Below are positions 1 through 64,000 of a stretch of DNA of 64,000 nucleotides, in pieces. The stretch's first letter is position 1, and the number at the start of each line of letters is the position of its first letter. Source of the stretch: Streptomyces venezuelae (GTDB lineage: Bacteria > Actinomycetota > Actinomycetes > Streptomycetales > Streptomycetaceae). The translations under genes were made by a program, and so were the position numbers. The stretch is taken from positions 7,936,001 through 8,000,000 of the forward strand of contig NZ_CP029192.1 of assembly GCF_008642315.1 (NCBI RefSeq), read 5' to 3'. A model generated the notes under the pieces. The model worked only from the letters and a program-made list of their open reading frames with translations. It was not told where the DNA came from and made no database searches.

Positions 1-72
1 CTCACTTCGAGCGAACCGATGACGAGACCGGAGGGTCGGATAGGGGACATCTCAGGGTCGACCCCGCCGCGA

Positions 73-110
73 CCCGTACGGGACAGGGCCGCCACCCCGA
101 CCCGTACGGG
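73..110. promoter_or_regulatory. Pair of CCCGTACGGG palindromes, candidate operator
   Basis: The perfect 10-bp palindrome CCCGTACGGG occurs at 73-82 and again at 101-110, each preceded by GA, 28 bp apart start to start. Both lie just upstream of the likely GTG start (157) of the osmolyte transporter operon. Two identical palindromes at near-integral helical spacing suggest binding of a dimeric regulator. Which regulator binds is not visible. Confidence 0.4.
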
Positions 111-156
111 TCACCAGAACGCGCCGTCGCCCCGCACCTGCGCCTTGAATGAACGG

Positions 157-846
157 GTGACAGCGCCTCCCGACGACTGCCTCGCGCGCAACGAGTGGAT
201 CTGCGGTGAGTACCTGAGCACCCGCCGCCAGATCCTGCTCGACGCGGTCGTGCAGCACCTGCAGCTGACGTCGCTCGCCGTCCTGATCGCGCTCGTCGTC
301 GCGGTGCCGCTGGCCGTGCTCGCCCGCCGCTGGGGGTGGGCCGCCGGGCCGGTCCTCGCGCTCACCACCGTCCTCTACACGATCCCCTCGCTCGCGATGT
401 TCTCGCTGCTGCTCCCGGTGTACGGCCTCTCCGCCTCACTCGTCGTCGCGGGCCTCGTCCTCTACTCGCTCACCCTGCTCGTGCGGAACATCCTCGCCGG
501 GCTGCGCGCCGTACCGGAGGACACCCGGCAGGCCGCCCGCGGCATGGGATACGGCCCCGTCCGCCTCCTGCTCACGGTCGAACTCCCGCTGGCGCTCCCC
601 GCCGCCATGGCCGGACTGCGCATCGCCACGGTCTCCGCCGTCTCCCTCGTCACCATCGGCGCGATCGTCGGCTTCGGCGGGCTCGGCAACCTCATCTACA
701 CCGGCATGAACACCTACTTCAAAGCACAGGTGCTCACCGCCTCCGTGCTCTGCGTCGTCATCGCCGTCGCCGCCGACCTCCTGCTGCTCGGCGTACAACG
801 CGTCCTCACCCCGTGGGAACGAGCGACGAGAGCGGTACGCCCATGA
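157..846 (+). CDS. Glycine betaine/choline ABC transporter permease (ProW/OpuCB type)
   Basis: Integral membrane permease of a quaternary-amine (glycine betaine, choline or carnitine) importer, about 229 aa. The protein is a hydrophobic BPD_transp_1 domain with several membrane spans. The cytoplasmic EAA coupling loop is visible as ARGMGYGPVRLLLTVELP in the middle of the protein. An in-frame ATG exists at 19, but the first ~46 residues from it are low-complexity and overlap the CCCGTACGGG palindromes. GTG 157 is preferred because the Cys-x4-Trp-Ile-Cys-Gly-Glu-Tyr segment that follows resembles the start of Streptomyces homologues (from memory). The 3' end overlaps the second permease by an ATGA. 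The exact substrate cannot be told from sequence. Confidence 0.85.
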   Translation: MTAPPDDCLARNEWICGEYLSTRRQILLDAVVQHLQLTSLAVLIALVVAVPLAVLARRWGWAAGPVLALTTVLYTIPSLAMFSLLLPVYGLSASLVVAGLVLYSLTLLVRNILAGLRAVPEDTRQAARGMGYGPVRLLLTVELPLALPAAMAGLRIATVSAVSLVTIGAIVGFGGLGNLIYTGMNTYFKAQVLTASVLCVVIAVAADLLLLGVQRVLTPWERATRAVRP

Positions 847-1523
847 AGACACTCGGCGACGCCTGGTCCTGGCTCACCGACTCGGCGCACTGGGCCGGCG
901 ACGACGGCATCTGGCACCGGCTCACCCAGCACCTCGTCCTCACCGTCGTCTGCCTGGTGCTCAGCTGCCTCATCGCCCTGCCCGTCGCCCTCGTCCTCGG
1001 CCACCTCGGCAAGGGCGGCGCGCTCGCCGTGAACATCTCCAACGTCGGCCGCGCCGTCCCCACCTTCGCCGTCCTCGTCCTGCTGCTCCTCACCCCGCTC
1101 GGCACGTGGGGCGAGGGGCCGACGGTCGTCGCGCTCGTCCTGTTCGCCGTACCGCCCCTGCTCACCAACGCGTACGTCGGCATGCGCGGCGTCGACCGCA
1201 GCGTCGTCCAGGCGGCCCGCGGCATGGGAATGACCGGAAGCCAGATGCTGTGGCGGGTCGAACTGCCGCTCGCCCTTCCGCTGGTGCTCAGCGGCGTCCG
1301 CATCGCCGCGGTGCAGCTCGTCGCCACCGCCACCATCGCCGCGCTCGCGGGCGGCGGCGGACTCGGCCGCATCATCACGGCGGGCTTCAACCTGGCGAGC
1401 ACCCCGCAGGTCGTGGCCGGCGCCATCCTCGTCGCCGCGTTCGCCCTGCTCGTCGAGGGCGCCTTCGAGGTCGCCGAACGGTTCGCACCCGGGTGGGCGC
1501 GAGGACGGGGGAGGACCGGATGA
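843..1523 (+). CDS. Glycine betaine/choline ABC transporter permease, second subunit
   Basis: Second membrane subunit of the same importer, 226 aa, starting at an ATG that overlaps the stop of the first permease (ATGA), so the two are translationally coupled. It is a BPD_transp_1 protein with a short amphipathic N-terminus (Trp-rich, residues 1-25), about five or six membrane spans and an EAA loop around ARGMGMTGSQMLWRVELP. Paired permeases flanking or preceding a binding protein are the usual OpuB/OpuC arrangement. The 3' end overlaps the binding-protein gene by another ATGA. Confidence 0.88.
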   Translation: MKTLGDAWSWLTDSAHWAGDDGIWHRLTQHLVLTVVCLVLSCLIALPVALVLGHLGKGGALAVNISNVGRAVPTFAVLVLLLLTPLGTWGEGPTVVALVLFAVPPLLTNAYVGMRGVDRSVVQAARGMGMTGSQMLWRVELPLALPLVLSGVRIAAVQLVATATIAALAGGGGLGRIITAGFNLASTPQVVAGAILVAAFALLVEGAFEVAERFAPGWARGRGRTG

Positions 1524-2461
1524 AACGGCGCACGGCGATCGCGGGCGCCACCGTCCTCCTGCTCCTCGGCGGCTGCGCGACCGGTCCCTCACTGGAGACC
1601 CAGGGCGAGGTCACCGCGCCTCCCGGCGACAGCAAGAGCCTCGTCGTCGGCTCCGCGGGCTTCACCGAGTCCGACCTGCTCGCCCAGATGTACACCCTGC
1701 TGCTGAACAAAGCGGGCTACAGCACGCGCATCCTGTCCGTCGCCAACCGCGAGCTGTACGAACCCGCCCTGGAGTCCGGCCAGATCGACGTCGTCCCCGA
1801 GTACGCCGCGACCTTCGCCGACTGGCTCAACGCCAAGAAGAACGGTGCCGACGCGCGCCCCGTCGGCTCACCCGACCTCGACGCGACCATGAAGGCCCTG
1901 CGCCGCCTCGCCGCCCCACGCGGCCTCACCGTCCTCGACCCCGGCAAGGCCGTCGACCAGAACGCCTTCGCCGTCGCCGCCTCCTACGCCGAGCAGCACA
2001 AGCTCAAGACCCTCAGCGACCTCGGCAGGTCGGGCCTCCAGGTACGGCTCGCCGCGGGCGACGAATGCGTACAGCGCCCCTACTGCGCCCCGGGCCTGAA
2101 GAAGGTGTACGGCATCGACATCACCGGAGTCGATCCCAAGGGCGTCGGCACGACCCAGGCCAAGAAGGCCGTCCAGGGCGGCCAGGACCAGATGGTGCTC
2201 ACCACATCCACGGACGCGACCCTCGACGACTTCGGCCTGGTGCTCCTCAAGGACGACAAGAAGCTGCAGAACGCCGACTACCTCGTCCCCGTGGTCAACC
2301 GCTCCCGAGCGGGCAGCAAGGGCGTCGCGGCCGCGCTGGGACGCCTGAACCCCGTCCTGACGACGGCGGACCTGGCGTCGATGAACGAACAGGTCGACAG
2401 CTGGCGACGGCTTCCGCAGGACGTAGCGCGGACGTACCTGGAAGGGAAGGGTCTGCTGTAG
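1520..2461 (+). CDS. Glycine betaine/choline-binding lipoprotein (OpuAC/OsmF type)
   Basis: Extracytoplasmic substrate-binding lipoprotein of the importer, 313 aa. The first 19 residues form a lipoprotein signal: positive MKRR, hydrophobic core, and lipobox LLGGC with Cys19 as the predicted lipidation site. The mature part begins with VVGSAGFTESDLLAQMY, typical of the OpuAC family, and contains the conserved GQIDVVPEYAATF segment. The start ATG overlaps the permease stop, completing a three-gene operon. The ATPase is not downstream on this strand; it is convergent, with its stop only 14 bp beyond this stop codon. Confidence 0.88.
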   Translation: MKRRTAIAGATVLLLLGGCATGPSLETQGEVTAPPGDSKSLVVGSAGFTESDLLAQMYTLLLNKAGYSTRILSVANRELYEPALESGQIDVVPEYAATFADWLNAKKNGADARPVGSPDLDATMKALRRLAAPRGLTVLDPGKAVDQNAFAVAASYAEQHKLKTLSDLGRSGLQVRLAAGDECVQRPYCAPGLKKVYGIDITGVDPKGVGTTQAKKAVQGGQDQMVLTTSTDATLDDFGLVLLKDDKKLQNADYLVPVVNRSRAGSKGVAAALGRLNPVLTTADLASMNEQVDSWRRLPQDVARTYLEGKGLL

Positions 2462-2475
2462 CGCCCGTCAGGCGC

Positions 2476-3639
2476 TCACGCGTCGGACACCGAGTCGAAC
2501 TCCACCTCGTCCCGCGCCACGCCCTGCGCGTCCGCGTCCACCGAGCGGCGCAGCGCCTCGTGGAGTTTGGCCGGGGTCAGGACGCCCAGGAAGCGGGCGC
2601 CGTCGAGCACCGCCACCCACCCCGCGTCGTGCTGCAGCATCACGCCGAAGGCCTGCTTGAGCGGGGCGCCGACCGGCACCCAGGACTTCATGCGGTGCGC
2701 CAGGTCGCCCACCGTGCCGCCGGCCCCGGCCAGCGCCAGCTCGTCGAGGCCCACCCAGCCGTGCAGATCGCCGTCCGTGTCGAGCACGACGGCCCACCGC
2801 GCCTCCTCCTCGCGCAGCCGGGCCGCGGCCTGCGCCGCGGGCTCGTCGAGCCGGGCGAGCGGCGGCTCCTCCAGGTCGTCGGTCTGGATCTCGGTGACGG
2901 AGAGCCGCTTCAGCCCGCGGTCGGCGCCCACGAACTCGGCGACGTACGGCGTCTCGGGCGCCCCGAGCACCGCCCCCGGCGTGTCGAACTGCTCGATGCG
3001 TCCCTGCCCGTACACCGCGATGCGGTCGCCGAGCCGGACCGCCTCCTCGATGTCGTGCGTGACCAGCAGCACCGTCTTGCGGACCGCGGCCTGCATCCGC
3101 AGGAACTCGTCCTGCAACTGCTCGCGCACCACCGGGTCGACGGCGCCGAACGGCTCGTCCATGAGCAGCACGGGCGGGTCGGCGGCGAGCGCCCTGGCCA
3201 CTCCGACGCGCTGACGCTGCCCGCCGGAGAGCTGTTCGGGGTACCGCGAGCCGTACGTCATCGGGTCCAGGCCCACCAGGTCGAGCAGCTCCGCCGCCCG
3301 TGCCCGTGCCTTCGCCTTCTTCCAGCCGACGAGGGCGGGGACGGTCGCCGTGTTGTCGAGGATCGTGCGGTGCGGGAAGAGGCCGACCTGCTGGATGACG
3401 TAGCCGATACGGCGGCGCAGGCGCACCGGGTCGACGTCGGCGATGTTCTCGCCGTTCACGAAGATGCGGCCCGACGTCGGCTCGATGAGCCGGTTCACCA
3501 TCATCATCGTGGTGGTCTTGCCGCAGCCCGAGGGGCCGACGAGCGTGACCAGTTCGCCCTCGGCGACCTCGAAGGAGAGGTCGTCCACGGCCGTCGTGCC
3601 GTCCGGATAGCGCTTGGTCACCTGCTCGAACCGGATCAT
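2476..3639 (-). CDS. Glycine betaine/choline ABC transporter ATPase with CBS domains (ProV/OpuCA type)
   Basis: ATP-hydrolysing subunit, about 387 aa from ATG 3639; GTG 3648 is a near alternative. The nucleotide-binding domain shows Walker A GPSGCGKTTT, Q-loop, signature LSGGQRQRVGVARAL, Walker B VLLMDEP and switch His (VTHD). A C-terminal pair of CBS motifs (roughly residues 260-380) follows; in OpuA these sense ionic strength. Unlike the usual operon order, this gene is convergent with both permeases and the binding protein. It lies 23 bp downstream of lutC on the same strand, so it may be co-transcribed with lutABC. It presumably still serves the adjacent transporter (inference). Confidence 0.88.
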   Translation of the reverse strand: MIRFEQVTKRYPDGTTAVDDLSFEVAEGELVTLVGPSGCGKTTTMMMVNRLIEPTSGRIFVNGENIADVDPVRLRRRIGYVIQQVGLFPHRTILDNTATVPALVGWKKAKARARAAELLDLVGLDPMTYGSRYPEQLSGGQRQRVGVARALAADPPVLLMDEPFGAVDPVVREQLQDEFLRMQAAVRKTVLLVTHDIEEAVRLGDRIAVYGQGRIEQFDTPGAVLGAPETPYVAEFVGADRGLKRLSVTEIQTDDLEEPPLARLDEPAAQAAARLREEEARWAVVLDTDGDLHGWVGLDELALAGAGGTVGDLAHRMKSWVPVGAPLKQAFGVMLQHDAGWVAVLDGARFLGVLTPAKLHEALRRSVDADAQGVARDEVEFDSVSDA

Positions 3640-3662
3640 GACCCTCACGCTAGCCGCGCCCG

Positions 3663-4325
3663 TCACTCACCGCTCATCAACACCACCTCCAGGGTGCGCG
3701 GACCGTGCACGCCCTCGACCCGGTCGAGCTCGATGTCGCTGGTCGCGGAGGGCCCCGAGATCCAGGTCAGCGGCCGCACCGGATCGAGCCGTTCGAGGGC
3801 CTGCGGCACGGAGGCGACGACCTGGTCGGGCACCCGGACGACACAGACGTGGTGGTCCGGCACCAGGGTGATGCGGCGCCGGCCCTGATCCGGGGAGCCG
3901 TCGAGCACGATCGTGCCGGTCTCGGCGACGGCGACGGCGCACCCCGTGATGACGCTGTCGACCCGGTCCAGCTCGTGCGGGGTGCTCACGGCACGGTCGT
4001 GGACGCGCACGGGGTCGGCCGCCGCCAGCCAGTGCGGCGGCAGCTCCGGCGGCACGAGCACGGTCTCGGAACCGCGCTCCGCGTACAGGCGCATCAGCAG
4101 GTCCGACACCTCGTCCTCCGTGCAGCGGTGCACGATCGCACGGTAGTCGGCGAGGTTCTCCGCGAGCAGGTCCACGGTCTCCTCGACGGTCCGCACGCCG
4201 TGCTCGCGCGCGTACCCGCGGTCCACCGCCTTCTCGTACGCGACGTCGTCGACCGGCACGCTGTCGGCAGGCACGTCGGCGAGTGCCCGCCGCACCCGGC
4301 CCAGAACCCGGTCTCTCGCGCTCAC
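3663..4325 (-). CDS. lutC: Lactate utilization protein LutC (LUD domain)
   Basis: Third subunit of the LutABC (LldEFG/YkgEFG) L-lactate oxidation complex, which converts L-lactate to pyruvate in the cytoplasm. About 220 aa, one LUD domain. The conserved LPPHWLAA region and the GTIVLDGS...RRITLVPDHHVCVV segment near the C-terminus are diagnostic. GTG 4325 (VSARDRVLGRVRRAL) is chosen; in-frame GTG 4334 is an alternative. The start lies 15 bp after the lutB stop, consistent with one lutABC operon read on the minus strand. Confidence 0.88.
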   Translation of the reverse strand: MSARDRVLGRVRRALADVPADSVPVDDVAYEKAVDRGYAREHGVRTVEETVDLLAENLADYRAIVHRCTEDEVSDLLMRLYAERGSETVLVPPELPPHWLAAADPVRVHDRAVSTPHELDRVDSVITGCAVAVAETGTIVLDGSPDQGRRRITLVPDHHVCVVRVPDQVVASVPQALERLDPVRPLTWISGPSATSDIELDRVEGVHGPRTLEVVLMSGE

Positions 4326-4339
4326 ACCACGCACCCCGC

Positions 4340-5836
4340 TCACTGCCCGTTGCTTTCCGTCGTACGGCCGCCGCCGCCCCGCGTGCGCTGCCACCAGTCC
4401 CGGAACGGCTCCACCGGCACCTCCGGCAGATCCCGGGTCGCGCTCCAGGCCCTGCCGGGGCCGGGGAGCGTGCGCGGATGGAGCCGCCGGGTCCGCGACG
4501 CCAGACGCTGCCCCGCACGGAGCGCACCCGGTCGGGCGAACGCCAGCCCCGCGGCCCGCATCGCCGCCCTCTCCGCCGCATGCCCCTTCGCGGGTTTCAG
4601 CGTCACCCTGTTGCCGCCCCGCGTCGCCTCGCCGCCCTGCACCACTCGCTCCCGCAGGTGCACGAGGACCTCGGGAATGTCGATCGCCACCGGGCAGACC
4701 TCGTAGCAGGCGCCGCAGAGCGAGGACGCGTACGGCAGCGAGGCGTCGATCTCGCTCCCGGTGCCCCGCAGCTGAGGGCTGAGGATCGCGCCGATCGGCC
4801 CCGGGTACACCGAGCCGTACGCGTGTCCGCCCGCCCTCTCGTACACCGGGCAGACGTTGAGGCACGCCGAGCACCGGATGCACCGCAGCGCCTGACGGCC
4901 CACCTCGTCGGCGAGGGTGTCGGTGCGGCCGTTGTCGAGCAGGACGAGGTGGAAGGTGCTCGGACCGTCCCGGTCGGACGTGCCGGTCCACATCGACGTG
5001 TACGGGTTCATGCGCTCGGCGGTCGAGGAGCGGGGGAGCGTCTGCAGGAACACCTCCAGGTCCCGCCAGGCCGGAACCACCTTCTCGATGCCGACGACGG
5101 AGATCAGCGTCTCGGGAAGCGTGAGGCACATGCGGCCGTTGCCCTCCGACTCGACGACGACCAGCGTGCCGGTCTCGGCGACCATGAAGTTCGCCCCGGA
5201 GATCCCCACCTTGGCGCGCAGGAACTTCTCCCGCAGATGCAGCCGCGCCGCCTCGGCCAGCTCGGCCGGGGTGTCGGTGAGACCGTCCGGCGCCGGACGG
5301 CCCCAGTCGGCCATCTCCTTGCGGAAGATGTCGCGGATCTCGCCGCGGTTGCGGTGGATGGCGGGCACCAGGATGTGCGAGGGGCGGTCGCGGCCGAGCT
5401 GCACGATGAGTTCGGCGAGGTCGGTCTCGTAGGCGCGGATGCCCTCCGCCTCCAGGGCTTCGTTGAGGCCGATCTCCTGCGTGGCCATCGACTTGACCTT
5501 GACGACCTCCGTCTCGCCGGTGGCTCTGACCAGGTCGGCGACGATGCGGTTCGCTTCCTCGGCGTCGGCGGCCCAGTGCACGGTGCCGCCCGCCCGCTCG
5601 ATGGACTCCTCCAGCTGCACGAGATAGCGGTCGAGGTGGCGCAGCGTGTGGTCCTTGATGCGCTTGCCCGCCTCGCGCAGCCGGTCCCAGTCGGACAGCT
5701 CGGCGACGGCGCGGGCACGCTTGTCGCGGATCGTGTGGGTCGCATGACGCAGGTTGGCCCGCAGCGTGGTGTCGCCGACCGCCTCCCGCGCGGCCGCCGG
5801 GAACGCGGGCATACCGACGAACGTGCCGCCGCTCAT
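4340..5836 (-). CDS. lutB: Iron-sulfur lactate oxidation subunit LutB
   Basis: Large subunit of the LutABC L-lactate dehydrogenase complex, 498 aa. An N-terminal LUD domain (about residues 70-300) is followed by two ferredoxin-like clusters: CIRCSACLNVCPVYERAGG and SLCGACYEVCPVAIDIP, each CxxCxxCxxxCP, expected to carry 4Fe-4S centres. A basic C-terminal tail rich in Arg/Pro follows. The ATG at 5836 overlaps the lutA stop (ATGA), showing tight coupling. Confidence 0.92.
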   Translation of the reverse strand: MSGGTFVGMPAFPAAAREAVGDTTLRANLRHATHTIRDKRARAVAELSDWDRLREAGKRIKDHTLRHLDRYLVQLEESIERAGGTVHWAADAEEANRIVADLVRATGETEVVKVKSMATQEIGLNEALEAEGIRAYETDLAELIVQLGRDRPSHILVPAIHRNRGEIRDIFRKEMADWGRPAPDGLTDTPAELAEAARLHLREKFLRAKVGISGANFMVAETGTLVVVESEGNGRMCLTLPETLISVVGIEKVVPAWRDLEVFLQTLPRSSTAERMNPYTSMWTGTSDRDGPSTFHLVLLDNGRTDTLADEVGRQALRCIRCSACLNVCPVYERAGGHAYGSVYPGPIGAILSPQLRGTGSEIDASLPYASSLCGACYEVCPVAIDIPEVLVHLRERVVQGGEATRGGNRVTLKPAKGHAAERAAMRAAGLAFARPGALRAGQRLASRTRRLHPRTLPGPGRAWSATRDLPEVPVEPFRDWWQRTRGGGGRTTESNGQ

Positions 5837-6654
5837 GACAGGGCCCCCTTCTCCGCGCCGCCCGTGTGGGCCCTCCGGGCCGGCCTGTGCTCTGCCTCGG
5901 CGGGGTCCTCTTCCGTGCTCGCCAGGATCTCCGCGATGTGCACGGGGCGCACGGCCGTCCGCAGCCGGGCCATCGTGCCGCCGATGTGCATCAGGCAGGA
6001 GTTGTCCGCCGCGCACAGCACCTCGGCGCCGGTCGACTCGGCGTTGCGCACCTTGTCGGCGCCCATGGCCGCCGAGACGTCGGCGTTCTTCACGGCGAAG
6101 GTGCCGCCGAAACCGCAGCACTCCTCGGCACCGGGCAGCTCGACCAACTCCAGCCCCCGCACCGCCCGCAGGAGCCGGGTGGGCCGGTCGGCGAGCCCCA
6201 GCGCACGCAACCCGTGACAGGTCGGGTGGTACGTCACCGTGTGCGGGTAGTACGCGCCCACGTCGGTGACACCGAGGACGTCCACCAGGAACTCCGTGAG
6301 TTCGTACGTCTTCGGGACCACCGGTGCGACCTCCCGCGCCAGACTGTCGCCCCGCCCCTCCGCACGGGCCCGTTCACCCATCCGCGGATACAGCTCCCGC
6401 ACCATGGCGCCGCACGACCCCGACGGCGTCACGACCGCGTCGTACGCGGTCGAACCGAATACATCGGAGAAATGCCGGGCCAGCGGCTCCGCCTGATGTC
6501 GGTATCCGGTGTTGTAGTGCGCCTGCCCGCAACAGGTCTGCGCCATCGGGAAGTCGACGTCAACTCCCAGCCTGGTCAGCAATTTCACCACTGCCCGACC
6601 CGTCTCCGGATACAGCGTGTCGTTGACGCAGGTCAGGAACAGAGCGACACGCAT
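5833..6654 (-). CDS. lutA: LutA, CCG-domain lactate oxidation subunit
   Basis: First gene of lutABC, 273 aa. It has two CCG (DUF224) cysteine-rich motifs: QTCCGQAHYNTGY around residue 41 and ECCGFGGTFAVKN in the C-terminal half. These are the heterodisulfide-reductase-type signature for binding an Fe-S cluster. A perfect AGGAGG lies 8 nt upstream of ATG 6654. Upstream, a rhamnulokinase gene remnant points in the same direction. L-rhamnose breakdown can yield L-lactate, so this lut operon may once have been the tail of a rhamnose cluster. Confidence 0.92.
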   Translation of the reverse strand: MRVALFLTCVNDTLYPETGRAVVKLLTRLGVDVDFPMAQTCCGQAHYNTGYRHQAEPLARHFSDVFGSTAYDAVVTPSGSCGAMVRELYPRMGERARAEGRGDSLAREVAPVVPKTYELTEFLVDVLGVTDVGAYYPHTVTYHPTCHGLRALGLADRPTRLLRAVRGLELVELPGAEECCGFGGTFAVKNADVSAAMGADKVRNAESTGAEVLCAADNSCLMHIGGTMARLRTAVRPVHIAEILASTEEDPAEAEHRPARRAHTGGAEKGALS

Positions 6655-6848
6655 CGCGGGTTCCTCCTAGTGGGTCATCGGATGGATGCAGCGTACGCGG
6701 GCACGGACCGCGGGGGAATCATCGGTCCGCGGGGGAGTCATCGGTCCTCGGGTCGCGACGGTCGCAGAGGCCGTTGGGGTGAGGGCTGTCGCCATACGGG
6801 CGGTACGGGCCGTGCAGGCGGTACAGGCCGCATAGGCAGTGGCGGCCG

Positions 6849-7095
6849 TAGGAGACGCTCCTCCGCCGCCTGCCAGCGGGCGGTGTCACCACGGGGTTCG
6901 TACCGCGTCGGCGGATGGCTGCGGGCCACCAGCGCACGCGCCTCGTCACGGTCCGCCAGAAGGCCGTGGGCCCGGGCCTGCACCAGGACGTTGCCGAGTG
7001 CGGACGCCTGTGTCCGTGCTCGGGCCCCGCGTGGCCCGACCGGTGACCACCGCGCGCGGGCCGCCGCTCCGCGGCCTCCGCCCCCTGACACCGCC
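6849..7095 (-). pseudogene. Rhamnulokinase (rhaB) C-terminal remnant
   Basis: Reading the minus strand gives ASALGNVLVQARAHG (7007-6963) continuing through RYEPRGDTARWQAAEERL (about 6905-6849). This matches the C-terminal end of FGGY rhamnulokinases. Further upstream a frame gives SGGGGRGAAARAR, resembling the GGGARN motif. The segment between is only readable by changing frame, so it carries at least one or two frameshifts. The N-terminal ~400 residues are absent, replaced by the rhaS-like remnant on the other strand. Assignment is from family memory. Confidence 0.6.
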
Positions 7096-7155
7096 CACGA
7101 CCGCCCCGCCTCCCCGAGCCCGTCCGAAAGGGATCCACCATGTCGCCGTCCCCCG

Positions 7156-7494
7156 TGCAAGGAGGACGACAGCGCGAGGACCTCGGGCGCGAAGGCCGAT
7201 CCGAACGCGGCCACCAAGTAGGACCTCACCGTCGCGTTCCTGCCCAAGCAGGTCAGCAACCCGTACTTCACCGTCGCCGACAAGGGCGGTGAGAAGGCAC
7301 TGAAGCAGCTCGGATCGACGTACAAGGAGACCGGCCCCAACAGCGCCACGGACACCAGCGGACAGGTCGGCTACGTCAACACGCTCACCCAGCAGCAGGT
7401 CGACGCCATGGCCGTCTCCGCACAGGACCCCGGCGCCCTGTGCACCGCCCTCAGGCAGGCCATGACCTGCCGTGCGACAAGTGTGCTGGACTAG
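7156..7494 (+). pseudogene. Rhamnose ABC transporter binding-protein (rhaS-like) remnant
   Basis: In one frame the sequence starts with a possible lipobox-type Cys (CKEDDSARTSGAKADPNAATK), then meets a TAG at 7219, then continues as DLTVAFLPKQVSNPYFTVAD and ends at TAG 7492. The second part matches the N-terminal domain of rhamnose/AI-2-type periplasmic binding proteins, including YVNTLTQQQVDAMAVSAQDP. One nonsense codon (probably AAG to TAG) and loss of about two thirds of the gene mark it as decayed. No signal peptide or intact start is recognisable. Confidence 0.65.
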
Positions 7495-7535
7495 GGCCTA
7501 CGTAGACACCGTTCCGCACCTCGCCAGGAGCCCCC

Positions 7536-8837
7536 GTGACCCGCTCGTACCGTCAGCCCGGAGTCGTACTCGCCGACCGCCGCTTCAGCGTGCCGCTCGA
7601 CCACGACGACCCGACGGGGGAGCGGATCGAGATCTTCGCGCGCGAGGCGGTCTCGGCGTCGCGCGGCGGCGCGGACCGGCCGTGGCTGGTCTACCTCCAG
7701 GGCGGCCCGGGCTTCGGGGCCACCCGCTTCCACGGCGCGGAGTCGTGGCTCGCCCGCGCCCTCCAGGACTACCGCGTCCTGCTCGTCGACCAGCGCGGCA
7801 CCGGCAGCTCCACGCCCGCCAACCGCCAGACGCTCCCGCTGCGCGGCGGCCCCCGCGAACAGGCCGGCTACCTCGCCCACTTCCGCGCGGACTCCATCGT
7901 CCGCGACTGCGAGGCGATCCGCCCCGAGGTGACCGGCGGCGCCCCCTGGACCGTCCTCGGGCAGAGCTTCGGCGGCTTCTGCGCCACCCACTACCTGTCG
8001 TCGGCGCCCGAAGGCCTCACCGCCGCCCTGATCACCGGCGGCCTGCCCACCCTCGACGGCCACGCCGACGACGTGTACCGCGCGGCCTACCCGCGCATGG
8101 AGCGCAAGACCGCCGCGCACTACGCCCGCTACCCCCAGGACGTCGAGCGCGCCCGCCGCGTCGCCGCCCACCTCGCCGAGCACGACACGGTCCTGGAGGG
8201 CGGCTACAAACTGACCGTCCCGGCCTTCCAGTCCCTCGGCATGCTGCTCGGCTCGGGCGACGGCAGCCACCGCCTGCACTACCTCCTGGAGGACGCCTTC
8301 GTGCCGACCCCCGCGGGACCCGCGCTCTCCGACGCCTTCCTCGACAGCATGCGGACGGTCCTCTCGTACGCCGGCAACCCGCTCTTCGCCGTCCTGCACG
8401 AGGCGATCTACGGCCAGGACGAGCGCCCCACCGCCTGGTCCGCCGAGCGGATGCGCGGCGAACACCCGCAGTTCGACCCCGAGAAGACCCTCGCGGGCGA
8501 CGCCCCGCTGCTGTTCACCGGAGAAGCCGTGCAGCGCTGGATGTTCGACAGCGACCCGGCGCTGCGCCCCCTGCGCGAGACCGCCGAGCTCCTCGCCGAG
8601 CGCACCGACTGGCCGCGCCTGTACGACACCGGACGCCTCGCCGCGAACGAGGTGCCCGCGGCAGCCGCGATCTACCACGACGACCTCTACGTCGACACGG
8701 AGCACTCCCTGCGCACCGCCCGCACCATCCGGGGCCTGCGCACCTGGGTCACCGACGAGTTCGAGCACGACGGGCTGCGCGCGAGCGGGCCGCGGGTGCT
8801 CGACCGGCTGCTCGCGCTGGTGCGCGGCGAGGCGTGA
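7536..8837 (+). CDS. Alpha/beta hydrolase, proline iminopeptidase-like (S33)
   Basis: Probable cytoplasmic aminopeptidase releasing N-terminal proline or similar residues, 433 aa. Visible hallmarks are the oxyanion segment LQGGPGFG, VDQRGTGSS, and the nucleophile elbow LGQSFGGFCA (Ser of GxSxGG). A late acidic/His region contains YHDDLYVD. Length and motif order match S33 prolyl aminopeptidases of Streptomyces. The GTG start at 7536 has a CAGGAG ribosome site about 6 nt upstream. No signal peptide is seen. It begins right after the rhaS remnant and is probably a single-gene unit. Confidence 0.82.
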   Translation: MTRSYRQPGVVLADRRFSVPLDHDDPTGERIEIFAREAVSASRGGADRPWLVYLQGGPGFGATRFHGAESWLARALQDYRVLLVDQRGTGSSTPANRQTLPLRGGPREQAGYLAHFRADSIVRDCEAIRPEVTGGAPWTVLGQSFGGFCATHYLSSAPEGLTAALITGGLPTLDGHADDVYRAAYPRMERKTAAHYARYPQDVERARRVAAHLAEHDTVLEGGYKLTVPAFQSLGMLLGSGDGSHRLHYLLEDAFVPTPAGPALSDAFLDSMRTVLSYAGNPLFAVLHEAIYGQDERPTAWSAERMRGEHPQFDPEKTLAGDAPLLFTGEAVQRWMFDSDPALRPLRETAELLAERTDWPRLYDTGRLAANEVPAAAAIYHDDLYVDTEHSLRTARTIRGLRTWVTDEFEHDGLRASGPRVLDRLLALVRGEA

Positions 8838-8879
8838 GGGCCCGGCCCGTTGTCCGACCCCGGGGATAGGCTGGGAATC

Positions 8880-9641
8880 ATGACCGAGCCGCAGAGTTCA
8901 GCCGCCCCCGCCGACCAGCTCACCCCCATGCCCGAGGACTGGCGGCGCGCGCTCGCCGTCGTCGCCCACCCGGACGATCTGGAGTACGGGTGCGCGGCGG
9001 CCATCGCGGGCTGGACCGACGGCGGCCGCGAGGTGGCGTACGTCCTGGCCACCCGCGGCGAGGCCGGCATCGACACCATCGACCCCGCCACCTGCGGGCC
9101 GCTGCGCGAGCGGGAGCAGCGCGCGAGCGCCGCCGTCGTCGGCGTCGACACCGTGGAGTTCCTCGACCACAAGGACGGCGTCGTCGAGTACGGGACGGCG
9201 CTGCGCCGCGACATCGCCGCCGCGATCCGCAGACACCGCCCCGAGCTGGTCATCACGCTCAACCACCGCGACACCTGGGGCGGCGTCGCCTGGAACACCC
9301 CCGACCACGTGGCCGTCGGCCGCGCCACCCTGGACGCCGCGGCGGACGCGGGCAACCGCTGGATCTTCCCAGAGCTCATCGAGGAGCAGGGCCTGGAGCC
9401 GTGGAACGGCGTGCGGTGGGTCGCCGTCGCTGGTTCCTCGACGCCCACGCACGCCGCGGACGCGTCGGCGGGGCTGGAGCGCTCGGTCGCCTCGCTCCTC
9501 GAACACCGCACGTACATCGAGGCGTTGACGGACGAGGACCCGGAGAAGTACTGCCGTACGTTCCTGACGGGCAACGCGCAGTCCCTGGCGTCGCGTTTCG
9601 GCGGCAAGCCCGCGGTGGCGTTCGAGGTCTTCAGCCGGTGA
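8880..9641 (+). CDS. PIG-L family deacetylase
   Basis: Zn-dependent deacetylase of the PIG-L/LmbE fold, 253 aa. The family signature AHPDDLEYG (about residues 32-40) gives the His-Asp-Asp metal/catalytic residues. A second His sits in TPDHVAVG (about residues 139-146). This superfamily removes acetyl from N-acetylglucosamine-type substrates, including MshB and Mca. This protein is not clearly either of them, so the substrate is left open. ATG 8880 follows a TAGGCT -10-like box closely, suggesting a very short leader. Confidence 0.82.
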   Translation: MTEPQSSAAPADQLTPMPEDWRRALAVVAHPDDLEYGCAAAIAGWTDGGREVAYVLATRGEAGIDTIDPATCGPLREREQRASAAVVGVDTVEFLDHKDGVVEYGTALRRDIAAAIRRHRPELVITLNHRDTWGGVAWNTPDHVAVGRATLDAAADAGNRWIFPELIEEQGLEPWNGVRWVAVAGSSTPTHAADASAGLERSVASLLEHRTYIEALTDEDPEKYCRTFLTGNAQSLASRFGGKPAVAFEVFSR

Positions 9642-9679
9642 GTCTTCAGTCGTCGAGGTGATGCGCGTAACCTGCGCGC

Positions 9680-10513
9680 GTGATCGACACCATCGGCACG
9701 GACATCCCGGAGGGCGAGGAGCGGCTGCGCCTCGACGTCGAGGACGGGCTCGGCATCCTCACCCTCTGCCGGCCGCGCAAGCTCAACGCGTGGAGCTGGG
9801 AATCCACCCGCCAACTCGGCCTGTTCGCCGACCGGATCCGCTTCGACGGCTCCATCAGGGCGGTGCTGCTGCGCGCCGAGGGCCGGGCGTTCTGCGCGGG
9901 CATCGACATCACGGCGCCGGGCGGCGGGATCACCGGCCGCACCGGCGCCGAGCGCACCCACCACTACTACGAGGGGCTGCGCTGGGCCCACGAGCGCTTC
10001 CGCGCCTTCGCGCGGCTCCCGCAGCCGGTCGTCGCGGCCGTCCAGGGGTACTGCCTGGGCTTCGGCTTCGAACTCGCGCTCATGGCGGATGTGCGGATCG
10101 CGGCGGACGACGCGGTCTTCGCGCTGCCCGAGGCGGGCATCGGCGTCGCCGTGGACGCGGGCGGCGACCTGCGCATCGCCCGTGAGGCCGGCGCGGGGTG
10201 GGCGAAGCTGCTGGCCCTCACCGGCCGCCGGATCGACGCGTCCACCGCGGAACGTCTGCGCCTCCTCCAACAGGTCGTGCCTCTGGCGGAGTTGAGCACT
10301 ACGGCCCGGAGCGTGGCGGCCGAGATCGCGGCGAACGCGCCGCTCGCCGTGCGGGGCATCAAGCGCGGCATCGACGCCTACACCGACGCGGGCATGGCGG
10401 AGGCGCTCGACCGCGTCGCGATGAACGCGGCGATCACGCTCACGTCGGAGGACTCCCGGGAGGGGTACAGGGCGAAGGCGGCGGGCCGGCCGGCGGCGTT
10501 CGAGGGGAAGTAG
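9680..10513 (+). CDS. Enoyl-CoA hydratase/isomerase family protein
   Basis: Crotonase-fold enzyme acting on acyl-CoA esters, 277 aa. The oxyanion-hole segments are AFCAGIDITAPGGG and VQGYCLGFGFELALMAD. The active-site stretch LPEAGIGVAVDAGGDLRIAR carries Glu and Asp in the pattern of delta3,5-delta2,4-dienoyl-CoA isomerases rather than the two Glu of classical hydratases. The isomerase assignment is therefore attractive but not certain. Its 3' end overlaps the convergent SDR gene by 74 bp, and that SDR resembles 2,4-dienoyl-CoA reductases. Confidence 0.83.
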   Translation: MIDTIGTDIPEGEERLRLDVEDGLGILTLCRPRKLNAWSWESTRQLGLFADRIRFDGSIRAVLLRAEGRAFCAGIDITAPGGGITGRTGAERTHHYYEGLRWAHERFRAFARLPQPVVAAVQGYCLGFGFELALMADVRIAADDAVFALPEAGIGVAVDAGGDLRIAREAGAGWAKLLALTGRRIDASTAERLRLLQQVVPLAELSTTARSVAAEIAANAPLAVRGIKRGIDAYTDAGMAEALDRVAMNAAITLTSEDSREGYRAKAAGRPAAFEGK

Positions 10514-11453
10514 GGGAAGCAGAGGTCCGTTGACCGGCACCCGCGCCGCCGTCGAACGGCGCCCTCCCCATCTGCTCCCGCACCGTCACCACCCGCGACC
10601 CGACCAGCCCTCTGCGCTGCCAGTTCGCGCCGTCGACCACCAGCGTGTGGCCGGTGATGAAGCGGGCGTACGGGGAGGCCAAGAACGTGGCGGCCCAGCC
10701 CAGTTCCCGGGGCAGCCCGACACGGAGGGCGGGCTGGCGGGCGGCCAGTGATCCGGCGGGATCCAGGTTGCCGCGGATGTCGGCGGTCATGTCGTCGTGC
10801 GGCATCAGCCCCGGCACCAGCCCGTTGACCTGGATGCCGTACGGCCCCCACTCCACCGCGAGGGTCTCCACCAGGCTCTTCACCCCGGCCTTGGCCGCCG
10901 CGCTGTGCGCGAACCCGGGGCCGCCCGTCCACGCGTACGACGCCCCGATGTCGATGACCGAGCCGGGGGTGCCCGCGGCCAGGTGACGGCGGCCGAACTC
11001 GCGCGTCATCAGGAACGTGCCGGTGAGCGTGATGTCCACGACGGATCGCCAGGCGCCCGGCGACATGTCCTCGGCGGGTACGGGGAAGTTGGCGGCGGCG
11101 TTGTTCACCAGGACCCCCGGCATCCCGTAGGCCGCCCGCGCCGCGTCGAAGACCTCGGCGACACGATCGGCGTCCCGGATGTCGCAGACCGCCGTGGTCA
11201 CGCGCCCGCCCAGCGCGGCCAGTTCGTCCCGCGCGGCCCTGAGCCGGTCCGCCTTGCGGCTCGCGATCACCAGGTCGGCGCCCAGCCGCGCGAACTCCGC
11301 GGCGACGGCCTTGCCGAGCCCCGTCCCGCCGCCCGTGACGAGGACGACCGTGCCGTCGTACGTGCCCGGTGGCAGCGCGGTGGCACCCAGCGGGGGAGGC
11401 GGAGGCAGTCCGGGCGGCCCGTCGGCCCCGCCCGCGGTGTCGTGGTGCGTCAT
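10440..11453 (-). CDS. SDR family oxidoreductase, 2,4-dienoyl-CoA reductase-like
   Basis: NAD(P)-dependent short-chain dehydrogenase, 337 aa. It shows the coenzyme motif TGGGTGLG, VNNAAAN, and HSAAAKAGV in place of the canonical YxxxK: Tyr is replaced by His here, while the Lys remains. This is a known feature of the dienoyl-CoA reductase/MDR-like subgroup. The first 30 residues are proline-rich (PPPPPLG). The last ~35 residues are an Arg/Pro/Ser-rich tail antisense to the end of the crotonase gene and look like read-through beyond the normal SDR fold. The ATG at 11453 is used. Confidence 0.82.
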   Translation of the reverse strand: MTHHDTAGGADGPPGLPPPPPLGATALPPGTYDGTVVLVTGGGTGLGKAVAAEFARLGADLVIASRKADRLRAARDELAALGGRVTTAVCDIRDADRVAEVFDAARAAYGMPGVLVNNAAANFPVPAEDMSPGAWRSVVDITLTGTFLMTREFGRRHLAAGTPGSVIDIGASYAWTGGPGFAHSAAAKAGVKSLVETLAVEWGPYGIQVNGLVPGLMPHDDMTADIRGNLDPAGSLAARQPALRVGLPRELGWAATFLASPYARFITGHTLVVDGANWQRRGLVGSRVVTVREQMGRAPFDGGAGAGQRTSASPTSPRTPPAGPPPSPCTPPGSPPT

Positions 11454-11513
11454 GCGCGCATGGATACTCCGTCCGGGGCGAAACCTCCATCGACACGACA
11501 GGGGAGTTCAGTG

Positions 11514-12278
11514 GTGAACCGCATCGGGATCATCGGCGTGGGCGAGATCGGCCGGGCCATGGTGGACGGCTTGTGCGACGGTGTCCAGGAACCGCCGGAG
11601 ATCCACCTCTCCCCGCGCGGGGCCCGAACGGCCGCCGAGCTGGCGAGCCGGTACCCCGGCGTACGGGTGTGCGCGGACAACCAGGAGGTCGCGGACCGCG
11701 CCGAGCTGGTGATCCTCGCCGTCCGCCCCCAGGACCGTACCGAGGCCCTCGAAGGACTGCGGGTCGGCGACGACAAGGTCGTGCTCAGCGTCATGGCGGG
11801 CGTCGGCGTCGACGAGGTGCGCGACCTGCTCGGCACCGCCGCCCCCGTGGTGCGCGCCATCCCGCTGCCCGCCGTGCGCGAACGCCGCTCCGTCACCGTG
11901 ACCTTCCCGTCCCACCCGGCCGTCGACGCCCTCTTCGACGGGCTCGGCGGCGCGCTGCCGGTGGCGGACGAGGCGGACTTCGCCGTGTTCTCCACGCTGA
12001 CGGGCACGTTGAGCGCGCACTACGCGTACCTGGCGACCCTCACCGACTGGGCCGCCCGGCAGGGCGTTCCCGCCGAGGAGGCCGACCGTTACGTCCGCGG
12101 CCTCTTCCAGGCCGTCGGACGGGCGCTGGGCGACGGGACGCGCTCGCCGAAGCAGCTGGCGGGCGACCACGAGACGCCCGGCGGAAGCAACGAGCGCATC
12201 CGCACCACGTGGTTCGACGGGGGCAACGCCGAGTCCCTCACCAAGGCACTCGACGCGCTCCTCGCCCACCTCCGGTAG
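11514..12278 (+). CDS. NAD(P)-binding reductase, pyrroline-5-carboxylate reductase-like
   Basis: Resembles ProC: N-terminal Rossmann motif GIIGVGEIGRAMVDG, then VILAVRPQ and SVMAGVGVDEV, then a C-terminal helical dimerisation domain ending with GSNERIRTTWFDGG. The last motif corresponds to the TPGGxT region, where this protein reads ETPGGSNE. 254 aa from GTG 11514, chosen because GGGGAG lies 7 nt upstream; GTG 11511 is too close. It may make proline, or act on a related imine. It overlaps nothing and ends 27 bp before the convergent permease. Confidence 0.78.
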   Translation: MNRIGIIGVGEIGRAMVDGLCDGVQEPPEIHLSPRGARTAAELASRYPGVRVCADNQEVADRAELVILAVRPQDRTEALEGLRVGDDKVVLSVMAGVGVDEVRDLLGTAAPVVRAIPLPAVRERRSVTVTFPSHPAVDALFDGLGGALPVADEADFAVFSTLTGTLSAHYAYLATLTDWAARQGVPAEEADRYVRGLFQAVGRALGDGTRSPKQLAGDHETPGGSNERIRTTWFDGGNAESLTKALDALLAHLR

Positions 12279-12305
12279 CCACGACGCCGGCCACGGCTCA
12301 CGGGG

Positions 12306-13811
12306 TCACGCGGTGTCCGCCTCGTCGGGCACCGCGTTGTCCGCCGGGGCGTCGCTGCGGCCGTAGTGGTGCGTCGTGAACATGTAGAGCAGGCCCGCGG
12401 CCACCACGACGCCGCCGCTCAGCAGCACGATCCAGTTGTCGTACCAGGGCGCTTCGGGCGTGCGGGGCCAGGCGATGTTGACGATGGCGAAGATCCCGTA
12501 CGCGAGCGCCCCGAAGTTGACCAGCAGACCCCATCGCCCGAGCCGGTACTCGCCGCTCGGCTTCCACCCCTTCAGACGGGCTCGCAGCGCGGCGAGGACG
12601 ACCATCTGGAAGGCCGCGTAGATGCCGAGGATCGCGAAGGACACGATCTTCGTGAGGGCGTCCTCCGAGATGAGCGAACCGACGGCGATGAGCGCGGGCA
12701 CGACCGCCGCGATGAGCAGCGCGTACGGCGGGACCGCGCGCGCCGACGAGAACTTCCGCAGCAGCCGGTGGCCGATGATCATCTCGTCCCGTGCGTACGA
12801 GTAGATGAGTCGTCCGGCGGCGGCCTGCAGACTGATCGTGCAGGACAGGAAGGAGATGAGGACGACGGCCATGACCGTGCGCGCACCCGCCTCGCCGAGG
12901 GCGTCGAAGAGCACCCTGACCACCGGGTCGGTGTCCTCGCCCGAGATCACGGCCCGGTAGTCGACGACGGCGAGGAGCAGCGTCAGACAGGTGAACGTCG
13001 CCGCCGCCCCGCCGACGTAGATGGTGCGGCGCATCGCCTTCGGGATGACCTTGCCGGGGTGCTTGACCTCCTCGGCGACGTCTCCGCACGCCTCGAAGCC
13101 GTAGTACTGGTAGAAGCCGATGATCGCGGCGCCGAGGAAGACGGGCAGGTAGGAGCTGTCACCGGCCGCGCCGTAGTCGTCGAAGAGGACGCCGAGGCCG
13201 TGGAAGCGGTGCGTGGTCAGCAGGATGATGCCGACGACGAGCGCGCCGAGCAGCTCCGCGCTGAACCCGATGAGCGCCGCCCATGAAAGCGCCTTCGTAC
13301 CCGCGTAGTTGATGAGCACGGAGATCACGATCAGCGCGATCGTGCACAGCACGGTGGTGTGCACGGTGGGTTTGAAGCCGAGCAGGATCGCGATGTAGGG
13401 CCCCGCGCCGTACGCGACGCTGGTGATGGTGACGAGCAGCGCCCACATGTAGACCCAGCCGGTCATCCACGCCCAGCGCACGCCCCACAGCCGCCGCGCC
13501 CACGGATAGACGCCGCCCGCGACCGGGTACTGCGCGACGACCTCGCCGAAGACGAGGGCGACGAGGAACTGCCCGCACCCCGCCATGACGAACGCCCAGA
13601 TCATCGGCGGGCCACCGTCGGCGAGGGCCGTGCCGAAGAGGGTGTACGTGCTCACGACGGGGGAGAGGTAGGTGAAACCGAGGGCGAAGTTCGCCCACGG
13701 GCCCATCTCCTTGCGGAACTCCGAGTTCTCCTCGCCGGGAGCCGTGTCCGTGCCCGAGTCCTTGCCCGTGCCCGCGTTCGCGGTGCCGTCCGGGGTATCC
13801 GCGGTGCTCAC
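12306..13811 (-). CDS. APC family amino acid/amine permease
   Basis: Membrane transporter of the amino acid-polyamine-organocation superfamily, 501 aa. After a hydrophilic Gly/Thr-rich N-terminus (about 35 residues) come roughly twelve hydrophobic spans, starting at GPWANFALGFTYLSP and including GGVYPWARRLWG. The polar C-terminus is short. GTG 13811 overlaps the stop of the GMC oxidoreductase gene (GTGA). It is therefore the third gene of the aldehyde dehydrogenase-GMC-permease operon and may import the operon's substrate (choline or a related amine; inference). Confidence 0.85.
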   Translation of the reverse strand: MSTADTPDGTANAGTGKDSGTDTAPGEENSEFRKEMGPWANFALGFTYLSPVVSTYTLFGTALADGGPPMIWAFVMAGCGQFLVALVFGEVVAQYPVAGGVYPWARRLWGVRWAWMTGWVYMWALLVTITSVAYGAGPYIAILLGFKPTVHTTVLCTIALIVISVLINYAGTKALSWAALIGFSAELLGALVVGIILLTTHRFHGLGVLFDDYGAAGDSSYLPVFLGAAIIGFYQYYGFEACGDVAEEVKHPGKVIPKAMRRTIYVGGAAATFTCLTLLLAVVDYRAVISGEDTDPVVRVLFDALGEAGARTVMAVVLISFLSCTISLQAAAGRLIYSYARDEMIIGHRLLRKFSSARAVPPYALLIAAVVPALIAVGSLISEDALTKIVSFAILGIYAAFQMVVLAALRARLKGWKPSGEYRLGRWGLLVNFGALAYGIFAIVNIAWPRTPEAPWYDNWIVLLSGGVVVAAGLLYMFTTHHYGRSDAPADNAVPDEADTA

Positions 13812-15376
13812 TGATCGGCCCCTTCCGTGCCGGCGGCCCCGGGGGCGGGCCTCGCCATGATGAGGTCCGCGGCGCGTTCGGCGGCGAGGAGCACCGTGAC
13901 CATGGGGTTGATGGTCGGCATGGTCGGGAAGATGGACGCGTCGACGATGCGGAGACCGTCGTGTCCGCGCAGGCGCAGCTGCGGGTCGACCACGGCCATC
14001 GGGTCGTCCTCCGCGCCCATCCGGCAGGTTCCCGCCGGATGGTAGACGGTGTGCGCGGCCCGCCGCCCGTACTCCGAGAGGTCGGCGTCCGACTGCACGT
14101 CCGGCCCCGGGGCGACCTCGCGCAGCAGCCAGTCGCTGAGCGGAGCGGTGGCGGCGACCTCGCGCGCGATGCGCAGACCGTCGACGATCGTCCGCTCGTC
14201 GTGCCCCTCCGGATCCGTGAAGTAGCGGAAGTCCAGGGCCGGTTTGACGGACGGGTCGGCGCTGCGCAGCCACATGCGGCCGACGGAGCGGGCCCGCGGC
14301 ACGTTCGGCGTCATGCAGACCCCGTGCTCGGGAACGGGATAGCCGAGGCGTTCCGTGTTGACGGTGAACGGCACTTGGTAGAAGTGGAACATCAGGTCGG
14401 GGCGCGGCCCGCCCGCCGCGTCGCGGCGCAGGAAGAGACCGGCGTCGGAGTCCATGGCCGAGTTGGGCGGCAGCGGTCCGCTCGTCTCCCACACCATCAC
14501 CGACTCGGGGTGGTCGAGGAGGTTCTCGCCGATCCCCGGCAGATCCGCGCCGACCTCGATGCCGAGGTCGCGCAGCTGGTCGGCGGGGCCGATGCCGGAG
14601 AGCATCAGGAGCCGGGGCGTGTCGATGGCGCCCGCGCAGAGCAGGACCTCGGCCTCCGCCTCCAGGATCGACACCGAGCCGTCGGGGTTGCGGACCTGCA
14701 CGCGGGTGAAGCGGCCCTCTTCGTCGCGCAGCAGCCGGTACGCCCATGTCTCCAGGCGGAGCGTCAGGTTCGGGCGGTCCATGACGGGGTGCAGGTACGC
14801 GACCGACGCGGAGGAACGGTTGTTGGTCTGCGGGTCGTACGCGAGGGAGAAGAACCCCGCGCCGTCGGTGAACGGACGGGCGTTGAAGTCCTCGACGACC
14901 GGGACGCCGAGCCGGCTGGTCGCCGCCGTCACGAAGTCCTGGGCGATCGGGTTACGGTCGGCGGCGCCGACCGGCACGATCGTGTTCTGCAGCCGCGACC
15001 GGTACGGCAGGATCGTGTCGGGCCCCCATCCTTCGCAGCCGCTCGCCACCCACTCGTCGAGGTCCTCGGGGAACGGCAGGAAGCTGATCAGGGTGTTGTG
15101 CGAGGAGCAGCCGCCGAGCACGCGGGCCCGGGAGTGCAGGATGTGGGAGTTGCCGCGCGGCTGCTCCTCGGTGGTGTAGCCGTAGTCGAACTCGCCGCCG
15201 AGCAGGTTGATCCAGTTGCGGAGCTTCAGGATCCGGTCGTCGCCGACGTCGCTGGGCCCGCCCTCCACCACGCAGACCCGGGACGCCGGGTCCTCGCTCA
15301 GCCGGGCGGCCAGTACGGACCCCGCCGTACCGCCGCCGATGATCAGGTAGTCGTAAGTCGTCGTCTCGTCGGCCAT
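13808..15376 (-). CDS. GMC oxidoreductase, choline oxidase/dehydrogenase-like
   Basis: FAD enzyme of the glucose-methanol-choline family, 522 aa, expected to oxidise choline to betaine aldehyde. The N-terminal FAD motif is DYLIIGGGTAGSVLAARLSE. The segment RVLGGCSSHNTLISF places a His where choline oxidase attaches FAD covalently. GAIDTPRLLMLSGIGP is the second GMC signature. Catalytic VYHPAGTCRMG (His) and INPMVTVLLAAERAADLI (Asn) sit at the C-terminus. It lies 52 bp after the aldehyde dehydrogenase gene and overlaps the permease gene. Whether it is an oxidase or dehydrogenase cannot be decided here. Confidence 0.86.
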   Translation of the reverse strand: MADETTTYDYLIIGGGTAGSVLAARLSEDPASRVCVVEGGPSDVGDDRILKLRNWINLLGGEFDYGYTTEEQPRGNSHILHSRARVLGGCSSHNTLISFLPFPEDLDEWVASGCEGWGPDTILPYRSRLQNTIVPVGAADRNPIAQDFVTAATSRLGVPVVEDFNARPFTDGAGFFSLAYDPQTNNRSSASVAYLHPVMDRPNLTLRLETWAYRLLRDEEGRFTRVQVRNPDGSVSILEAEAEVLLCAGAIDTPRLLMLSGIGPADQLRDLGIEVGADLPGIGENLLDHPESVMVWETSGPLPPNSAMDSDAGLFLRRDAAGGPRPDLMFHFYQVPFTVNTERLGYPVPEHGVCMTPNVPRARSVGRMWLRSADPSVKPALDFRYFTDPEGHDERTIVDGLRIAREVAATAPLSDWLLREVAPGPDVQSDADLSEYGRRAAHTVYHPAGTCRMGAEDDPMAVVDPQLRLRGHDGLRIVDASIFPTMPTINPMVTVLLAAERAADLIMARPAPGAAGTEGADQ

Positions 15377-15428
15377 GCCGCTGCCTTCCCTGTCGTCCGT
15401 GCTCGTCCGTGTGGAGCGCCGAGCCCGT

Positions 15429-16895
15429 TCAGCCCTTGAACCAGCCGGAGGGGCCCGGCCTGAGGTTCTGGTAGATGTGCTTGGCCTCCTGGTACTCGCG
15501 CAGGCCCGTCGGCCCGAGCTCCCGGCCGAAACCGGACATGCCGAAGCCGCCCCACTCCGCCTGCGGGACGTAGGGGTGGAAGTCGTTGATCCAGACCGTG
15601 CCGTGCCGCAGCCGGGCGGCGACCCGCTGGGCGCGGCTCGCGTCGTTCGTCCAGATGCCGCCCGCCAGGCCGTACCGGGTGTCGTTGGCCAGCTCGACGG
15701 CCTCGTCCTCGGAGCGGAAGCGCTCCACCGTGACGACCGGGCCGAAGACCTCCTCCTGCACGATGCGCATGGAGCGGTCGCAGTCGGCGTAGATCGTGGG
15801 CAGCAGGAAGTAGCCGCGCGACAGCTCGGGCGCGTCGGGCCTGCGGCCGCCGCACACCAGCCGCGCGCCTTCCTCGCGGGCCACCTCCAGATAGCCCTCG
15901 ACCTTCTCCCGGTGCTCCGCCGAGCTCAGCGGACCGCTCTCGGTCTCCGGGTCGAGCCCGTTGCCCAGCCGGATGGTCTGCGCACGGGCGGCGAGCCGCT
16001 CCACGAACCGGTCGTGCAGGGAGTCCTCGACGAGCAGCCGGGAGCCCGCCGAGCAGACCTGACCGGAGTGCAGGAACGATGCTTCCAGCGCGTGGTCGAC
16101 GGCCGCTTCGAAGTCGCAGTCGGCGAAGACCACGTTGGGGTTCTTGCCGCCGAGCTCCAGGGCGAGGTTCTTCACGCCCGGCGCGCACGCCTCCATGATC
16201 CGGCGCCCGGTCGCCAGACCGCCGGTGAAGGAGACCAGGTCCACCTCGGAGTGCGCGGACATGGCCGCGCCCACGGTGCTGCCCGGGCCGAGCACCAGGT
16301 TCGCGACCCCGGCGGGCGCGCCCGCCTCGGCGATCAGCTTGATCATGTGGATGGTGGAGAGCGGCGTGGTCTCACTGGGTTTGAGGACGAAGGTGTTGCC
16401 CGCGACCAGGGCGGGGGCGACCTTCCAGGAGGCCTGCAGCAGCGGATAGTTCCAGGGCGCGATCAGGGCGCAGACCCCGATGGGGTGGTACGTGACCCGG
16501 CTCAGCACGTCGGGGCCGACGTCCACGACCCGGCCGCCGTCCTTGTCCGCGATCTCGGCGAAGTAGCGGAACGCGTTCGAGACGTCCTCGACGTCGATCC
16601 GGGCCTCGGCGAGCGTCTTGCCCGTGTCCAGGGACTCGACGTGGGCGATCTCCTCCTGGTCCCGCAGCAGGAACCGCGACACCTTCAAAAGCACGTCCGC
16701 GCGCTCCCGGGTCGGCGCGTCCGACCAGTCGCCGCGGTCGAAGGCCCGCCGCGCGGCCCGCACGGCGAGGTCGACGTCCGCCTCTCCGGCGTCGTCGACC
16801 TGCTGCACCACGGACGCGTCGAACGGATTGATCACATCCCGCCGCGCCCCTTCGACGGCCCCCGTCCACTCCCCGTCGACGAACAGTTCCGGCAT
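15429..16895 (-). CDS. Betaine-aldehyde dehydrogenase-like aldehyde dehydrogenase
   Basis: NAD(P)-dependent aldehyde dehydrogenase, 488 aa, first gene of the operon. Motifs: IGVCALIAPWNYPLLQASWK (cofactor region), FTGGLATGR, LALELGGKNPNVVF (general-base Glu), and HSGQVCSAGSRL (nucleophilic Cys). With the downstream GMC enzyme, the likely reaction is betaine aldehyde to glycine betaine. The ATG at 16895 has a GAGGGAG ribosome site about 7 nt upstream. The 254-bp upstream region shared with the divergent GNAT gene must hold the promoter. No clear BetI-type palindrome was recognised there. Confidence 0.86.
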   Translation of the reverse strand: MPELFVDGEWTGAVEGARRDVINPFDASVVQQVDDAGEADVDLAVRAARRAFDRGDWSDAPTRERADVLLKVSRFLLRDQEEIAHVESLDTGKTLAEARIDVEDVSNAFRYFAEIADKDGGRVVDVGPDVLSRVTYHPIGVCALIAPWNYPLLQASWKVAPALVAGNTFVLKPSETTPLSTIHMIKLIAEAGAPAGVANLVLGPGSTVGAAMSAHSEVDLVSFTGGLATGRRIMEACAPGVKNLALELGGKNPNVVFADCDFEAAVDHALEASFLHSGQVCSAGSRLLVEDSLHDRFVERLAARAQTIRLGNGLDPETESGPLSSAEHREKVEGYLEVAREEGARLVCGGRRPDAPELSRGYFLLPTIYADCDRSMRIVQEEVFGPVVTVERFRSEDEAVELANDTRYGLAGGIWTNDASRAQRVAARLRHGTVWINDFHPYVPQAEWGGFGMSGFGRELGPTGLREYQEAKHIYQNLRPGPSGWFKG

Positions 16896-17149
16896 CGTGC
16901 GCTCCCTCGCTCTGGTCCCTGTCCGGTGCCGAAGCCGCCACCGGCACGCACACCGGCACCAACATCGTCCGAGCGGCGCGCACGGGCCGCGGGGACGCAC
17001 CGACGGGAGGAGGGTTGGGGGCAGATGTGACCTGGTTGGGCTAGGGACCGGCCGGGGTGCCGGGACGGACGGGGCAGTCACGGGCACCGCGTCGCAAACC
17101 CGGCCGAGGCGCCTGCGGCTCCGTCGGACAGCGGTGCGAGAATCCCGCA

Positions 17150-17719
17150 ATGGTCAACACGGAAACGGTCAGCGCAGAAGAGCCCGCCCGCACCGCCCTC
17201 GTTCCCGCCGGGCCCCAACTTCGGCCTGTGGTCGAGCGGTTGGCCCAGCTCTACCGGCACGACATGTCGGAGTTCATCGGGTACCTGCCCTCGCCCGACG
17301 GGACGTACGACTTCGGCAAGCTGCCGCTGTTCTTCGACGAGCCGGGGCGGTCGGCCCTGCTCATCCAGTACGGGTCGGTGCCCGCCGGTTTCGTGCTGAC
17401 CCGCCCGATGTCCGAGGGCGCGACCTCGATCTCCGCGTTCTTCGTCGTACGGGCACTGCGCCGACGCGGTGTCGGCCGGGAGGCCGCCCTTCAGCTGCTG
17501 CGCTCCCGGCCGGGCGCGTGGGCCATCGCGTTCCAGCCCGCCAACGCGGGGGCCGCCCGGTTCTGGCGCGGGGTCGCGACGGAGGCGGTGGGATCCGACT
17601 GGTGCGAGGAGTCGCGGCCCGTCCCCGCCTCCGTGGCCGGGAACGTGCCGGACGACCAGTGGATCCTGCTGGACACGAGCCCGCCGCGGCCCGGGCCTGC
17701 CGCACCGGCCGCGTCCTAG
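17150..17719 (+). CDS. GNAT family N-acetyltransferase
   Basis: Acetyl-CoA-dependent acyltransferase fold, 189 aa. The acetyl-CoA binding motif A is ISAFFVVRALRRRGVGREAA (R-x-x-G-x-G/A), followed by AIAFQPANAGAARFWRG, which corresponds to motif B. The substrate is unknown. ATG 17150 is selected over upstream in-frame codons, which would add a basic low-complexity segment. The stop overlaps the stop of the convergent flavoprotein gene (CTAG), so little or no terminator separates them. Confidence 0.8.
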   Translation: MVNTETVSAEEPARTALVPAGPQLRPVVERLAQLYRHDMSEFIGYLPSPDGTYDFGKLPLFFDEPGRSALLIQYGSVPAGFVLTRPMSEGATSISAFFVVRALRRRGVGREAALQLLRSRPGAWAIAFQPANAGAARFWRGVATEAVGSDWCEESRPVPASVAGNVPDDQWILLDTSPPRPGPAAPAAS

Positions 17720-18771
17720 TCCGCGGCGAGTTCGTGGATGCGGGCGCCGGCCGACACACGCGCCACCTCCGCCTCCAGGCGAGGCGAGAAGACTCCCGCG
17801 CGGCGCCGGGCCACTTCCACGTCGAGGTCCGCCATGACGAGCTCGGCGTTGATCGTGGAGCCGGCCCGGTAGCCCGCGCTCGCGGCGTTGATCACCTGCT
17901 CCATGGGGCTCGCGGCGTTGCCCACCGCCCAGACGCCGGGAACGCTCGTGCGGCCGGTCTCGTCCACCTTCGGGTACGGGCCGAACGGGGTGTCCTGGTG
18001 CTCGGCGCCGAGGTCGGTCAGGAGACCGCCGCGGGCCACCGGCCTCGCGGCGACGAACAGCACCGAGCGGGGGAAGACCCGGCCGTCGGCGAGCCGCACG
18101 CCCGCCAGCCGGTCGTCCTCGACCGCGAGGCCCGCGACCTCTCCCTCCACGACCTGGACCCCCGCGGCCGCCAGGCGCTCCCACTCCTCGTCCGGCAGGT
18201 CCCGCACGGTGTGCAGGAACAGGGTCACGTCCTTGGACCACTGGGTGACGAGCAGCGCCTGGTGACTGGTGAAGGGCTCGGACGCCAGGACGCCGAAGGG
18301 TTCGTCCCGCACCTCCCAGCCGTGGCAGTACGGGCAGTGCAGCACGTCACGGCCCCAGCGCTCGGCGACACCCGGCACGTCGGGGAGTTCGTCGACCAGG
18401 CCCGTCGCCATGACGACCCGGCGTGCGTGCACGCCCCCGCCCTCCGCCAGCGCGATCCCGAACTCCCCGGCGCCGTCCGGCCGCACGGCCGACACGCGGT
18501 CGCGCACGACCTCCACCCCGTACCGCGCCAGCTCCCGCCGTCCCTCGGCGAGGAACTCGGCGGGCGGCATGCCGTCCCGCGACAGGTAACCCTGCATGTG
18601 CGCGGCGGGCGCGTTGCGCGGCTCGCCCGCGTCGACGACGAGGACCCGTCGGCGTGAGCGGCCCAGCACGAGGCCGGCGCTCAGCCCCGCCGTTCCCCCG
18701 CCGACGACCACCACGTCGTACGCCTGCCCGTTCCTCATCTCGTTCCGCCTGTCCTGAGCGTTCTCGGTCAT
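17716..18771 (-). CDS. Thioredoxin reductase-like FAD/NAD(P) flavoprotein
   Basis: Pyridine nucleotide-disulfide oxidoreductase of the thioredoxin-reductase group, 351 aa. It has FAD motif YDVVVVGGGTAGLSAGL near the N-terminus, a redox pair in HCPYCHGWE, and the FAD ribose segment VPGVWAVGNAASPM. ATG 18771 (MTENAQDRRNE) is chosen because GGAGG lies 8 nt upstream; ATG 18738 and ATG 18795 are alternatives. It is divergent from an HTH-cupin regulator, separated by a 9-bp inverted repeat, so it is probably that regulator's target. The physiological acceptor is unknown. Confidence 0.85.
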   Translation of the reverse strand: MTENAQDRRNEMRNGQAYDVVVVGGGTAGLSAGLVLGRSRRRVLVVDAGEPRNAPAAHMQGYLSRDGMPPAEFLAEGRRELARYGVEVVRDRVSAVRPDGAGEFGIALAEGGGVHARRVVMATGLVDELPDVPGVAERWGRDVLHCPYCHGWEVRDEPFGVLASEPFTSHQALLVTQWSKDVTLFLHTVRDLPDEEWERLAAAGVQVVEGEVAGLAVEDDRLAGVRLADGRVFPRSVLFVAARPVARGGLLTDLGAEHQDTPFGPYPKVDETGRTSVPGVWAVGNAASPMEQVINAASAGYRAGSTINAELVMADLDVEVARRRAGVFSPRLEAEVARVSAGARIHELAAD

Positions 18772-18806
18772 CGCGACCACCTCCACTCGCACCATGCCCC
18801 CAGTCG

Positions 18807-18840
18807 TGCGGTATCGACAAGCAGCCTTGCTGATACCGCA
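18807..18840. promoter_or_regulatory. TGCGGTATC-n16-GATACCGCA inverted repeat, divergent operator
   Basis: Perfect 9-bp inverted repeat: TGCGGTATC at 18807-18815 and GATACCGCA at 18832-18840. A nested AGCA-n4-TGCT lies inside the spacer. It sits in the short gap between the flavoprotein and regulator genes and overlaps where both promoters must lie. This is the expected place for autoregulation by the divergent HTH-cupin protein. Confidence 0.6.
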
Positions 18841-18849
18841 AGAAGTGTC

Positions 18850-19500
18850 ATGATGGTCGGCATGAGTGAAAAGCGCGCCGGGCACGGCCGGGAAGGCGAC
18901 ACCGGGGAACCGGAAGCCATGGATCAGGTCCTCACCGAGGTGGGCCCCAGGCTCCGCCGCATCCGCAAGGAGCGCGGCGCCACCCTCGCCGGCCTCTCCG
19001 CGGCCACCGGTATCTCCGTCAGCACCCTGTCCCGCCTGGAGTCCGGGCATCGCAAGCCCAGCCTCGAACTGCTCCTGCCGATCGCCCGCGCCCATCAGGT
19101 GCCCCTGGATGAGCTGGTCGGCGCCCCGCCGGTCGGCGACCCGCGCGTGCGGGCCAAGCCGATCGTCCGGCACGGGCGCACCATGCTGCCGCTCACCCGA
19201 CAGCCCGGCGGCCTCCAGGCGTACAAGGTGGTCGAGCCGGCCCGCACCTCGCCCGCTCCGGACCCGCAGACGCACGAGGGGTACGAGTGGCTGTACGTGC
19301 TCTCGGGCAGGCTGCGCCTGATCCTCGGCGACCACGACGTGGTGCTCGGGCCGGGGGAGGCGGCGGAGTTCGACACCCGGGTCCCGCACTGGTTCGGGGC
19401 GACGAGCGAGGGGGGTGCGGAGTTCATCAGCCTCTTCGGGCCGCAGGGGGAGCGGATGCACGTACGGGCCCGGCCCACCCGCAAGGGTGAGGCGGACTGA
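18850..19500 (+). CDS. XRE-family regulator with C-terminal cupin domain
   Basis: DNA-binding transcriptional regulator, up to 216 aa. A helix-turn-helix of the Cro/C1 type spans about residues 25-85 (LRRIRKERGATLAGLSAATG ... SRLESGHRKPSLELL). A cupin sensor domain follows, with HEGYEWLYVLSGRLRLILGD and PHWFG near the end. Possible starts are ATG 18850, 18853 or 18862; the first is taken because AGAAG precedes it, but the choice is weak. Divergent from the CPYC flavoprotein, with a strong inverted repeat between them. Confidence 0.85.
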   Translation: MMVGMSEKRAGHGREGDTGEPEAMDQVLTEVGPRLRRIRKERGATLAGLSAATGISVSTLSRLESGHRKPSLELLLPIARAHQVPLDELVGAPPVGDPRVRAKPIVRHGRTMLPLTRQPGGLQAYKVVEPARTSPAPDPQTHEGYEWLYVLSGRLRLILGDHDVVLGPGEAAEFDTRVPHWFGATSEGGAEFISLFGPQGERMHVRARPTRKGEAD

Positions 19501-19542
19501 AAGGGGCGCGGGAGGGTGCCACGGGGCTGTTCCCTTGGGGGC

Positions 19543-19559
19543 AAGCGACCGCTTAGTAT
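19543..19559 (+). promoter_or_regulatory. AAGCG-AC-CGCTT palindrome overlapping a TAGTAT -10 box
   Basis: AAGCGACCGCTT at 19543-19554 is a palindrome with a 2-bp centre. The next bases, TAGTAT (19554-19559), look like a -10 hexamer about 42 bp before the quinone reductase start. This is suited to repression of the reductase/acyl-CoA dehydrogenase operon by a dimeric (for example TetR-family) regulator, though none is encoded beside it. Confidence 0.4.
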
Positions 19560-19600
19560 GCGGACGAGCATGGTCTACGACAGCCCCGTGGAGGCCCCGC

Positions 19601-20569
19601 ATGCAGGCATGGCAAGTGCACGAGAACGGCGAGCCGGGCGAGGTGATGCGTCTCGCCGAGGTGGAACGCCCTCCGCTCGACGAGGGGCAGGTGCTGCTGA
19701 AGGTCCGCGCCGCGAACATCAACTTCCCGGACGCGCTGCTCTGCCGGGGGCAGTACCAGGTCAGGCCGCCGCTGCCGTTCACGCCGGGTGTGGAGATCTG
19801 CGGTGAGACGATGGGCGGGGAGCGCGTGATCGCCAACTCCGTGCTGCCGTACGGAGGTCTCGCCGAGTACGCCGTCGCGGACGCGGCCGGGCTGCTGCCC
19901 GCCCCCGACGCGCTCGACGACGCGGAGGCCGCCGCGCTCCACATCGGCTACCAGACCGGCTGGTTCGCCCTGCACCGCCGCGCGCACCTCCAGGAGGGCG
20001 AGACGCTGCTCGTGCACGCGGCCGCCGGTGGTGTGGGCAGCGCCGCGGTGCAGCTCGGCAAGGCGGCGGGCGCCAAGGTCATCGGCGTCGTCGGCGGCGA
20101 GGAGAAGGCGCGGGTCGCGCGCGAGCTGGGCTGCGACCTCGTCCTCGACCGGCGCTCGGACGATGTGATCGGCGCCGTCAAGGAAGCGACCGGCGGACGC
20201 GGCGCCGACGTGATCTACGACCCCGTGGGCGGCGACGCCTACACGAAGTCCGCGAAGTGCGTGGCCTTCGAGGGCCGCATCGTCGTCATCGGTTTCGCCA
20301 GCGGCTCCATCCCGACCCCCGCGCTCAACCACGCCCTCGTGAAGAACTACTCGATCGTGGGCCTGCACTGGGGCCTGTACAAGACCAAGGACCCGCGCTC
20401 CATCCTGCGCTGCCACGAGGAGCTCACCGAACTCGCCGCCAAGGGCGCCATCAAGCCGCTGGTGAGCGAGCGCGTGCCGATGGCCGACGGGGCGTCCGCC
20501 GTGCAGCGCGTCGCCGACGGCGTCACCACCGGCCGCGTGGTCGTCCTGCCGCACGGTGGTGCCGCATGA
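19601..20569 (+). CDS. NADPH:quinone oxidoreductase family protein (zinc-independent MDR)
   Basis: Medium-chain dehydrogenase/reductase of the quinone oxidoreductase type, 322 aa. N-terminal GroES-like domain with NINFPDALLCRGQYQ and PFTPGVEICGE. Rossmann motif VHAAAGGVGSAAVQLGKAAG, then GADVIYDPVGGD. The catalytic zinc-binding Cys/His set of alcohol dehydrogenases is missing. It begins an operon with two acyl-CoA dehydrogenases, overlapping the first by ATGA. A role in re-oxidising or processing acyl-CoA intermediates is possible but inferred only from position. Confidence 0.87.
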   Translation: MQAWQVHENGEPGEVMRLAEVERPPLDEGQVLLKVRAANINFPDALLCRGQYQVRPPLPFTPGVEICGETMGGERVIANSVLPYGGLAEYAVADAAGLLPAPDALDDAEAAALHIGYQTGWFALHRRAHLQEGETLLVHAAAGGVGSAAVQLGKAAGAKVIGVVGGEEKARVARELGCDLVLDRRSDDVIGAVKEATGGRGADVIYDPVGGDAYTKSAKCVAFEGRIVVIGFASGSIPTPALNHALVKNYSIVGLHWGLYKTKDPRSILRCHEELTELAAKGAIKPLVSERVPMADGASAVQRVADGVTTGRVVVLPHGGAA

Positions 20570-21753
20570 TCGACGCCGACGGACTCCGTACCCGTACACG
20601 CGCGTTGCTCGCGGCGCACCCGCCCGCCACCACGGACCGCGCCGACTTCCTCAAGGCCCGCTTCGACGCCGGACTCGCCTGGGTGCACTACCCCGAGGGC
20701 CTCGGCGGCCTCGGCGCGCCCCGCTCCCTCCAGGCCGTCGTGGACGCCGAACTGGAGGCCGCAGGCGCACCCGACAACGACCCCCGCCGCATCGGCATCG
20801 GCCTCGGCATGGCCGCGCCGACCGTTCTAGGCTTCGGCACCGAGGAGCAGAAGCAGCGCTTCCTGCGCCCGCTGTGGACCGGTGACGAGGTGTGGTGCCA
20901 GCTCTTCAGCGAGCCGGGCGCGGGTTCCGACCTCGCGGCGCTCGGCACGCGCGCCGTCCGCGACGGGGAGAACGGCGACTGGGTGGTGAACGGCCAGAAG
21001 GTGTGGACGTCCAGCGCCCACACCGCGCGCTGGGCCATCCTCATCGCCCGCACCGATCCGGACCTGCCCAAGCACCGCGGCATCACGTACTTCGTGTGCG
21101 ACATGACCGACCCCGGCGTCGAGGTGCGGCCGCTGCGCCAGATCACCGGCGAGGCGGAGTTCAACGAGGTGTTCCTCACCGACGTGCGCATTCCCGACGC
21201 GCACCGGCTCGGCGAGGTCGGCGACGGCTGGAAGGTCGCCCAGACCACCCTCATGAACGAGCGCGTCTCCATCGGCGGCATGCGCATCCCGCGCGAGGGC
21301 GGCATGATCGGCCCCGTCGCCAAGGCCTGGCGCGACCGCCCCGACCTGCGCACCCACGACCTCCACCAGCGCCTCATGAAGCTCTGGGTCGACGCGGAGG
21401 TCGCCAGGCTCACCGGCGAGCGGCTGCGCCAGCAGCTCGTCGCGGGGCAGCCGGGCCCCGAGGGCTCCGGCATGAAGCTGGGCTTCGCCCGCCTCAACCA
21501 GGAGATCAGCGGCCTGGAAGTGGAACTCCTCGGCGAGGAGGGGCTGTTGTACGACGACTGGACGATGCGCAGGCCCGAGCTCGTCGACTTCACGGGCCGC
21601 GACGCGGGCTATCGCTACCTGCGGTCCAAGGGCAACAGCATCGAGGGCGGGACCAGCGAGGTCCTGCTGAACATCGTCGCCGAGCGCGTCCTCGGCCTGC
21701 CCGCCGAGCCGCGCACCGACAAGGACGTAGCCTGGAAGGACCTCGCGCGATGA
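20566..21753 (+). CDS. Acyl-CoA dehydrogenase, first of pair
   Basis: FAD-dependent acyl-CoA dehydrogenase, 395 aa, introducing a 2,3-double bond in an acyl-CoA. Visible: the substrate/FAD segment LFSEPGAGSDLAALGTRAV, WVVNGQKVWTSSAHTA, NEVFLTDVRIP, and the C-terminal GNSIEGGTSEVLLNIVAERV. The catalytic base position is not resolved from motifs alone. The gene overlaps both neighbours by 4 bp. Paired dissimilar ACAD genes like this often encode heteromeric FadE enzymes for steroid or branched side chains in actinobacteria, so substrate remains open. Confidence 0.87.
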   Translation: MIDADGLRTRTRALLAAHPPATTDRADFLKARFDAGLAWVHYPEGLGGLGAPRSLQAVVDAELEAAGAPDNDPRRIGIGLGMAAPTVLGFGTEEQKQRFLRPLWTGDEVWCQLFSEPGAGSDLAALGTRAVRDGENGDWVVNGQKVWTSSAHTARWAILIARTDPDLPKHRGITYFVCDMTDPGVEVRPLRQITGEAEFNEVFLTDVRIPDAHRLGEVGDGWKVAQTTLMNERVSIGGMRIPREGGMIGPVAKAWRDRPDLRTHDLHQRLMKLWVDAEVARLTGERLRQQLVAGQPGPEGSGMKLGFARLNQEISGLEVELLGEEGLLYDDWTMRRPELVDFTGRDAGYRYLRSKGNSIEGGTSEVLLNIVAERVLGLPAEPRTDKDVAWKDLAR

Positions 21754-22853
21754 GCGACCTGCTGTACTCCGAAGAGGAAGAGGCGCTGCGCTCGGCCGTG
21801 CGGGGCCTGCTCGCCGACCGGTGCGACGCCGCCACCGTCCTCGCCCGCGCCGAGTCCCCGGCCGCCGACGGACCGCACGACCGCGAACTGTGGAAGGCGC
21901 TCACCGAAGGCATGGGTCTCGCCGGGCTCCTCGTCCCGGAGGAGCTGGGCGGTCAGGGCGCCACGCATCGCGAAGCGGCCGTCGTCCTGGAGGAGTTGGG
22001 CCGCGCGGTCGCGCCCGTGCCCTACCTCACCAGTGCCGTCGTCGCCACCGAGACGCTGCTCGCCTGTACGGGGAGCGAGGCCACCGAACTGCTCGCGGCG
22101 CTCGCCGCCGGGCGCACGGTGGCCGCGCTCGCGGTGGGTCTCGCGGCCGCCCCAGGGGCCGCCTTCCCGGGCGTACGTCACGTAGAGGGTGCCCTGCACG
22201 GCGAGTCGACCGGCATCGCGGACGCGGCCGGCGCCGACATCCTGCTCGTCCCCGCCGACGACGGCGCGCTCCACGCCGTCCACACGGCGCAGGACGGTGT
22301 CACCGTCACCCCGCGGACCTCCCTTGACCTCACCCGGCCCCTCGCCACCGTGACGTTCGAGGGCGCCGCGGCGCGCGAGCTCACCCGGGACGCCGCCCCG
22401 GCGGTACGGCGCGGCCTGCGGGCCGGTGCCGCGCTGCTCGCCTCGGAACAGCTCGGGGTCGCCGAGTGGTGCCTGACGGAGACCGTCGGGTACACGAAGG
22501 AGCGCAACCAGTTCAACCGGCCCGTGGGCTCATTCCAGGCGCTCAAGCACCGCCTCGCGGAGCTGTGGCTGGAGGTCGTGAACACCCGCGCCGCGGCGCG
22601 CAACGCCGCCGACGCGCTCGCCACGGAGAGCGCCGACGCGGACGTGGCGACCGCGCTCGCCCAGGCGTACGCCGCCCCCGTGGCGGTGCACGCCGCCGAG
22701 GAGGCGCTGCAACTGCACGGCGGCATCGGCATGACCTGGGAGCACCCCGTCCACCTGTACCTGAAGCGCGCCAAGGCGGACTCGATCGCCTACGGCACGG
22801 CGGGCCGGCACCGTGCGGCGCTGGCGGAGCTGGTTGATCTCAGGGCCCCCTGA
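21750..22853 (+). CDS. Acyl-CoA dehydrogenase, second of pair
   Basis: Second FadE-type subunit, 367 aa, starting with ATG overlapping the previous stop. It is more divergent: the middle domain (residues ~120-220) is Ala-rich and lacks the clear SEPGAGSD motif. The C-terminal domain keeps RNQFNRPVGSFQALKHRLAE and LHGGIGMTWEHPVHLYLKRA. Loss of FAD/substrate motifs in one partner fits alpha2beta2 heteromeric acyl-CoA dehydrogenases, where each partner supplies part of the active site. The 3' end contains a small tandem duplication and is followed by a strong terminator. Confidence 0.85.
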   Translation: MSDLLYSEEEEALRSAVRGLLADRCDAATVLARAESPAADGPHDRELWKALTEGMGLAGLLVPEELGGQGATHREAAVVLEELGRAVAPVPYLTSAVVATETLLACTGSEATELLAALAAGRTVAALAVGLAAAPGAAFPGVRHVEGALHGESTGIADAAGADILLVPADDGALHAVHTAQDGVTVTPRTSLDLTRPLATVTFEGAAARELTRDAAPAVRRGLRAGAALLASEQLGVAEWCLTETVGYTKERNQFNRPVGSFQALKHRLAELWLEVVNTRAAARNAADALATESADADVATALAQAYAAPVAVHAAEEALQLHGGIGMTWEHPVHLYLKRAKADSIAYGTAGRHRAALAELVDLRAP

Positions 22854-22887
22854 GCCCCGACACGTCAGGGCCCCCGAGCCCCGACAC
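22840..22887. repeat. Short tandem duplication across a stop codon
   Basis: Two near-identical ~23-bp units, TCAGGGCCCCC(T)GAGCCCCGACAC, lie head to tail at about 22840-22863 and 22865-22887. The first copy contains the TGA stop of the second acyl-CoA dehydrogenase. It looks like a local replication-slippage duplication in the 3' flank. Confidence 0.55.
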
Positions 22888-22908
22888 CCCACCCCCGTAT
22901 TTTTGATG

Positions 22909-22943
22909 CAGCCCGCACCTACCAGGTGCGGGCTGCGCGTTTT
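22909..22943 (+). terminator. Rho-independent terminator of the acyl-CoA dehydrogenase operon
   Basis: Perfect 11-bp stem CAGCCCGCACC / GGTGCGGGCTG (22909-22919 and 22925-22935) with a 5-nt loop TACCA, followed by CGCG and TTTT at 22940-22943. It lies 55 bp after the operon's last stop. Confidence 0.8.
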
Positions 22944-22962
22944 ACGCCGTCATTACGTAGGG

Positions 22963-22984
22963 CATAATTGCGAGCCGTTCGCAA
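22963..22984 (+). promoter_or_regulatory. Putative promoter and operator of the oligopeptide-type ABC operon
   Basis: CATAAT (22963-22968) resembles a -10 box, with a weak TTTTAC -35 about 17 bp upstream. Immediately overlapping is TTGCGA-gccgt-TCGCAA (22968-22984), a perfect 6-bp inverted repeat. A nested CCGTT-n6-AACGG also lies here. The binding-protein start is about 31 bp downstream. Confidence 0.45.
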
Positions 22985-23015
22985 CAACGGTTGATCTTCA
23001 GTAGGGGTGTGGAGC

Positions 23016-24605
23016 ATGAGGGCCCGATCGATACGGGGCGCAGGCGCGACGGCGACGGCGGCCGCGATAGCGGTCGCCGCCTCCGCGTGCTCGGCGCCGG
23101 GCGACGGCGGCAGCGACGCGAAGGACTCCGCGGTCGTCGGCATCGCCTACGAACCCGAGACCCTCAGCCCGCTCCTCGGCTACGGCAAGGACGGCAACTC
23201 GAAGATCTTCGACGGCCTGCTCACGCACGACGCCGACATGAAGCTCAAGCCGGCCCTCGCGGCCGAGCTGCCCGAGGTCGCCGACGACGGCAAGACCTAC
23301 ACGTACAAGCTGCGCAAGGGCGTCAAGTTCAGCGACGGCAAGCCCTTCTCCGCCAAGGACGTCGTCTTCACGTACGAGACGATCCTCGACAAGAAGACGA
23401 ACAACGCCTCCAAGACCGAGCTGGACGCCGTCAGGAGCGTCGAGGCCAAGGACGCCGACACCGTCGTCTTCCACCTCAAGTACCCCTACGCGCCGTTCGC
23501 CGAGCGCACCGTCCTGCCCATCGCCCCCGAGCACGTCGCGGGCAAGCAGGACGTGAACACCGGCACCTTCACCACCAAGCCGGTCGGCACAGGACCGTAC
23601 AAGCTGGTCAAGTGGTCCAAGGGCGAGAAGCTGACCTTCAAGGCCAACCCCGACTACTGGGGCGGCGCGCCGAAGGTCAAGAACTTCACCATGGCGATCA
23701 TCAAGGACGACGACATCCGCGCCACCCGGCTCGACGCCGGTGAGCTCGACGGCGCGATCCTGCCGCCCAACCTCGCCAAGAAGTACAAGAGCGACGACGC
23801 CAAGAACACCTACGCCGCCAAGACCTTCGACTACCGCGTGGTGACCCTGCCCACCGGCAACGAGGTCACGGGCGACACCGACATCCGCCGCGCCCTCGAC
23901 ACCGGCGTGAACCGCAAGGCCATGGTCGACTCGATCCTGTACGGCGAGGGCAAGGAGGCCTACGGGCCCGTCCCGACCGACAGCCCCTGGTTCACCAAGG
24001 GCACCGAGCGCAAGTTCGACGCCGACAAGGCGAAGAAGATCCTCGACGACGCCGGATGGAAGCCGGGCAAGGACGGCATCCGCGAGAAGGACGGCGTCCA
24101 GGCGAAGTTCCCGCTCTGGTACCTCTCCGGCGACAAGCTCCGCCAGGACCACGCCCTCGCCTACGCCTCCGACGCCAAGAAGATCGGCGTCAAGGTGGAG
24201 GTGCAGTCCGGCACGTGGGAGGTCATCGAGCCCCGCATGCCCAAGGACGCGGTCCTCGCCGGCGGCGGCTCCCCGGCGGACCCCGACTTCGACCAGTACA
24301 CGCTCCTGAAGTCCTCCCTCGCCGGTGACGGCTTCAACAACATGGCGCACTACGACAACCCCAAGGTCGACAAGGCCCTGGAGGAAGCCCGCAAGAGCGG
24401 CGACCACGCCAAGCGCCAGGCCGCGTACGACACCATCCAGCGCGAGCTCGTGAAGAACCCCGGCTACACGTTCCTCACCCACATCGACCACCTCTACGTC
24501 GTCGACAAGAAGTTCGGCGACCTGACCACCCAGGTCGAGCCGCACGACCACGGACTGGCCTCCGGCCCCTGGTGGAACGTCGAGGACTGGCAGCCGAAGA
24601 AGTGA
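23016..24605 (+). CDS. Peptide/nickel-type ABC transporter substrate-binding lipoprotein
   Basis: Extracytoplasmic solute-binding protein family 5, 529 aa. The N-terminus MRARSIRG plus an Ala-rich core ending at ASAC gives a lipobox, with Cys24 lipidated. The mature protein starts VVGIAYEPETLSPLLGYG. It contains LRKGVKFSDGKPFSAKDVVF and TKPVGTGPYKLVKW, signatures of DppA/OppA/NikA. ATG 23016 is preferred (GGGG/GGAG just upstream); GTG 23007 is in frame. First gene of a five-gene importer operon. The ligand (peptide, nickel chelate or other) cannot be fixed from sequence. Confidence 0.88.
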   Translation: MRARSIRGAGATATAAAIAVAASACSAPGDGGSDAKDSAVVGIAYEPETLSPLLGYGKDGNSKIFDGLLTHDADMKLKPALAAELPEVADDGKTYTYKLRKGVKFSDGKPFSAKDVVFTYETILDKKTNNASKTELDAVRSVEAKDADTVVFHLKYPYAPFAERTVLPIAPEHVAGKQDVNTGTFTTKPVGTGPYKLVKWSKGEKLTFKANPDYWGGAPKVKNFTMAIIKDDDIRATRLDAGELDGAILPPNLAKKYKSDDAKNTYAAKTFDYRVVTLPTGNEVTGDTDIRRALDTGVNRKAMVDSILYGEGKEAYGPVPTDSPWFTKGTERKFDADKAKKILDDAGWKPGKDGIREKDGVQAKFPLWYLSGDKLRQDHALAYASDAKKIGVKVEVQSGTWEVIEPRMPKDAVLAGGGSPADPDFDQYTLLKSSLAGDGFNNMAHYDNPKVDKALEEARKSGDHAKRQAAYDTIQRELVKNPGYTFLTHIDHLYVVDKKFGDLTTQVEPHDHGLASGPWWNVEDWQPKK

Positions 24606-25636
24606 CACCGGCACCGGCGATATCCAAGACCCCGAGGGAGGCGACGCGCCGTCGCCTCCCCTGGGGGCCGATGGCGCGCCTCGTGGGCCGGCGGGCCCTG
24701 TTCGCCGTCCCCGTGCTGCTGGTCGTCACCTTCGGGGTCTTCGCCGTCGCCGCCGCGTCGCCCTTCGACCCCGTCAAGGCGTACGCGGGCACGGCAGGGC
24801 TCACCGCCTCGCAGGAGAACCTCGACCAGCTGCGCGCCAACCTCGGCGTCGACCGGCCGCTGGCCGCTCGCTGGTGGGACTGGCTGACCTCGGCGCTCAC
24901 CGGTGACTTCGGGGACTCCAGCACCCTCAGGCAGCCCGTCGCGGACGCCATCGGCGAACGCATCGGCTGGTCCGTGCTGCTCGCCGCGACCGCGTTCGTC
25001 GTCGCCATCCTGCTCGGCACCGCGCTCGGTGTGCTCGCCGCGCGCAGGCCCGGCGGCTGGCTCGACCGCGCCGTGACGTCCCTCGCGTACACCCTCGAAG
25101 CCGCCCCGCCCTTCTGGCTCGGCCTGCTCGCCGTCTGGCTGTTCGCGCTGAAACTGGGCGTCCTGCCCTCCGGCGGACTGACCGACACGGCCAGCTCGAC
25201 CGTGACGGCCGGACAGGTCGCGAGCCACCTGGTGCTGCCCGCCGCCGTGCTCGCGATCTCGCAGCTGCCGTGGTTCGTCCTGTACGTGCGTCAGGGGGTC
25301 GGCGACGCCCTCGGCGACGACCCCGTGCGCGGGGCACGCGCGCGTGGCCTCGCCGAACGGACCGTGCTCCTCGGCCACGCGCTGCGCTCCGGCATGCTGC
25401 CCGTCCTCACGCTCATCGGCTCGCGCGTGCCCGAACTCATCACCGGAGCGCTCCTGGTGGAGACCGTCTTCAGCTGGCCCGGCATCGCCGCGGCCACCGT
25501 GCAGGCCGCGACCTCCGTGGACTTCCCGCTGCTGGCCGCGCTGACCGCGCTCGCCACCGTCGCGGTCCTCCTGGGCAACCTCGTGGCCGACCTCCTGTAC
25601 GGCCTCGCCGATCCGAGGGTGGGATTCGATGGCTGA
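24602..25636 (+). CDS. Peptide/nickel-type ABC permease (DppB-like)
   Basis: First membrane subunit, 344 aa from GTG 24602, which overlaps the binding-protein stop (GTGA). After a cytoplasmic basic segment comes a first span (FAVPVLLVVTFGVFAVAA), then a large external loop, then five more spans. The EAA loop contains DDPVRGARARGLAERTVLLG. The DppB-type hallmark of a long first periplasmic loop with LRANLGVDRPL is present. The 3' end overlaps the next permease by 8 bp. Confidence 0.87.
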   Translation: MTPAPAISKTPREATRRRLPWGPMARLVGRRALFAVPVLLVVTFGVFAVAAASPFDPVKAYAGTAGLTASQENLDQLRANLGVDRPLAARWWDWLTSALTGDFGDSSTLRQPVADAIGERIGWSVLLAATAFVVAILLGTALGVLAARRPGGWLDRAVTSLAYTLEAAPPFWLGLLAVWLFALKLGVLPSGGLTDTASSTVTAGQVASHLVLPAAVLAISQLPWFVLYVRQGVGDALGDDPVRGARARGLAERTVLLGHALRSGMLPVLTLIGSRVPELITGALLVETVFSWPGIAAATVQAATSVDFPLLAALTALATVAVLLGNLVADLLYGLADPRVGFDG

Positions 25637-26531
25637 GACGACCGAGATGACCGGGACGGCTGAGAACGCCGACATCGTGTGGCGCGACCGGGGCGGTGCG
25701 CGCCGCTCCACGCGCGCGTGGCGGGTGCGCACCTCCGCGGTGCTCGTCGCCGCGGTCGTCCTCGCCGTCCTCCTCGTACCCCCGCTCGTCCACCTCGACG
25801 AGCAGGCCGTCGACCTCGCGTCGAAGCTGCGGCCGCCGTCGCTCGCGCACCCCTTCGGCACCGACGACGTGGGCCGCGACCTGCTGCTGCGCTGCGTGTA
25901 CGGGCTTCGGGTCTCGCTCCTCGTCGGTGTCGTCGCGGCGGTCGTCGCCACCGTCATCGGCACGGCGGTGGGCGCGCTGGCCGCCGCCTCCGGAGGCTGG
26001 GTGGACCGCCTGGTCATGCGGCTCGTCGACGTCTTCGCGTCCGTGCCGCACCTGCTGCTCGGCATCTTCATCGTCGCGATGTTCCGGCCCGGCGTCTGGC
26101 CTGTCGTCGTGTCCGTGGCGCTCACGCACTGGCTGTCCACCGCCCGCATCGTGCGCGCCGAGGTCCTGTCGCTGCGCTCGCGGCCCTACGTCGACGCGGC
26201 GATCTCCGGCGGCGCCTCGCGGCTGCGCGTCGCCGTGCGGCACCTGCTGCCCGGCGTCCTGCCGCAGGCCGGACTCGCCGCCGTCCTGATGGTGCCGCAC
26301 GCCATCTGGCACGAGTCCGCGCTGTCCTTCCTGGGCCTCGGCCTCCCTTCCCACCAGGCGAGCCTCGGCACGCTCGTGCAGAGCGCCCGCGGCTCGCTCC
26401 TCGCGGGCGACTGGTGGCCGACGCTGTTCCCCGGCCTGTTCATCATCGTGCCCACCCTGGCGATCGCGGGCCTCGCGGGCGCCTGGCGTGAACGGATCAA
26501 CCCCCGGCGCCGATCGGAGCTCATGCTGTGA
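25629..26531 (+). CDS. Peptide/nickel-type ABC permease (DppC-like)
   Basis: Second membrane subunit, 300 aa. It has the DppC-type motif HPFGTDDVGRDLLLRCVYGLR after the first span, where the GTDxxGRD signature is diagnostic. Six predicted spans and an EAA loop around YVDAAISGGASRLRVAVRHLLP follow. Overlaps the preceding permease by 8 bp and the ATPase by 4 bp, so all five genes are one transcript. Confidence 0.88.
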   Translation: MAETTEMTGTAENADIVWRDRGGARRSTRAWRVRTSAVLVAAVVLAVLLVPPLVHLDEQAVDLASKLRPPSLAHPFGTDDVGRDLLLRCVYGLRVSLLVGVVAAVVATVIGTAVGALAAASGGWVDRLVMRLVDVFASVPHLLLGIFIVAMFRPGVWPVVVSVALTHWLSTARIVRAEVLSLRSRPYVDAAISGGASRLRVAVRHLLPGVLPQAGLAAVLMVPHAIWHESALSFLGLGLPSHQASLGTLVQSARGSLLAGDWWPTLFPGLFIIVPTLAIAGLAGAWRERINPRRRSELML

Positions 26532-27497
26532 CGGTCCCCGTCCTTTCCGTGAACGGACTCTCCGTACGCTTCCGCATGCGCGGCGGCACCCACGTCTCCG
26601 CCGTCACCGACGCCACCTTCGACCTCGCGGCGGGGGAGTGCCTCGCCCTGGTCGGCGAGAGCGGCTGCGGCAAGTCCGTGCTCGCCTCGGCGCTGCTCGG
26701 CCTGCTCCCGGAGAACGCGCGGACTGCCGGGTCCGCGCTGATCGCGGACCGGGACGGCGCGGCCCCCGTCGACCTGCTCACCGCCGACGAGCGCACGCTG
26801 GCCCGCACCGTGCGCGGGCGCCGCGTCGGCCTCGTACCGCAGAGCCCCGCCGCCCACCTGACGCCCGTGCGCACCGTCCGCTCCCAACTGGAGGAGACCC
26901 TCCGCGAACTCACGGGCGTACGGAAGCCGCAGCTCAGGTCAGCCGCCGAAGCGGCCGCCGAACGCGCCGCGTTCCCCCTGGGCCACCTCGACCGCTACCC
27001 GCACGAACTGTCCGGCGGCCTCGCCCAGCGCGCCGCCACCGCGCTCGCCCTCATCGGCGACGCGCCGCTCCTCCTCGCCGACGAGCCCACCACGGGCCTC
27101 GACCGCGACCTGGTCGACCGCACCGTCGACGAGCTGCGCCGGCACGTCGGGGACGACCGCGCGCTGCTCCTCATCACTCACGACCTCGCGGCCGCCGAGC
27201 GCATCGCCGACCGGGTCGCCGTGATGTACGCGAGCCGTATCGTCGAAGTCGCCGACGCGGACGCGTTCTTCGGCGCGCCCGGCCCCCGGCACCCGTACGC
27301 CCGCGGCCTGCTGAACGCCCTGCCGGAGCGCGCCTTCACCCCCGTCCCCGGCATGCCGCCCGAACTCTCCGCGCTTCCCGAGGGATGCGCCTTCGCGGCG
27401 CGCTGCGACCGGGCCGACGACGCGTGCGGCACGCTGCCCGCGCTCGGCGACGGCGCCGCCTGCCACCATCCCCACGCGGACGTGCTGGAGGCGCCCC

Positions 27498-27505
<8 letters not shown>
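26528..27505 (+). CDS. Peptide/nickel-type ABC ATPase (DppD-like)
   Basis: First ATPase subunit, 325 aa from GTG 26528. Walker A GESGCGKSVLAS, signature LSGGLAQRAATALAL, Walker B LLLADEPTTGLD and switch LITHD are intact. The C-terminus has the OppD-type Cys-containing extension (GCAFAARCDRADDACG ... ACHHPH) found in oligopeptide/dipeptide transporters, where it often binds an Fe-S cluster or metal. The last 8 bp overlap the second ATPase gene. Confidence 0.88.
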
Positions 27506-28166
<661 letters not shown>

Positions 28167-28170
28167 GGCC

Positions 28171-28959
28171 TCAGCCCCGCGGCACGACCCGCACGTCCGT
28201 GCCGCCCCGGCGGATCCGGCCCACCTCGTCCTGCGCGAGACCGTCGTCCACCACCAGCAGGTCGAAGTCCGTGAGCGGTGCCAGGGCGTAGAGGCCGTCG
28301 CGGGTGAACTTCGTGTGGTCGGCGAGCAGGACCCGGCGCGTGGCCGCCGCCATCATGGCGCGCTTGACCTGCACGGTCTCCGGTGACGTGTGGTAGCAGC
28401 GGCCGCGCGTCACCGCCGTCGTCGACATGAAGAGGACGTCCGCGCGGAACGCCTCCACGCTGTCCGCGGTGTGCAGGCCCATGAAGGCGTCGTACGCCGG
28501 GAAGTAGCTGCCGCCGAGCGCGATCAGGGAGACGCCGGGCTCCTTGGCGAGCGCCGTGATCGCGGGCAGCGAGTTGGTGATGACCGTCAGCGGCGTGCGC
28601 TCGGTGAGCAGTCGCGTGAGATGCAGACAGGTTGTGCTGTCGTCGAGCAGGACCGTCTGGCCCGGCACCAGCTCGCGTGCGGCCGCGCGGGCCAGCTGCT
28701 GTTTCGTCTGTGCCATCGTCGACATGCGCTCGGCGACGCTGCCGTGGAACTGCGCGGACGGCAGGCCCGTGGCCCCGCCGCGCACCTTGCGCAGCCACCC
28801 CTGTGACTGCAGGAAGTCCAGGTCGCGGTGGATCGTCATCAGGCTGACGCCGAACTCGTCGGCGAGGTCGGCGGCGCGCACGAAACCGTGCGCGACCACT
28901 GATTCACGGATGCTGCCGCGCCGCGCCTCGCGCACGTCCGCCCGGTCCGCCGTCGCCAT
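28171..28959 (-). CDS. DeoR/GlpR-family sugar-metabolism repressor
   Basis: Transcriptional repressor, 262 aa from ATG 28959. The N-terminal DeoR helix-turn-helix spans roughly residues 12-65 (GFVRAADLADEFGVSLMTIH with HRDLDFLQSQGWLRKVRGGA). The C-terminal sensor domain of the isomerase-like fold contains LLDDSTTCLHL, VITNSLPAI and ADHTKFTRDGLY; the last is the conserved phosphosugar-binding Asp/His/Lys region. It is divergent from the MFS transporter of the catabolic operon and separated by a 35-bp inverted repeat, so it most likely regulates that operon, responding to a phosphorylated intermediate. Confidence 0.88.
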   Translation of the reverse strand: MATADRADVREARRGSIRESVVAHGFVRAADLADEFGVSLMTIHRDLDFLQSQGWLRKVRGGATGLPSAQFHGSVAERMSTMAQTKQQLARAAARELVPGQTVLLDDSTTCLHLTRLLTERTPLTVITNSLPAITALAKEPGVSLIALGGSYFPAYDAFMGLHTADSVEAFRADVLFMSTTAVTRGRCYHTSPETVQVKRAMMAAATRRVLLADHTKFTRDGLYALAPLTDFDLLVVDDGLAQDEVGRIRRGGTDVRVVPRG

Positions 28960-28996
28960 GAGCCCTCTCCCGCCGTGCCGCTCGTCCGCCCACCGT

Positions 28997-29031
28997 GTGA
29001 AATCGCTGTGTGATGATCTCATGGATTTCAC
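28997..29031. promoter_or_regulatory. GTGAAATC-n19-GATTTCAC operator for the DeoR-family regulator
   Basis: Perfect 8-bp inverted repeat, GTGAAATC at 28997-29004 and GATTTCAC at 29024-29031, with a nested ATGA-TC-TCAT in the centre. It lies between the DeoR-type repressor and the operon it faces. A possible operon promoter (TTGACG 29138-29143, TTAGCT about 18 bp later) lies some 110 bp further downstream. Confidence 0.6.
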
Positions 29032-29225
29032 GGGCCGGGGTGTCGGGCGGCCCGGGGGTCGCGCTGCTCGGGGGCAGGGGACCGAAGTCCTCCTCACACG
29101 GCGAAAGGCCCTCGTCGCGGGAGATGTCGGCAGGTGATTGACGGCGGATTTCGGCCAACTGTTAGCTCGGAGCTGCCCGCACTCGCCGCCGTATCCGCCG
29201 CCGACCTTGCCGCAGGGGAGCTTCA

Positions 29226-30575
29226 ATGACGAACACCCCGAGTTCCGTCTTCACACGACTCGGCATCCCGCCCGCCCTCTCCTGGGGATACCTGGGGCTC
29301 CTGATCTTCATGACCGGTGTCGGCATCGAGGCCGGTTACCTCTCGCCGTACCTGGAGGACCTCGGCATCCCGGCCTCCTCGGTCGCGATGGTCTTCACCG
29401 TGTACGGCGTCACGGGCGCCGTCGCCGCCTGGTTCGCCGGCGCGCTCTCCGACCTGTGGGGTCCGCGCCGTGTCATGTGGGCCGGGCTCGCCGCGTTCGC
29501 CGTCACGCACGTCTTCTTCCTCACGGTCGCGATCCCCAGCAAGGCGTACCCCCTGCTCCTCCTCGGCTACGGCCTGCGCGGCCTCGCCTTCCCGCTCTTC
29601 GCGTACGCCTTCCTCGTGTGGATCGCGGCCGTCGCCCCGCAGCGGCAGATGGGCAGCGCCATGGGCTGGTTCTGGTCGGCGTTCTCCGCCGGGCTGCCCA
29701 CACTCGGCTCGCTCACCGCCAGCCTGCTGATCCCGCACATCGGGGAGCTCGGCACCCTGTGGGCCGCGCTCGGCGTGGTCGTCGTCGGCGGACTCGTACC
29801 GCTCCTCCTGATCCGGGAGCCCACCGGTTCCGGACGTCTCGCACCGGCGGGGGAGAGCCCCGTGACCGGGCTTGTCGGCAGCCTGACGATCCTCTACCGG
29901 GACCCGCGGGTGGGCGTGGGCGCGACGGTGCGCATGCTCAACACCGCCTCCCAGTTCGGCTTCCTGGTCATGCTCCCCACCTGGTTCGTCAAGGAGATCG
30001 GCCTCTCGAACGCGCAGTGGCTGCGGCTGCTCGCCCTCATGTTCGCCACCAACATCGTCACCAACCTGGTGTTCGGCATGGTCGGCGACAAGGTCGGCTG
30101 GCGCACCACCGTCGCCTGGTTCGGCGGTGTCGGCTGCACGGTGTCGACGCTCGTCCTGTACTACGTCCCGTCCGCGGTCGGGGCGCAGTACGCCCTGTGC
30201 GTACTGGTGGCCGTCCTCTACGGCGCCACGCTCTCCGGCTACGTCCCGCTCTCCGCACTCATGACCGACATCGCCCCCACCCACAAGGGCCAGGCCATGG
30301 CCGCGCTGAACCTCGGCGCCGGCGCCTCCACCTTCGTGGGACCGCTCGTCGTCAGCCTCTTCCTCGGGCCGCTCGGCGTCGGCGGCGTCGTGTGGATCTT
30401 CGCCGGGTTCCACGCGGTGAGCGCGCTCCTGACGCTCACCCTACGGACCACCGCCCCGGCCACTGTCCCCGTCCCGAACCCTGTCCCCGCCGCCGACTCC
30501 GCGGTACGCCTGCCACAGCCGCTTCCCGCCGACGCCACCGGGCCCGTCGGCGCACCCGCCCCGAAGGGACTGTGA
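29226..30575 (+). CDS. MFS transporter, RbtT/DalT/CsbX-like polyol permease
   Basis: Twelve-span major facilitator, 449 aa, first gene of a five-gene catabolic operon. It begins LGIPPALSWGYLGLLIFMTG and has the loop motif GALSDLWGPRRVMW between spans 2 and 3. It resembles the ribitol/D-arabinitol transporter group (family judgement from memory). The ATG has GGGGAG 6 nt upstream. The last ~40 residues are a Pro/Ala/Val-rich cytoplasmic tail. It likely imports the compound phosphorylated by the two downstream kinases. Confidence 0.83.
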   Translation: MTNTPSSVFTRLGIPPALSWGYLGLLIFMTGVGIEAGYLSPYLEDLGIPASSVAMVFTVYGVTGAVAAWFAGALSDLWGPRRVMWAGLAAFAVTHVFFLTVAIPSKAYPLLLLGYGLRGLAFPLFAYAFLVWIAAVAPQRQMGSAMGWFWSAFSAGLPTLGSLTASLLIPHIGELGTLWAALGVVVVGGLVPLLLIREPTGSGRLAPAGESPVTGLVGSLTILYRDPRVGVGATVRMLNTASQFGFLVMLPTWFVKEIGLSNAQWLRLLALMFATNIVTNLVFGMVGDKVGWRTTVAWFGGVGCTVSTLVLYYVPSAVGAQYALCVLVAVLYGATLSGYVPLSALMTDIAPTHKGQAMAALNLGAGASTFVGPLVVSLFLGPLGVGGVVWIFAGFHAVSALLTLTLRTTAPATVPVPNPVPAADSAVRLPQPLPADATGPVGAPAPKGL

Positions 30576-30578
30576 CCC

Positions 30579-32120
30579 ATGTCGGTACTCGCCATCGACG
30601 TCGGCACCACGATGATCAAGTCCGTGGTCTTCGACGACCAGGGCAACGAACTCGCCGTCTCCCGCCTCGCCACCGAGGTGCAGCGCCGCCACCCCGGGTG
30701 GGCCGAGCAGGACATGGACACCGTGTGGAACGCCGTCGTCTACACCGTCCGCAACGCCCTGTCGGAGATCACCGACCCCGTCTGGCTCGTGGCGTTCACC
30801 GCGCAGGGCGACGGCGCCTGGCTCGTCGACGCCGCGGGACGCCCCACCGGACCCGCCATCCTCTGGTCCGACGGCCGCGCGGGCGACATCCTCACCCGCT
30901 GGGAGCGCGAAGGCGTCCTCGAAGAGGCCTACCGCCGCAACGGCTCCCTCACCTGCAGCGGCATGCCCAACGCGATCTTCAGCTGGCTCGGCTCCCACGA
31001 CCCGCAGCGCCTGGCGCACTCCGCCGCCTCGCTCACCGCCGCGGGCTGGCTGTTCCTGCGCCTGACCGGAGTCACCGCCACGGACGAGTCCGACGCCTCC
31101 GCACCCTTCCTCGACCACGCCACCGGCGACTACGACCCTCAGATCGTCGCCCTGTTCGGCCTCACCTCCTACGCCCGGCTCCTTCCCGAGGTCCTCGGCG
31201 AGCACGAGCGCATCAGCGAGATCACCTCGGAGGCGGCCGCCCAGCTCGGACTGCCCGCCGGGCTCCCCGTCGTCATGGCGCCGTACGACATCGCCTCCAC
31301 CGCCCGCGGCGCCGGCGTCGTCAACCCCGGCCAGGCGTGCGGCATCCTCGGCACCACCCTGTGCACCGAGATCGTCCGCAAGGACGTCGACACGAGCGGC
31401 GAACCCTCCGGCATCAACATCGCCTACCGCGGCCGCGAACGCGTCCTGCGCGCCTTCCCCACCCTCAACGGCGCGGAAGTCCTCAACTGGGCGGCGCGAA
31501 CCCTGCGCGTCGACGGACCGCCGGAACTCGCCGAGCTGGCCTTCGGCGACTCCGGACCCGGCGCCCGAGGCCTGATGTTCCTGCCCTACCTCTCCCCGGC
31601 GGGGGAGCGGGCACCGTTCCTCGACCCGCGCGCCCGCGGCTCGTTCTGGGGACTCTCCCTCGAACACACCCGCGCGGACCTGGCCCGCGCCGTCTTCGAC
31701 GGACTCTCCCTCGTCCTGCGCGACTCGCTCGTCGCCTCGCGCACCTCCGTCACGGAGCTGCGGCTGTGCGGCGGCGGGGCCAACAGCGCCGAGTGGTGCG
31801 CGCTCATCGCGGACGCGACCGGCGTGCCGACGGCCCGCTCCGGCGACACCGAACTCGGCGCCAAGGGCGCCTTCCTCACCGGGCTCGTGCTCAGCGGCGC
31901 CGAGTCCAGCATGCACAGCGCCGCCGCCAAATACGTACGGATGCGCACCAGTTGGGAACCCGATCCGGAGCGATCCGCCTACTACGCGGAGCTGTACGAG
32001 TCGTTCCTGAGGTGGCGCGGCCTGGCCCGCGAAGCGGGCTGGACCGCGACCGCCACCCCCTTGCCCGGCCCCCGCAGGGGACCGGAAGCGGCACATGATC
32101 AAGGAGCCCCCCGTGCCTGA
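30579..32120 (+). CDS. FGGY carbohydrate kinase, L-xylulose/erythritol-kinase-like
   Basis: ATP-dependent sugar kinase, 513 aa. FGGY-N domain begins VLAIDVGTTMIKSVVFDDQG and contains FTAQGDGAWLVDAAGRPTGP and ILWSDGRA. The FGGY-C domain shows GERAPFLDPRARGSFWGL and LRLCGGGANSAEWCALIAD with adenine-binding Gly-rich motif. The overall pattern (AQGDG, HPGWAEQDM) is closer to LyxK/EryA than to xylulokinase XylB. Starts 3 bp after the MFS stop and overlaps the second kinase by 8 bp. Substrate is not proven. Confidence 0.82.
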   Translation: MSVLAIDVGTTMIKSVVFDDQGNELAVSRLATEVQRRHPGWAEQDMDTVWNAVVYTVRNALSEITDPVWLVAFTAQGDGAWLVDAAGRPTGPAILWSDGRAGDILTRWEREGVLEEAYRRNGSLTCSGMPNAIFSWLGSHDPQRLAHSAASLTAAGWLFLRLTGVTATDESDASAPFLDHATGDYDPQIVALFGLTSYARLLPEVLGEHERISEITSEAAAQLGLPAGLPVVMAPYDIASTARGAGVVNPGQACGILGTTLCTEIVRKDVDTSGEPSGINIAYRGRERVLRAFPTLNGAEVLNWAARTLRVDGPPELAELAFGDSGPGARGLMFLPYLSPAGERAPFLDPRARGSFWGLSLEHTRADLARAVFDGLSLVLRDSLVASRTSVTELRLCGGGANSAEWCALIADATGVPTARSGDTELGAKGAFLTGLVLSGAESSMHSAAAKYVRMRTSWEPDPERSAYYAELYESFLRWRGLAREAGWTATATPLPGPRRGPEAAHDQGAPRA

Positions 32121-33642
32121 GCAACTGCCCCCCGACGCCGTCTGGCTCGGCCTCGACCTCGGCACCCAGAGCGCCCGCTGCGTCGCCGTCGACTCCACGG
32201 GCCACGTGCTGGCCACCGCGTCCAGACCCCTCACCAGCCGCCGCGAGGGAACCCGCCACGAACAGGACCCCGAGCAGTGGTGGGACGCGCTCGCCGCCGC
32301 CTGCCGCGACGCCCTGTCCGGCATCGACGCCGACCGCGTCCGTGGCCTCGCCATCGACGGCACATCGGGGACCATCCTGCTCGCCGACGCCTCCGGCGCC
32401 CCGCTCACGCCGGGTCTCATGTACGACGACGGGCGCGCCGCCGGACAGGCCGCCCGCGCCAACGAGGCGGGCGCCGCCGTCTGGCACGAGCTCGGCTACC
32501 GCTCCATGCAGCCGTCCTGGGCGCTGCCCAAACTGCTCTGGCTCCTCGACCACGAACCCGCGGCGGCCGGCACGGGGGTCCGGCTGCTGCACCAGCCCGA
32601 CCTGATCACCTGGCGGCTCGCGGGCCACCAGGTGCCGAGCGACGCCAGCCACGCCCTGAAGACCGGCTACCACCTCGCCGAGGAACGCTGGCCGGACGGC
32701 GTGTTCGACGAACTCGCCGTCCCGCGTGCCCTGTTGCCCGATGTCATACGTCCCGGAAGCCTCCTCGGCACCGTCTGCGCGGCGGCTGCCGACGCGACCG
32801 GCATCCCCGAAGGCACCGCGATCGTCGCGGGCATGACCGACGGGTGCGCCGCGCAGATCGGCGCGGGCGCCCTCGCCCCGGGCGCCTGGAACTCCGTGCT
32901 CGGCACCACGCTCGTCTTCAAGGGCACCAGCCCCCATCTGGTGCGCGACCCCGGAGGCGTCGTCTACTGCCACCGGGGGCCCGGTGACACCTGGCTGCCG
33001 GGCGGCGCCTCCAGCAGCGGCGCGGGCGTCCTCGCCCGCGAGTTCCCGGACGCCGACCTGGACGCACTCACCGCCCTCGCGAGCCGGTGCACGTCCGACG
33101 CGGTCGCCTACCCGCTGGTCTCCGCCGGAGGCGAACGCTTCCCCTTCCGCGCCCCGGACGCCCGGCCGTTCGTCCTCGGCGACCCCGCCGACGAGGCCGA
33201 GCGCCTCCACGCCCACCTCCTCGGCGTCGCCTGCGTCGAACGGCTCTGCTTCGACTACCTCGACCTGATCGGCGCGCCCGTCGACGGACCGCTCACGCTC
33301 ACCGGGGGCGGCGCCCGCAACCGGTACTGGAGCGGGCTGCGCGCCGACGTCCTCGGCAGGCCCGTGCGCGTCCCCGAACAGGCCGAGGGCGCCGTCGGCA
33401 TGGCGGTCCTCGCCGCGACCTCGGCGGGCGTCGGCGTACGGGACGCGGTGGCCGCCATGGTCCGCACCGGCGAGGAGATCCTCCCCGACCCGGTGCGCAC
33501 CGCCCGCTGGACACCCGTCTACCTCGCCTTCGTCGACGAGCTGGCCCGCCGGGGCTGGCTGGACGGAACCGTCGTCGCACACGCGCGGGAACGCGCCCGC
33601 CGGAATCCCGGCACCCAGGAACGCGAAAGGGAAGACCAGTGA
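32113..33642 (+). CDS. FGGY carbohydrate kinase, D-ribulokinase-like
   Basis: Second sugar kinase of the operon, 509 aa from GTG 32113, chosen because AAGGAG (32101-32106) sits 6 nt upstream; the in-frame ATG at 32095 has none. N-terminal motif WLGLDLGTQSARCVAVDSTG, then LAIDGTSGTILLADASGAPL and MYDDGRA. The GTSGT/MYxxxR pattern is typical of the D-ribulokinase/XK1 subgroup. C-terminal TGGGARNRYWSGLRADVLG completes the fold. Having two non-identical FGGY kinases in one operon is unusual. Confidence 0.83.
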   Translation: MPEQLPPDAVWLGLDLGTQSARCVAVDSTGHVLATASRPLTSRREGTRHEQDPEQWWDALAAACRDALSGIDADRVRGLAIDGTSGTILLADASGAPLTPGLMYDDGRAAGQAARANEAGAAVWHELGYRSMQPSWALPKLLWLLDHEPAAAGTGVRLLHQPDLITWRLAGHQVPSDASHALKTGYHLAEERWPDGVFDELAVPRALLPDVIRPGSLLGTVCAAAADATGIPEGTAIVAGMTDGCAAQIGAGALAPGAWNSVLGTTLVFKGTSPHLVRDPGGVVYCHRGPGDTWLPGGASSSGAGVLAREFPDADLDALTALASRCTSDAVAYPLVSAGGERFPFRAPDARPFVLGDPADEAERLHAHLLGVACVERLCFDYLDLIGAPVDGPLTLTGGGARNRYWSGLRADVLGRPVRVPEQAEGAVGMAVLAATSAGVGVRDAVAAMVRTGEEILPDPVRTARWTPVYLAFVDELARRGWLDGTVVAHARERARRNPGTQEREREDQ

Positions 33643-34274
33643 CCGACTTCGTCCTCGTACGCCACGGGGAGACCGTCTGGCACGACGGCAACCGCTATGC
33701 GGGGCGCACCGACGTGGAGCTCACCCCGCACGGCCGCCGCCAGGCCGCCGCACTCGGCGCGTGGGCCGCGGGAGAACGCATCGACGCCGTGGTCAGCTCC
33801 CCGCTGAGCCGCGCCCGGCTGACCGCGGAGCCCGCCGCCGAGGCGCTCGGCCTGACACCCCTCGTCGACGAACGCCTCCTGGAGCTGGACTTCGGACGCG
33901 GGGACGGACTCACCCGGGACGAGATGCGCGACCGCTTCCCCGAGGAACTCGCCGCGTTCCTCCGCGACCCGGTCGCCCACCACCTGCCCGGTGGCGAGGA
34001 CCCGCGCGCGGCGGCCGAGCGCGGGAGCGAGGCCCTGCACGACCTCGCCGTCGCCCACCCCGAAGGCCGCGTCCTGGTGGTCGCCCACTCCACCCTCGTC
34101 CGCCTCGTCCTCTGCCACCAGCTGGGCATACCGCTCGCCGACTACCGACGGGTCTTCCCCGCACTCCACAACGGCGCCCTCACCGAACTGCGGCTGCGCG
34201 GCGGCCGGATGTCACTCCTGCGCCTCAACGCGCCGACCACGGCCGCCCCCACCCACGAAGGAACCCCCTCATGA
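33639..34274 (+). CDS. Histidine phosphatase family protein (phosphoglycerate mutase-like)
   Basis: Small cytoplasmic phosphatase, 211 aa, GTG start overlapping the kinase stop. Catalytic motif LVRHGETVWH at residues 5-14 (His as phospho-acceptor), Arg at SSPLSRARLTAEP, acid Glu in LLELDFGRGDG, and second His in LVVAHSTLVRLVL. This is the cobC/phosphoglycerate mutase branch acting on small phosphorylated metabolites. In this operon it may dephosphorylate a sugar phosphate produced by the kinases, possibly preventing toxic accumulation (inference). Confidence 0.85.
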   Translation: MTDFVLVRHGETVWHDGNRYAGRTDVELTPHGRRQAAALGAWAAGERIDAVVSSPLSRARLTAEPAAEALGLTPLVDERLLELDFGRGDGLTRDEMRDRFPEELAAFLRDPVAHHLPGGEDPRAAAERGSEALHDLAVAHPEGRVLVVAHSTLVRLVLCHQLGIPLADYRRVFPALHNGALTELRLRGGRMSLLRLNAPTTAAPTHEGTPS

Positions 34275-35323
34275 GCACCACCGTCCTCGCCGCCGGCGAC
34301 CACTTCGTCCTGCCCCGCCTGCTCGCCGACGAGGTCCGCGCGGCCACCTCCGACAGCGACGACACCGTCGCCGTACGGGAACTCACGCTGCCCTGGCCGC
34401 ACACGCCCTTCGGGCCCGTCGCCGAGGTCGTCGAGGCGTCCGGCACCGAGGACGAGCTCATCGAGGCGCTCCAGGGCGTCGAGGTGTGCGTCACGCAGAT
34501 GGCACCCCTCACCGAGCGCATCCTCGCCAACTGCCCCGACCTGAAGCTGATGTGCGTCAGCAGGGGCGGCCCGGTCAACGCCAACCTGGAGGCGGCCACC
34601 CGCCACGGCGTCGCCGTCTGCTACGCCCCCGGACGCAACGCCGTCGCCACCGCCGAACACACCCTCACCCTGCTCCTCGCCGCCGCACGCGGCGTCGGCG
34701 ACACCCACACCGACCTGCGCTCGGGCATCTGGCGCGGCGACTACTACGACTACGACAACTGCGGCATCGAGATCGAGGGCGCCACCGTCGGCCTCGTCGG
34801 CTACGGCGCCATCGGCAGCCGCGTCGCCAAGGTCCTGGTCGCCCTGGGCGCCCACGTCCTGGTCCACGACCCCTACGTACGCCCGGACCTGCTGACCGGC
34901 GTCGCCGAGCAGGTCTCCCTCGACGACCTGCTGACCCGCTCCCGCATCGTCTCCCTGCACGCGCGCGTGACCGACGAGACCAAGGGCATGATCGGCGCCG
35001 AACAGATCGCCCGCATGCCGCGCGGCTCCGTCCTCGTCAACTGCGCCCGCGGCGCCCTCCTCGACTACGAAGCGGTCTGCGACGCCCTCGACGCCGGCCA
35101 ACTCGCCGGCGCCGCCTTCGACGTCTACCCCACAGAACCCGTCCCCGCCGACTCCCGCCTCCTGAAGACCCCCGGCATCGTCATGACCCCACACATCGCG
35201 GGCGGCAGCCAAGAGGTGGCCCACAAGGCGGCCCGAATCGTGGCATCCGAGGTCGCCCGCTACCTCCGCGGCGAACCACTCGCCCACTGCGCGAACCCGG
35301 ACGCGCTCGCGGACCGCCCGTGA
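34271..35323 (+). CDS. D-isomer 2-hydroxyacid dehydrogenase, NAD-binding
   Basis: NAD(P)-dependent D-2-hydroxyacid dehydrogenase, 350 aa. The catalytic triad is visible: Arg in VNCARGALLDYEA, Glu in AAFDVYPTEPVP, His in MTPHIAGGSQE. The Rossmann motif is GLVGYGAIGSRVAKVL. It resembles SerA/PdxB/glyoxylate reductases rather than sugar dehydrogenases. Start ATG overlaps the phosphatase stop. Its place after two kinases suggests it oxidises or reduces a phosphorylated hydroxyacid or a C2-C4 fragment, but the reaction is not known. Confidence 0.86.
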   Translation: MSTTVLAAGDHFVLPRLLADEVRAATSDSDDTVAVRELTLPWPHTPFGPVAEVVEASGTEDELIEALQGVEVCVTQMAPLTERILANCPDLKLMCVSRGGPVNANLEAATRHGVAVCYAPGRNAVATAEHTLTLLLAAARGVGDTHTDLRSGIWRGDYYDYDNCGIEIEGATVGLVGYGAIGSRVAKVLVALGAHVLVHDPYVRPDLLTGVAEQVSLDDLLTRSRIVSLHARVTDETKGMIGAEQIARMPRGSVLVNCARGALLDYEAVCDALDAGQLAGAAFDVYPTEPVPADSRLLKTPGIVMTPHIAGGSQEVAHKAARIVASEVARYLRGEPLAHCANPDALADRP

Positions 35324-35374
35324 ACGCACGGAGTCGATAGAGCCAACTCCCTTACGGGCGGAGTTTCCTGGGCC

Positions 35375-35407
35375 GGGCGGGACCCCATACTCACTGTGGT
35401 CCCGCCC
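35375..35407 (+). terminator. Stem-loop after the catabolic operon
   Basis: Perfect 10-bp inverted repeat GGGCGGGACC / GGTCCCGCCC at 35375-35384 and 35398-35407 with a 13-nt loop, about 50 bp past the hydroxyacid dehydrogenase stop. There is no U-tract, as often in Streptomyces. A role as operator of the next gene cannot be excluded. Confidence 0.55.
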
Positions 35408-35454
35408 GTCGTCGTACAGCGACGCCCCGTTCCCACTCGCCCCGGGAGGCAGAC

Positions 35455-36315
35455 ATGACCCTCACCACCCGTCGCAGAGCCCTCACCACCTTCGGAGCCG
35501 CCCTCGTCGGCGGCGTCGCGATGCCCTCCTATGCGCACGCGACCGGAGGTGGTCACCGGCCCAGGCCCCTGTTCCGCGCCCACGCGCACAACGACTACGA
35601 ACACCCTCGGCCGCTCTTCGACGCGCTCGACCACCGCTTCGGCAGCGTCGAGGCCGACATCTATCTCGTCGACGGGCAGCTGCTCGTCGCGCACGACCCG
35701 GTGGACCTCGACCCCAGGCGGACCCTGGAGTCGCTCTACCTGGAGCCGCTTGCCGCCCGCGTGCGCGCTCAGCACGGGTCCGTGTACCGGGGGTATCACC
35801 GTGTTCCCTTCCAGCTGCTCATCGACATCAAGACCGAGGGCGCCTCGACGTACGCCGAGCTCCACCGCCATCTGCGGCGCTACCGGCACCTCTTCACGTC
35901 GTACAGCCACGGGAAAGTGCGCCGTGGTGCCGTCACCGCCGTCGTCTCCGGGGACCGGGCGGCGCGCGGGCCGATGGAGGCGCAGCGGGTGCGGCATGCC
36001 TTCTATGACGGGCGGCTCGCCGATCTCGGTGGGCCCGCGAGCGCCTCGCTCATCCCGCTGATCAGCGACAACTGGTCCCTCAACTTCGGCTGGCAGGGCG
36101 TCGGGCCCATGCCTGCGACCGAGCGTGAGAAGCTGCGCGGCATCGTCTCCGCCGCCCATGCGCGCCGTCAGCGCGTGCGGTTCTGGGCCACGCCCGACCT
36201 GCCGGGGGCGCAGCGCGAAGCGGTGTGGGGCGAGCTGCTCGACGCCGGGGTCGATCACCTCAACACCGATGACCTCGCGGGACTCGAGGCGTTCCTCGAC
36301 GCACACCGCGGATGA
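35455..36315 (+). CDS. Secreted PI-PLC/glycerophosphodiesterase-like protein
   Basis: Exported TIM-barrel phosphodiesterase-like protein, 286 aa. The N-terminus MTLTTRRRALTTFGAALVGG has a twin-arginine-like motif and a hydrophobic core, cleaved probably after the AHA segment near residue 27. The HAHNDYEHPRPLFDALDH motif and VEADIYLVDGQLLVAHDP are those of the AIM6/PI-PLC-like group, providing His/Asn/Asp/Glu active-site ligands. The substrate is unknown. GGGAGG lies 7 nt before ATG 35455. Monocistronic by spacing. Confidence 0.8.
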   Translation: MTLTTRRRALTTFGAALVGGVAMPSYAHATGGGHRPRPLFRAHAHNDYEHPRPLFDALDHRFGSVEADIYLVDGQLLVAHDPVDLDPRRTLESLYLEPLAARVRAQHGSVYRGYHRVPFQLLIDIKTEGASTYAELHRHLRRYRHLFTSYSHGKVRRGAVTAVVSGDRAARGPMEAQRVRHAFYDGRLADLGGPASASLIPLISDNWSLNFGWQGVGPMPATEREKLRGIVSAAHARRQRVRFWATPDLPGAQREAVWGELLDAGVDHLNTDDLAGLEAFLDAHRG

Positions 36316-36444
36316 TCTTCGAGGAGCAACCCTCGCGCAACTAGCACCCGTTCGGAGCACAGGTCAGACGCCCGGACGCTCCCTCCGCTACGCCAGACTG
36401 ACGGCCGGAAGCCGCGGTTCCACGTGGCGGAGGAGGTACTTCCC

Positions 36445-36639
36445 ATGGCTGTTTCGATCTCTGTCGTGCTGCTGCTCGTGATCCTCGCGGTGGTCTTCCT
36501 GCGCAACGGGGCGCTGAAGGTCTCGCACGCCATCGTCTGCGGACTCCTCGGGTTCTATCTGGCGAGCACGAGCATGGCGCCGACCATCCACGACGGACTC
36601 ACGGCCACCGCCGACATCGTCAGTTCGATCCGGCCGTGA
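36445..36639 (+). CDS. Small conserved membrane protein
   Basis: 64 aa from ATG 36445, chosen because GGAGGAGG (36429-36436) sits 8 nt upstream; an in-frame GTG at 36424 would swallow the ribosome site. Two hydrophobic segments, residues 3-24 (SISVVLLLVILAVVFL) and 33-50 (HAIVCGLLGFYLAS), are separated by RNGALKVS. The end is APTIHDGL...IRP. Proteins of this look are common in Streptomyces chromosomes and some mobile elements, with no assigned function. Confidence 0.7.
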   Translation: MAVSISVVLLLVILAVVFLRNGALKVSHAIVCGLLGFYLASTSMAPTIHDGLTATADIVSSIRP

Positions 36640-36689
36640 GGGTGGCCACGGACGTGGCCCTGGCGTCGGCCAGTCTTGCTGTTTCATGA

Positions 36690-36718
36690 ACAACTGACTA
36701 CGTGTCATGGACAGTTGT
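36690..36718 (+). promoter_or_regulatory. ACAACTG-n15-CAGTTGT inverted repeat upstream of secreted protein
   Basis: ACAACTG (36690-36696) and CAGTTGT (36712-36718) form a perfect 7-bp inverted repeat 25 bp before the ATG at 36743. The same window contains TCATGAACA / TCATGGACA as a near direct repeat. A regulator site is plausible; no adjacent regulator is encoded. Confidence 0.4.
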
Positions 36719-36742
36719 AGAGGCGCCCTCTAGTTTCGGCGC

Positions 36743-38311
36743 ATGTCCAGCAGACTGCGCCGCATCGTTCCCGCCGGTGTCGTGGCCCTGACCGTGTCCC
36801 TCGCGGTTCCCGCGTACGCCGACGAGATACCCAACGCCCCCGGGCACCGGCTCGTCGAGCAGTACCAGGGCGCGCCCGCCGAGGCCCGCCCGCTGCCCGG
36901 CACCCCACCGCCCCAGCACCCGTACCTCGCCGCCAACGGCCGCAGCGGCATGCACGCCGACGCGGCCGGCAGCGGAACGTACCCCTGGAGCGGGCCGCTC
37001 GGGAAGCGGCCCGTCGTCGACAGCGAGAAGATGGCGGCGCTCGGCGGCGAGTGCGCGACCGTCACCTTCGACCGCGACGGGCGCATCGTCACCGTGTGCG
37101 GCACGTTCACCGGATTCCTGGTCAAGCTGCTCGACCCGAAGACGCTGGACACGCTCGCCGAGTACAAGCTGCCGCAGCGGCCCTCGACCGTCGAGGCCAT
37201 CACCCGCCTCGACTTCTCGAAGATCTTCAAGGACACGTCGGGCGGCGCCTATTCGTACCTCGACAACGAGGACCGGCTCGTCCTGGCCGACTCGCGCCAG
37301 CACATCGTGCGGCTCGCGCACGAGCGGACCGCGGACGGCGGCTGGCGCTTCGTCGTCGACAAGGAGTGGGACCTGACGGACCACGTCCCGCACGACTGCG
37401 TGAGCTGGACCAACCTGTACCCGAGCGGCGAGTGCGACCCCGTCACGTCGGTGATGCCCGACTGGGACGGGCGCATCTGGTGGGTGACCCGGCAGGGCCG
37501 CATCGGGACAGTCGACCCGAAGTCCGGCGACATCCGCTCCGTCCGCCTCGACGGCGAGGAGATCCAGAACTCGTTCTCCGTCGCCGACGACGGCGTCTCG
37601 ATCGTCTCCGACCACGCCCTCTACACCTTCCGGGCCACCGCCGACGGCACCCCGAAGGCCCTCTGGCGCCAGACGTACGACCGCGGCACCGGCACCAAGC
37701 CCGGCTCCGTCAACCAGGGTTCCGGCACGACGCCCGACCTCTTCGGCGCGCACGACGACTATGTGGCGATCACCGACAACGCCGACGACCGCATGAACGT
37801 CCTCGTCTACCGCCGCGGCGCCGACGTGCCGGACGACGAGCGGCTCGTCTGCAAGGTCCCCGTCTTCGGCTCCGGCGCCTCCACCACCGACAACTCGCTG
37901 ATCACCTGGGGCGACAGCCTCGTCGTCGAGAACAACTACGGCTACGAGAACATCACCTCGCTCACCCTCGGCCGCAGCGTCGTCGGCGGCGTCACCAGGA
38001 TCGACGTGCGCGCGGACGGCACCGGCTGCGACACCGTCTGGGAGAGCGCCGAACGCTCCCCGTCCACGGTGCCCAAACTGTCCACCGCCAACGGCCTCCT
38101 GTACTTCTATACGAAGGAGCCCAACCGGCTCGGCATCGACGCGTGGTACCTGACGGCCGTCGACTTCCGCACCGGCGACACCCGCTGGAAGCGGCTCGCC
38201 GGCACGGGCATCGCGTACGACAACAACTGGGCACCCGTGACCCTGGGGCCCGACGGGACGGCCTACGTGGGCGCCTTCAACGGGCTCGTGGCGGTGCGGG
38301 ACGGCGGGTGA
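36743..38311 (+). CDS. Secreted beta-propeller-like protein of unknown function
   Basis: 522 aa with a Sec signal peptide (MSSRLRRIVPAGVVALTVSL, cleavage likely after AYA at about residue 26). The mature protein has repeated blades of the type DRDGRIVTVCGTFTGFLVKL, DWDGRIWWVTRQGRIGTVDP and GPDGTAYVGAFNGLVAVRDG, as in PQQ-like/WD-like propellers. Several Cys residues could form extracellular disulfides. No catalytic motif is recognised. The reading frame is long, coding-biased and ends 9 bp before the convergent glycosidase gene. Confidence 0.75.
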   Translation: MSSRLRRIVPAGVVALTVSLAVPAYADEIPNAPGHRLVEQYQGAPAEARPLPGTPPPQHPYLAANGRSGMHADAAGSGTYPWSGPLGKRPVVDSEKMAALGGECATVTFDRDGRIVTVCGTFTGFLVKLLDPKTLDTLAEYKLPQRPSTVEAITRLDFSKIFKDTSGGAYSYLDNEDRLVLADSRQHIVRLAHERTADGGWRFVVDKEWDLTDHVPHDCVSWTNLYPSGECDPVTSVMPDWDGRIWWVTRQGRIGTVDPKSGDIRSVRLDGEEIQNSFSVADDGVSIVSDHALYTFRATADGTPKALWRQTYDRGTGTKPGSVNQGSGTTPDLFGAHDDYVAITDNADDRMNVLVYRRGADVPDDERLVCKVPVFGSGASTTDNSLITWGDSLVVENNYGYENITSLTLGRSVVGGVTRIDVRADGTGCDTVWESAERSPSTVPKLSTANGLLYFYTKEPNRLGIDAWYLTAVDFRTGDTRWKRLAGTGIAYDNNWAPVTLGPDGTAYVGAFNGLVAVRDGG

Positions 38312-38320
38312 GCGATCGGT

Positions 38321-39595
38321 TCAGGTACGGGAGAACACGCCGATGCCGTTCGGTACGGGCCGCTCGATCCCCCCGCTGGGGTTGTTGCGCACCGTCACGG
38401 CCTCGGCGCCCGGGAGCCGCGCGACCAGCGTGGACGTGGCGGAGACCAGCGTGGAGGAGCCGCCGCCGTCCAGGCTGAAGCCGTCCCGCGCGCCCAGCTC
38501 CTGAAGGACCCGCGCCATCTCGGCGATCGTCAGGCCCGCCCGGAACTCCGGCGACCCGTCGAGCGACAGGAGCAGCAGGCGGCGGCCGCTGTCGGAGATC
38601 CCCGCGGCGGTCCGCACCGCCGACGTGGTCCCGTCGAGACCGGGCAGCGGCTCGCCGCCCCGGAGCACGGGGTAGCCGCCGAGAGCGAAGCGGAGCGGCA
38701 CGCGCGACTCGGACGCCACCAGGCGGTGCCTGACGTGCACCCAGTCACCCGTCGACAGCTTCCGCAGCTCCTGCGCGCCCGCCTCGCGGCCCACCAGCAC
38801 GGTGGTGCCGCGGGCGATCGGCCCCGTGCCCGGCGTGTCGGCCGACGCCACCACGCGTCCCCCGCGCACCGTCACCTCGTGGGTGTCCGTGCTGCACGGC
38901 GCGCCGCGGCTCGTGTCGGTGCCGCAGGTCGCCCGCACCCGTGACACGGAGCCCCAGTCGCTGGTGAACGCGCCGACGGAGCCCACCGGCAGCGCGTACT
39001 GGTTCAGTCCGCCCAGCGGGAGACGGCCCTCCCGGCTGCGGATCCGCCCGTCCAGGGTGAGGCTGTCCAGGCGGGCCTTGCGGTCGTACCCGACACCGAG
39101 GACGGCCTCGGTGGTCACGCCCGGCGGCATCGCGGGCCCGAACCGCTGCCCGTTCGGCACGGCGCCCTTGAGGACGTGCCCGCCCGTGATCGCGGGACCG
39201 ACGGGCGCGCCGGTCGCCTCGACGCCGGGGTGCTGCGTCTCGGTGATGTTGAAGAAGTCGCCGTTGATGCCGCCGACCGCGCCAGCACCGTCCGCGAGCG
39301 CGGAGACGGGCGCACGCGCGGCGACCTTCCCCGGATAGAGCAGTCCCACGCTGGTGCGGGGGTCGCGCAGATCGACATCGAGGACGTGCACGCGGGCCGT
39401 GCCGTGCGATCCCGCCACGTCGAAGTATCGATACTCCACGCCCGGCGCGACCGGCCCCGACGCGCGCTTCTCACCCCCGACAGCGACAGCGGCCGGCGCC
39501 GCTCCCGTGAGAGCCGCGCCGGCCAGCATGCCGAGCGTCGTGACAAGGGTCAGGGCCGTTCTGAACCGTCCACCGCGTAGCTTCTGGCGAGTCAC
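38321..39595 (-). CDS. Secreted phosphodiester glycosidase family protein (NAGPA/DUF2233)
   Basis: 424 aa, exported (Arg-rich start, hydrophobic TLVTTLGMLAGAALTGAAPA). The catalytic domain of the NAGPA group is recognisable from GGINGDFFNI near residue 105, LDGSPEFRAGLTIAEMARVL, and the C-terminal GFSLDGGGSSTLV. Related proteins cleave N-acetylglucosamine-1-phosphodiester bonds; in bacteria a role on wall or capsule polymers is suspected. GTG 39595 follows a CAGGGGA site. Probably acts outside the cell. Confidence 0.82.
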   Translation of the reverse strand: MTRQKLRGGRFRTALTLVTTLGMLAGAALTGAAPAAVAVGGEKRASGPVAPGVEYRYFDVAGSHGTARVHVLDVDLRDPRTSVGLLYPGKVAARAPVSALADGAGAVGGINGDFFNITETQHPGVEATGAPVGPAITGGHVLKGAVPNGQRFGPAMPPGVTTEAVLGVGYDRKARLDSLTLDGRIRSREGRLPLGGLNQYALPVGSVGAFTSDWGSVSRVRATCGTDTSRGAPCSTDTHEVTVRGGRVVASADTPGTGPIARGTTVLVGREAGAQELRKLSTGDWVHVRHRLVASESRVPLRFALGGYPVLRGGEPLPGLDGTTSAVRTAAGISDSGRRLLLLSLDGSPEFRAGLTIAEMARVLQELGARDGFSLDGGGSSTLVSATSTLVARLPGAEAVTVRNNPSGGIERPVPNGIGVFSRT

Positions 39596-39669
39596 AGATC
39601 CCCCTGGTTGTCGACCGGGCAGCGAACCAACTGTCGCAGCAGCCAGAGGAGTTCACCAGACGCCGGTGG

Positions 39670-40053
39670 CTACGTTCCGACGAGCCGGGAACGGATCAGG
39701 AAACGTACGCCTTCCGGGGCCTCCAGTGAGAAGCCGCTGCCCCGCCCCGGCACGACGTCCACGATCAGCCGGGTGTGGCTCCACAGCTCGTACTGGCTCT
39801 TCGACATCCAGAACGCTACGGGCTCGGCCACCCCTTCGACCGTCAGCGACGCGAGGTGGACGTCGGATTGGCCGGTACGGAACTCGCCGTCCGGGTAGCA
39901 CATGGGGGCGCTGCCGTCGCAGCAGCCGCCGGACTGATGGAACATCAGCGGCCCGTGTGCCTCCCGCAACGTCCGCAGGAGCCGGGCCGCGGCGGGGGTG
40001 AGCTCCACCCGGGGGACCTCGCCCCCGGAGTCCTTCGTCTCATGACGGTCCAT
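39670..40053 (-). CDS. DUF779 domain protein
   Basis: 127 aa from ATG 40053, cytoplasmic. It has the DUF779 hallmark GPLMFHQSGGCCDGSAPMC, followed by YDLWSHT-like QYELWSHTRLIVDVVPGRG. The family is usually encoded beside aldehyde or alcohol dehydrogenases (exaC/adhA); its biochemical role is unknown. Here no dehydrogenase is adjacent. The nearest aldehyde dehydrogenase is the betaine-type gene more than 20 kb away, so this copy is an orphan. Confidence 0.8.
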   Translation of the reverse strand: MDRHETKDSGGEVPRVELTPAAARLLRTLREAHGPLMFHQSGGCCDGSAPMCYPDGEFRTGQSDVHLASLTVEGVAEPVAFWMSKSQYELWSHTRLIVDVVPGRGSGFSLEAPEGVRFLIRSRLVGT

Positions 40054-40184
40054 GGCGGGACTCTGCCCTCCGGTACGTTGCGACAGGGTTGCGAGGCGGC
40101 GGCCCGGGGCCCTGTTCGGAGCAATCGTGGGATGGTCGGGTCGTGTCGCCGGGGGAGCGGCGGCGCACGGGTGAAGCTGGTGCG

Positions 40185-40859
40185 ATGCGTTGGCTCCTTC
40201 CGGCGATCGCCGCACTGTCATTGGCCGTCCCCGCGTCGTACGCGGCGCCTCCCGGGCCCGCCCAGGGCCCGGCGTGCCGGGCAGGCACCGCCCCCTACCA
40301 GCGCGAACTGGAGCGTGAGCTGCGGCTCCCCGTCGACGGGCGGCAGTCCGCCGCCGACTGCGCGGCGATCAAACGGCTCCAGCAGCGGCTCGGCGTCCGG
40401 CCCGCGGACGGCAGGGCCACGCTGCGGACCTACCGCTTCCTCGTCGCGGACCAGATCCGGCGCGATCCCGCGCGACGACGGGCCTGCCCCGTGAAGCCGT
40501 ACCGGATCACGTGCGTGGACCTGTCCCGGCAGATCCTGTGGGCGCAGAGCGGGCGCAGGCTGGTCTTCGACCCGGTGCCGGTGCGCAGCGGCCGGGACGG
40601 TCTGGAGACCCGCCGGGGCTGGCAACGGATCTACCTGAAGCACCGCGACCACTACTCGACGATCTATCACGTCGCCATGCCGTACGCGCAGTTCTTCAAC
40701 GGCGGCCAGGCCCTGCACGGCACCCGCGCGGACCTCTTCTCGTCCGGCTCCGGCGGCTGCGTCAACCTGGCCGTCGACGACGCCCGGCGCCTGTACGACC
40801 TGCTGCAGAAGGGCGACCGCATCTACCTCTGGGGAACGAAACCGGGCACGGGCGGCTGA
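40185..40859 (+). CDS. L,D-transpeptidase (YkuD domain), exported
   Basis: 224 aa from ATG 40185. Signal peptide MRWLLPAIAALSLAVPASYA, cleaved after YAA. A short peptidoglycan-binding-like segment (IKRLQQRLGVRPADGRAT) precedes the YkuD catalytic domain, whose motif is HGTRADLFSSGSGGCVNLAV (His and nucleophilic Cys). These enzymes make 3-3 cross-links or attach proteins in the wall outside the membrane. Upstream in-frame codons would add a basic non-signal extension. Divergent from the DUF779 gene. Confidence 0.83.
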   Translation: MRWLLPAIAALSLAVPASYAAPPGPAQGPACRAGTAPYQRELERELRLPVDGRQSAADCAAIKRLQQRLGVRPADGRATLRTYRFLVADQIRRDPARRRACPVKPYRITCVDLSRQILWAQSGRRLVFDPVPVRSGRDGLETRRGWQRIYLKHRDHYSTIYHVAMPYAQFFNGGQALHGTRADLFSSGSGGCVNLAVDDARRLYDLLQKGDRIYLWGTKPGTGG

Positions 40860-40905
40860 TGCCACCCGCGCCCGGAACGCGGACCATCAAGGGCCCCTCA
40901 GGGGG

Positions 40906-43011
40906 TCACTTCCCCTTCTTGCCCCCGCCGCGCTGGTTGGTGAGCGTCACCGTGACGCCCTTCCCGGCGTTGCCCGCGGTCACCTTGTACGGGCCGCTGA
41001 CGGTGTTCGACGGCAGGACGTAGCCATCGGGAACGGCCGTCTCCTTCAGGTAGTACGAGCCGAGTTCGAGGCCCTCGAAGTCGCACCGGCCACGGCCGTC
41101 CGTGGCGCAGCCCCGGTCGACGAGGGTGTCGCGGCCCGCGCCCGACGACTGCAGACCCGCCTTGCCGTTGGACTCGCGCCACAGCTGGAAGACGGCGCCG
41201 GACAGCGGCCTGCCCGTCTTCTCGTCCTTCTTGCGGACGGTGATCTCGCCGACAGCGCCAGGGTGGTGGTGCTTCCTGTTCAGCGCCTCGACGGAGACTC
41301 CTTGTGCGGCGTTGCCCGCGGTGAGTTCGAGCGGCCCGAAGACCGCCGGGTCCGGCAGTGCGTACCCATTCGGCGCCTTGGTCTCGACCCAGTAGTACGT
41401 GCCGACGGCGACGGTCCTGCGGCAGGCGCCGGAGTCGGTCGTCGTGCAGGGGGAACCCACCGCGGTGTCGGGGTCCGAGCCCTTCTGCTGGAGGCCGTCG
41501 GTGCCGTTGGTCTCGCGCCACAGCCGGAAGACGGCTCCGGACAGGGGCCTGCCCGTGTCCTGGTCCTTCTTGACCACGCTGACCTCGCCCTTCTTGACCG
41601 AGGGCTTCTTCTTGTTGACGGCCTGGACGGACACTCCTTCGGAGGCGTTCGCCGCGGTCAGCTCCAGCGGTCCGAAGACCGCAGGCTTCGGCAGCACGTA
41701 TCCGTCGGGGGCCTTGGTCTCGCGCCAGTAGTACGTGCCGAGCGGCACGGTCTGGACGCACTCGCCGGGCTTCTCGGTGGCGCAGACGCCGCCGACCTTC
41801 GTGTCGGGGTCGTCGCCGCTCGTCTGCAGGCCGTCGTCGCCGTTGGTCTCCTGCCAGAGTTCGAACTCGGCGCCGGCGACCGGCTTGCCGCTGTCCGCGT
41901 CGGTCTTGACGACCTTGACCTCGCCGCTGGTGGGTGCGGTGGCACAGTCCGGCAGGTCGCCGAGGAAGGGATAGTTGTGGAACTCCTGGCCGCCGCCGCC
42001 CGAAGCCGAGCTGGTGTGGGTGAGCGAGCCCGTGGTGAAGAAGCGGCCGTTCATGCCCGGCACGCTGACCGTCGTCATCGAGGCCTGGTTGCCGACCAGG
42101 ACGCTGCCCTGGAACTGGCCGGTGCCCTTGACCTCCACCGAGGTGGCGTCGGGGAAGTTCCACAGCAGGCGGCTGCGGAGCTTGTTGAGCTGACTGCTGT
42201 CGTCGATGGTGCCGCTGTAGGTGTTGATGGTGCGCTTGGTGCCGAGGATGTTGACCAGGATCGTGGCGCCGTCCGGGATCCCCTCGAAGCGGATGCCCTC
42301 CTGGCCGCCGCTGCCGCCCATCAGGTCGAAGTCGACGTTGAACACCTGGAGCATGGAGGTGTTGTCGCCACGGAACAGGGTCTCGCCACCCGCGTGCGTG
42401 GCCGTCCCGGTGGGCGTGCGCGTGCCGCCCTCGGGGTGCGCGTAGCACTGGCTGGCCTCGGTCAGTTCGTCGCGCAGCGGGATGTACGGCTTCGCGGCGT
42501 CGGGGTCCTTCTTCTTGGTGCCCACGATCGTGCCGGTGGCGTCCTTGGCGTACCGCACCACGCCGTCCTCGGCGAGGAGCCGCTCCCCGCTGCCGACGGT
42601 GACGTCGCCGCCCGCGGTGAGCCAGTCCGCGCCCACGGGCGGTGCCACCCGTGAGCCGACACCGGCCTCGCCGATGTTGTAGACGCCGCTGACACCGTCC
42701 GCCTTGTCCTGGTCGAAGTCGCCGAGGACGACGACCCGCCCTTCGGCTTCCGAGGCCTTCTCGCGGACAAGGAAGTCCCCGCCCACATAGATGTTGATGC
42801 CGTTGTCGCGGTACTTGATCCCCCCGTTGTTGATCGGCGGGTAGTCGCCGTCGGGGCAGTTGCCCGGCACGCAGGGGCCGAGGCCGCCGGGCAGGGGCTT
42901 CGCGGCGGCCTCGGCGACGGGCGCGGCCGACAGGCTCGTCCCCGCCACGACGCCGAGGAGGCAGAGGTACCTCATTCCGGTCCGGACGAGGGAAGGAAAG
43001 GTCACGTGCAC
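40906..43011 (-). CDS. Secreted surface protein: choice-of-anchor A domain plus three SpaA-like repeats
   Basis: About 701 aa from GTG 43011 (GGGAG 5 nt upstream); GTG 43005 and ATG 42975 are possible. Signal peptide [20 protein letters not shown]. Residues ~80-370 form a choice-of-anchor A domain ([20 protein letters not shown]). Then three ~105-residue prealbumin-like SpaA repeats, each starting [27 protein letters not shown] and containing [18 protein letters not shown]. These repeats normally carry a Lys/Glu-supported isopeptide bond. The end is GGGKKGK: no LPXTG motif and no C-terminal membrane span. It is therefore predicted to be released or bound non-covalently. Each repeat has a conserved Cys pair, possibly disulfide-linked. 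Confidence 0.82.
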
Positions 43012-43221
43012 ATCAGCTCCCACATGGTCAATGAGACGTGGGGAGGCTCGCACGATTGACGTTCTGGACCGTTCAACCCATCGGCGCTTCATACGAAGAG
43101 CACTGCAAAGGACGAGCGTTGCGCCGTCCGTGTGGCGGCACCTGCGTCTCTCCACGAGGATGTCCCCCTCGACAGGGCGCGGCCCTTCTCGTGGGGCCGT
43201 CCGTGGAGCGGAGGCGGCGCG

Positions 43222-44133
43222 ATGGGATCACATGCTGCGGCCGGACGGCGGCGTCGGCGGCCGGTCGTGTTCGGGGCGCTCGGGGTCTCGCTGCTGGGGG
43301 CTCTGCTGTGCATCCCGAGTGCCGGGGGAGCGCCGGTGTCGGCCGACGCCTGCCGGACCGCGGGCAGCACGCTGCCGGTCGGTGACTGCGGACCGTTCTG
43401 GCAGGTGCTCGCCGAGGACTTCAACGGCGACCGGGTGCCGCTCGGCGCCTTCCGCGACTGCGATCACCACGCCGACACGTCCGCCGCCTTCTGCGCGGGG
43501 CTCGACGGTTCGTACCGGGACAACTGGTGGGCGTATCCGACGGGCTGGCGCGACACGGCCAACGACCGGGGGCGCGAGGTCGTGGGCGTCTACCACCCGG
43601 AGGACACGGTGAGCGTGGGGCCTGCGGCGGACGGCGACGGCCGTATGCGCATCCGTATGTGGCGGCCCGCCGACGGAGGGCCCGTCCACGCGTCGGCGGT
43701 GGTACCACGCGCGGTCATGCAGATGCGGTACGGCAAGTACAGCGCCCGCATCAAGGTGACCAAGCCGGCTCCCGGCTACAAGTCGGCCTGGCTGCACCAC
43801 GGCGGCGGCTGCGAGATGGACCATCCCGAAGGCGAGTGGACCGGCCCCCTCACGGCCTTCCACCACCCCTGCGGCGGAGGCGAACAGGGCTCCTACCCCG
43901 GCGCCGAGGACTGGACCGCATGGCACACCGTCTCCACCGAGTGGACGCCCGGCCATGTCCGGTTCTTCGTCGACGGACGCGAGACCGGACACGACACGCG
44001 CGGCGTCCCCGACCGCCCGCTCTCCTGGGTCCTGCAGAACGAGAGCGCCCTGGAGGGACCGGGCGCCGAACCGGGCAGCAGCGCGCAGCTGGAGATCACC
44101 TGGGTGGCTGCGTACGCCTACGGATGGAAGTGA
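43222..44133 (+). CDS. Secreted glycoside hydrolase family 16-like protein
   Basis: 303 aa from ATG 43222, with GGAGG 8 nt upstream. The N-terminus has GRRRRR then a hydrophobic signal core ([16 protein letters not shown]). The GH16 jelly-roll active site ExDxxE is seen as [10 protein letters not shown] (Glu-Met-Asp-His-Pro-Glu). The flanking strands are [24 protein letters not shown] and [20 protein letters not shown], typical of beta-glucanase/lichenase-type enzymes. Likely cleaves an extracellular beta-glucan or related galactan. Divergent from the SpaA-repeat protein. Confidence 0.8.
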
Positions 44134-44134
44134 C

Positions 44135-44168
44135 GCTTCCGGGAACTGCGACCACACGCTCCGGAAGC
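44135..44168 (+). terminator. Stem-loop after the GH16 gene
   Basis: GCTTCCGG (44135-44142) and CCGGAAGC (44161-44168) form a perfect 8-bp stem with an 18-nt loop directly after the GH16 stop. No U-run follows, so termination is only probable. Confidence 0.45.
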
Positions 44169-44292
44169 AGATCGTGAACCCGGTACAACCCTGGCGCCCC
44201 ATGCCGTGTCGAACAGGGCGCCGGACAAGGAACGGGCCCTTTCCGGACACCCCCCGCGCCTGCCCGGCCACCTTCCTTCACAGGAGCCGCTC

Positions 44293-45771
44293 GTGCGCAA
44301 GAACCGTTCGGCCGCCCTCGCCGCGGCATCGTTCCTTCTGCTGACCGGGGCCGGTATCGCCGCCGCCCCCTCCGCCTTCGCCGGCACCCCTGGGGGTACC
44401 CGCGCCGACGACCGCAACAGTGACTTCAACGGCGACGGGTACGAGGACGTCCTGGTCGGCGCCCCGGGCGCCACGGTGAGCGGCGCCAAGGGCGCCGGAC
44501 TCGTCACGGTCCAGTACGGCTCCACAGGCGGCATCAACACCAGCAACGTCGCCAGATTCAGCCAGTCGACGGCCGGTGTCTCCGGCGCCGCGGAGGCGGG
44601 CGACAACTTCGGCAAGGCCGTCGCCACCGGCGACCTCGACGGCGACGGGTACGACGACGCGGTCATCGGCATCCCCGGGGAGGACCTCGACGCCGGGGCG
44701 GACGCCGGTGGCGTCGCCGTCCTGTGGGGCTCGAAGTCGGGGCTCACCGGCTCCGCGAGCAGCTGGCTGCAGAGCCAGGAAGCGGCCGCGGGCCAGCAGT
44801 TCGGTCTCGGGCTCGCCGCCGCGCACTTCACCGCGGACACGCCCGGCGACCTCCTCGCCGTCCTCGACCGGGACAACGTGGACCTCTACGTGTACGAGCC
44901 CGCGCCGCAGGCCAGGGGCGAGGCCTCGCTGCGCCGCCAGGCCTCCGAGCGGCTCGGCAGGTCGGCCGCCGCGAGCGCGATCGTGTCCAAGTCGCTGACC
45001 ACCGGCGACTACGACAAGAACGGCTACGCGGACCTCGTCGCCTCCGGAACCACCGACGGGGACGAGCCCGGTCACGGCTGGTCCGTGCAGTTCGCGGGCG
45101 GCGCCGACGGCCTGACGTACAAGAACGACCTGCGCGGCGGCCCGGTCGCGGCCTCCGGGGACATCAACAACGACGGTTACGACGACCTCGTGACCGGCGA
45201 GCCTGCGTCCCCGGACGACGGCGGCGAGACCATGACCGGCGGTCTGGTCGGCGTGCGCTACGGAACCGAGGACGGCCTCGTGGACGAGGCCAAGTGGTGG
45301 ACGCAGGACGCCGAGGGCGTGCCGGGTGTCGCCGAGCGCGGCGACGGGTGGGGCGCCGACCTGTCGGTCGCGGACACCAACGGCGACGGCTACGCCGACG
45401 TCGCGATCGGTGCGCCGGGCGAGGACATCGGGACGGTCGCCGACGCGGGCGCCGTCTGGGTGCTCCGCGGCTCGGAGAACGGGATGACGGCGACCGGCGC
45501 GAAGTCGTTCGACCAGAACTCCGCGGACATCCCCGGCGAGGCGGAGAAGGGCGACAAGTGGGGCGCGCAGGTGCGGCTCACCGACCCGAACCGCGACGGC
45601 CGCTTCGGGCTCCTCGCGGCCGCTCCCGGCGAGAACACCGGGGACGGTGTGGTGTGGGTCCTGTCCGCGAACTCCGGCGGGGTCACCGCCGCCGGTTCCT
45701 GGACGTACGGCGCGGGCTCGCTCGGGGCGCCGGCCGCGGACGCGGCGTTCGGCGCGGCGATCGACGAGTAA
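44293..45771 (+). CDS. Secreted FG-GAP/integrin-alpha-like repeat protein
   Basis: 492 aa from GTG 44293, with AGGAG 7 nt upstream. Signal peptide VRKNRSAALAAASFLLLTGA, cleaved around AFA. The mature chain is a beta-propeller of FG-GAP repeats. The Ca2+-binding loops are DFNGDGYED, DLDGDGYDD, DYDKNGYAD, DINNDGYDD and DTNGDGYAD, with a degenerate sixth (DPNRDGRFG). Repeat partners read VLVGAPGA, VIGIPGEDL and AIGAPGEDI. Function is probably adhesive or structural; many Streptomyces carry such proteins. Followed by a strong terminator. Confidence 0.85.
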   Translation: MRKNRSAALAAASFLLLTGAGIAAAPSAFAGTPGGTRADDRNSDFNGDGYEDVLVGAPGATVSGAKGAGLVTVQYGSTGGINTSNVARFSQSTAGVSGAAEAGDNFGKAVATGDLDGDGYDDAVIGIPGEDLDAGADAGGVAVLWGSKSGLTGSASSWLQSQEAAAGQQFGLGLAAAHFTADTPGDLLAVLDRDNVDLYVYEPAPQARGEASLRRQASERLGRSAAASAIVSKSLTTGDYDKNGYADLVASGTTDGDEPGHGWSVQFAGGADGLTYKNDLRGGPVAASGDINNDGYDDLVTGEPASPDDGGETMTGGLVGVRYGTEDGLVDEAKWWTQDAEGVPGVAERGDGWGADLSVADTNGDGYADVAIGAPGEDIGTVADAGAVWVLRGSENGMTATGAKSFDQNSADIPGEAEKGDKWGAQVRLTDPNRDGRFGLLAAAPGENTGDGVVWVLSANSGGVTAAGSWTYGAGSLGAPAADAAFGAAIDE

Positions 45772-45813
45772 CGGCGGGTCCCTGAGGCAGGTCCGTCCTG
45801 CCCCAGGGCTCAG

Positions 45814-45849
45814 GAGGCGTCACCGTGTTCACGGTGGCGCCTCTTTTAT
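45814..45849 (+). terminator. Rho-independent terminator of the FG-GAP gene
   Basis: Stem GAGGCGtCACCGTG / CACGGTGgCGCCTC (45814-45827 and 45830-45843, one internal mismatch) with a 2-nt apex, followed by TTTTATTTT. Strong intrinsic terminator. Confidence 0.85.
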
Positions 45850-45850
45850 T

Positions 45851-46011
45851 TTGGTCCGGACCAACTACCTGTCAGTAGGCCCGAGTTGAGCTGCGGGATC
45901 TTTGCCGAATCCACATATGACGGGCGAGTGAACTGGGGGTAAATGTCACTTTTTTGCCCCTCAAGGCGCCCAATTCAATTGTTGACACGAGGAGTTGGTC
46001 TAGTCCATTTT
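45851..46011 (+). promoter_or_regulatory. Promoter region with two GntR/DasR-like palindromes
   Basis: TTGGTCCGGACCAA (45851-45864) is a perfect 14-bp palindrome. TTGGTCTAGTCCA (45995-46007) is a related near-palindrome. Both resemble the TGGTCTAGACCA core of DasR-type sites (established consensus). A TTGACA -35 (45982-45987) and CATTTT -10-like box (46006-46011) are spaced 18 bp, with the second site inside the spacer and over the -10. The stretch 45850-46010 is notably AT-richer than its surroundings. It precedes the PhyH-led operon. Confidence 0.6.
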
Positions 46012-46069
46012 GGTGATCCCGGCGTGGAGATGTGCCGCCGGAGCTGAGAACCGATCCTTGGAGCACCAC

Positions 46070-47110
46070 ATGTCAGCGAGTGACCGCTACCTCCATCGAG
46101 CCCCCTCCGACGTCCCGTACTTCAGCTCGGACGCCGACACGTACCTGGCCCAGACCCAGCTGCGCGACCTCAAGAAGACCCGGCCCCTGCGCGTCCTCTC
46201 CGAGGAGGACTTCGCCCACTGGCAGACGTACGGCTACATAGTCGTCAAGCAGGCGATCCCCCGCGAGGCCGCCAAGGACCTCCTCGACTTCGCCTGGGAG
46301 TTCCAGGGCCTGGACCGCGGCCGCCCCGAGACCTGGTACGAGGACCGCGAGTGGCGCTCCGACCTCGACCGCGAGCTGCACGTCTACGGCTTCGTCGAGG
46401 CCTACCACCACCAGCTGATCTGGGACAGCCGCCAGACGCAGCGGGTCTACGACGCCTTCGTCGACGTATGGGACTGCGAGGAGCTCTGGGTCACCCTGGA
46501 CCGCCTCAACCTCAACCCGCCCAACGTCAAGAACCGTTCCCGCTCCCTGATCGCGCCCACCGAGCGCGGCTTCGACATCAACCTCCACTGGGACGTCGAC
46601 ACCACCCTCGGCGTGCTGCCCCAGCGCGTGCAGGGCATCATCGCGCTCGACGACACCCGCGAGGACCACGGCGGCTTCCAGTGCTGCCCCGAGCTGTTCC
46701 GGCAGTTCGACCGGTGGAAGGCGCTCCAGCCGGACGGCCGCGACCCCATCCGCCCCGCGATCGACCGCGACGAGATGCCCGTCGTCCGGCCCGAGCTGGA
46801 GGCCGGCGACCTGCTGATCTGGAACGGCCTGCTGGCCCACGGCGTCGCTCCCAACACCTCGAAGGACGGCGTCCGCGCGGTCCAGTACCTCTCGATGATG
46901 CCCGCCCTGGAGTCCCACGAGGAGCTCCGCCGCTCCCGCATCGACTCCTGGTCCAACCTGAGCACCCCGGAGTGGAACGCCACGCTGCTCGGGGACGCCC
47001 ACAAGCACGAATCGCTGCGCTACGGCACCGCCGCCCTCAACGACCTGGGCGCCAAGCTCCTCGGCCTCAAGTCCTGGAACGGGGAAGCCGCATGCGACGC
47101 ATCTGCCTGA
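46070..47110 (+). CDS. Phytanoyl-CoA dioxygenase (PhyH) family Fe(II)/2-oxoglutarate oxygenase
   Basis: 346 aa, first gene of a five-gene biosynthetic-looking operon. The jelly-roll metal triad is visible: His173 and Asp175 in NLHWDVDTTLG, and His257 in NGLLAHGVAPNTS. Arg269 is suitable for 2-oxoglutarate binding. PhyH enzymes in actinomycete clusters hydroxylate amino acids or small metabolites. The segment HGGFQCCPELFRQF is a conserved second-shell loop. ATG 46070 has GGAG 6 nt upstream. The 3' end overlaps the next gene by 19 bp. Substrate unknown. Confidence 0.82.
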   Translation: MSASDRYLHRAPSDVPYFSSDADTYLAQTQLRDLKKTRPLRVLSEEDFAHWQTYGYIVVKQAIPREAAKDLLDFAWEFQGLDRGRPETWYEDREWRSDLDRELHVYGFVEAYHHQLIWDSRQTQRVYDAFVDVWDCEELWVTLDRLNLNPPNVKNRSRSLIAPTERGFDINLHWDVDTTLGVLPQRVQGIIALDDTREDHGGFQCCPELFRQFDRWKALQPDGRDPIRPAIDRDEMPVVRPELEAGDLLIWNGLLAHGVAPNTSKDGVRAVQYLSMMPALESHEELRRSRIDSWSNLSTPEWNATLLGDAHKHESLRYGTAALNDLGAKLLGLKSWNGEAACDASA

Positions 47111-48411
47111 CCCTTCCCACCAACCGGTCCTGCCCGCAGACCATCGCGGCGATCGCCGAGGAGGCGGCGTACGCGGCCGCGCACTTCGACGTCGAGGCGC
47201 ACCTGCTGATCCTGGACTCCTCGGACACCGCCACGTTCGCCGACCACACCCGGGCCGTCGCCGCACTGCCCGACGTGCCGCACGTCGTCGTGCACCACCT
47301 CGACGAGGCGGCACAGCGCGACTTCCTGCGCACCGTGATCGACCGGGCCGAGGTCGCCAAGCCCGAGCTGATGCTCGACCTGATGCTCCCGGAAAGCCTC
47401 TCCTACGGCGCCTGCACCAACCGCGCCTTCCTCGTCGCCCGCGCGCTGGGCTGCGAGTCCGTCCACCGCAGGGACTCCGACAGCCGCTACCAGAGCGTCG
47501 ACGGCGAGCCCGTCTTCCCGGTGCACCACGAGCTCATGTCGCTCGGCAAGCCCGCGCGGGAGGCGGCGCACGGCGTTTCCGAGAGCGCTCTCGAACCGGA
47601 CCACGCCGACCGGCGCGTGGCGATGGTGGGCAGCTCCTTCGTCGGGGAACTCTCCGTGGACATCGGCGAGATCCAGCGCATCGACCCGGACGTGTACCAC
47701 GACGTGGTCAGCCTCTGGGCGCCCGAGCACTGGTCCGACGCCGAGAAGCGGGCGCTGGTCGACGAGTCCTTCCGGGGCGCGGGCACCGACCCGTTCGAGC
47801 GCGACCACGCCCTCCTAGGCCTCGTCGACCCGATGCGCGTCGACATGTGCAACATCAGCTTCCACGACGTGCACGAACACGTGCCGCTGCCGCCCGCCAC
47901 CGACACCATCGGCAGCGACTACTTCCTCATCCACCTGGTCCACGACGCAGGCCTGCCCGGCGTCCTGCACAACCGCAACATCGTCAACTACTACACCGGG
48001 GAACGCAGGACCGACGCCGGCTTCCTCGCGTACCAGACGCGCTACGCGAAGTTCCTCCTGTCGATGCTCTACTTCAACCACATCTACGACCGCATGGCCG
48101 AGGCCTGCGAGGAGCTGCTCGACGGCGAGGGCCACGTGCGCCCTTCCGTCATCGCCGGGTTCGCCCGGCAGAGCACCGCGCTCGACCAGGCGGAGAACGT
48201 CCGGCGCCTGGACCGCCTCGACGCCGCCCACCGCACGCTCGGCGGCCGGTACGCGGACGTCGCCGACCACCTGGCCGTACACCGCGAACGCCTCCTCGAC
48301 GAGGCACGCGGCGACATCGAGGACTTCGCCCTGCTGACCGAGGCCTGGCAGCCGCTGATGCGTGCCGCCCGGGACATCGGCCCCCTCACGTCGACGGGAA
48401 CCCCCGCGTGA
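47092..48411 (+). CDS. Glycosyltransferase-like protein of unknown function (DUF6271-like)
   Basis: 439 aa, cytoplasmic. The N-terminus MRRICLTLPTNRSCP plus alternating strands/helices (HLLILDSSD, VPHVVVHHLD) looks like a nucleotide-sugar-binding Rossmann half. RDSDSRY at residues 127-133 has the place and composition of a GT-A DxD metal motif. YGACTNRAFLVARALG precedes it, as in family-2 transferases. The C-terminal ~120 residues are helical and charged. I recall related proteins named DUF6271, but no function. It overlaps the PhyH gene upstream and the PLP enzyme downstream (GTGA). Confidence 0.68.
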   Translation: MRRICLTLPTNRSCPQTIAAIAEEAAYAAAHFDVEAHLLILDSSDTATFADHTRAVAALPDVPHVVVHHLDEAAQRDFLRTVIDRAEVAKPELMLDLMLPESLSYGACTNRAFLVARALGCESVHRRDSDSRYQSVDGEPVFPVHHELMSLGKPAREAAHGVSESALEPDHADRRVAMVGSSFVGELSVDIGEIQRIDPDVYHDVVSLWAPEHWSDAEKRALVDESFRGAGTDPFERDHALLGLVDPMRVDMCNISFHDVHEHVPLPPATDTIGSDYFLIHLVHDAGLPGVLHNRNIVNYYTGERRTDAGFLAYQTRYAKFLLSMLYFNHIYDRMAEACEELLDGEGHVRPSVIAGFARQSTALDQAENVRRLDRLDAAHRTLGGRYADVADHLAVHRERLLDEARGDIEDFALLTEAWQPLMRAARDIGPLTSTGTPA

Positions 48412-49604
48412 ACGCCACGACGACCTACGGGCCGGACAGCGCCTCCCTCCTCGACGCCCTCGCGGCATCCGCGCAGGACCAGATCGTCTTCGACCTCCCG
48501 GGCATCGAGGAGGGGTACGACACGCTGCTGCGCGAACTCCCCGGAGTCGCCGTCCGCTTCGCCATGAAGGCCTGCCCGGTCGACGAGGTGCTCGCCCTCC
48601 TCGCGCGGCGCGGCTCCGGCGTGGACGCGGCGAGCCCCATCGAGGTGGAGCAGGCGCTGCGGGCGGGCGTGCCCATCGACCGCGTGCACTACGGCAACAC
48701 CGTGAAGTCCGACCGGAACATCGCCGACGCGTTCCGGCTCGGCATCAGGGACTTCGCGACCGACAGCCTGGAGGACGTGCGCGCGGTCGCCGAACACGCC
48801 CCGGGCAGCCGGGTCTTCTGCCGCCTCGCCACCACCGGCGAGGGCGCGCTCTGGGGGCTCAGCAACAAGTACGGGTGCTCGCCCGAGGATGCCCTCGCGA
48901 TCCTGGAGACGGCACGCGACCTGGGGCTCACGCCCGCCGGCCTCTCCGTGCACGTCGGATCCCAGCAGATGACCGCCGACGCCTGGAACGGCGCGTTCGA
49001 CCGCATCGCCGACGTGCTGACCGCGCTCGCGGCCCGGGGCATCGCCCTCGACCACGTCAACCTCGGCGGCGGCCTGCCCGCGCTCGGCTACCGCGACAAG
49101 CACGGCAGAACCCTCGAACCGCCGATGGACAAGATCTTCACCGTCATCCGCGAGGGCATGGCACGCCTCGGCGCGCTGCCCGGGCACGACCTCGGCTTCG
49201 TCGTGGAGCCGGGCCGCTACCTCGTCGCCGACCACGGCGCGATCCGCGCCCACGTCTCCCGGCTGTCGGCGCGCCGCAGGCCGGACGGCGAGCGCCAGTA
49301 CTGGCTGTACCTGAGCTGCGGCAAGTTCAACGGCCTCTACGAGATGGACCAGCTGCAGTACCGGCTCGTCTTCCCCTCGCACCGCGACGCCGAGTCCGTC
49401 CCCGCCGTCGTCGCGGGCCCCACCTGCGACAGCGACGACGCCTACTCGCACGAGGACGGCCTCGTACCGGTGCCCAGGGGACTCGCCTCGGGCGACCCGG
49501 TCTGGGTGATGTCCTGCGGCGCGTACGCCACCAGCTACATGACGCAGGGGTTCAACGGCTTCAGCCCGCTTCCGTACACCTGGATCGACGGCGAGGCGGC
49601 ATGA
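48408..49604 (+). CDS. Fold-type III PLP decarboxylase (ornithine/diaminopimelate decarboxylase family)
   Basis: 398 aa from GTG 48408, overlapping the previous stop. Alanine-racemase-fold enzyme. PLP lysine is Lys54 in VRFAMKACP. LSVHVGSQQM and VNLGGGLPAL bind the phosphate. The active-site Cys340 lies in AGPTCDSDDAY, the GPTCDSxD motif shared by ODC and DapDC. Lack of an obvious DapDC-specific E-E-L pattern makes an ornithine-, lysine- or other basic amino acid decarboxylase more likely. In this operon it probably makes an amine that the next gene product acetylates (inference). Confidence 0.83.
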   Translation: MNATTTYGPDSASLLDALAASAQDQIVFDLPGIEEGYDTLLRELPGVAVRFAMKACPVDEVLALLARRGSGVDAASPIEVEQALRAGVPIDRVHYGNTVKSDRNIADAFRLGIRDFATDSLEDVRAVAEHAPGSRVFCRLATTGEGALWGLSNKYGCSPEDALAILETARDLGLTPAGLSVHVGSQQMTADAWNGAFDRIADVLTALAARGIALDHVNLGGGLPALGYRDKHGRTLEPPMDKIFTVIREGMARLGALPGHDLGFVVEPGRYLVADHGAIRAHVSRLSARRRPDGERQYWLYLSCGKFNGLYEMDQLQYRLVFPSHRDAESVPAVVAGPTCDSDDAYSHEDGLVPVPRGLASGDPVWVMSCGAYATSYMTQGFNGFSPLPYTWIDGEAA

Positions 49605-50182
49605 CCGAGGTCGTACGCATACGCCGCATCGCCGACGGCGACTGGCCCGGCATCGTGGCACTGGAGTCCCGCGCCTACACGCCCCTCGGCCTCTCCGAGG
49701 GGCGGGAGGCGCTGGAGTCCCGGGTCGACGCGTCGCCAGGGACGTGCTTCGCGCTGGACCTCGGACGGCAGTTGGCCGGCTACCTGCTGGCCCTGCCGTA
49801 CCCGGAGTCCGCGTACCCGGAGCTGGACGGGCCCGAGCGCGGGGCGACGCTCCCGTCGCGCAACCTGCACCTGCACGACATCGTCGTGGCGGAACACCTG
49901 CGGCACCGGGGTCTCGCCCGGCACCTCCTGCGCCATCTCATGGCAACGGCCCGCGCGCACGGGTACGAGCAGATCTCCCTGGTCGCCGTGGGCGGCAGCG
50001 AGACGTTCTGGGCGGGCCGGGGCTTCACCGCGCACCCGGGCCCGCCACCCGTCGGCTACGGCCCGACGGCCGTCTACATGTCGAGAACGACGGGCCCCTC
50101 GACGACGAGAACCACACGACCGGCGACCGTACCGGCGAGCGAACCAGAGAAGTGGGCTGATGCGGGTGCTCCGCGTGCGTGA
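49601..50182 (+). CDS. GNAT family N-acetyltransferase of the PhyH operon
   Basis: 193 aa, ATG 49601 overlapping the PLP enzyme stop (ATGA). Motif A is LHDIVVAEHLRHRGLARHLL (acetyl-CoA pyrophosphate loop RHRGLA), followed by ISLVAVGGSETFWAGRGF. The last ~35 residues (TGPSTTRTTRPATVPASEPE) are a Thr/Pro-rich tail encoded in the overlap before the MFS gene. Likely acetylates the amine made by the neighbouring decarboxylase or protects an intermediate. Confidence 0.8.
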   Translation: MTEVVRIRRIADGDWPGIVALESRAYTPLGLSEGREALESRVDASPGTCFALDLGRQLAGYLLALPYPESAYPELDGPERGATLPSRNLHLHDIVVAEHLRHRGLARHLLRHLMATARAHGYEQISLVAVGGSETFWAGRGFTAHPGPPPVGYGPTAVYMSRTTGPSTTRTTRPATVPASEPEKWADAGAPRA

Positions 50183-51359
50183 TCCTTTCCATCGGAGCCA
50201 GTTGGCGATCGCGGCACTGTTCTGCTCGCTCGGCTTCCAGTACGCGACCTGGGCGTCGCGCATCCCGGCCATCAAGGAGGACCTCGACCTGTCCGCGGCC
50301 GAGGTCGGTGTGCTCCTGATGGCCGCCGGCATCGGCGCGGCGGTGTCGTTCCCCCTCGTCGCCGTCCTGATGCGGCGCCTCGGCTCGCAGCGCCTCGCGC
50401 TCCTTTCGGCGCTCTGTCTGGCGCTGCTGCTCCTCGCGCTGGCCGGGGCGCCCAACTACCCCGTGGCGCTGCTGGTCATGTGCGTCGACGGCGTCCTCGT
50501 GGGCTGTCTCAACGTGGCCATGAACGCGCAGGGTGCCGAGCTGGAGAAGCGGTACGAGCGCAACGCCATGGCCCGCCTGCACGCCACGTTCAGCGGTGGT
50601 TCGCTGCTGGCGGCGCTGCTCGCCTCCGGCATGAACGCGGTGACGTCGGCGGTCGCCGCGCACTTCGGGGCGGCCGCGCTGTTCCTGCTCCTGCTGGTGG
50701 TCTGCGCCCGCACGGGGCTCCTGACGGAGCGTCCCGCGGAGGCGGAGACGGCCGGCGAGGAGTCGGGTGCGGCGGCGGGTGCGGTGGCGGTGAAGAAGAA
50801 GTCCAGGTGGACGGTGCCGTCCCGGGTGACGCTGTGGATGTGCGTCGCCATGGCCTTCGGCACGGTCACCGAGGGCGCCATGAACGACTGGTCGGCGCTC
50901 TATCTGGAGGACGTCGCCGAGGCGTCCGCGGAGCTTGCGCCGCTGGGCATCGCCGTGGTCTCCGGAATGATGGTCGTCGCCCGCCTCTTCGCCGACGGGT
51001 GGCGCAGCCGCTGGGGCGACGGCCGTGTCGTCCTGTCCGGGAGCGTGCTGGCCGGGGCGGGTCTGGCGCTCGCCCTGCTGAGCGGGGGCCTGGTGCCCGC
51101 GCTGCTCGGCTTCGCCTGTGTCGGCCTCGGCATCGCGGCCGTCACCCCGTGCGTCTACGTGGCCGCGGCGGGACAGGGCTCGGACTCGCTGACCCTGGTG
51201 GCGGCCATGGGGACGACGGGTCTGCTGGCCGGTCCGCCGCTGATCGGTTTCATCGCCCACGCGAGCAGTCTGGTGTGGGGTCTGGCGGCCGTCGCGGCCT
51301 CGGCGCTGGTCGTCTCGGCGTGCAGTACGCGGATCCGCTGGCCGGCCACGACCGGCTGA
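50160..51359 (+). CDS. MFS transporter, likely exporter of the PhyH operon product
   Basis: 399 aa, about twelve membrane spans. Starts LAIAALFCSLGFQYATWASRIP and has LKEDLDLS-type IKEDLDLSAAEVGVLLMAAG, typical of the YbjJ/fucose-like branch of MFS found next to biosynthetic genes. A Lys-rich loop (VKKKSRWTVPSR) lies in the centre between the six-span halves. The start overlaps the GNAT gene by 23 bp. Efflux of the pathway product is inferred from operon position. Confidence 0.78.
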   Translation: MRVLRVRDPFHRSQLAIAALFCSLGFQYATWASRIPAIKEDLDLSAAEVGVLLMAAGIGAAVSFPLVAVLMRRLGSQRLALLSALCLALLLLALAGAPNYPVALLVMCVDGVLVGCLNVAMNAQGAELEKRYERNAMARLHATFSGGSLLAALLASGMNAVTSAVAAHFGAAALFLLLLVVCARTGLLTERPAEAETAGEESGAAAGAVAVKKKSRWTVPSRVTLWMCVAMAFGTVTEGAMNDWSALYLEDVAEASAELAPLGIAVVSGMMVVARLFADGWRSRWGDGRVVLSGSVLAGAGLALALLSGGLVPALLGFACVGLGIAAVTPCVYVAAAGQGSDSLTLVAAMGTTGLLAGPPLIGFIAHASSLVWGLAAVAASALVVSACSTRIRWPATTG

Positions 51360-51423
51360 CCTGCGGGGTTTTACGGCTTCACCGGCTCTGCCCAATTCCT
51401 TGCTTACTCGAGGGTAGGCGTAC

Positions 51424-51464
51424 GCGACCCCCTTGTTATACGTTCTGTCTAACAACGGGGTCGC
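51424..51464 (+). promoter_or_regulatory. 41-bp inverted repeat operator before the diiron oxygenase gene
   Basis: GCGACCCCCTTGTTA (51424-51438) and TAACAACGGGGTCGC (51450-51464) form a 15-bp inverted repeat with a single mismatch and an 11-bp centre. The inner TTGTTAtAC-n5-GTcTAACAA is the size and symmetry of a TetR-family operator. A TTATAC -10-like hexamer lies within the left arm, so binding would block transcription of the oxygenase gene starting at 51546. It could also act as a terminator of the MFS operon, but there is no U-run. Confidence 0.65.
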
Positions 51465-51545
51465 GGCCAGCCGTGCGACGCTGCGCCGCGCCCGCTGCCT
51501 GGACGGCGTCGGAGTCGACGCGTCACCGAGCCAAGGAGCCGCAGC

Positions 51546-52460
51546 ATGGCAAGCAGCACTGTTCGGCCGAGCACACAGGGCAGTTCCCCGGAGGGCGATG
51601 TCGCCCGGCGGCTGTTGGACTCGGCTGCCGTGCTGGCGTACGACCCGGCCGTCGAAGTCGACTGGGACACCCCCCTCGACCGCGACTGTCACGGCGCGAG
51701 CCCGGAGTGGAGCACGCTCTACGGCACCGCCTACTGGCGGGAGATGACCGAGGCGCAGCGCAAGGAGCTGACCCGGCAGGAGGCCGCCTCGGTGGCCAGC
51801 ACGGGCATCTGGTTCGAGATGATCCTGCAGCAGATGGTGCTGCGCGACGTCTACGCCAAGGACCCGACAAGCACCGAGGTGCAGTGGGCGCTCACCGAGA
51901 TCGCCGAGGAGTGCCGGCACTCCATCATGTTCGCCCGCGGCGCCGAGAAGCTGGGTGCCCCCGCCTACCGCCCGCGCCGCTGGGCCACCGAACTCGGCAG
52001 GGTCTTCAAGTCCGTCGCGTTCGGCGAGGCCGCGTACGCCGCGATCCTCGTCGCCGAGGAGGTCCTCGACGTGATGCAGCGCGACTGGATGCGTGACGAG
52101 CGCGTCGTGCCGTTCGTCCGCACCATCAACAACATCCATGTCGTCGAGGAGTCGCGGCACATGAAGTTCGCCCGCGACCAGACGCGCAAGCAGCTCGCGG
52201 GAGCGGGCCGGGTGCGCCGCGAGATCAACTCCCTCATCATCGCCATCGCGTCGTACGTCATCGTCACCAGCATGGTGAACCGCAAGGTGTACGCGAACGC
52301 CGGACTCGACGAGGAGCGCGCCGTCGCCGAGGCGAAGGCCAACGAGCACCACAAGTCCATGATGCGGTCGAGCTGTTCGGGCCTCATGGAGTTCCTCGCC
52401 TCGTGCGGTCTGCTCACCAAGCCGGCCCTGGTCTTCTACAAGCGCGCCCACCTCATCTGA
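51546..52460 (+). CDS. AurF-like diiron oxygenase
   Basis: Ferritin-like non-heme diiron protein, 304 aa. Metal ligands are clear: Glu91, EIAEECRHS (Glu/Glu/His at 121-125), AEEVLDVMQ (about 171), and NNIHVVEESRHMKFA (His198, Glu201/202, His205). The repeated ExxRH-type motif matches AurF/CmlI N-oxygenases and related uncharacterised proteins. ATG 51546 is preceded by AAGGAG. The next gene supplies electrons. Mycobacterium tuberculosis Rv0885-fprB has, to my recollection, the same pairing. Substrate unknown; amine N-oxygenation is only one option. Confidence 0.83.
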   Translation: MASSTVRPSTQGSSPEGDVARRLLDSAAVLAYDPAVEVDWDTPLDRDCHGASPEWSTLYGTAYWREMTEAQRKELTRQEAASVASTGIWFEMILQQMVLRDVYAKDPTSTEVQWALTEIAEECRHSIMFARGAEKLGAPAYRPRRWATELGRVFKSVAFGEAAYAAILVAEEVLDVMQRDWMRDERVVPFVRTINNIHVVEESRHMKFARDQTRKQLAGAGRVRREINSLIIAIASYVIVTSMVNRKVYANAGLDEERAVAEAKANEHHKSMMRSSCSGLMEFLASCGLLTKPALVFYKRAHLI

Positions 52461-52500
52461 GCCGATCCGAGCCGAGCCGACCCGAGTTGAGCCGACGAAC

Positions 52501-54162
52501 ATGACCTACGCCATCACCCAGACCTGTTGCAACGACGCCACCTGTGTCGCCGTGTGCCCGGTCAACTGCATCCACCCCACGCCGCAGGAGCGGGCGTTCG
52601 GCAGCACGGAGATGCTGCACATCGACCCGAGGACGTGCATCTCCTGCGGCGCCTGCGCCGACGCCTGCCCCGTCGACGCGATCTTCCCGGTGGACACCCT
52701 GCCGGTTGCGCAGCGGGAGTACGCCGCGATCAACGCGGCCTACTACGACGACGCGACGGGGGAGGGGGCTCCCGAACCGGACCCGGCAGGACCCAACTTC
52801 CACGTCTGGGGCGAGCCGTCCTTCCCGCGCGTCCTGCCCGCGGACTTCGCGCCGCTGAAGGTCGCCGTCGTCGGCACGGGCCCCGCCGGGATGTACGCCG
52901 TGCAGGACCTGCTGCTCCACACCAGCGCCGAGGTCACCCTGATCGACCGGCTCCCGGTCGCCGGCGGACTCGTGCGCTACGGCGTCGCGCCCGACCACCT
53001 CGCGACCAAGAAGGTCGGCGAGACCTTCGCCCGCTTCCACGCACACCCGCGGGTACGGATGCACCTCGGCCTCGACGTGGGCACCGACGTCACCCCGGAA
53101 GAGATCGCGGCCCACCACGACGCGGTCGTCTACGCCGTGGGCGCGTCGGCCGACCGGCGCCTGTCGATCCCCGGCGAGGAACTGCCCGGCAGCATCTCCG
53201 CCACCGCGTTCGTCGCCTGGTACAACGCCCACCCCGACGCGGCGCCGGACGGCATCGACCTGTCGGCGGAGCGAGCGGTCGTCGTCGGCAACGGCAACGT
53301 GGCCCTGGACGTCGCCCGGATCCTGCTCGCCGACCCCGAGACCCTCGCCCGCACCGACATCGCCGACCACGCGCTGCGCGCCCTGCGTGACAGCAAGGTC
53401 CGCGAGGTCGTCCTGCTGGCCCGGCGCGGTCCCGAGCACGCCGCGTACACCACGTCCGAACTCCTGGCCCTCAAGCATCTGCCGGGCGTTGACCTGGTCG
53501 TCGACGACCACGACCCGCGCGTCGCGGACGCCGTCGAAGCCGCGGGCGCCAAGGACAAGGCGGCGGTCCTGCACGGCGTCACGCGCACACGCCCGGACTG
53601 GGAACGGCAGCCGGAGCCCGGCCGCCGCATCGTGCTGCGCTTCCACTGCGGACCCGCCGAAGTCCTCGGCACGGAACGGGTCGAAGGGGTGCGCGTGGAG
53701 ACGGCCGCGGGGGAGGAGTCCATCCCGGCGGGCCTGCTCCTGCGCGCCATCGGCTACCGCGGCACGCCCGTCGCCGGACTGCCCTTCGACGAGACCGGCG
53801 GCACCGTGCCCCACGAGGGCGGCCGGGTCGAGGGACGGCCCGGCACCTACGTCGTGGGCTGGATCAAGCGCGGCCCCAGCGGCGGCATCGGCGCCAACCG
53901 CACCTGCGCCGCCGAAACGGTCACCACCCTCCTCGCCGACGCGGTCGCGGGCGCGCTGCCCGCCCCGCTCCACGCCACGAAGGCCTTCCACCGGCTGGTG
54001 CGCCGCCGCAATCGCCACGTGGTCGACGCACGAGGCCTCGCCGCCATCGAACGGGCCGAGGTGACCCGGGGCGCGAGCGCGGGCCGCCCGCGCGTCAAGA
54101 TCGCCACGGTCGCCGAACTCGTCTCCACGGCGAGGTCGGGCCGGACGGGTCTCCTGCGCTGA
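52501..54162 (+). CDS. FprB-like fusion: ferredoxin plus NADPH-ferredoxin reductase
   Basis: 553 aa two-part redox protein. Residues 1-60 are a bacterial 7Fe/8Fe ferredoxin: Cys9, 15, 19, 23 in CCNDATCVAVCPVNC and Cys46, 49, 52, 56 in CISCGACADACP. Residues ~118-553 are an adrenodoxin-reductase-type domain with FAD motif VAVVGTGPAGMYAVQDLL, NADPH motif VVVGNGNVALDVARILL, and C-terminal GWIKRGPSGGIGANR. Same architecture as M. tuberculosis FprB. It transfers electrons from NADPH, presumably to the AurF-like protein 40 bp upstream. The 40-bp gap consists of degenerate GAGCCGA repeats. Confidence 0.87.
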   Translation: MTYAITQTCCNDATCVAVCPVNCIHPTPQERAFGSTEMLHIDPRTCISCGACADACPVDAIFPVDTLPVAQREYAAINAAYYDDATGEGAPEPDPAGPNFHVWGEPSFPRVLPADFAPLKVAVVGTGPAGMYAVQDLLLHTSAEVTLIDRLPVAGGLVRYGVAPDHLATKKVGETFARFHAHPRVRMHLGLDVGTDVTPEEIAAHHDAVVYAVGASADRRLSIPGEELPGSISATAFVAWYNAHPDAAPDGIDLSAERAVVVGNGNVALDVARILLADPETLARTDIADHALRALRDSKVREVVLLARRGPEHAAYTTSELLALKHLPGVDLVVDDHDPRVADAVEAAGAKDKAAVLHGVTRTRPDWERQPEPGRRIVLRFHCGPAEVLGTERVEGVRVETAAGEESIPAGLLLRAIGYRGTPVAGLPFDETGGTVPHEGGRVEGRPGTYVVGWIKRGPSGGIGANRTCAAETVTTLLADAVAGALPAPLHATKAFHRLVRRRNRHVVDARGLAAIERAEVTRGASAGRPRVKIATVAELVSTARSGRTGLLR

Positions 54163-54172
54163 CCGCTCAGGA

Positions 54173-54901
54173 TCAGTCCACCGCGGACGTCTCGTCGACC
54201 TCGTACGCCTCAAGGCCCGGGGTCGCGAGGATCTCGGCGACGCACCGCGCGGAGCCTCCGACGTACGTGCTGACGAGGCCGACGTCTCCGCCCACGCACC
54301 ACGCGCGGTCCTCGGGCCACCACAGGTCGGGGAGTTCGGGCACGCCGTCGACGGAGCCGGGCGCGGGGGAGTCGGCGTCGTCGAGGGGGCCGGAGAGCAG
54401 GATCTCCTCGCGGCCCGGCGTGGGGAAGACGGGAACGCCGTCCCAGTCAATGTGCCCGTATCCGGCCCACAGTCCGTACCAACAGCGGTCGGGCGTCCCG
54501 GTGTGCCGGGCCAGGACGGGGACGAGGGCGCGGGCCACATCGCCCTGCGTGGGCCCTTCGTGCGGGTGCTCGTCCCAGACGCCGGGCACGGCGGGGGTGT
54601 CGTCGTTGCGGTAGAGGAGCCGGTCCTCGGCGCCGATCAGTTCGTGCCAGCGCGTCGCCGCCCCGACCGTCGCGCCGTACGAGGCGGCGGCCCGGTCCCA
54701 CCGCACCGGTGCGGCGCCGAGCCGCGCGGGATGCAGGATCCGCGCGTACGCCTCGAACCCGGGAGCGCACACGGCGGCCACCGTCCCGAACCCGTCCGCG
54801 CCCGACGGGCGTTGTGCCAGCCAGTGGGCGGGGGACAGGTCGTGGCGCTCGACGCGGAGGCGGCCGTAGAGGTCAGGGGGCGGAAGACGGTCGAGGAACA
54901 T
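54173..54901 (-). CDS. Conserved hypothetical protein
   Basis: About 242 aa from ATG 54901; GTG 54907 and GTG 54919 are in frame, and none has a clear ribosome site. Cytoplasmic, Trp-rich, no membrane span. Visible segments are SPAHWLAQRPSGADGFG near the start, RCWYGLWAGYGHIDWDGVP, and a C-terminal DRAWCVGGDVGLVSTYVGG. I have seen similar unannotated Streptomyces proteins but no function. It ends 11 bp from the convergent fprB-like gene, and its start lies 5 nt beyond the tRNA terminator hairpin. Confidence 0.65.
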   Translation of the reverse strand: MFLDRLPPPDLYGRLRVERHDLSPAHWLAQRPSGADGFGTVAAVCAPGFEAYARILHPARLGAAPVRWDRAAASYGATVGAATRWHELIGAEDRLLYRNDDTPAVPGVWDEHPHEGPTQGDVARALVPVLARHTGTPDRCWYGLWAGYGHIDWDGVPVFPTPGREEILLSGPLDDADSPAPGSVDGVPELPDLWWPEDRAWCVGGDVGLVSTYVGGSARCVAEILATPGLEAYEVDETSAVD

Positions 54902-54923
54902 GGTCACAGTGTCGCTCACACGA

Positions 54924-54958
54924 GAAGGCCCGACCTCCGTGACGGAGGTCGGGCCTTC
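54924..54958 (-). terminator. Perfect long hairpin, terminator of the tRNA-like gene
   Basis: GAAGGCCCGACCTCCGT (54924-54940) pairs with ACGGAGGTCGGGCCTTC (54942-54958), a 17-bp arm. It lies 7 bp past the 3' end of the tRNA-like gene on the minus strand, followed on that strand by TCGTGT. This is one of the strongest hairpins of the window. Confidence 0.75.
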
Positions 54959-54965
54959 TTTCCTG

Positions 54966-55035
54966 AGCGCTGGGCAGGCCTTGCACCTGCATCTCCCCAC
55001 AGGAAGTGGGGCGCCTTTCCTTGGACCACCAACGC
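54966..55035 (-). tRNA. Non-canonical tRNA-Gly(UCC)-like gene
   Basis: 70-nt cloverleaf on the minus strand. Acceptor GCGTTGG/CCAGCGC (one G-U pair) with discriminator U73. D-arm short (GTC/GGC stem). Anticodon stem CCCCA/TGGGG with loop CTTCCTG, giving anticodon UCC but with U37 and G38, and a C32-G38 pair that tightens the loop. T-stem GCAGG/CCTGC perfect, but the T-loop is TGCAAGG, i.e. GUGC instead of GTPsiC. Glycine identity elements (G1-C72, C2-G71, C35, C36, U73) are all present. A TACAGT -10-like box lies ~42 nt upstream. CCA is not encoded. Either a pseudo-tRNA or a specialised non-translating tRNA-Gly. Confidence 0.6.
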
Positions 55036-55125
55036 GCGGGCCCTGCGCCGTCGTTCCGGCGTCGAGCACATGATCGACTGTACCCCATGGACTGGCCGTG
55101 GGAGAAATCCGCGTCCAGGAGCGGC

Positions 55126-56517
55126 TCAGGCGCGGGCGTCGAGCAGGGTGCCCATCCACTCCTCGACGCCCGCGACCGTGCGCGGCAGGGCGCCCGACAT
55201 CAGGCGGGCGCCCTCCGCCGTGACCACGAGGTCGTCCTCGATCCGGACGCCGACGCCGCGCAGTTCGGCGGGGAGCGTCTCGTCGTCGGGCTGGAGATAG
55301 AGGCCGGGCTCCACGGTGAGGACCTGGCCCTCCTCCAGGACGCCGTCCAAGTAGGCCCCGGCGCGCGCCTTGGCGCAGTCGTGCACATCGAGCCCGAGCA
55401 TGTGGCCGCTGCCGCACAGGGTGTAGCGGCGGTGCAGGTCCCCCCGCGCGTCCTTCAGCACGCCCCACTCGGCGAGCCCCTCCGAGATGACGCGCATCGC
55501 CGCCCGGTGGAAGTCGCGGAAGCGCGCGCCGGGACGCAGCGCCGCGATGCCCGCGTCCTGGGCGGCGAGCACCAGCTCGTACACCTGGCGCTGGACGGGG
55601 GAGAAGCGGCCGGAGAGCGGCAGGGTGCGGGTGATGTCGGCGGTGTAGAGGCTGTCCGTCTCCACGCCCGCGTCAAGCAGCAGGAGGTCGCCGCGGTCGA
55701 GGCGTCCGTCGTTGCGGATCCAGTGGAGCACGCAGGCGTGGGCCCCCGAGGCCGCGATGGTCTCGTACCCGGTGCCGTTGCCCTCGGCGCGGGCGCGCAG
55801 GCCGAACACCCCCTCGATCCAGCGCTCCCCGCGCGGATGCGCCAGCGCGCGCGGCAGTGCACGGACCACGTCCTCGAACCCGGCGGCGGTGTGGTCGACG
55901 GCCAGCTGTAGCTGCTCGACCTCCCAGGCGTCCTTGACGAGCCGCAACTCGGCCAGTGCGGCGGCCAGTTCGGGGTCGGCGGCGGCGTTGCGGCCCGTCG
56001 GCGCGCCCAGGGAGTCCAGGTGGGCGCAGCGGATGCCGGTGAGCCGTTCCGCCTCGGCGAGGTCGGGGCGGCGACCCACCCAGAACTCGCCGTAGCGCCG
56101 GTCCCGGTAGAACTCCTCGTCGCCGTCGACACGCGGCGAGCGCGGCCGCAGGTACAGCACGGCCTCGTGCCCGTGCGGCCCCGAAGGCTCCATCACCAGC
56201 ACGCCGCCGGCCTGGTCCTCACCGGTCAGCCCGGTCAGCCAGGCGTACGCGCTGTGCGGCCGGAAGCGGTGGTCGCAGTCGTTCGAACGGACCGTGAGCT
56301 CGCCCGCGGGCACGATCAGCCGCTCGCCGGGGAAGCGGGCGGACAGCCGCGCCCGGCGGGCCGGGGTGACGGCGTGCGCGGGGACCCGCGCGGAGTCGGG
56401 CAGGGCGGACGGTGCCCAGGCCTCCGCCATGAAGCGGGAGAGCTCGGCGGAGGCGGGCAGGTCGTGGCTGCCGGTGTGGAGGGTGGCGGCGGATTGCGGC
56501 ATGCCGGATGCGGTCAC
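55126..56517 (-). CDS. M24 family aminopeptidase P (Xaa-Pro)-like
   Basis: 463 aa from GTG 56517 (GGGAG 6 nt upstream; ATG 56502 is an alternative). Pita-bread metallopeptidase. The dinuclear metal ligands are Asp in LLLLDAGVET and TADITRTLPL, His in GSGHMLGLDVHD, Glu in LTVEPGLYLQ and Glu in VRIEDDLVV. An aminopeptidase-P N-terminal domain is present (SNDCDHRFRPHSAYAWLTG). It removes residues ahead of proline. It ends the minus-strand gene string that starts with the GCISAT-repeat peptide, so leader trimming is conceivable. Housekeeping pepP is equally possible. Confidence 0.83.
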   Translation of the reverse strand: MTASGMPQSAATLHTGSHDLPASAELSRFMAEAWAPSALPDSARVPAHAVTPARRARLSARFPGERLIVPAGELTVRSNDCDHRFRPHSAYAWLTGLTGEDQAGGVLVMEPSGPHGHEAVLYLRPRSPRVDGDEEFYRDRRYGEFWVGRRPDLAEAERLTGIRCAHLDSLGAPTGRNAAADPELAAALAELRLVKDAWEVEQLQLAVDHTAAGFEDVVRALPRALAHPRGERWIEGVFGLRARAEGNGTGYETIAASGAHACVLHWIRNDGRLDRGDLLLLDAGVETDSLYTADITRTLPLSGRFSPVQRQVYELVLAAQDAGIAALRPGARFRDFHRAAMRVISEGLAEWGVLKDARGDLHRRYTLCGSGHMLGLDVHDCAKARAGAYLDGVLEEGQVLTVEPGLYLQPDDETLPAELRGVGVRIEDDLVVTAEGARLMSGALPRTVAGVEEWMGTLLDARA

Positions 56518-56572
56518 GAGGACTCCCTGGGGACGACGCACGGACGGAGGCGCGGGGCCGCTCAGTAAAATG

Positions 56573-57085
56573 TCACATAACCGGGGTGTCCGCCAGAGTC
56601 GCGATCTCCGACAGGGGCATCTCGAGCACTTCGTGCAGGAACCGCACGACCGTCCAGTGCGGCAGGGCGTCCTCGTCGTACGGGCCGAACGCGGCGGTGT
56701 AGAGGGGGATCCAGCGCAGCGCCTCCTCCGCCGCCGTCTCACGGCCCGGCTCCTGCTGATAGGTGTCGTACGACACGCTCCGGTGGTGGATGAAGTGGCC
56801 CCCGGGCAGCCGCTGTTCGCACAGTTCCCGGTACTCCCGGGTCTGCAGGATCAGGTAGTGCCAGATCTCGTCGATGTCCTGCTCGACGGGGAGGAAGAGC
56901 CCGGCGAGGCGGTCGGGGTGGCGGGAGACCAGGTAGAGGTAGCGGAGGCACTCGCGGACCTGGTGGGTGACGTACGTGAGGTCCGGGGCGTCGGGCTTCG
57001 CCGCGAAGTGCCGTACGACCTCGGCGTGCAGGTCGGAGCCGAGCAGCTCCTCGGCGGTGGGGGCGTGCGTTACGGACGTGGGCAT
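56573..57085 (-). CDS. GRDP/DUF1399-like protein of unknown function
   Basis: 170 aa, cytoplasmic. The diagnostic stretch is QDIDEIWHYLILQTREYREL followed by GGHFIHHRSVSYDTY. This His-rich pattern resembles DUF1399 / glycine-rich-domain-containing proteins (DxFWHxxILxTRxYxxFC...FIHH). The invariant His and Asp residues could bind a metal or be catalytic; no reaction is established. It lies 70 bp after the PaaK-like gene and 55 bp before the M24 peptidase gene, all on the minus strand. Start ATG 57085 is chosen by similarity of the N-terminus to a compact domain. Confidence 0.65.
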   Translation of the reverse strand: MPTSVTHAPTAEELLGSDLHAEVVRHFAAKPDAPDLTYVTHQVRECLRYLYLVSRHPDRLAGLFLPVEQDIDEIWHYLILQTREYRELCEQRLPGGHFIHHRSVSYDTYQQEPGRETAAEEALRWIPLYTAAFGPYDEDALPHWTVVRFLHEVLEMPLSEIATLADTPVM

Positions 57086-57155
57086 GAGGGCTCTCCGGTG
57101 CGGTGGGTCGACGTCGCCGTCACGGGCGCGGTCTCTGGTGCGGTCGCTGGCGCGG

Positions 57156-58376
57156 TCACTGGGGCGCGGCCAGCCAGGCGTACTTGCCGGAGTGCCCGAT
57201 CGGCACGTGGTCGCGGTACTCCACACGGCAGACGCGTCCGGTCAACGCCGTGACCGTCGCGGTGAGTTCGGCGGTCTCGCCGGGGGTGAGCGGTCTGCCG
57301 TCGAACGTCGTGCACCACAGGTCGCAGCGGTCGTCGCCGGTGAGGTGCAGCTGGTGCAGGAAGACGCGGGACGAGGCCGCGGCGACCCCGGCGTCCAGGT
57401 CGGCCTGGGCCACGGGGCCCGCGGGCGTGGCGAGCAGCTCCTTCTCGCGGCCGCAGAAGGAGACGATCCGCTCCGGGTCGGGGCTGCCGTCGGCGGTGCG
57501 GACGCAGTCGCCGGAGCGGTAGCGGACCAGCGGCATGTACGGGTTGCGGACACTGGTGACGATGAGGCTGTGGATGCCACTGCCCGGCTCCACCGGAATC
57601 AGTTCCACGCTCATGTCGTGGAGGTAGGGGCGGTAGCGTCCTTCGCCCTCGCTGTAGAAGAGGTAACCCAGTTCCGTGCTGCCGAAGAGGTCGACGATGG
57701 GACAGTCGAAGTGGGTGCGCAGATACGCGCGCACGTTCAGCGGCGTGTACTCGTAGGCGTGGATGATCCCGGCCGGACGCGGGAACAGGGCCCACAGGTC
57801 CCACTCGGTGACCTTCCGGACCAGGTGCGCCAAGTGGTAGCTGGAGCAGTCCAGGAGGTAGGCGCCCGTGGGATGGGCGGCGCTCACCTCGCGGATCTCG
57901 GTGAGCATCCGCTCCACCTCGACGCGGTCCCAACCGTCCGGATCCAGCTGCCGGTTGAGGTACAAGGTCCGGTGGTCCAGCCAGCGTTCGCCGGGCGTGG
58001 CACCCGGTTTGCGGGCGTTGACGCGGGCGACGTGCTCAGTGGCGAGGACGGTGGTGAGCGAGATGCGCCGTGCCTCCGCGTGCCAGAGGGCGCCGAGTTC
58101 GGGGTGTTCGCTCCACAGGCGGTAGTAGGAGCGGAGCAGGAAGTACGGCGGCCGGATGAGCTGCATGCGGGCGTGGTTGGTCCCGGTGGACAGCACGAAC
58201 TCGGCGTCGCCCGTCTCCAGGGCCCGCTCCAGTTCGGGGGTCATCCAGTTGGCCGGGAAGTCCCGGGCGATCTCCGGCTTCTCCAGGACGGGGAAGTCGC
58301 CGCGCTCGACGGACGCGCGGTACAGGGGGATGTCCCGGACCTGGTCCAGGACGTCGGCGCTCGGCAGGCGGTTCAA
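57156..58376 (-). CDS. PaaK/CoF-synthetase-like adenylate-forming enzyme
   Basis: 406 aa, ANL superfamily enzyme that activates a carboxylate as acyl-AMP. Visible: the phosphate loop FVLSTGTNHARMQLIRPP (short, with no Lys), the A5-like GSTELGYLFYSEGEG, and the hinge segment VRYRSGDCVRT. Closer to phenylacetate-CoA ligase/F390 synthetase/LuxE types than to NRPS domains. The start appears to be TTG 58376 (GGAG 5 nt upstream). No carrier-protein gene is adjacent; instead a small repeat peptide lies 156 bp upstream, so the carboxylate may belong to that peptide (inference). Confidence 0.72.
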   Translation of the reverse strand: MNRLPSADVLDQVRDIPLYRASVERGDFPVLEKPEIARDFPANWMTPELERALETGDAEFVLSTGTNHARMQLIRPPYFLLRSYYRLWSEHPELGALWHAEARRISLTTVLATEHVARVNARKPGATPGERWLDHRTLYLNRQLDPDGWDRVEVERMLTEIREVSAAHPTGAYLLDCSSYHLAHLVRKVTEWDLWALFPRPAGIIHAYEYTPLNVRAYLRTHFDCPIVDLFGSTELGYLFYSEGEGRYRPYLHDMSVELIPVEPGSGIHSLIVTSVRNPYMPLVRYRSGDCVRTADGSPDPERIVSFCGREKELLATPAGPVAQADLDAGVAAASSRVFLHQLHLTGDDRCDLWCTTFDGRPLTPGETAELTATVTALTGRVCRVEYRDHVPIGHSGKYAWLAAPQ

Positions 58377-58532
58377 AGGGGCTCCGGTGCTGGGCGGGGT
58401 GGGGCCGGGCAGGGTGGGCCCGGACGGGCTGTGTCCGGGCGGGGTGGACGGCGGGGCGGGGGCGGTGACCGACCGCGGCTCGTGCCGCCGTCGTCACCGC
58501 CACCGCCCGCCGCGTCGGCGGTGCCGGCGGTA

Positions 58533-58706
58533 CTAGGAGATACAGCCGGTCTTGCCGGTGGCGCTGATGCAGCCGCTCTTCGGCGTCGCGCTGATGCAGC
58601 CGTCCTTCGCGCCCGCGCCCTGGGCCGAGTTGACCGCGACCCACTTCTGCCAGACGGACTCCTGCGTCATGCGCTTGATGAGCTGTTCCACGGTGGAAAC
58701 CTCCAT
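58533..58706 (-). CDS. Putative RiPP precursor peptide with GCISAT repeats
   Basis: 57 aa from ATG 58706; GTG 58691 (52 aa) has the better ribosome site, GGAGG 8 nt upstream, whereas the ATG has none and abuts a hairpin. Leader-like N-terminus: MEVSTVEQLIKRMTQESVW then QKWVAVNSAQGAGAKD. The C-terminal 22 residues are a repeated unit: DGCISATPK, SGCISATGK, TGCIS. Each carries Cys, Ser and Thr at fixed spacing, and the last repeat ends the protein. This is the architecture of a ribosomally made, post-translationally modified peptide with a repeated core. I do not recognise the class. It lies upstream of a PaaK-like enzyme, a DUF1399-like protein and an M24 peptidase on the same strand. Confidence 0.72.
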   Translation of the reverse strand: MEVSTVEQLIKRMTQESVWQKWVAVNSAQGAGAKDGCISATPKSGCISATGKTGCIS

Positions 58707-58712
58707 GGTTGA

Positions 58713-58734
58713 TCGGCACGGCACTCCGTGCCGA
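58713..58734 (-). promoter_or_regulatory. TCGGCACGG-n4-CCGTGCCGA hairpin at the precursor start
   Basis: Perfect 9-bp inverted repeat (58713-58721 and 58726-58734) ending 6 nt before the ATG of the repeat peptide. As RNA it is a stable hairpin that would hinder the ATG but leave the GGAGG/GTG 58691 start open. As DNA it could be an operator. Confidence 0.5.
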
Positions 58735-58749
58735 GGGATGGGTGGGACA

Positions 58750-58787
58750 CCGGGGGCCGGGCCGGGTGTTCTGGTCCCGGCCCCCGG
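58750..58787 (-). terminator. GC-rich hairpin after the SulP gene
   Basis: CCGGGGGCCGGG / CCCGGCCCCCGG (58750-58761 and 58776-58787) form a perfect 12-bp stem with a 14-nt loop, between the SulP stop and the repeat peptide. No U-run. It separates the transporter/anhydrase pair from the peptide locus. Confidence 0.55.
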
Positions 58788-58830
58788 AGCAGGGGGAAAT
58801 CGGTGAGCGGCAGGTGGCGTGAGCCGGCCG

Positions 58831-60423
58831 TCAGACCTTGGCCTTGGCCTTGGGCTTCGCCCCGGCCTTCGTCTCGGCCTCGGCATCGACCGCGGACGTG
58901 GCCTCGGACCCGGCCGCCGGAAGCGTCTTCATCCGTACGGCTTCCGTGTCGCTGTCGTTGTGCCGCAGCGCCCAGTTCTCCAGCGTCGTGCGGCAGGCGT
59001 GGTCCAGGTGGCGCACGGCCGTCAGGTCCAGCTCGATGGGGCGGTCCTGGGGCATGGCCTCCAGGGTCTCCAGGATGCGGGGGAGCCGCAGGAACGTGGC
59101 GTTGCCGGTGAGCGTCACCACCATCCGCCCGTCGGTCAACTCCCGTACGTCCACGTGGACATGGGAGGTGTCCCAGGCGGACTTGGCCACCGCGAGCACC
59201 AGGCCGAGGATGACGCCCTCGAACATGTTGGTCACCACGATGGCGATCGCCGTGACGGCCAGGACGACGGCCTCGCCGCGGTGGGTGCGGGCGAGCGGGA
59301 CGATCTCCTTGACGGGGATCAGCTTGCAGCCCGCGTGCACCAGGACGCCGGCGAGTGCCGCGAGGGGGATGATGCCGAGCGCGGCAGGCAGGAGCACCGC
59401 GAACAGCAGCAGCCACGCGCCGTGCAGGATGCGGGAGAGCGGGGTGCGGGCCCCGGCCTGGACGTTGGCGGAACTGCGCACGATCACCGCGGTCATCGGC
59501 AGGGCGCCGAGCACACCGCACACCGTGTTGCCGACGCCCTGGGCGACGAGCTCCTTGTCGTAGTGCGTGCGGGCACCGTCGTGCATGCGGTCCACCGCGG
59601 CCGCGCTGAACAGCGACTCGGCCGACGCGATCAGGGTGAACGCGAGGACGGTGCCGAGCACCGCCACGCTCCCCAGCCCGGCGAGGTCACCGAAGCCGGG
59701 CGGCTGGATGGCGTCGACCATGCCGCGCACCGACACGTTCGCCACGTCGAGGCCGAACCCGGCGGTCACGGCCGTGGCGAGGGCCACGGCGGCCAGCGGG
59801 GCCGGCACCACACGCGCCGCCGATGGCAGCTTCGGCCACAGCACGAGGACGGCGATCGTGCCGAGTCCGACGGCCGCCGCGGTCAGCGCCGTGGTGTCCC
59901 CGACCGTGTCGGCGAGCAGCCCGGGCAGACCGGTGATCTTGTCCATGCCGGAGAGGGGCTGCTTCGCCCCGGCCATGGTGTAGAGCTGGCCGAAGATCAG
60001 CACGAGGCCGATGCCGGCCAGCATGCCCTGGACGACGGAGACCGATATCGCGCGGAACCACCGGCCGCAGCGGAGCAGACCGAGGGCGATCTGGAGCGCG
60101 CCGGTGAGCAGCACGATCGCGCCGAGCATGCTCAGCCCGAACTCGCGCACGGCTTCGAAGACGAGCACGGTGAGACCGGCGGCCGGGCCGCTCACCTGGA
60201 TGGCACTGCCCGGCAGACAGCCGACGACCAGACCGCCGACGATGCCGGTGACCAGGCCGAGTTCGGCGGGCACGCCGGAGGCGACCGCCACGCCGACGCA
60301 GAGCGGCAGGGCGACGAGGAAGACGACGAGCGAGGCGAGGATGTCCCGGCGCAGCACGCCCGGTTCGCGCAGGGCGCGGAAGGGGGAACGGAGGGAGGCG
60401 GGAGAAGGGGGCAGGGAGGACAT
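58831..60423 (-). CDS. SulP family anion transporter with STAS domain (bicarbonate-type)
   Basis: Integral membrane transporter, 530 aa. About eleven to fourteen hydrophobic spans start with VLRRDILASLVVFLVALPLC. The SulP motif is AVASGVPAELGLVTGIVGG. A cytoplasmic STAS domain occupies residues ~400-500 (VRELTDGRMVVTLTGNATFL ... RPIELDLTAVRHLDH). The C-terminus is Lys/Ala-rich. The gene lies 53 bp downstream of a beta-carbonic anhydrase on the same strand, a pairing that points to bicarbonate/CO2 handling rather than sulfate (inference). Confidence 0.85.
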   Translation of the reverse strand: MSSLPPSPASLRSPFRALREPGVLRRDILASLVVFLVALPLCVGVAVASGVPAELGLVTGIVGGLVVGCLPGSAIQVSGPAAGLTVLVFEAVREFGLSMLGAIVLLTGALQIALGLLRCGRWFRAISVSVVQGMLAGIGLVLIFGQLYTMAGAKQPLSGMDKITGLPGLLADTVGDTTALTAAAVGLGTIAVLVLWPKLPSAARVVPAPLAAVALATAVTAGFGLDVANVSVRGMVDAIQPPGFGDLAGLGSVAVLGTVLAFTLIASAESLFSAAAVDRMHDGARTHYDKELVAQGVGNTVCGVLGALPMTAVIVRSSANVQAGARTPLSRILHGAWLLLFAVLLPAALGIIPLAALAGVLVHAGCKLIPVKEIVPLARTHRGEAVVLAVTAIAIVVTNMFEGVILGLVLAVAKSAWDTSHVHVDVRELTDGRMVVTLTGNATFLRLPRILETLEAMPQDRPIELDLTAVRHLDHACRTTLENWALRHNDSDTEAVRMKTLPAAGSEATSAVDAEAETKAGAKPKAKAKV

Positions 60424-60476
60424 GAGGGTGGGGGTCCTGTCGTGGGAGCGGGCCGGTCAGGGAGGAGCGGCGGTGC

Positions 60477-61118
60477 TCACAGCGGACTGAACGACGGTCG
60501 GCCGGTGTCCGAAGGACGGTGGGTGCTGACGGTGCCCGTGTGCACCTCGTAGTACCAGGCGTGCAGCGTGAGGGAGCCGTCGGCGACGCGCTCGCGGACG
60601 CACGGGTACGCGTGCAACCTCTCCACCTGCGCGAGCACATGGGTCTGGACGGCCTCCGCCACGTCGGGCGAGGTCGCCGCCAGCGAGCGCAGGGTGGCGT
60701 CGGGACCGACCGAGTGCTCCAGCCAGTCGCGTACGGCCGGCACCGCCGACAGGTCCTCGCGCCGCACCAGCGCGCCGACGGCGCCGCAGTGGGAGTGTCC
60801 GCAGACGACGATGTCGCGGACGCCGAGCACGCACACCGCGTACTCGATGGTGGCGGCCTCGCTCATGGGTCCTTCGGAGCGGCCGTCGATGCCGGACGCG
60901 GGGTAGGGCGGGACGACGTTGCCGGCCGTACGGAGTTCGAAGAGCTCGCCCGGTCGCGCTCCGGTGATCAGGGCCGGGACGACGCGCGAGTCGGAACAGG
61001 TGACGAACAGGGCCTCGGGTGACTGTCCGGCTTCGAGAGCCCGGAAGGCCGCTGCGTTGTGGGGGTCCGCCACGTGTGTCGCGGCGAACGAACGGGCGTT
61101 GTCGATAAGGGACTTCAA
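60477..61118 (-). CDS. Beta-class carbonic anhydrase
   Basis: 213 aa, interconverts CO2 and bicarbonate. Zinc ligands are Cys in FVTCSDSRVVPALIT (with catalytic Asp/Arg), and His and Cys in VVCGHSHCGAVGAL. GNVVPPY is the conserved turn. TTG 61118 (LKSLIDNARSF) is the likely start because GGAGG lies 9 nt upstream and this matches the usual N-terminus. First gene of the anhydrase-SulP pair; promoter in the AT-richer 61119-61515 gap. Confidence 0.86.
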   Translation of the reverse strand: MKSLIDNARSFAATHVADPHNAAAFRALEAGQSPEALFVTCSDSRVVPALITGARPGELFELRTAGNVVPPYPASGIDGRSEGPMSEAATIEYAVCVLGVRDIVVCGHSHCGAVGALVRREDLSAVPAVRDWLEHSVGPDATLRSLAATSPDVAEAVQTHVLAQVERLHAYPCVRERVADGSLTLHAWYYEVHTGTVSTHRPSDTGRPSFSPL

Positions 61119-61515
61119 GGTGGCCTGCCTCCTGCGTCGCTCGGGCGGGGCCGGGACGCGGTGTGGTCGGGTCGATGGTGACGGCGGGGCGGCACTGGCC
61201 CGCCGGAACGGTGGGCGCCTGTCGCCCTGGAGACAGCCTGGACGGCCGTCGTGACCATCACTTTGCCATCGCATTACCGACGGATGACAGAGCAAAAACC
61301 TGCCAAAAATTGAGTAATTACCGCCCCTGAGCTGGGAATTGGTCCAGCAATCAACCGTTGGGTAAAGATCGCGGTGGAGAATGTGTGGGCGGTGTGAAGC
61401 AATTACGTTCGCGCCGCGTTGCAGTCGCATTCAAAAGGGGTGAACGGGCCGTCCGCCACGCATAGGCTGGCCGACGCCGTCGAACAGAGCCGCAGACGTC
61501 GGAGAGTGGGGAAGC
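61119..61515. other. 397-bp divergent intergenic region
   Basis: No gene is seen. The part near 61280-61350 is distinctly AT-rich for this genome (CAAAAACCTGCCAAAAATTG, GAGTAATTACC), as expected for promoters of the divergent carbonic anhydrase and P-loop kinase genes. A CATAGGCT box near 61460 could be a -10 for the latter. No clear inverted repeat longer than 6 bp was found. Confidence 0.6.
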
Positions 61516-62064
61516 ATGCCGGACACCTCGTTCCAGGGGCAGACCGTCGACACGGAACCGGCGCCGCACGTGTTCCTCGTCGTCGGCATCCCGGGCTCGG
61601 GCAAGAGCTCCGTGTCGGACGCGCTCGCCCGCAGATTCCCCCTCGGTGCCCACATCGAGGGCGACCACCTCCAGGACCTGATCGTCTCGGGCAGCCACCT
61701 CCCCCAGCCCGAGGAAGACCTCGAAGCCGACCGCCAACTGCTCCTGCGCGCACGCAACGCGGCCGTCCTCGCCCGCAGCTTCCACGCGGCGGGAGTCGTC
61801 CCGGTCATCGACGACGTCGTCGTCCGCCGCGCGCACCTGGAGTTCTACCGGGAACAGCTGAAGGACCTGCCGCTGCGCCTCATCGTGCTGGCCCCGGCCG
61901 TCGACGTCGTCTCACGACGGCTCACCGCGCGCGACAAGGTACTCGCCGACGACTGGACGTTCCTGGACGAGGCGATGCGCGCCGAACTCCGGGGCGAGGG
62001 CGAGTGGTTCGACAGCTCCGAGCAGACCCTGGACGAGACGGTCGACGCCATCCTGGCGACCTGA
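61516..62064 (+). CDS. P-loop NTPase, small-molecule kinase-like
   Basis: 182 aa, cytoplasmic. Walker A VVGIPGSGKSSVSD at residues 22-35. EGDHLQDLIVSG corresponds to a substrate-binding Asp/His region. VPVIDDVVVRRAHLEFYREQ and LIVLAPAVDVVSRRLTARDK form the lid and Walker-B-like strands. The shape is that of gluconokinase/chloramphenicol phosphotransferase-type kinases; the substrate is not known. Ends 11 bp before pobA, so the two are probably co-transcribed. Confidence 0.75.
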   Translation: MPDTSFQGQTVDTEPAPHVFLVVGIPGSGKSSVSDALARRFPLGAHIEGDHLQDLIVSGSHLPQPEEDLEADRQLLLRARNAAVLARSFHAAGVVPVIDDVVVRRAHLEFYREQLKDLPLRLIVLAPAVDVVSRRLTARDKVLADDWTFLDEAMRAELRGEGEWFDSSEQTLDETVDAILAT

Positions 62065-62075
62065 AGGGACGGGCC

Positions 62076-63275
62076 GTGCCCCGCAACCTCACGCGCACCC
62101 CGGTCGGCATCGTCGGCGCGGGCCCGGCCGGCCTCATGCTCTCCCATCTGCTGGCCCGCGCGGGCATCGACTCCGTCGTGGTCGACAACCGCACGCGAGC
62201 GGAGATAGAGGGCACCAGCCGGGCGGGCATCCTCGAGGCGGACAGCGTCCGGCTCCTGACGGACACCGGGGTCTGTGACCGCGTGCTGCGCGACGGGGAG
62301 CGGCACGACGGCATCGAGCTGCGCTTCGGGGGCACCGGCCACCGCATCGACTTCCAGGGACTCGTCGGGGAGAGCGTATGGCTCTACCCGCAGACCGACG
62401 TGTTCACCGACCTCGCCGACGCCCGCGAGCGCGACGGCGCGGACGTGCGCTTCGGCATCACGGGCACCCGAGTCGTCGACCTGACGACGGACCACCCCGG
62501 CATCCTGTTCGAGGACGCCGACGGGCGGCCCGGCGAGGTGCGGTGCGAGATCCTGGTCGGCGCCGACGGAGCGCACGGCGTGTGCAGGACCGCGGTGCCC
62601 GAGGCATCCCGTACGCACTACTTCCGCGCGTACCCCTTCGCCTGGTTCGGCATCCTCGTCGAGGCGCCGCCCAGCGCCGCCGAACTCGTCTACACCCACT
62701 CCGAGCGGGGCTTCGCCCTCATCAGCCGGCGCACCGACACCGTGCAGCGCATGTACTTCCAGTGCGACCCCGACGAGGACCCCGCGGACTGGTCCGACGA
62801 CCGGATCTGGACGGAACTTCAGGCCAGGGTGGCCGGAGCGGACGGCTTCTCCCTCAAGGAGGGACCCGTCACCGACCGCTCGGTCCTCAGGTTCCGCAGC
62901 CTGGTGTGCGACCCCCTGCGCTACGGCAACATGCTGCTGGCCGGCGACGCCGCCCACACCGTCCCGCCCACCGGCGCCAAGGGACTCAACCTCGCCCTCG
63001 CCGACGTACGGGTGCTCGCCGAAGCGGTGGAGAGCGCCGTCCGCACGGGTGACCGCGCCGCCCTCGACACGTACGGCCCCCGGGCGCTGCGCCGCGTCTG
63101 GAGGGCCCAGCACTTCTCCTACTGGATGACGTCGATGCTGCACCGGCTGCCCGACGCCACCGACTTCGACACGCGCCGCCAGCTGGGCGAGCTGGCCGCC
63201 GTGACGGGTTCCGCCGCCGGGTCCGCGTACCTCGCGGAGGCCTACACCGGGTGCGGAGCCCTGCCCTCTCTGTGA
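62076..63275 (+). CDS. pobA: 4-hydroxybenzoate 3-monooxygenase
   Basis: Flavoprotein aromatic hydroxylase, 399 aa from GTG 62076 (GAAGGGAC upstream). Converts 4-hydroxybenzoate to protocatechuate with NADPH and O2. FAD motif VGIVGAGPAGLMLSHLLARA, then RAGILEADSVRLLTDTGV, the DG motif LVGADGAHGVCRT, and GDAAHTVPPTGAKGLNLALAD. The pattern YFRAYPFAWFGILVEAPPS is characteristic of PobA rather than salicylate or phenol hydroxylases. Length matches the family (about 394). No beta-ketoadipate genes are adjacent in this window. Confidence 0.88.
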   Translation: MPRNLTRTPVGIVGAGPAGLMLSHLLARAGIDSVVVDNRTRAEIEGTSRAGILEADSVRLLTDTGVCDRVLRDGERHDGIELRFGGTGHRIDFQGLVGESVWLYPQTDVFTDLADARERDGADVRFGITGTRVVDLTTDHPGILFEDADGRPGEVRCEILVGADGAHGVCRTAVPEASRTHYFRAYPFAWFGILVEAPPSAAELVYTHSERGFALISRRTDTVQRMYFQCDPDEDPADWSDDRIWTELQARVAGADGFSLKEGPVTDRSVLRFRSLVCDPLRYGNMLLAGDAAHTVPPTGAKGLNLALADVRVLAEAVESAVRTGDRAALDTYGPRALRRVWRAQHFSYWMTSMLHRLPDATDFDTRRQLGELAAVTGSAAGSAYLAEAYTGCGALPSL

Positions 63276-63332
63276 GGATGACCGAAGGTCGTGATCATCG
63301 GTTCGGGCAGCAGGAAAGGCGAGGTCAGCGGT

Positions 63333-63776
63333 ATGGCGGCTTACGACGGCTCGCACCCGCAGGGATGGCAGCAACCGCAACCGCAGCAGCCGCCGTCCGG
63401 GGCGGCCCCCGGCCGGGGCCTCGCCATCGCGGCGCTCGTCCTCGGCATCCTCGCCTGCGTGCTGTTCTGGACGGTCGTGGGCGGCGTCCTGCTGGGACTG
63501 CTCGCCGTGATCCTCGGCATCGTCGCCGCGGTGCGGGCGCGCCGCGGCCGGGCGGGCGGCCGGGGCATGGCCATCACCGGGGTCGTCCTCGGCCTGCTCG
63601 GACTGATCGCTTCGGCGCTGATCATCGCCCTGGGCGTGTCGATCCTGAACTCGGACTCGGCGCAGACCTTCAAGGAGTGCATGAAGGACGCCGACAGCCA
63701 GGACGGCCGCCGCGACTGCGAGAAGAAGTTCAAGAAGGAATTCGAGAAGGACTGGGACCGGGAAGTCGGGAACTGA
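63333..63776 (+). CDS. DUF4190-type small membrane protein
   Basis: 147 aa from ATG 63333 (GAGG about 9 nt upstream); an upstream in-frame start at 63291 has no support. Gln/Pro-rich N-terminus (QQPQPQQPPSGAAPG) is followed by two hydrophobic segments (AIAALVLGILACVLFWTVVG and MAITGVVLGLLGLIASALII) with a basic RARRGRAGGRG linker. The C-terminal extracellular-like tail is Lys/Glu-rich with two Cys. Typical of Streptomyces DUF4190 proteins; function unknown. Confidence 0.78.
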   Translation: MAAYDGSHPQGWQQPQPQQPPSGAAPGRGLAIAALVLGILACVLFWTVVGGVLLGLLAVILGIVAAVRARRGRAGGRGMAITGVVLGLLGLIASALIIALGVSILNSDSAQTFKECMKDADSQDGRRDCEKKFKKEFEKDWDREVGN

Positions 63777-63818
63777 TCGTCCCGCCCTCCCCGGCCCCAG
63801 CCCCGGGAGCAGCACGGC

Positions 63819-64000
63819 TCACGGGTAGGAGACCACCGTCGACGGCACCGTGGAGCTGCCCGACGTGGCGGAACCGGTGTCGTTGATGACGTGCTCGTAC
63901 TGGCCCATGCCTCCGAGCGACACGACCAGCAGATCGTGGAACGTGACGCCGGGCGTCCGCGGGGCGGCGAACCCGTGGTCCTGACGGATCGAGGGATCCG
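63819..64000 (-). CDS. C-terminal fragment of a secreted protein, cut by the window edge
   Basis: About 60 residues, ending HDLLVVSLGGMGQYEHVIND followed by TGSATSGSSTVPSTVVSYP and a TGA stop at 63819-63821. The Ser/Thr/Pro-rich end and GGMGQYEHVIND segment remind me of secreted Streptomyces glycoside hydrolase/pectate-lyase-superfamily proteins. The start lies beyond the window, so the assignment is tentative. Confidence 0.6.
   Translation of the reverse strand, partial: DPSIRQDHGFAAPRTPGVTFHDLLVVSLGGMGQYEHVINDTGSATSGSSTVPSTVVSYP

Follow-up and report, generated by a model that had tools for sequence, protein, structure and literature searches.

The window analysed here, 64,000 nucleotides of Streptomyces venezuelae (positions 7936001-8000000 of an 8.94 Mb single-contig genome), contains what, judging from its sequence, is probably a RiPP-type biosynthetic cassette of an undescribed class, whose chemistry we infer. 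Its genes follow each other on the same strand in the order peptide, PaaK-type ligase and GRDP ('glycine-rich domain-containing', DUF1399-like protein), often with a gene for an MFS transporter after them. We think it likely that the peptide is a ribosomal precursor that is modified by both partners, i.e. the ligase and the GRDP.

The gene of the precursor-like peptide (58533..58691, minus strand) has a GTG start and a TAG stop and encodes 52 residues, MEQLIKRMTQESVWQKWVAVNSAQGAGAKDGCISATPKSGCISATGKTGCIS, as derived from sequence, alignment and homologues. The first-pass annotation had proposed an open reading frame of 52-57 residues at 58533-58706 of the minus strand. The sequence reads as claimed, and the peptide is genuine, conserved and translated in the proposed frame, but of the two lengths the shorter one is most likely: GTG 58691 is preceded by a Shine-Dalgarno-like GGAGG (58700..58704, minus strand), whereas the upstream ATG that would give 57 residues overlaps this Shine-Dalgarno sequence. 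The N-terminus of the peptide family reads M[ED]xL[IV], with ATG as first codon in 72, GTG in 8 and TTG in 1 of 81 loci. As the relatives begin in this way and GGAGG lies just before it, GTG 58691 is most likely the start, which a gene caller trained on the window also picks. Residues 1-28 (58608..58691, minus strand) form a leader-like segment, as defined by the column identities of 81 aligned peptides, in which L4, W14, W17, N21 and S22 are constant. According to the alignment it is followed on the same strand by three units, K-D-G-C-I-S (58590..58607), K-S-G-C-I-S (58563..58580) and, at the C-terminus, K-T-G-C-I-S (58536..58553). The repetition at codon level that had been noted is partial: units 1 and 2 share GGC TGC ATC AGC, whereas unit 3 reads GGC TGT ATC TCC. 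At E 0.01 neither Pfam nor NCBIfam yields a match for the peptide.

The 81 loci comprise the window and the best 80 of 128 relatives of the ligase, identified by a scan with the ligase alignment in one genome per GTDB species, so that the set leans to near kin of the window ligase. In these loci the repeated unit is Lys-x-Gly-Cys-Ile/Val-Ser, with 240 GCxS units in 81 peptides. Lys is found two residues before Gly in 239 units and Arg in one, the residue in between is free, and the third position of GCxS is occupied by Ile (229) or Val (11). Cys-Ile-Ser, earlier suggested as the modified unit, is thus too small, since the preceding Lys and Gly are as constant as Cys and Ser. Single decayed units, left out of the 240, are GCIC in L108, GYIS in L143 and GRAS in L160; such decay would be expected of redundant equal cores. 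Peptides have three (70 loci), two (7) or four units (4) and a length of 42-59 residues, 39 in L166. Neighbouring units are spaced by 9 residues in 125 of 159 pairs, by 8 in 25, by 12 in 4, by 7 in 2 and by 10, 11 and 17 in one pair each, i.e. the strict 9-residue register described for the window dominates but is not kept across the family, where the constant part is K-x-G-C-[IV]-S. The C-terminus lies exactly after Ser in 77 of the 81 peptides, three having an extra Arg and one a decayed last unit, and the L166 peptide ends in Lys-Gly. The extra Arg and the Lys-Gly end argue against activation of a free Ser carboxylate.

In a protein search 48 of 49 candidates were homologous at E<=1. Those with an organism name belong to Streptomyces or Kitasatospora, and the top match, at E 5e-29, may stem from the window strain or close kin. 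The sources mostly label the proteins of the cassette as hypothetical protein, phenylacetate-CoA ligase or glycine-rich domain-containing protein. In a genome search with a cut-off of E<=0.01, 38 genomes matched and 37 were kept, so that the peptide is found in 37 of 295 Streptomyces genomes (own genome included), with one match per genome. The match in G270 was dropped (E 0.002, 29% identity, internal stop), and its locus, L043, is without a peptide match. Two loci, one from Kutzneria viridogrisea (L140) and one from a genome of a further family (L166), indicate that the peptide family reaches beyond Streptomyces. The median dN/dS of the peptide is 0.36 (range 0.05 to 1.85; computed from the 3172 of 3240 pairs that fell into the synonymous range chosen), i.e. 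the peptide is under purifying selection. Judged by homologues, distribution and dN/dS, it is not a product of chance. The first-pass annotation had named as evidence against itself a peptide that is not conserved where its flanking genes are; instead, none of the 80 loci found via the ligase lacks the peptide, nor does the window, and in 81/81 it lies just upstream of the ligase on the same strand. Conversely, of the 37 loci fetched via the peptide 36 have a peptide match, and in these the ligase adjoins the peptide in 35 and GRDP is present in 34, the exceptional loci, L044 (which lacks the ligase) and L048, stopping at contig ends. In the open-access literature we found no description of the repeats; a listing in a large genome-mining table is possible.

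The ligase (57156..58376, minus strand, TTG start, 406 residues) was assigned to the PaaK-type adenylate-forming (ANL) enzymes by families, alignment and structure model. The motif residues STGT, FGSTE, SGD, GR and SGK are invariant in 59 of 59 aligned sequences, and the model (pLDDT 85.5) has PaaK1, ClxA, NatL2 and AjiA1 among its best structure matches. As predicted by the model, the window ligase has the PaaK-type ANL fold together with the catalytic motifs, and its nearest named family, NF045666, is matched with 31.3 bits against a cut-off of 300. In 80 of the 81 loci the GRDP gene (in the window 56573..57085, minus strand, 170 residues; identified by homologues, alignment and model) either directly follows the ligase on the same strand or is fused to it, the exception (L089) being cut by a contig end. 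In S. cremeus P0210 ligase and GRDP are one protein of 550 residues, and in WAC 01529 (L084) they form one open frame of 572 codons, with a separate GRDP of 171 residues on record. The MFS transporter cluster is found within the counted span in 58 of 81 loci (50 of the 67 loci with full span) and absent from it in 23, including the window (17 of 67); one member matched PF07690 in Pfam and the rest were assigned by clustering.

Neither a dedicated protease nor a known RiPP recognition element was seen conserved across the compared loci. The GRDP model is all helical (pLDDT 82) and a structure search matched no clear solved fold; the PqqD-like RiPP recognition element we take to be a winged-helix fold. 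Among 12 diverse relatives P66, D72, W75, H76, T82, Y85, C89, F98 and H101 of GRDP are invariant, which suggests a metal or Cys-His site. PF27765 is the precomputed database label for nearly all of the 120 GRDP matches listed, and the Pfam scan gave no match to it.

GRDP also occurs outside the cassette. Strong matches (E below 1e-70) were found in 7 of 394 sampled genomes of the class. Two loci of another family of the class, L164 and L165, contain homologues with E 1e-33 and 1e-35, here directly after a different peptide of 34 residues (MTIEE..., ending NCW[AV]DI[KE]) and followed by genes for an aminotransferase-like PLP enzyme, a flavin monooxygenase and a radical SAM protein, forming a candidate RiPP cluster (L164:8394-13745; L165:4278-9631). 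The radical SAM protein of L164, the only one scanned, reaches 613.7 bits against TIGR03975 (rSAM_ocin_1; cut-off 281.85). Close GRDP relatives of this type are limited to these two loci among 250 genomes of that family. By gene content, this context independently supports the idea that GRDP works with ribosomal precursors and, together with the ligase-GRDP fusions, makes GRDP a candidate precursor-binding or processing partner. More distant GRDP proteins have a Cys-rich tail (L182:9100-9546, L183:9085-9582, L184:9214-9690, L185:1259-1732, L170:8578-9075); in L182-L185 a phosphotransferase-like gene adjoins, with weak thiamine-kinase matches for L182 and L184, and near some of these Cys-tailed GRDP genes there are what we take to be DUF397-like or XRE-like genes.

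Regarding class membership, the cassette combines a short gene-encoded precursor under selection, which consists of a conserved leader-like part and a repeated core-like part, with conserved adjacent enzyme genes, as is typical of RiPPs. Enzymes of the lanthipeptide, azol(in)e (YcaO), radical SAM, MNIO and PEARL types are absent from the nine window proteins at 51.5-61.4 kb scanned against NCBIfam and Pfam (the ferredoxin reductase judged on 25 of the 59 NCBIfam matches listed); the other loci were compared by clustering. As far as sequence comparison tells, no known RiPP class fits the cassette. The earlier proposal of a multi-unit RiPP-like precursor of unrecognised class is well supported by the conserved leader-like part, the varying number of units, the fixed partners and the second, unrelated RiPP context of GRDP.

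An alternative that we regard as unlikely is that the peptide serves as a ribosomal thiol carrier rather than being the product itself. In this case the ligase would attach an acid, as a thioester, to the Cys in each unit, the loaded acid would be transformed by GRDP and host enzymes, a small non-peptide molecule would be released and exported, and the repeated units would raise capacity, like tandem carrier domains. This would suit the constant Cys, the MFS pump in 58 of 81 loci and the fact that a protease gene was not seen conserved among the compared loci, and, according to the accessible parts of the sources, PaaK-type ligases normally pass acyl groups to a thiol (PMC7204872) and small peptides act as carriers in 3-thiaglutamate biosynthesis (PMC9303977, PMC9016710). 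However, Lys, Gly, Ile/Val and Ser of the unit are conserved about as well as Cys, and the 3-thiaglutamate payload, as described in these parts, is added at the C terminus, whereas the cassette unit recurs internally.

Upstream of the peptide the window contains genes for a SulP-family anion transporter (58831..60423, minus strand; family scan, genome searches, tree) and a carbonic anhydrase (PF00484; 60477..61118, minus strand; family scan, genome searches). Within ~7 kb of the ligase SulP is found in 45, carbonic anhydrase in 43, either in 50 and both in 38 of the 81 loci (37, 35, 41 and 31 of the 67 loci with full span), and neither in 31 of 81 (26 of 67). Leaving out two short SulP genes, SulP lies upstream on the same strand in 11, upstream on the opposite strand in 11, downstream on the same strand in 19 and downstream on the opposite strand in 2 loci. 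In 11 of the 15 cassette genomes of at most four contigs (not in G031, G069, G094 and G154) a separate SulP-carbonic anhydrase pair is near the cassette, chance proximity being ~0.3% per genome by simple arithmetic, given about two separate SulP genes per genome. Separate pairs also exist away from any cassette, and in 23 of 25 genomes (these 15 and 10 without cassette; not in G066 and G069) SulP and carbonic anhydrase matches occur elsewhere in one long open frame. In a tree of 43 cassette-linked and 20 non-linked SulP genes, the latter hand-picked from the better-scoring separate copies, linked genes fall into several clades mixed with non-linked ones, requiring 7 changes, of which well supported branches impose at least 4; the tree was built by a quick method, with SH-aLRT as the sole support measure and some long branches flagged. 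On the ligase tree the arrangement has to change 21 times, a number to which losses or contig ends may contribute. Owing to the mixed clades and repeated changes, the linkage seems to have arisen repeatedly, and in our estimation the link of the two genes to the cassette is likely functional.

In a further reading, the ligase would adenylate a carbamate formed from CO2 on the Lys amine. A backbone amine, Cys or Ser would then accept the carbonyl, so that each unit acquires a urea, carbamate or thiocarbamate link, and carbonic anhydrase and SulP would supply the bicarbonate. We consider it improbable. The nearly invariant Lys and the apparently repeated recruitment of carbonic anhydrase or SulP in 50 of 81 loci would agree with it, but the loci where both genes are missing nearby and the other copies in the genomes, which in 23 of 25 include SulP and carbonic anhydrase matches in one long open frame, do not, and we know of no PaaK-type ligase that adenylates a Lys carbamate. 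A precedent is syringolin, whose ureido carbonyl stems from bicarbonate/CO2, carbamylation of valine by the sylC product being hypothesised in the accessible part of the source (PMC2773804). Slightly more probable than the carbamate route, and a little less so than the thiol carrier, is a combination in which a stand-alone PaaK-type ligase uses the tandem units as gene-encoded thiol carriers or as sites of carbonylation, GRDP positions them as a new kind of precursor-binding partner and bicarbonate from the linked genes enters the product or is its target. Least probable is a role outside natural products, as a small thiol/metal-binding protein with an accessory enzyme pair, e.g. in zinc sensing or buffering tied to carbonic anhydrase, for although the usually three Cys per peptide, the constant D, H, C and H of GRDP, which could bind metal, and the linkage to carbonic anhydrase would fit, the constant Lys, the redundant equal units, the adenylating enzyme, the frequent MFS gene, the patchy distribution and the GRDP in an rSAM RiPP-type cluster argue against it.

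As to transcription, 75 of 81 loci have a promoter element, TTGAC-N15-19-TAnnnT, in the 300 bases before the peptide, compared to a mean of 0.38 and a maximum of 2 loci in 200 rounds of mononucleotide shuffling. A fuller element, TTGACA-N4-CTTGG-N5-CNTTTAC, scanned with one mismatch allowed, is present once each in five of six cassette genomes, always at the cassette, while the sixth has no match. In 59 of 81 loci a further TTGA or TTGG begins 11 bases after TTGAC, in a region ~65-140 bases ahead of the peptide start, and the two could form a regulator site of direct repeats. The TTGAC element is missing in the window, L084, L085, L086, L103 and L151, and a simple promoter/terminator scan of the window region found none. 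Of these six loci, the window and L084-L086 have same-strand genes for carbonic anhydrase and SulP immediately upstream, L151 has SulP alone and L103 neither. Given this arrangement and the missing element, the window peptide may be read from further upstream, SulP and carbonic anhydrase possibly being in the same transcript. A general rule that an upstream SulP replaces the element fails, as 7 other loci with same-strand upstream SulP have it.

Other neighbours are less constant. A gene that lies upstream of the cassette and is oriented the other way (L036:10503-12212) encodes a presumably HypX-like protein with formyltransferase and enoyl-CoA hydratase domains, its cluster occurring in 11 of 81 loci. 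In the window an M24 aminopeptidase P-like gene (55126-56517, minus strand) directly follows GRDP and is not conserved there in relatives. Genes for an AurF-type diiron oxygenase and then a ferredoxin/FAD reductase (51546-54162, plus strand) converge on the neighbours of the cassette, a pair close to it in few near relatives only.

For the preferred reading, a RiPP-type cassette, we propose that GRDP would bind the leader and hold the peptide for the ligase, which would adenylate a carboxylate and transfer the acyl group to a nucleophile of each unit, likeliest the Cys thiol or the Lys amine, or alternatively close an amide or ester within the unit. In our view there is a little less than an even chance that Lys, Cys or Ser of the unit is what the ligase acylates or crosslinks. 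Host proteases may then cut the units apart near the conserved Lys, and the small products may be exported by the MFS pump or, where it is absent, by another pump. Carbonic anhydrase and SulP might supply the pathway with bicarbonate/CO2 or, if the product acts on inorganic-carbon handling, shield the producer from it. The redundant units, the purifying selection, the ligase and GRDP partners and their fusions, MFS, the promoter element and the GRDP in an rSAM cluster count for this reading; the fact that no conserved protease or recognition element was seen in the compared loci, the loci without MFS gene, the absence of the promoter element from the window and five other loci and a GRDP without solved fold count against it. 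If true, this would be a RiPP class built around an adenylate-forming ligase as key enzyme and the first role for the GRDP/DUF1399-like domain, in a cassette present in about one in eight sampled Streptomyces genomes without the class-marking RiPP enzymes by which clusters are usually recognised. The repeated carbonic anhydrase/SulP linkage provides a concrete, testable target or substrate hypothesis and, as the core is compact with three genes, it can be rebuilt in a laboratory host.

Among known systems, NatL2, ClxA, AjiA1 and PaaK1 share the predicted fold and the adenylation motifs with the cassette ligase, but at 13-20% identity in structural matches, and only the cassette ligase is linked to a ribosomal peptide. 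NatL2, from a benzoxazole pathway, shows according to the accessible part of the source that an enzyme of the PaaK type can form an ester directly rather than a CoA thioester (PMC7204872). Separate SulP and carbonic anhydrase pairs consist of the same two genes as the cassette-linked ones and occur in Streptomyces without the cassette, whereas linked pairs recur beside it. In clusters of the rSAM_ocin_1 type, as in L164 and L165, a GRDP homologue directly follows a short peptide gene just as GRDP accompanies the cassette peptide, but the peptide, the tailoring enzymes and the organism group differ, the nine scanned window genes being without radical SAM. Finally, the 3-thiaglutamate (pearlin) systems, in so far as the accessible parts of the sources describe them, use a ribosomal peptide of ~50 residues as working platform, like the cassette peptide, but have the payload added at the C terminus and employ a PEARL-type enzyme, which the nine scanned window genes lack, whereas the cassette pairs its repeated internal units with a PaaK-type ligase and GRDP.
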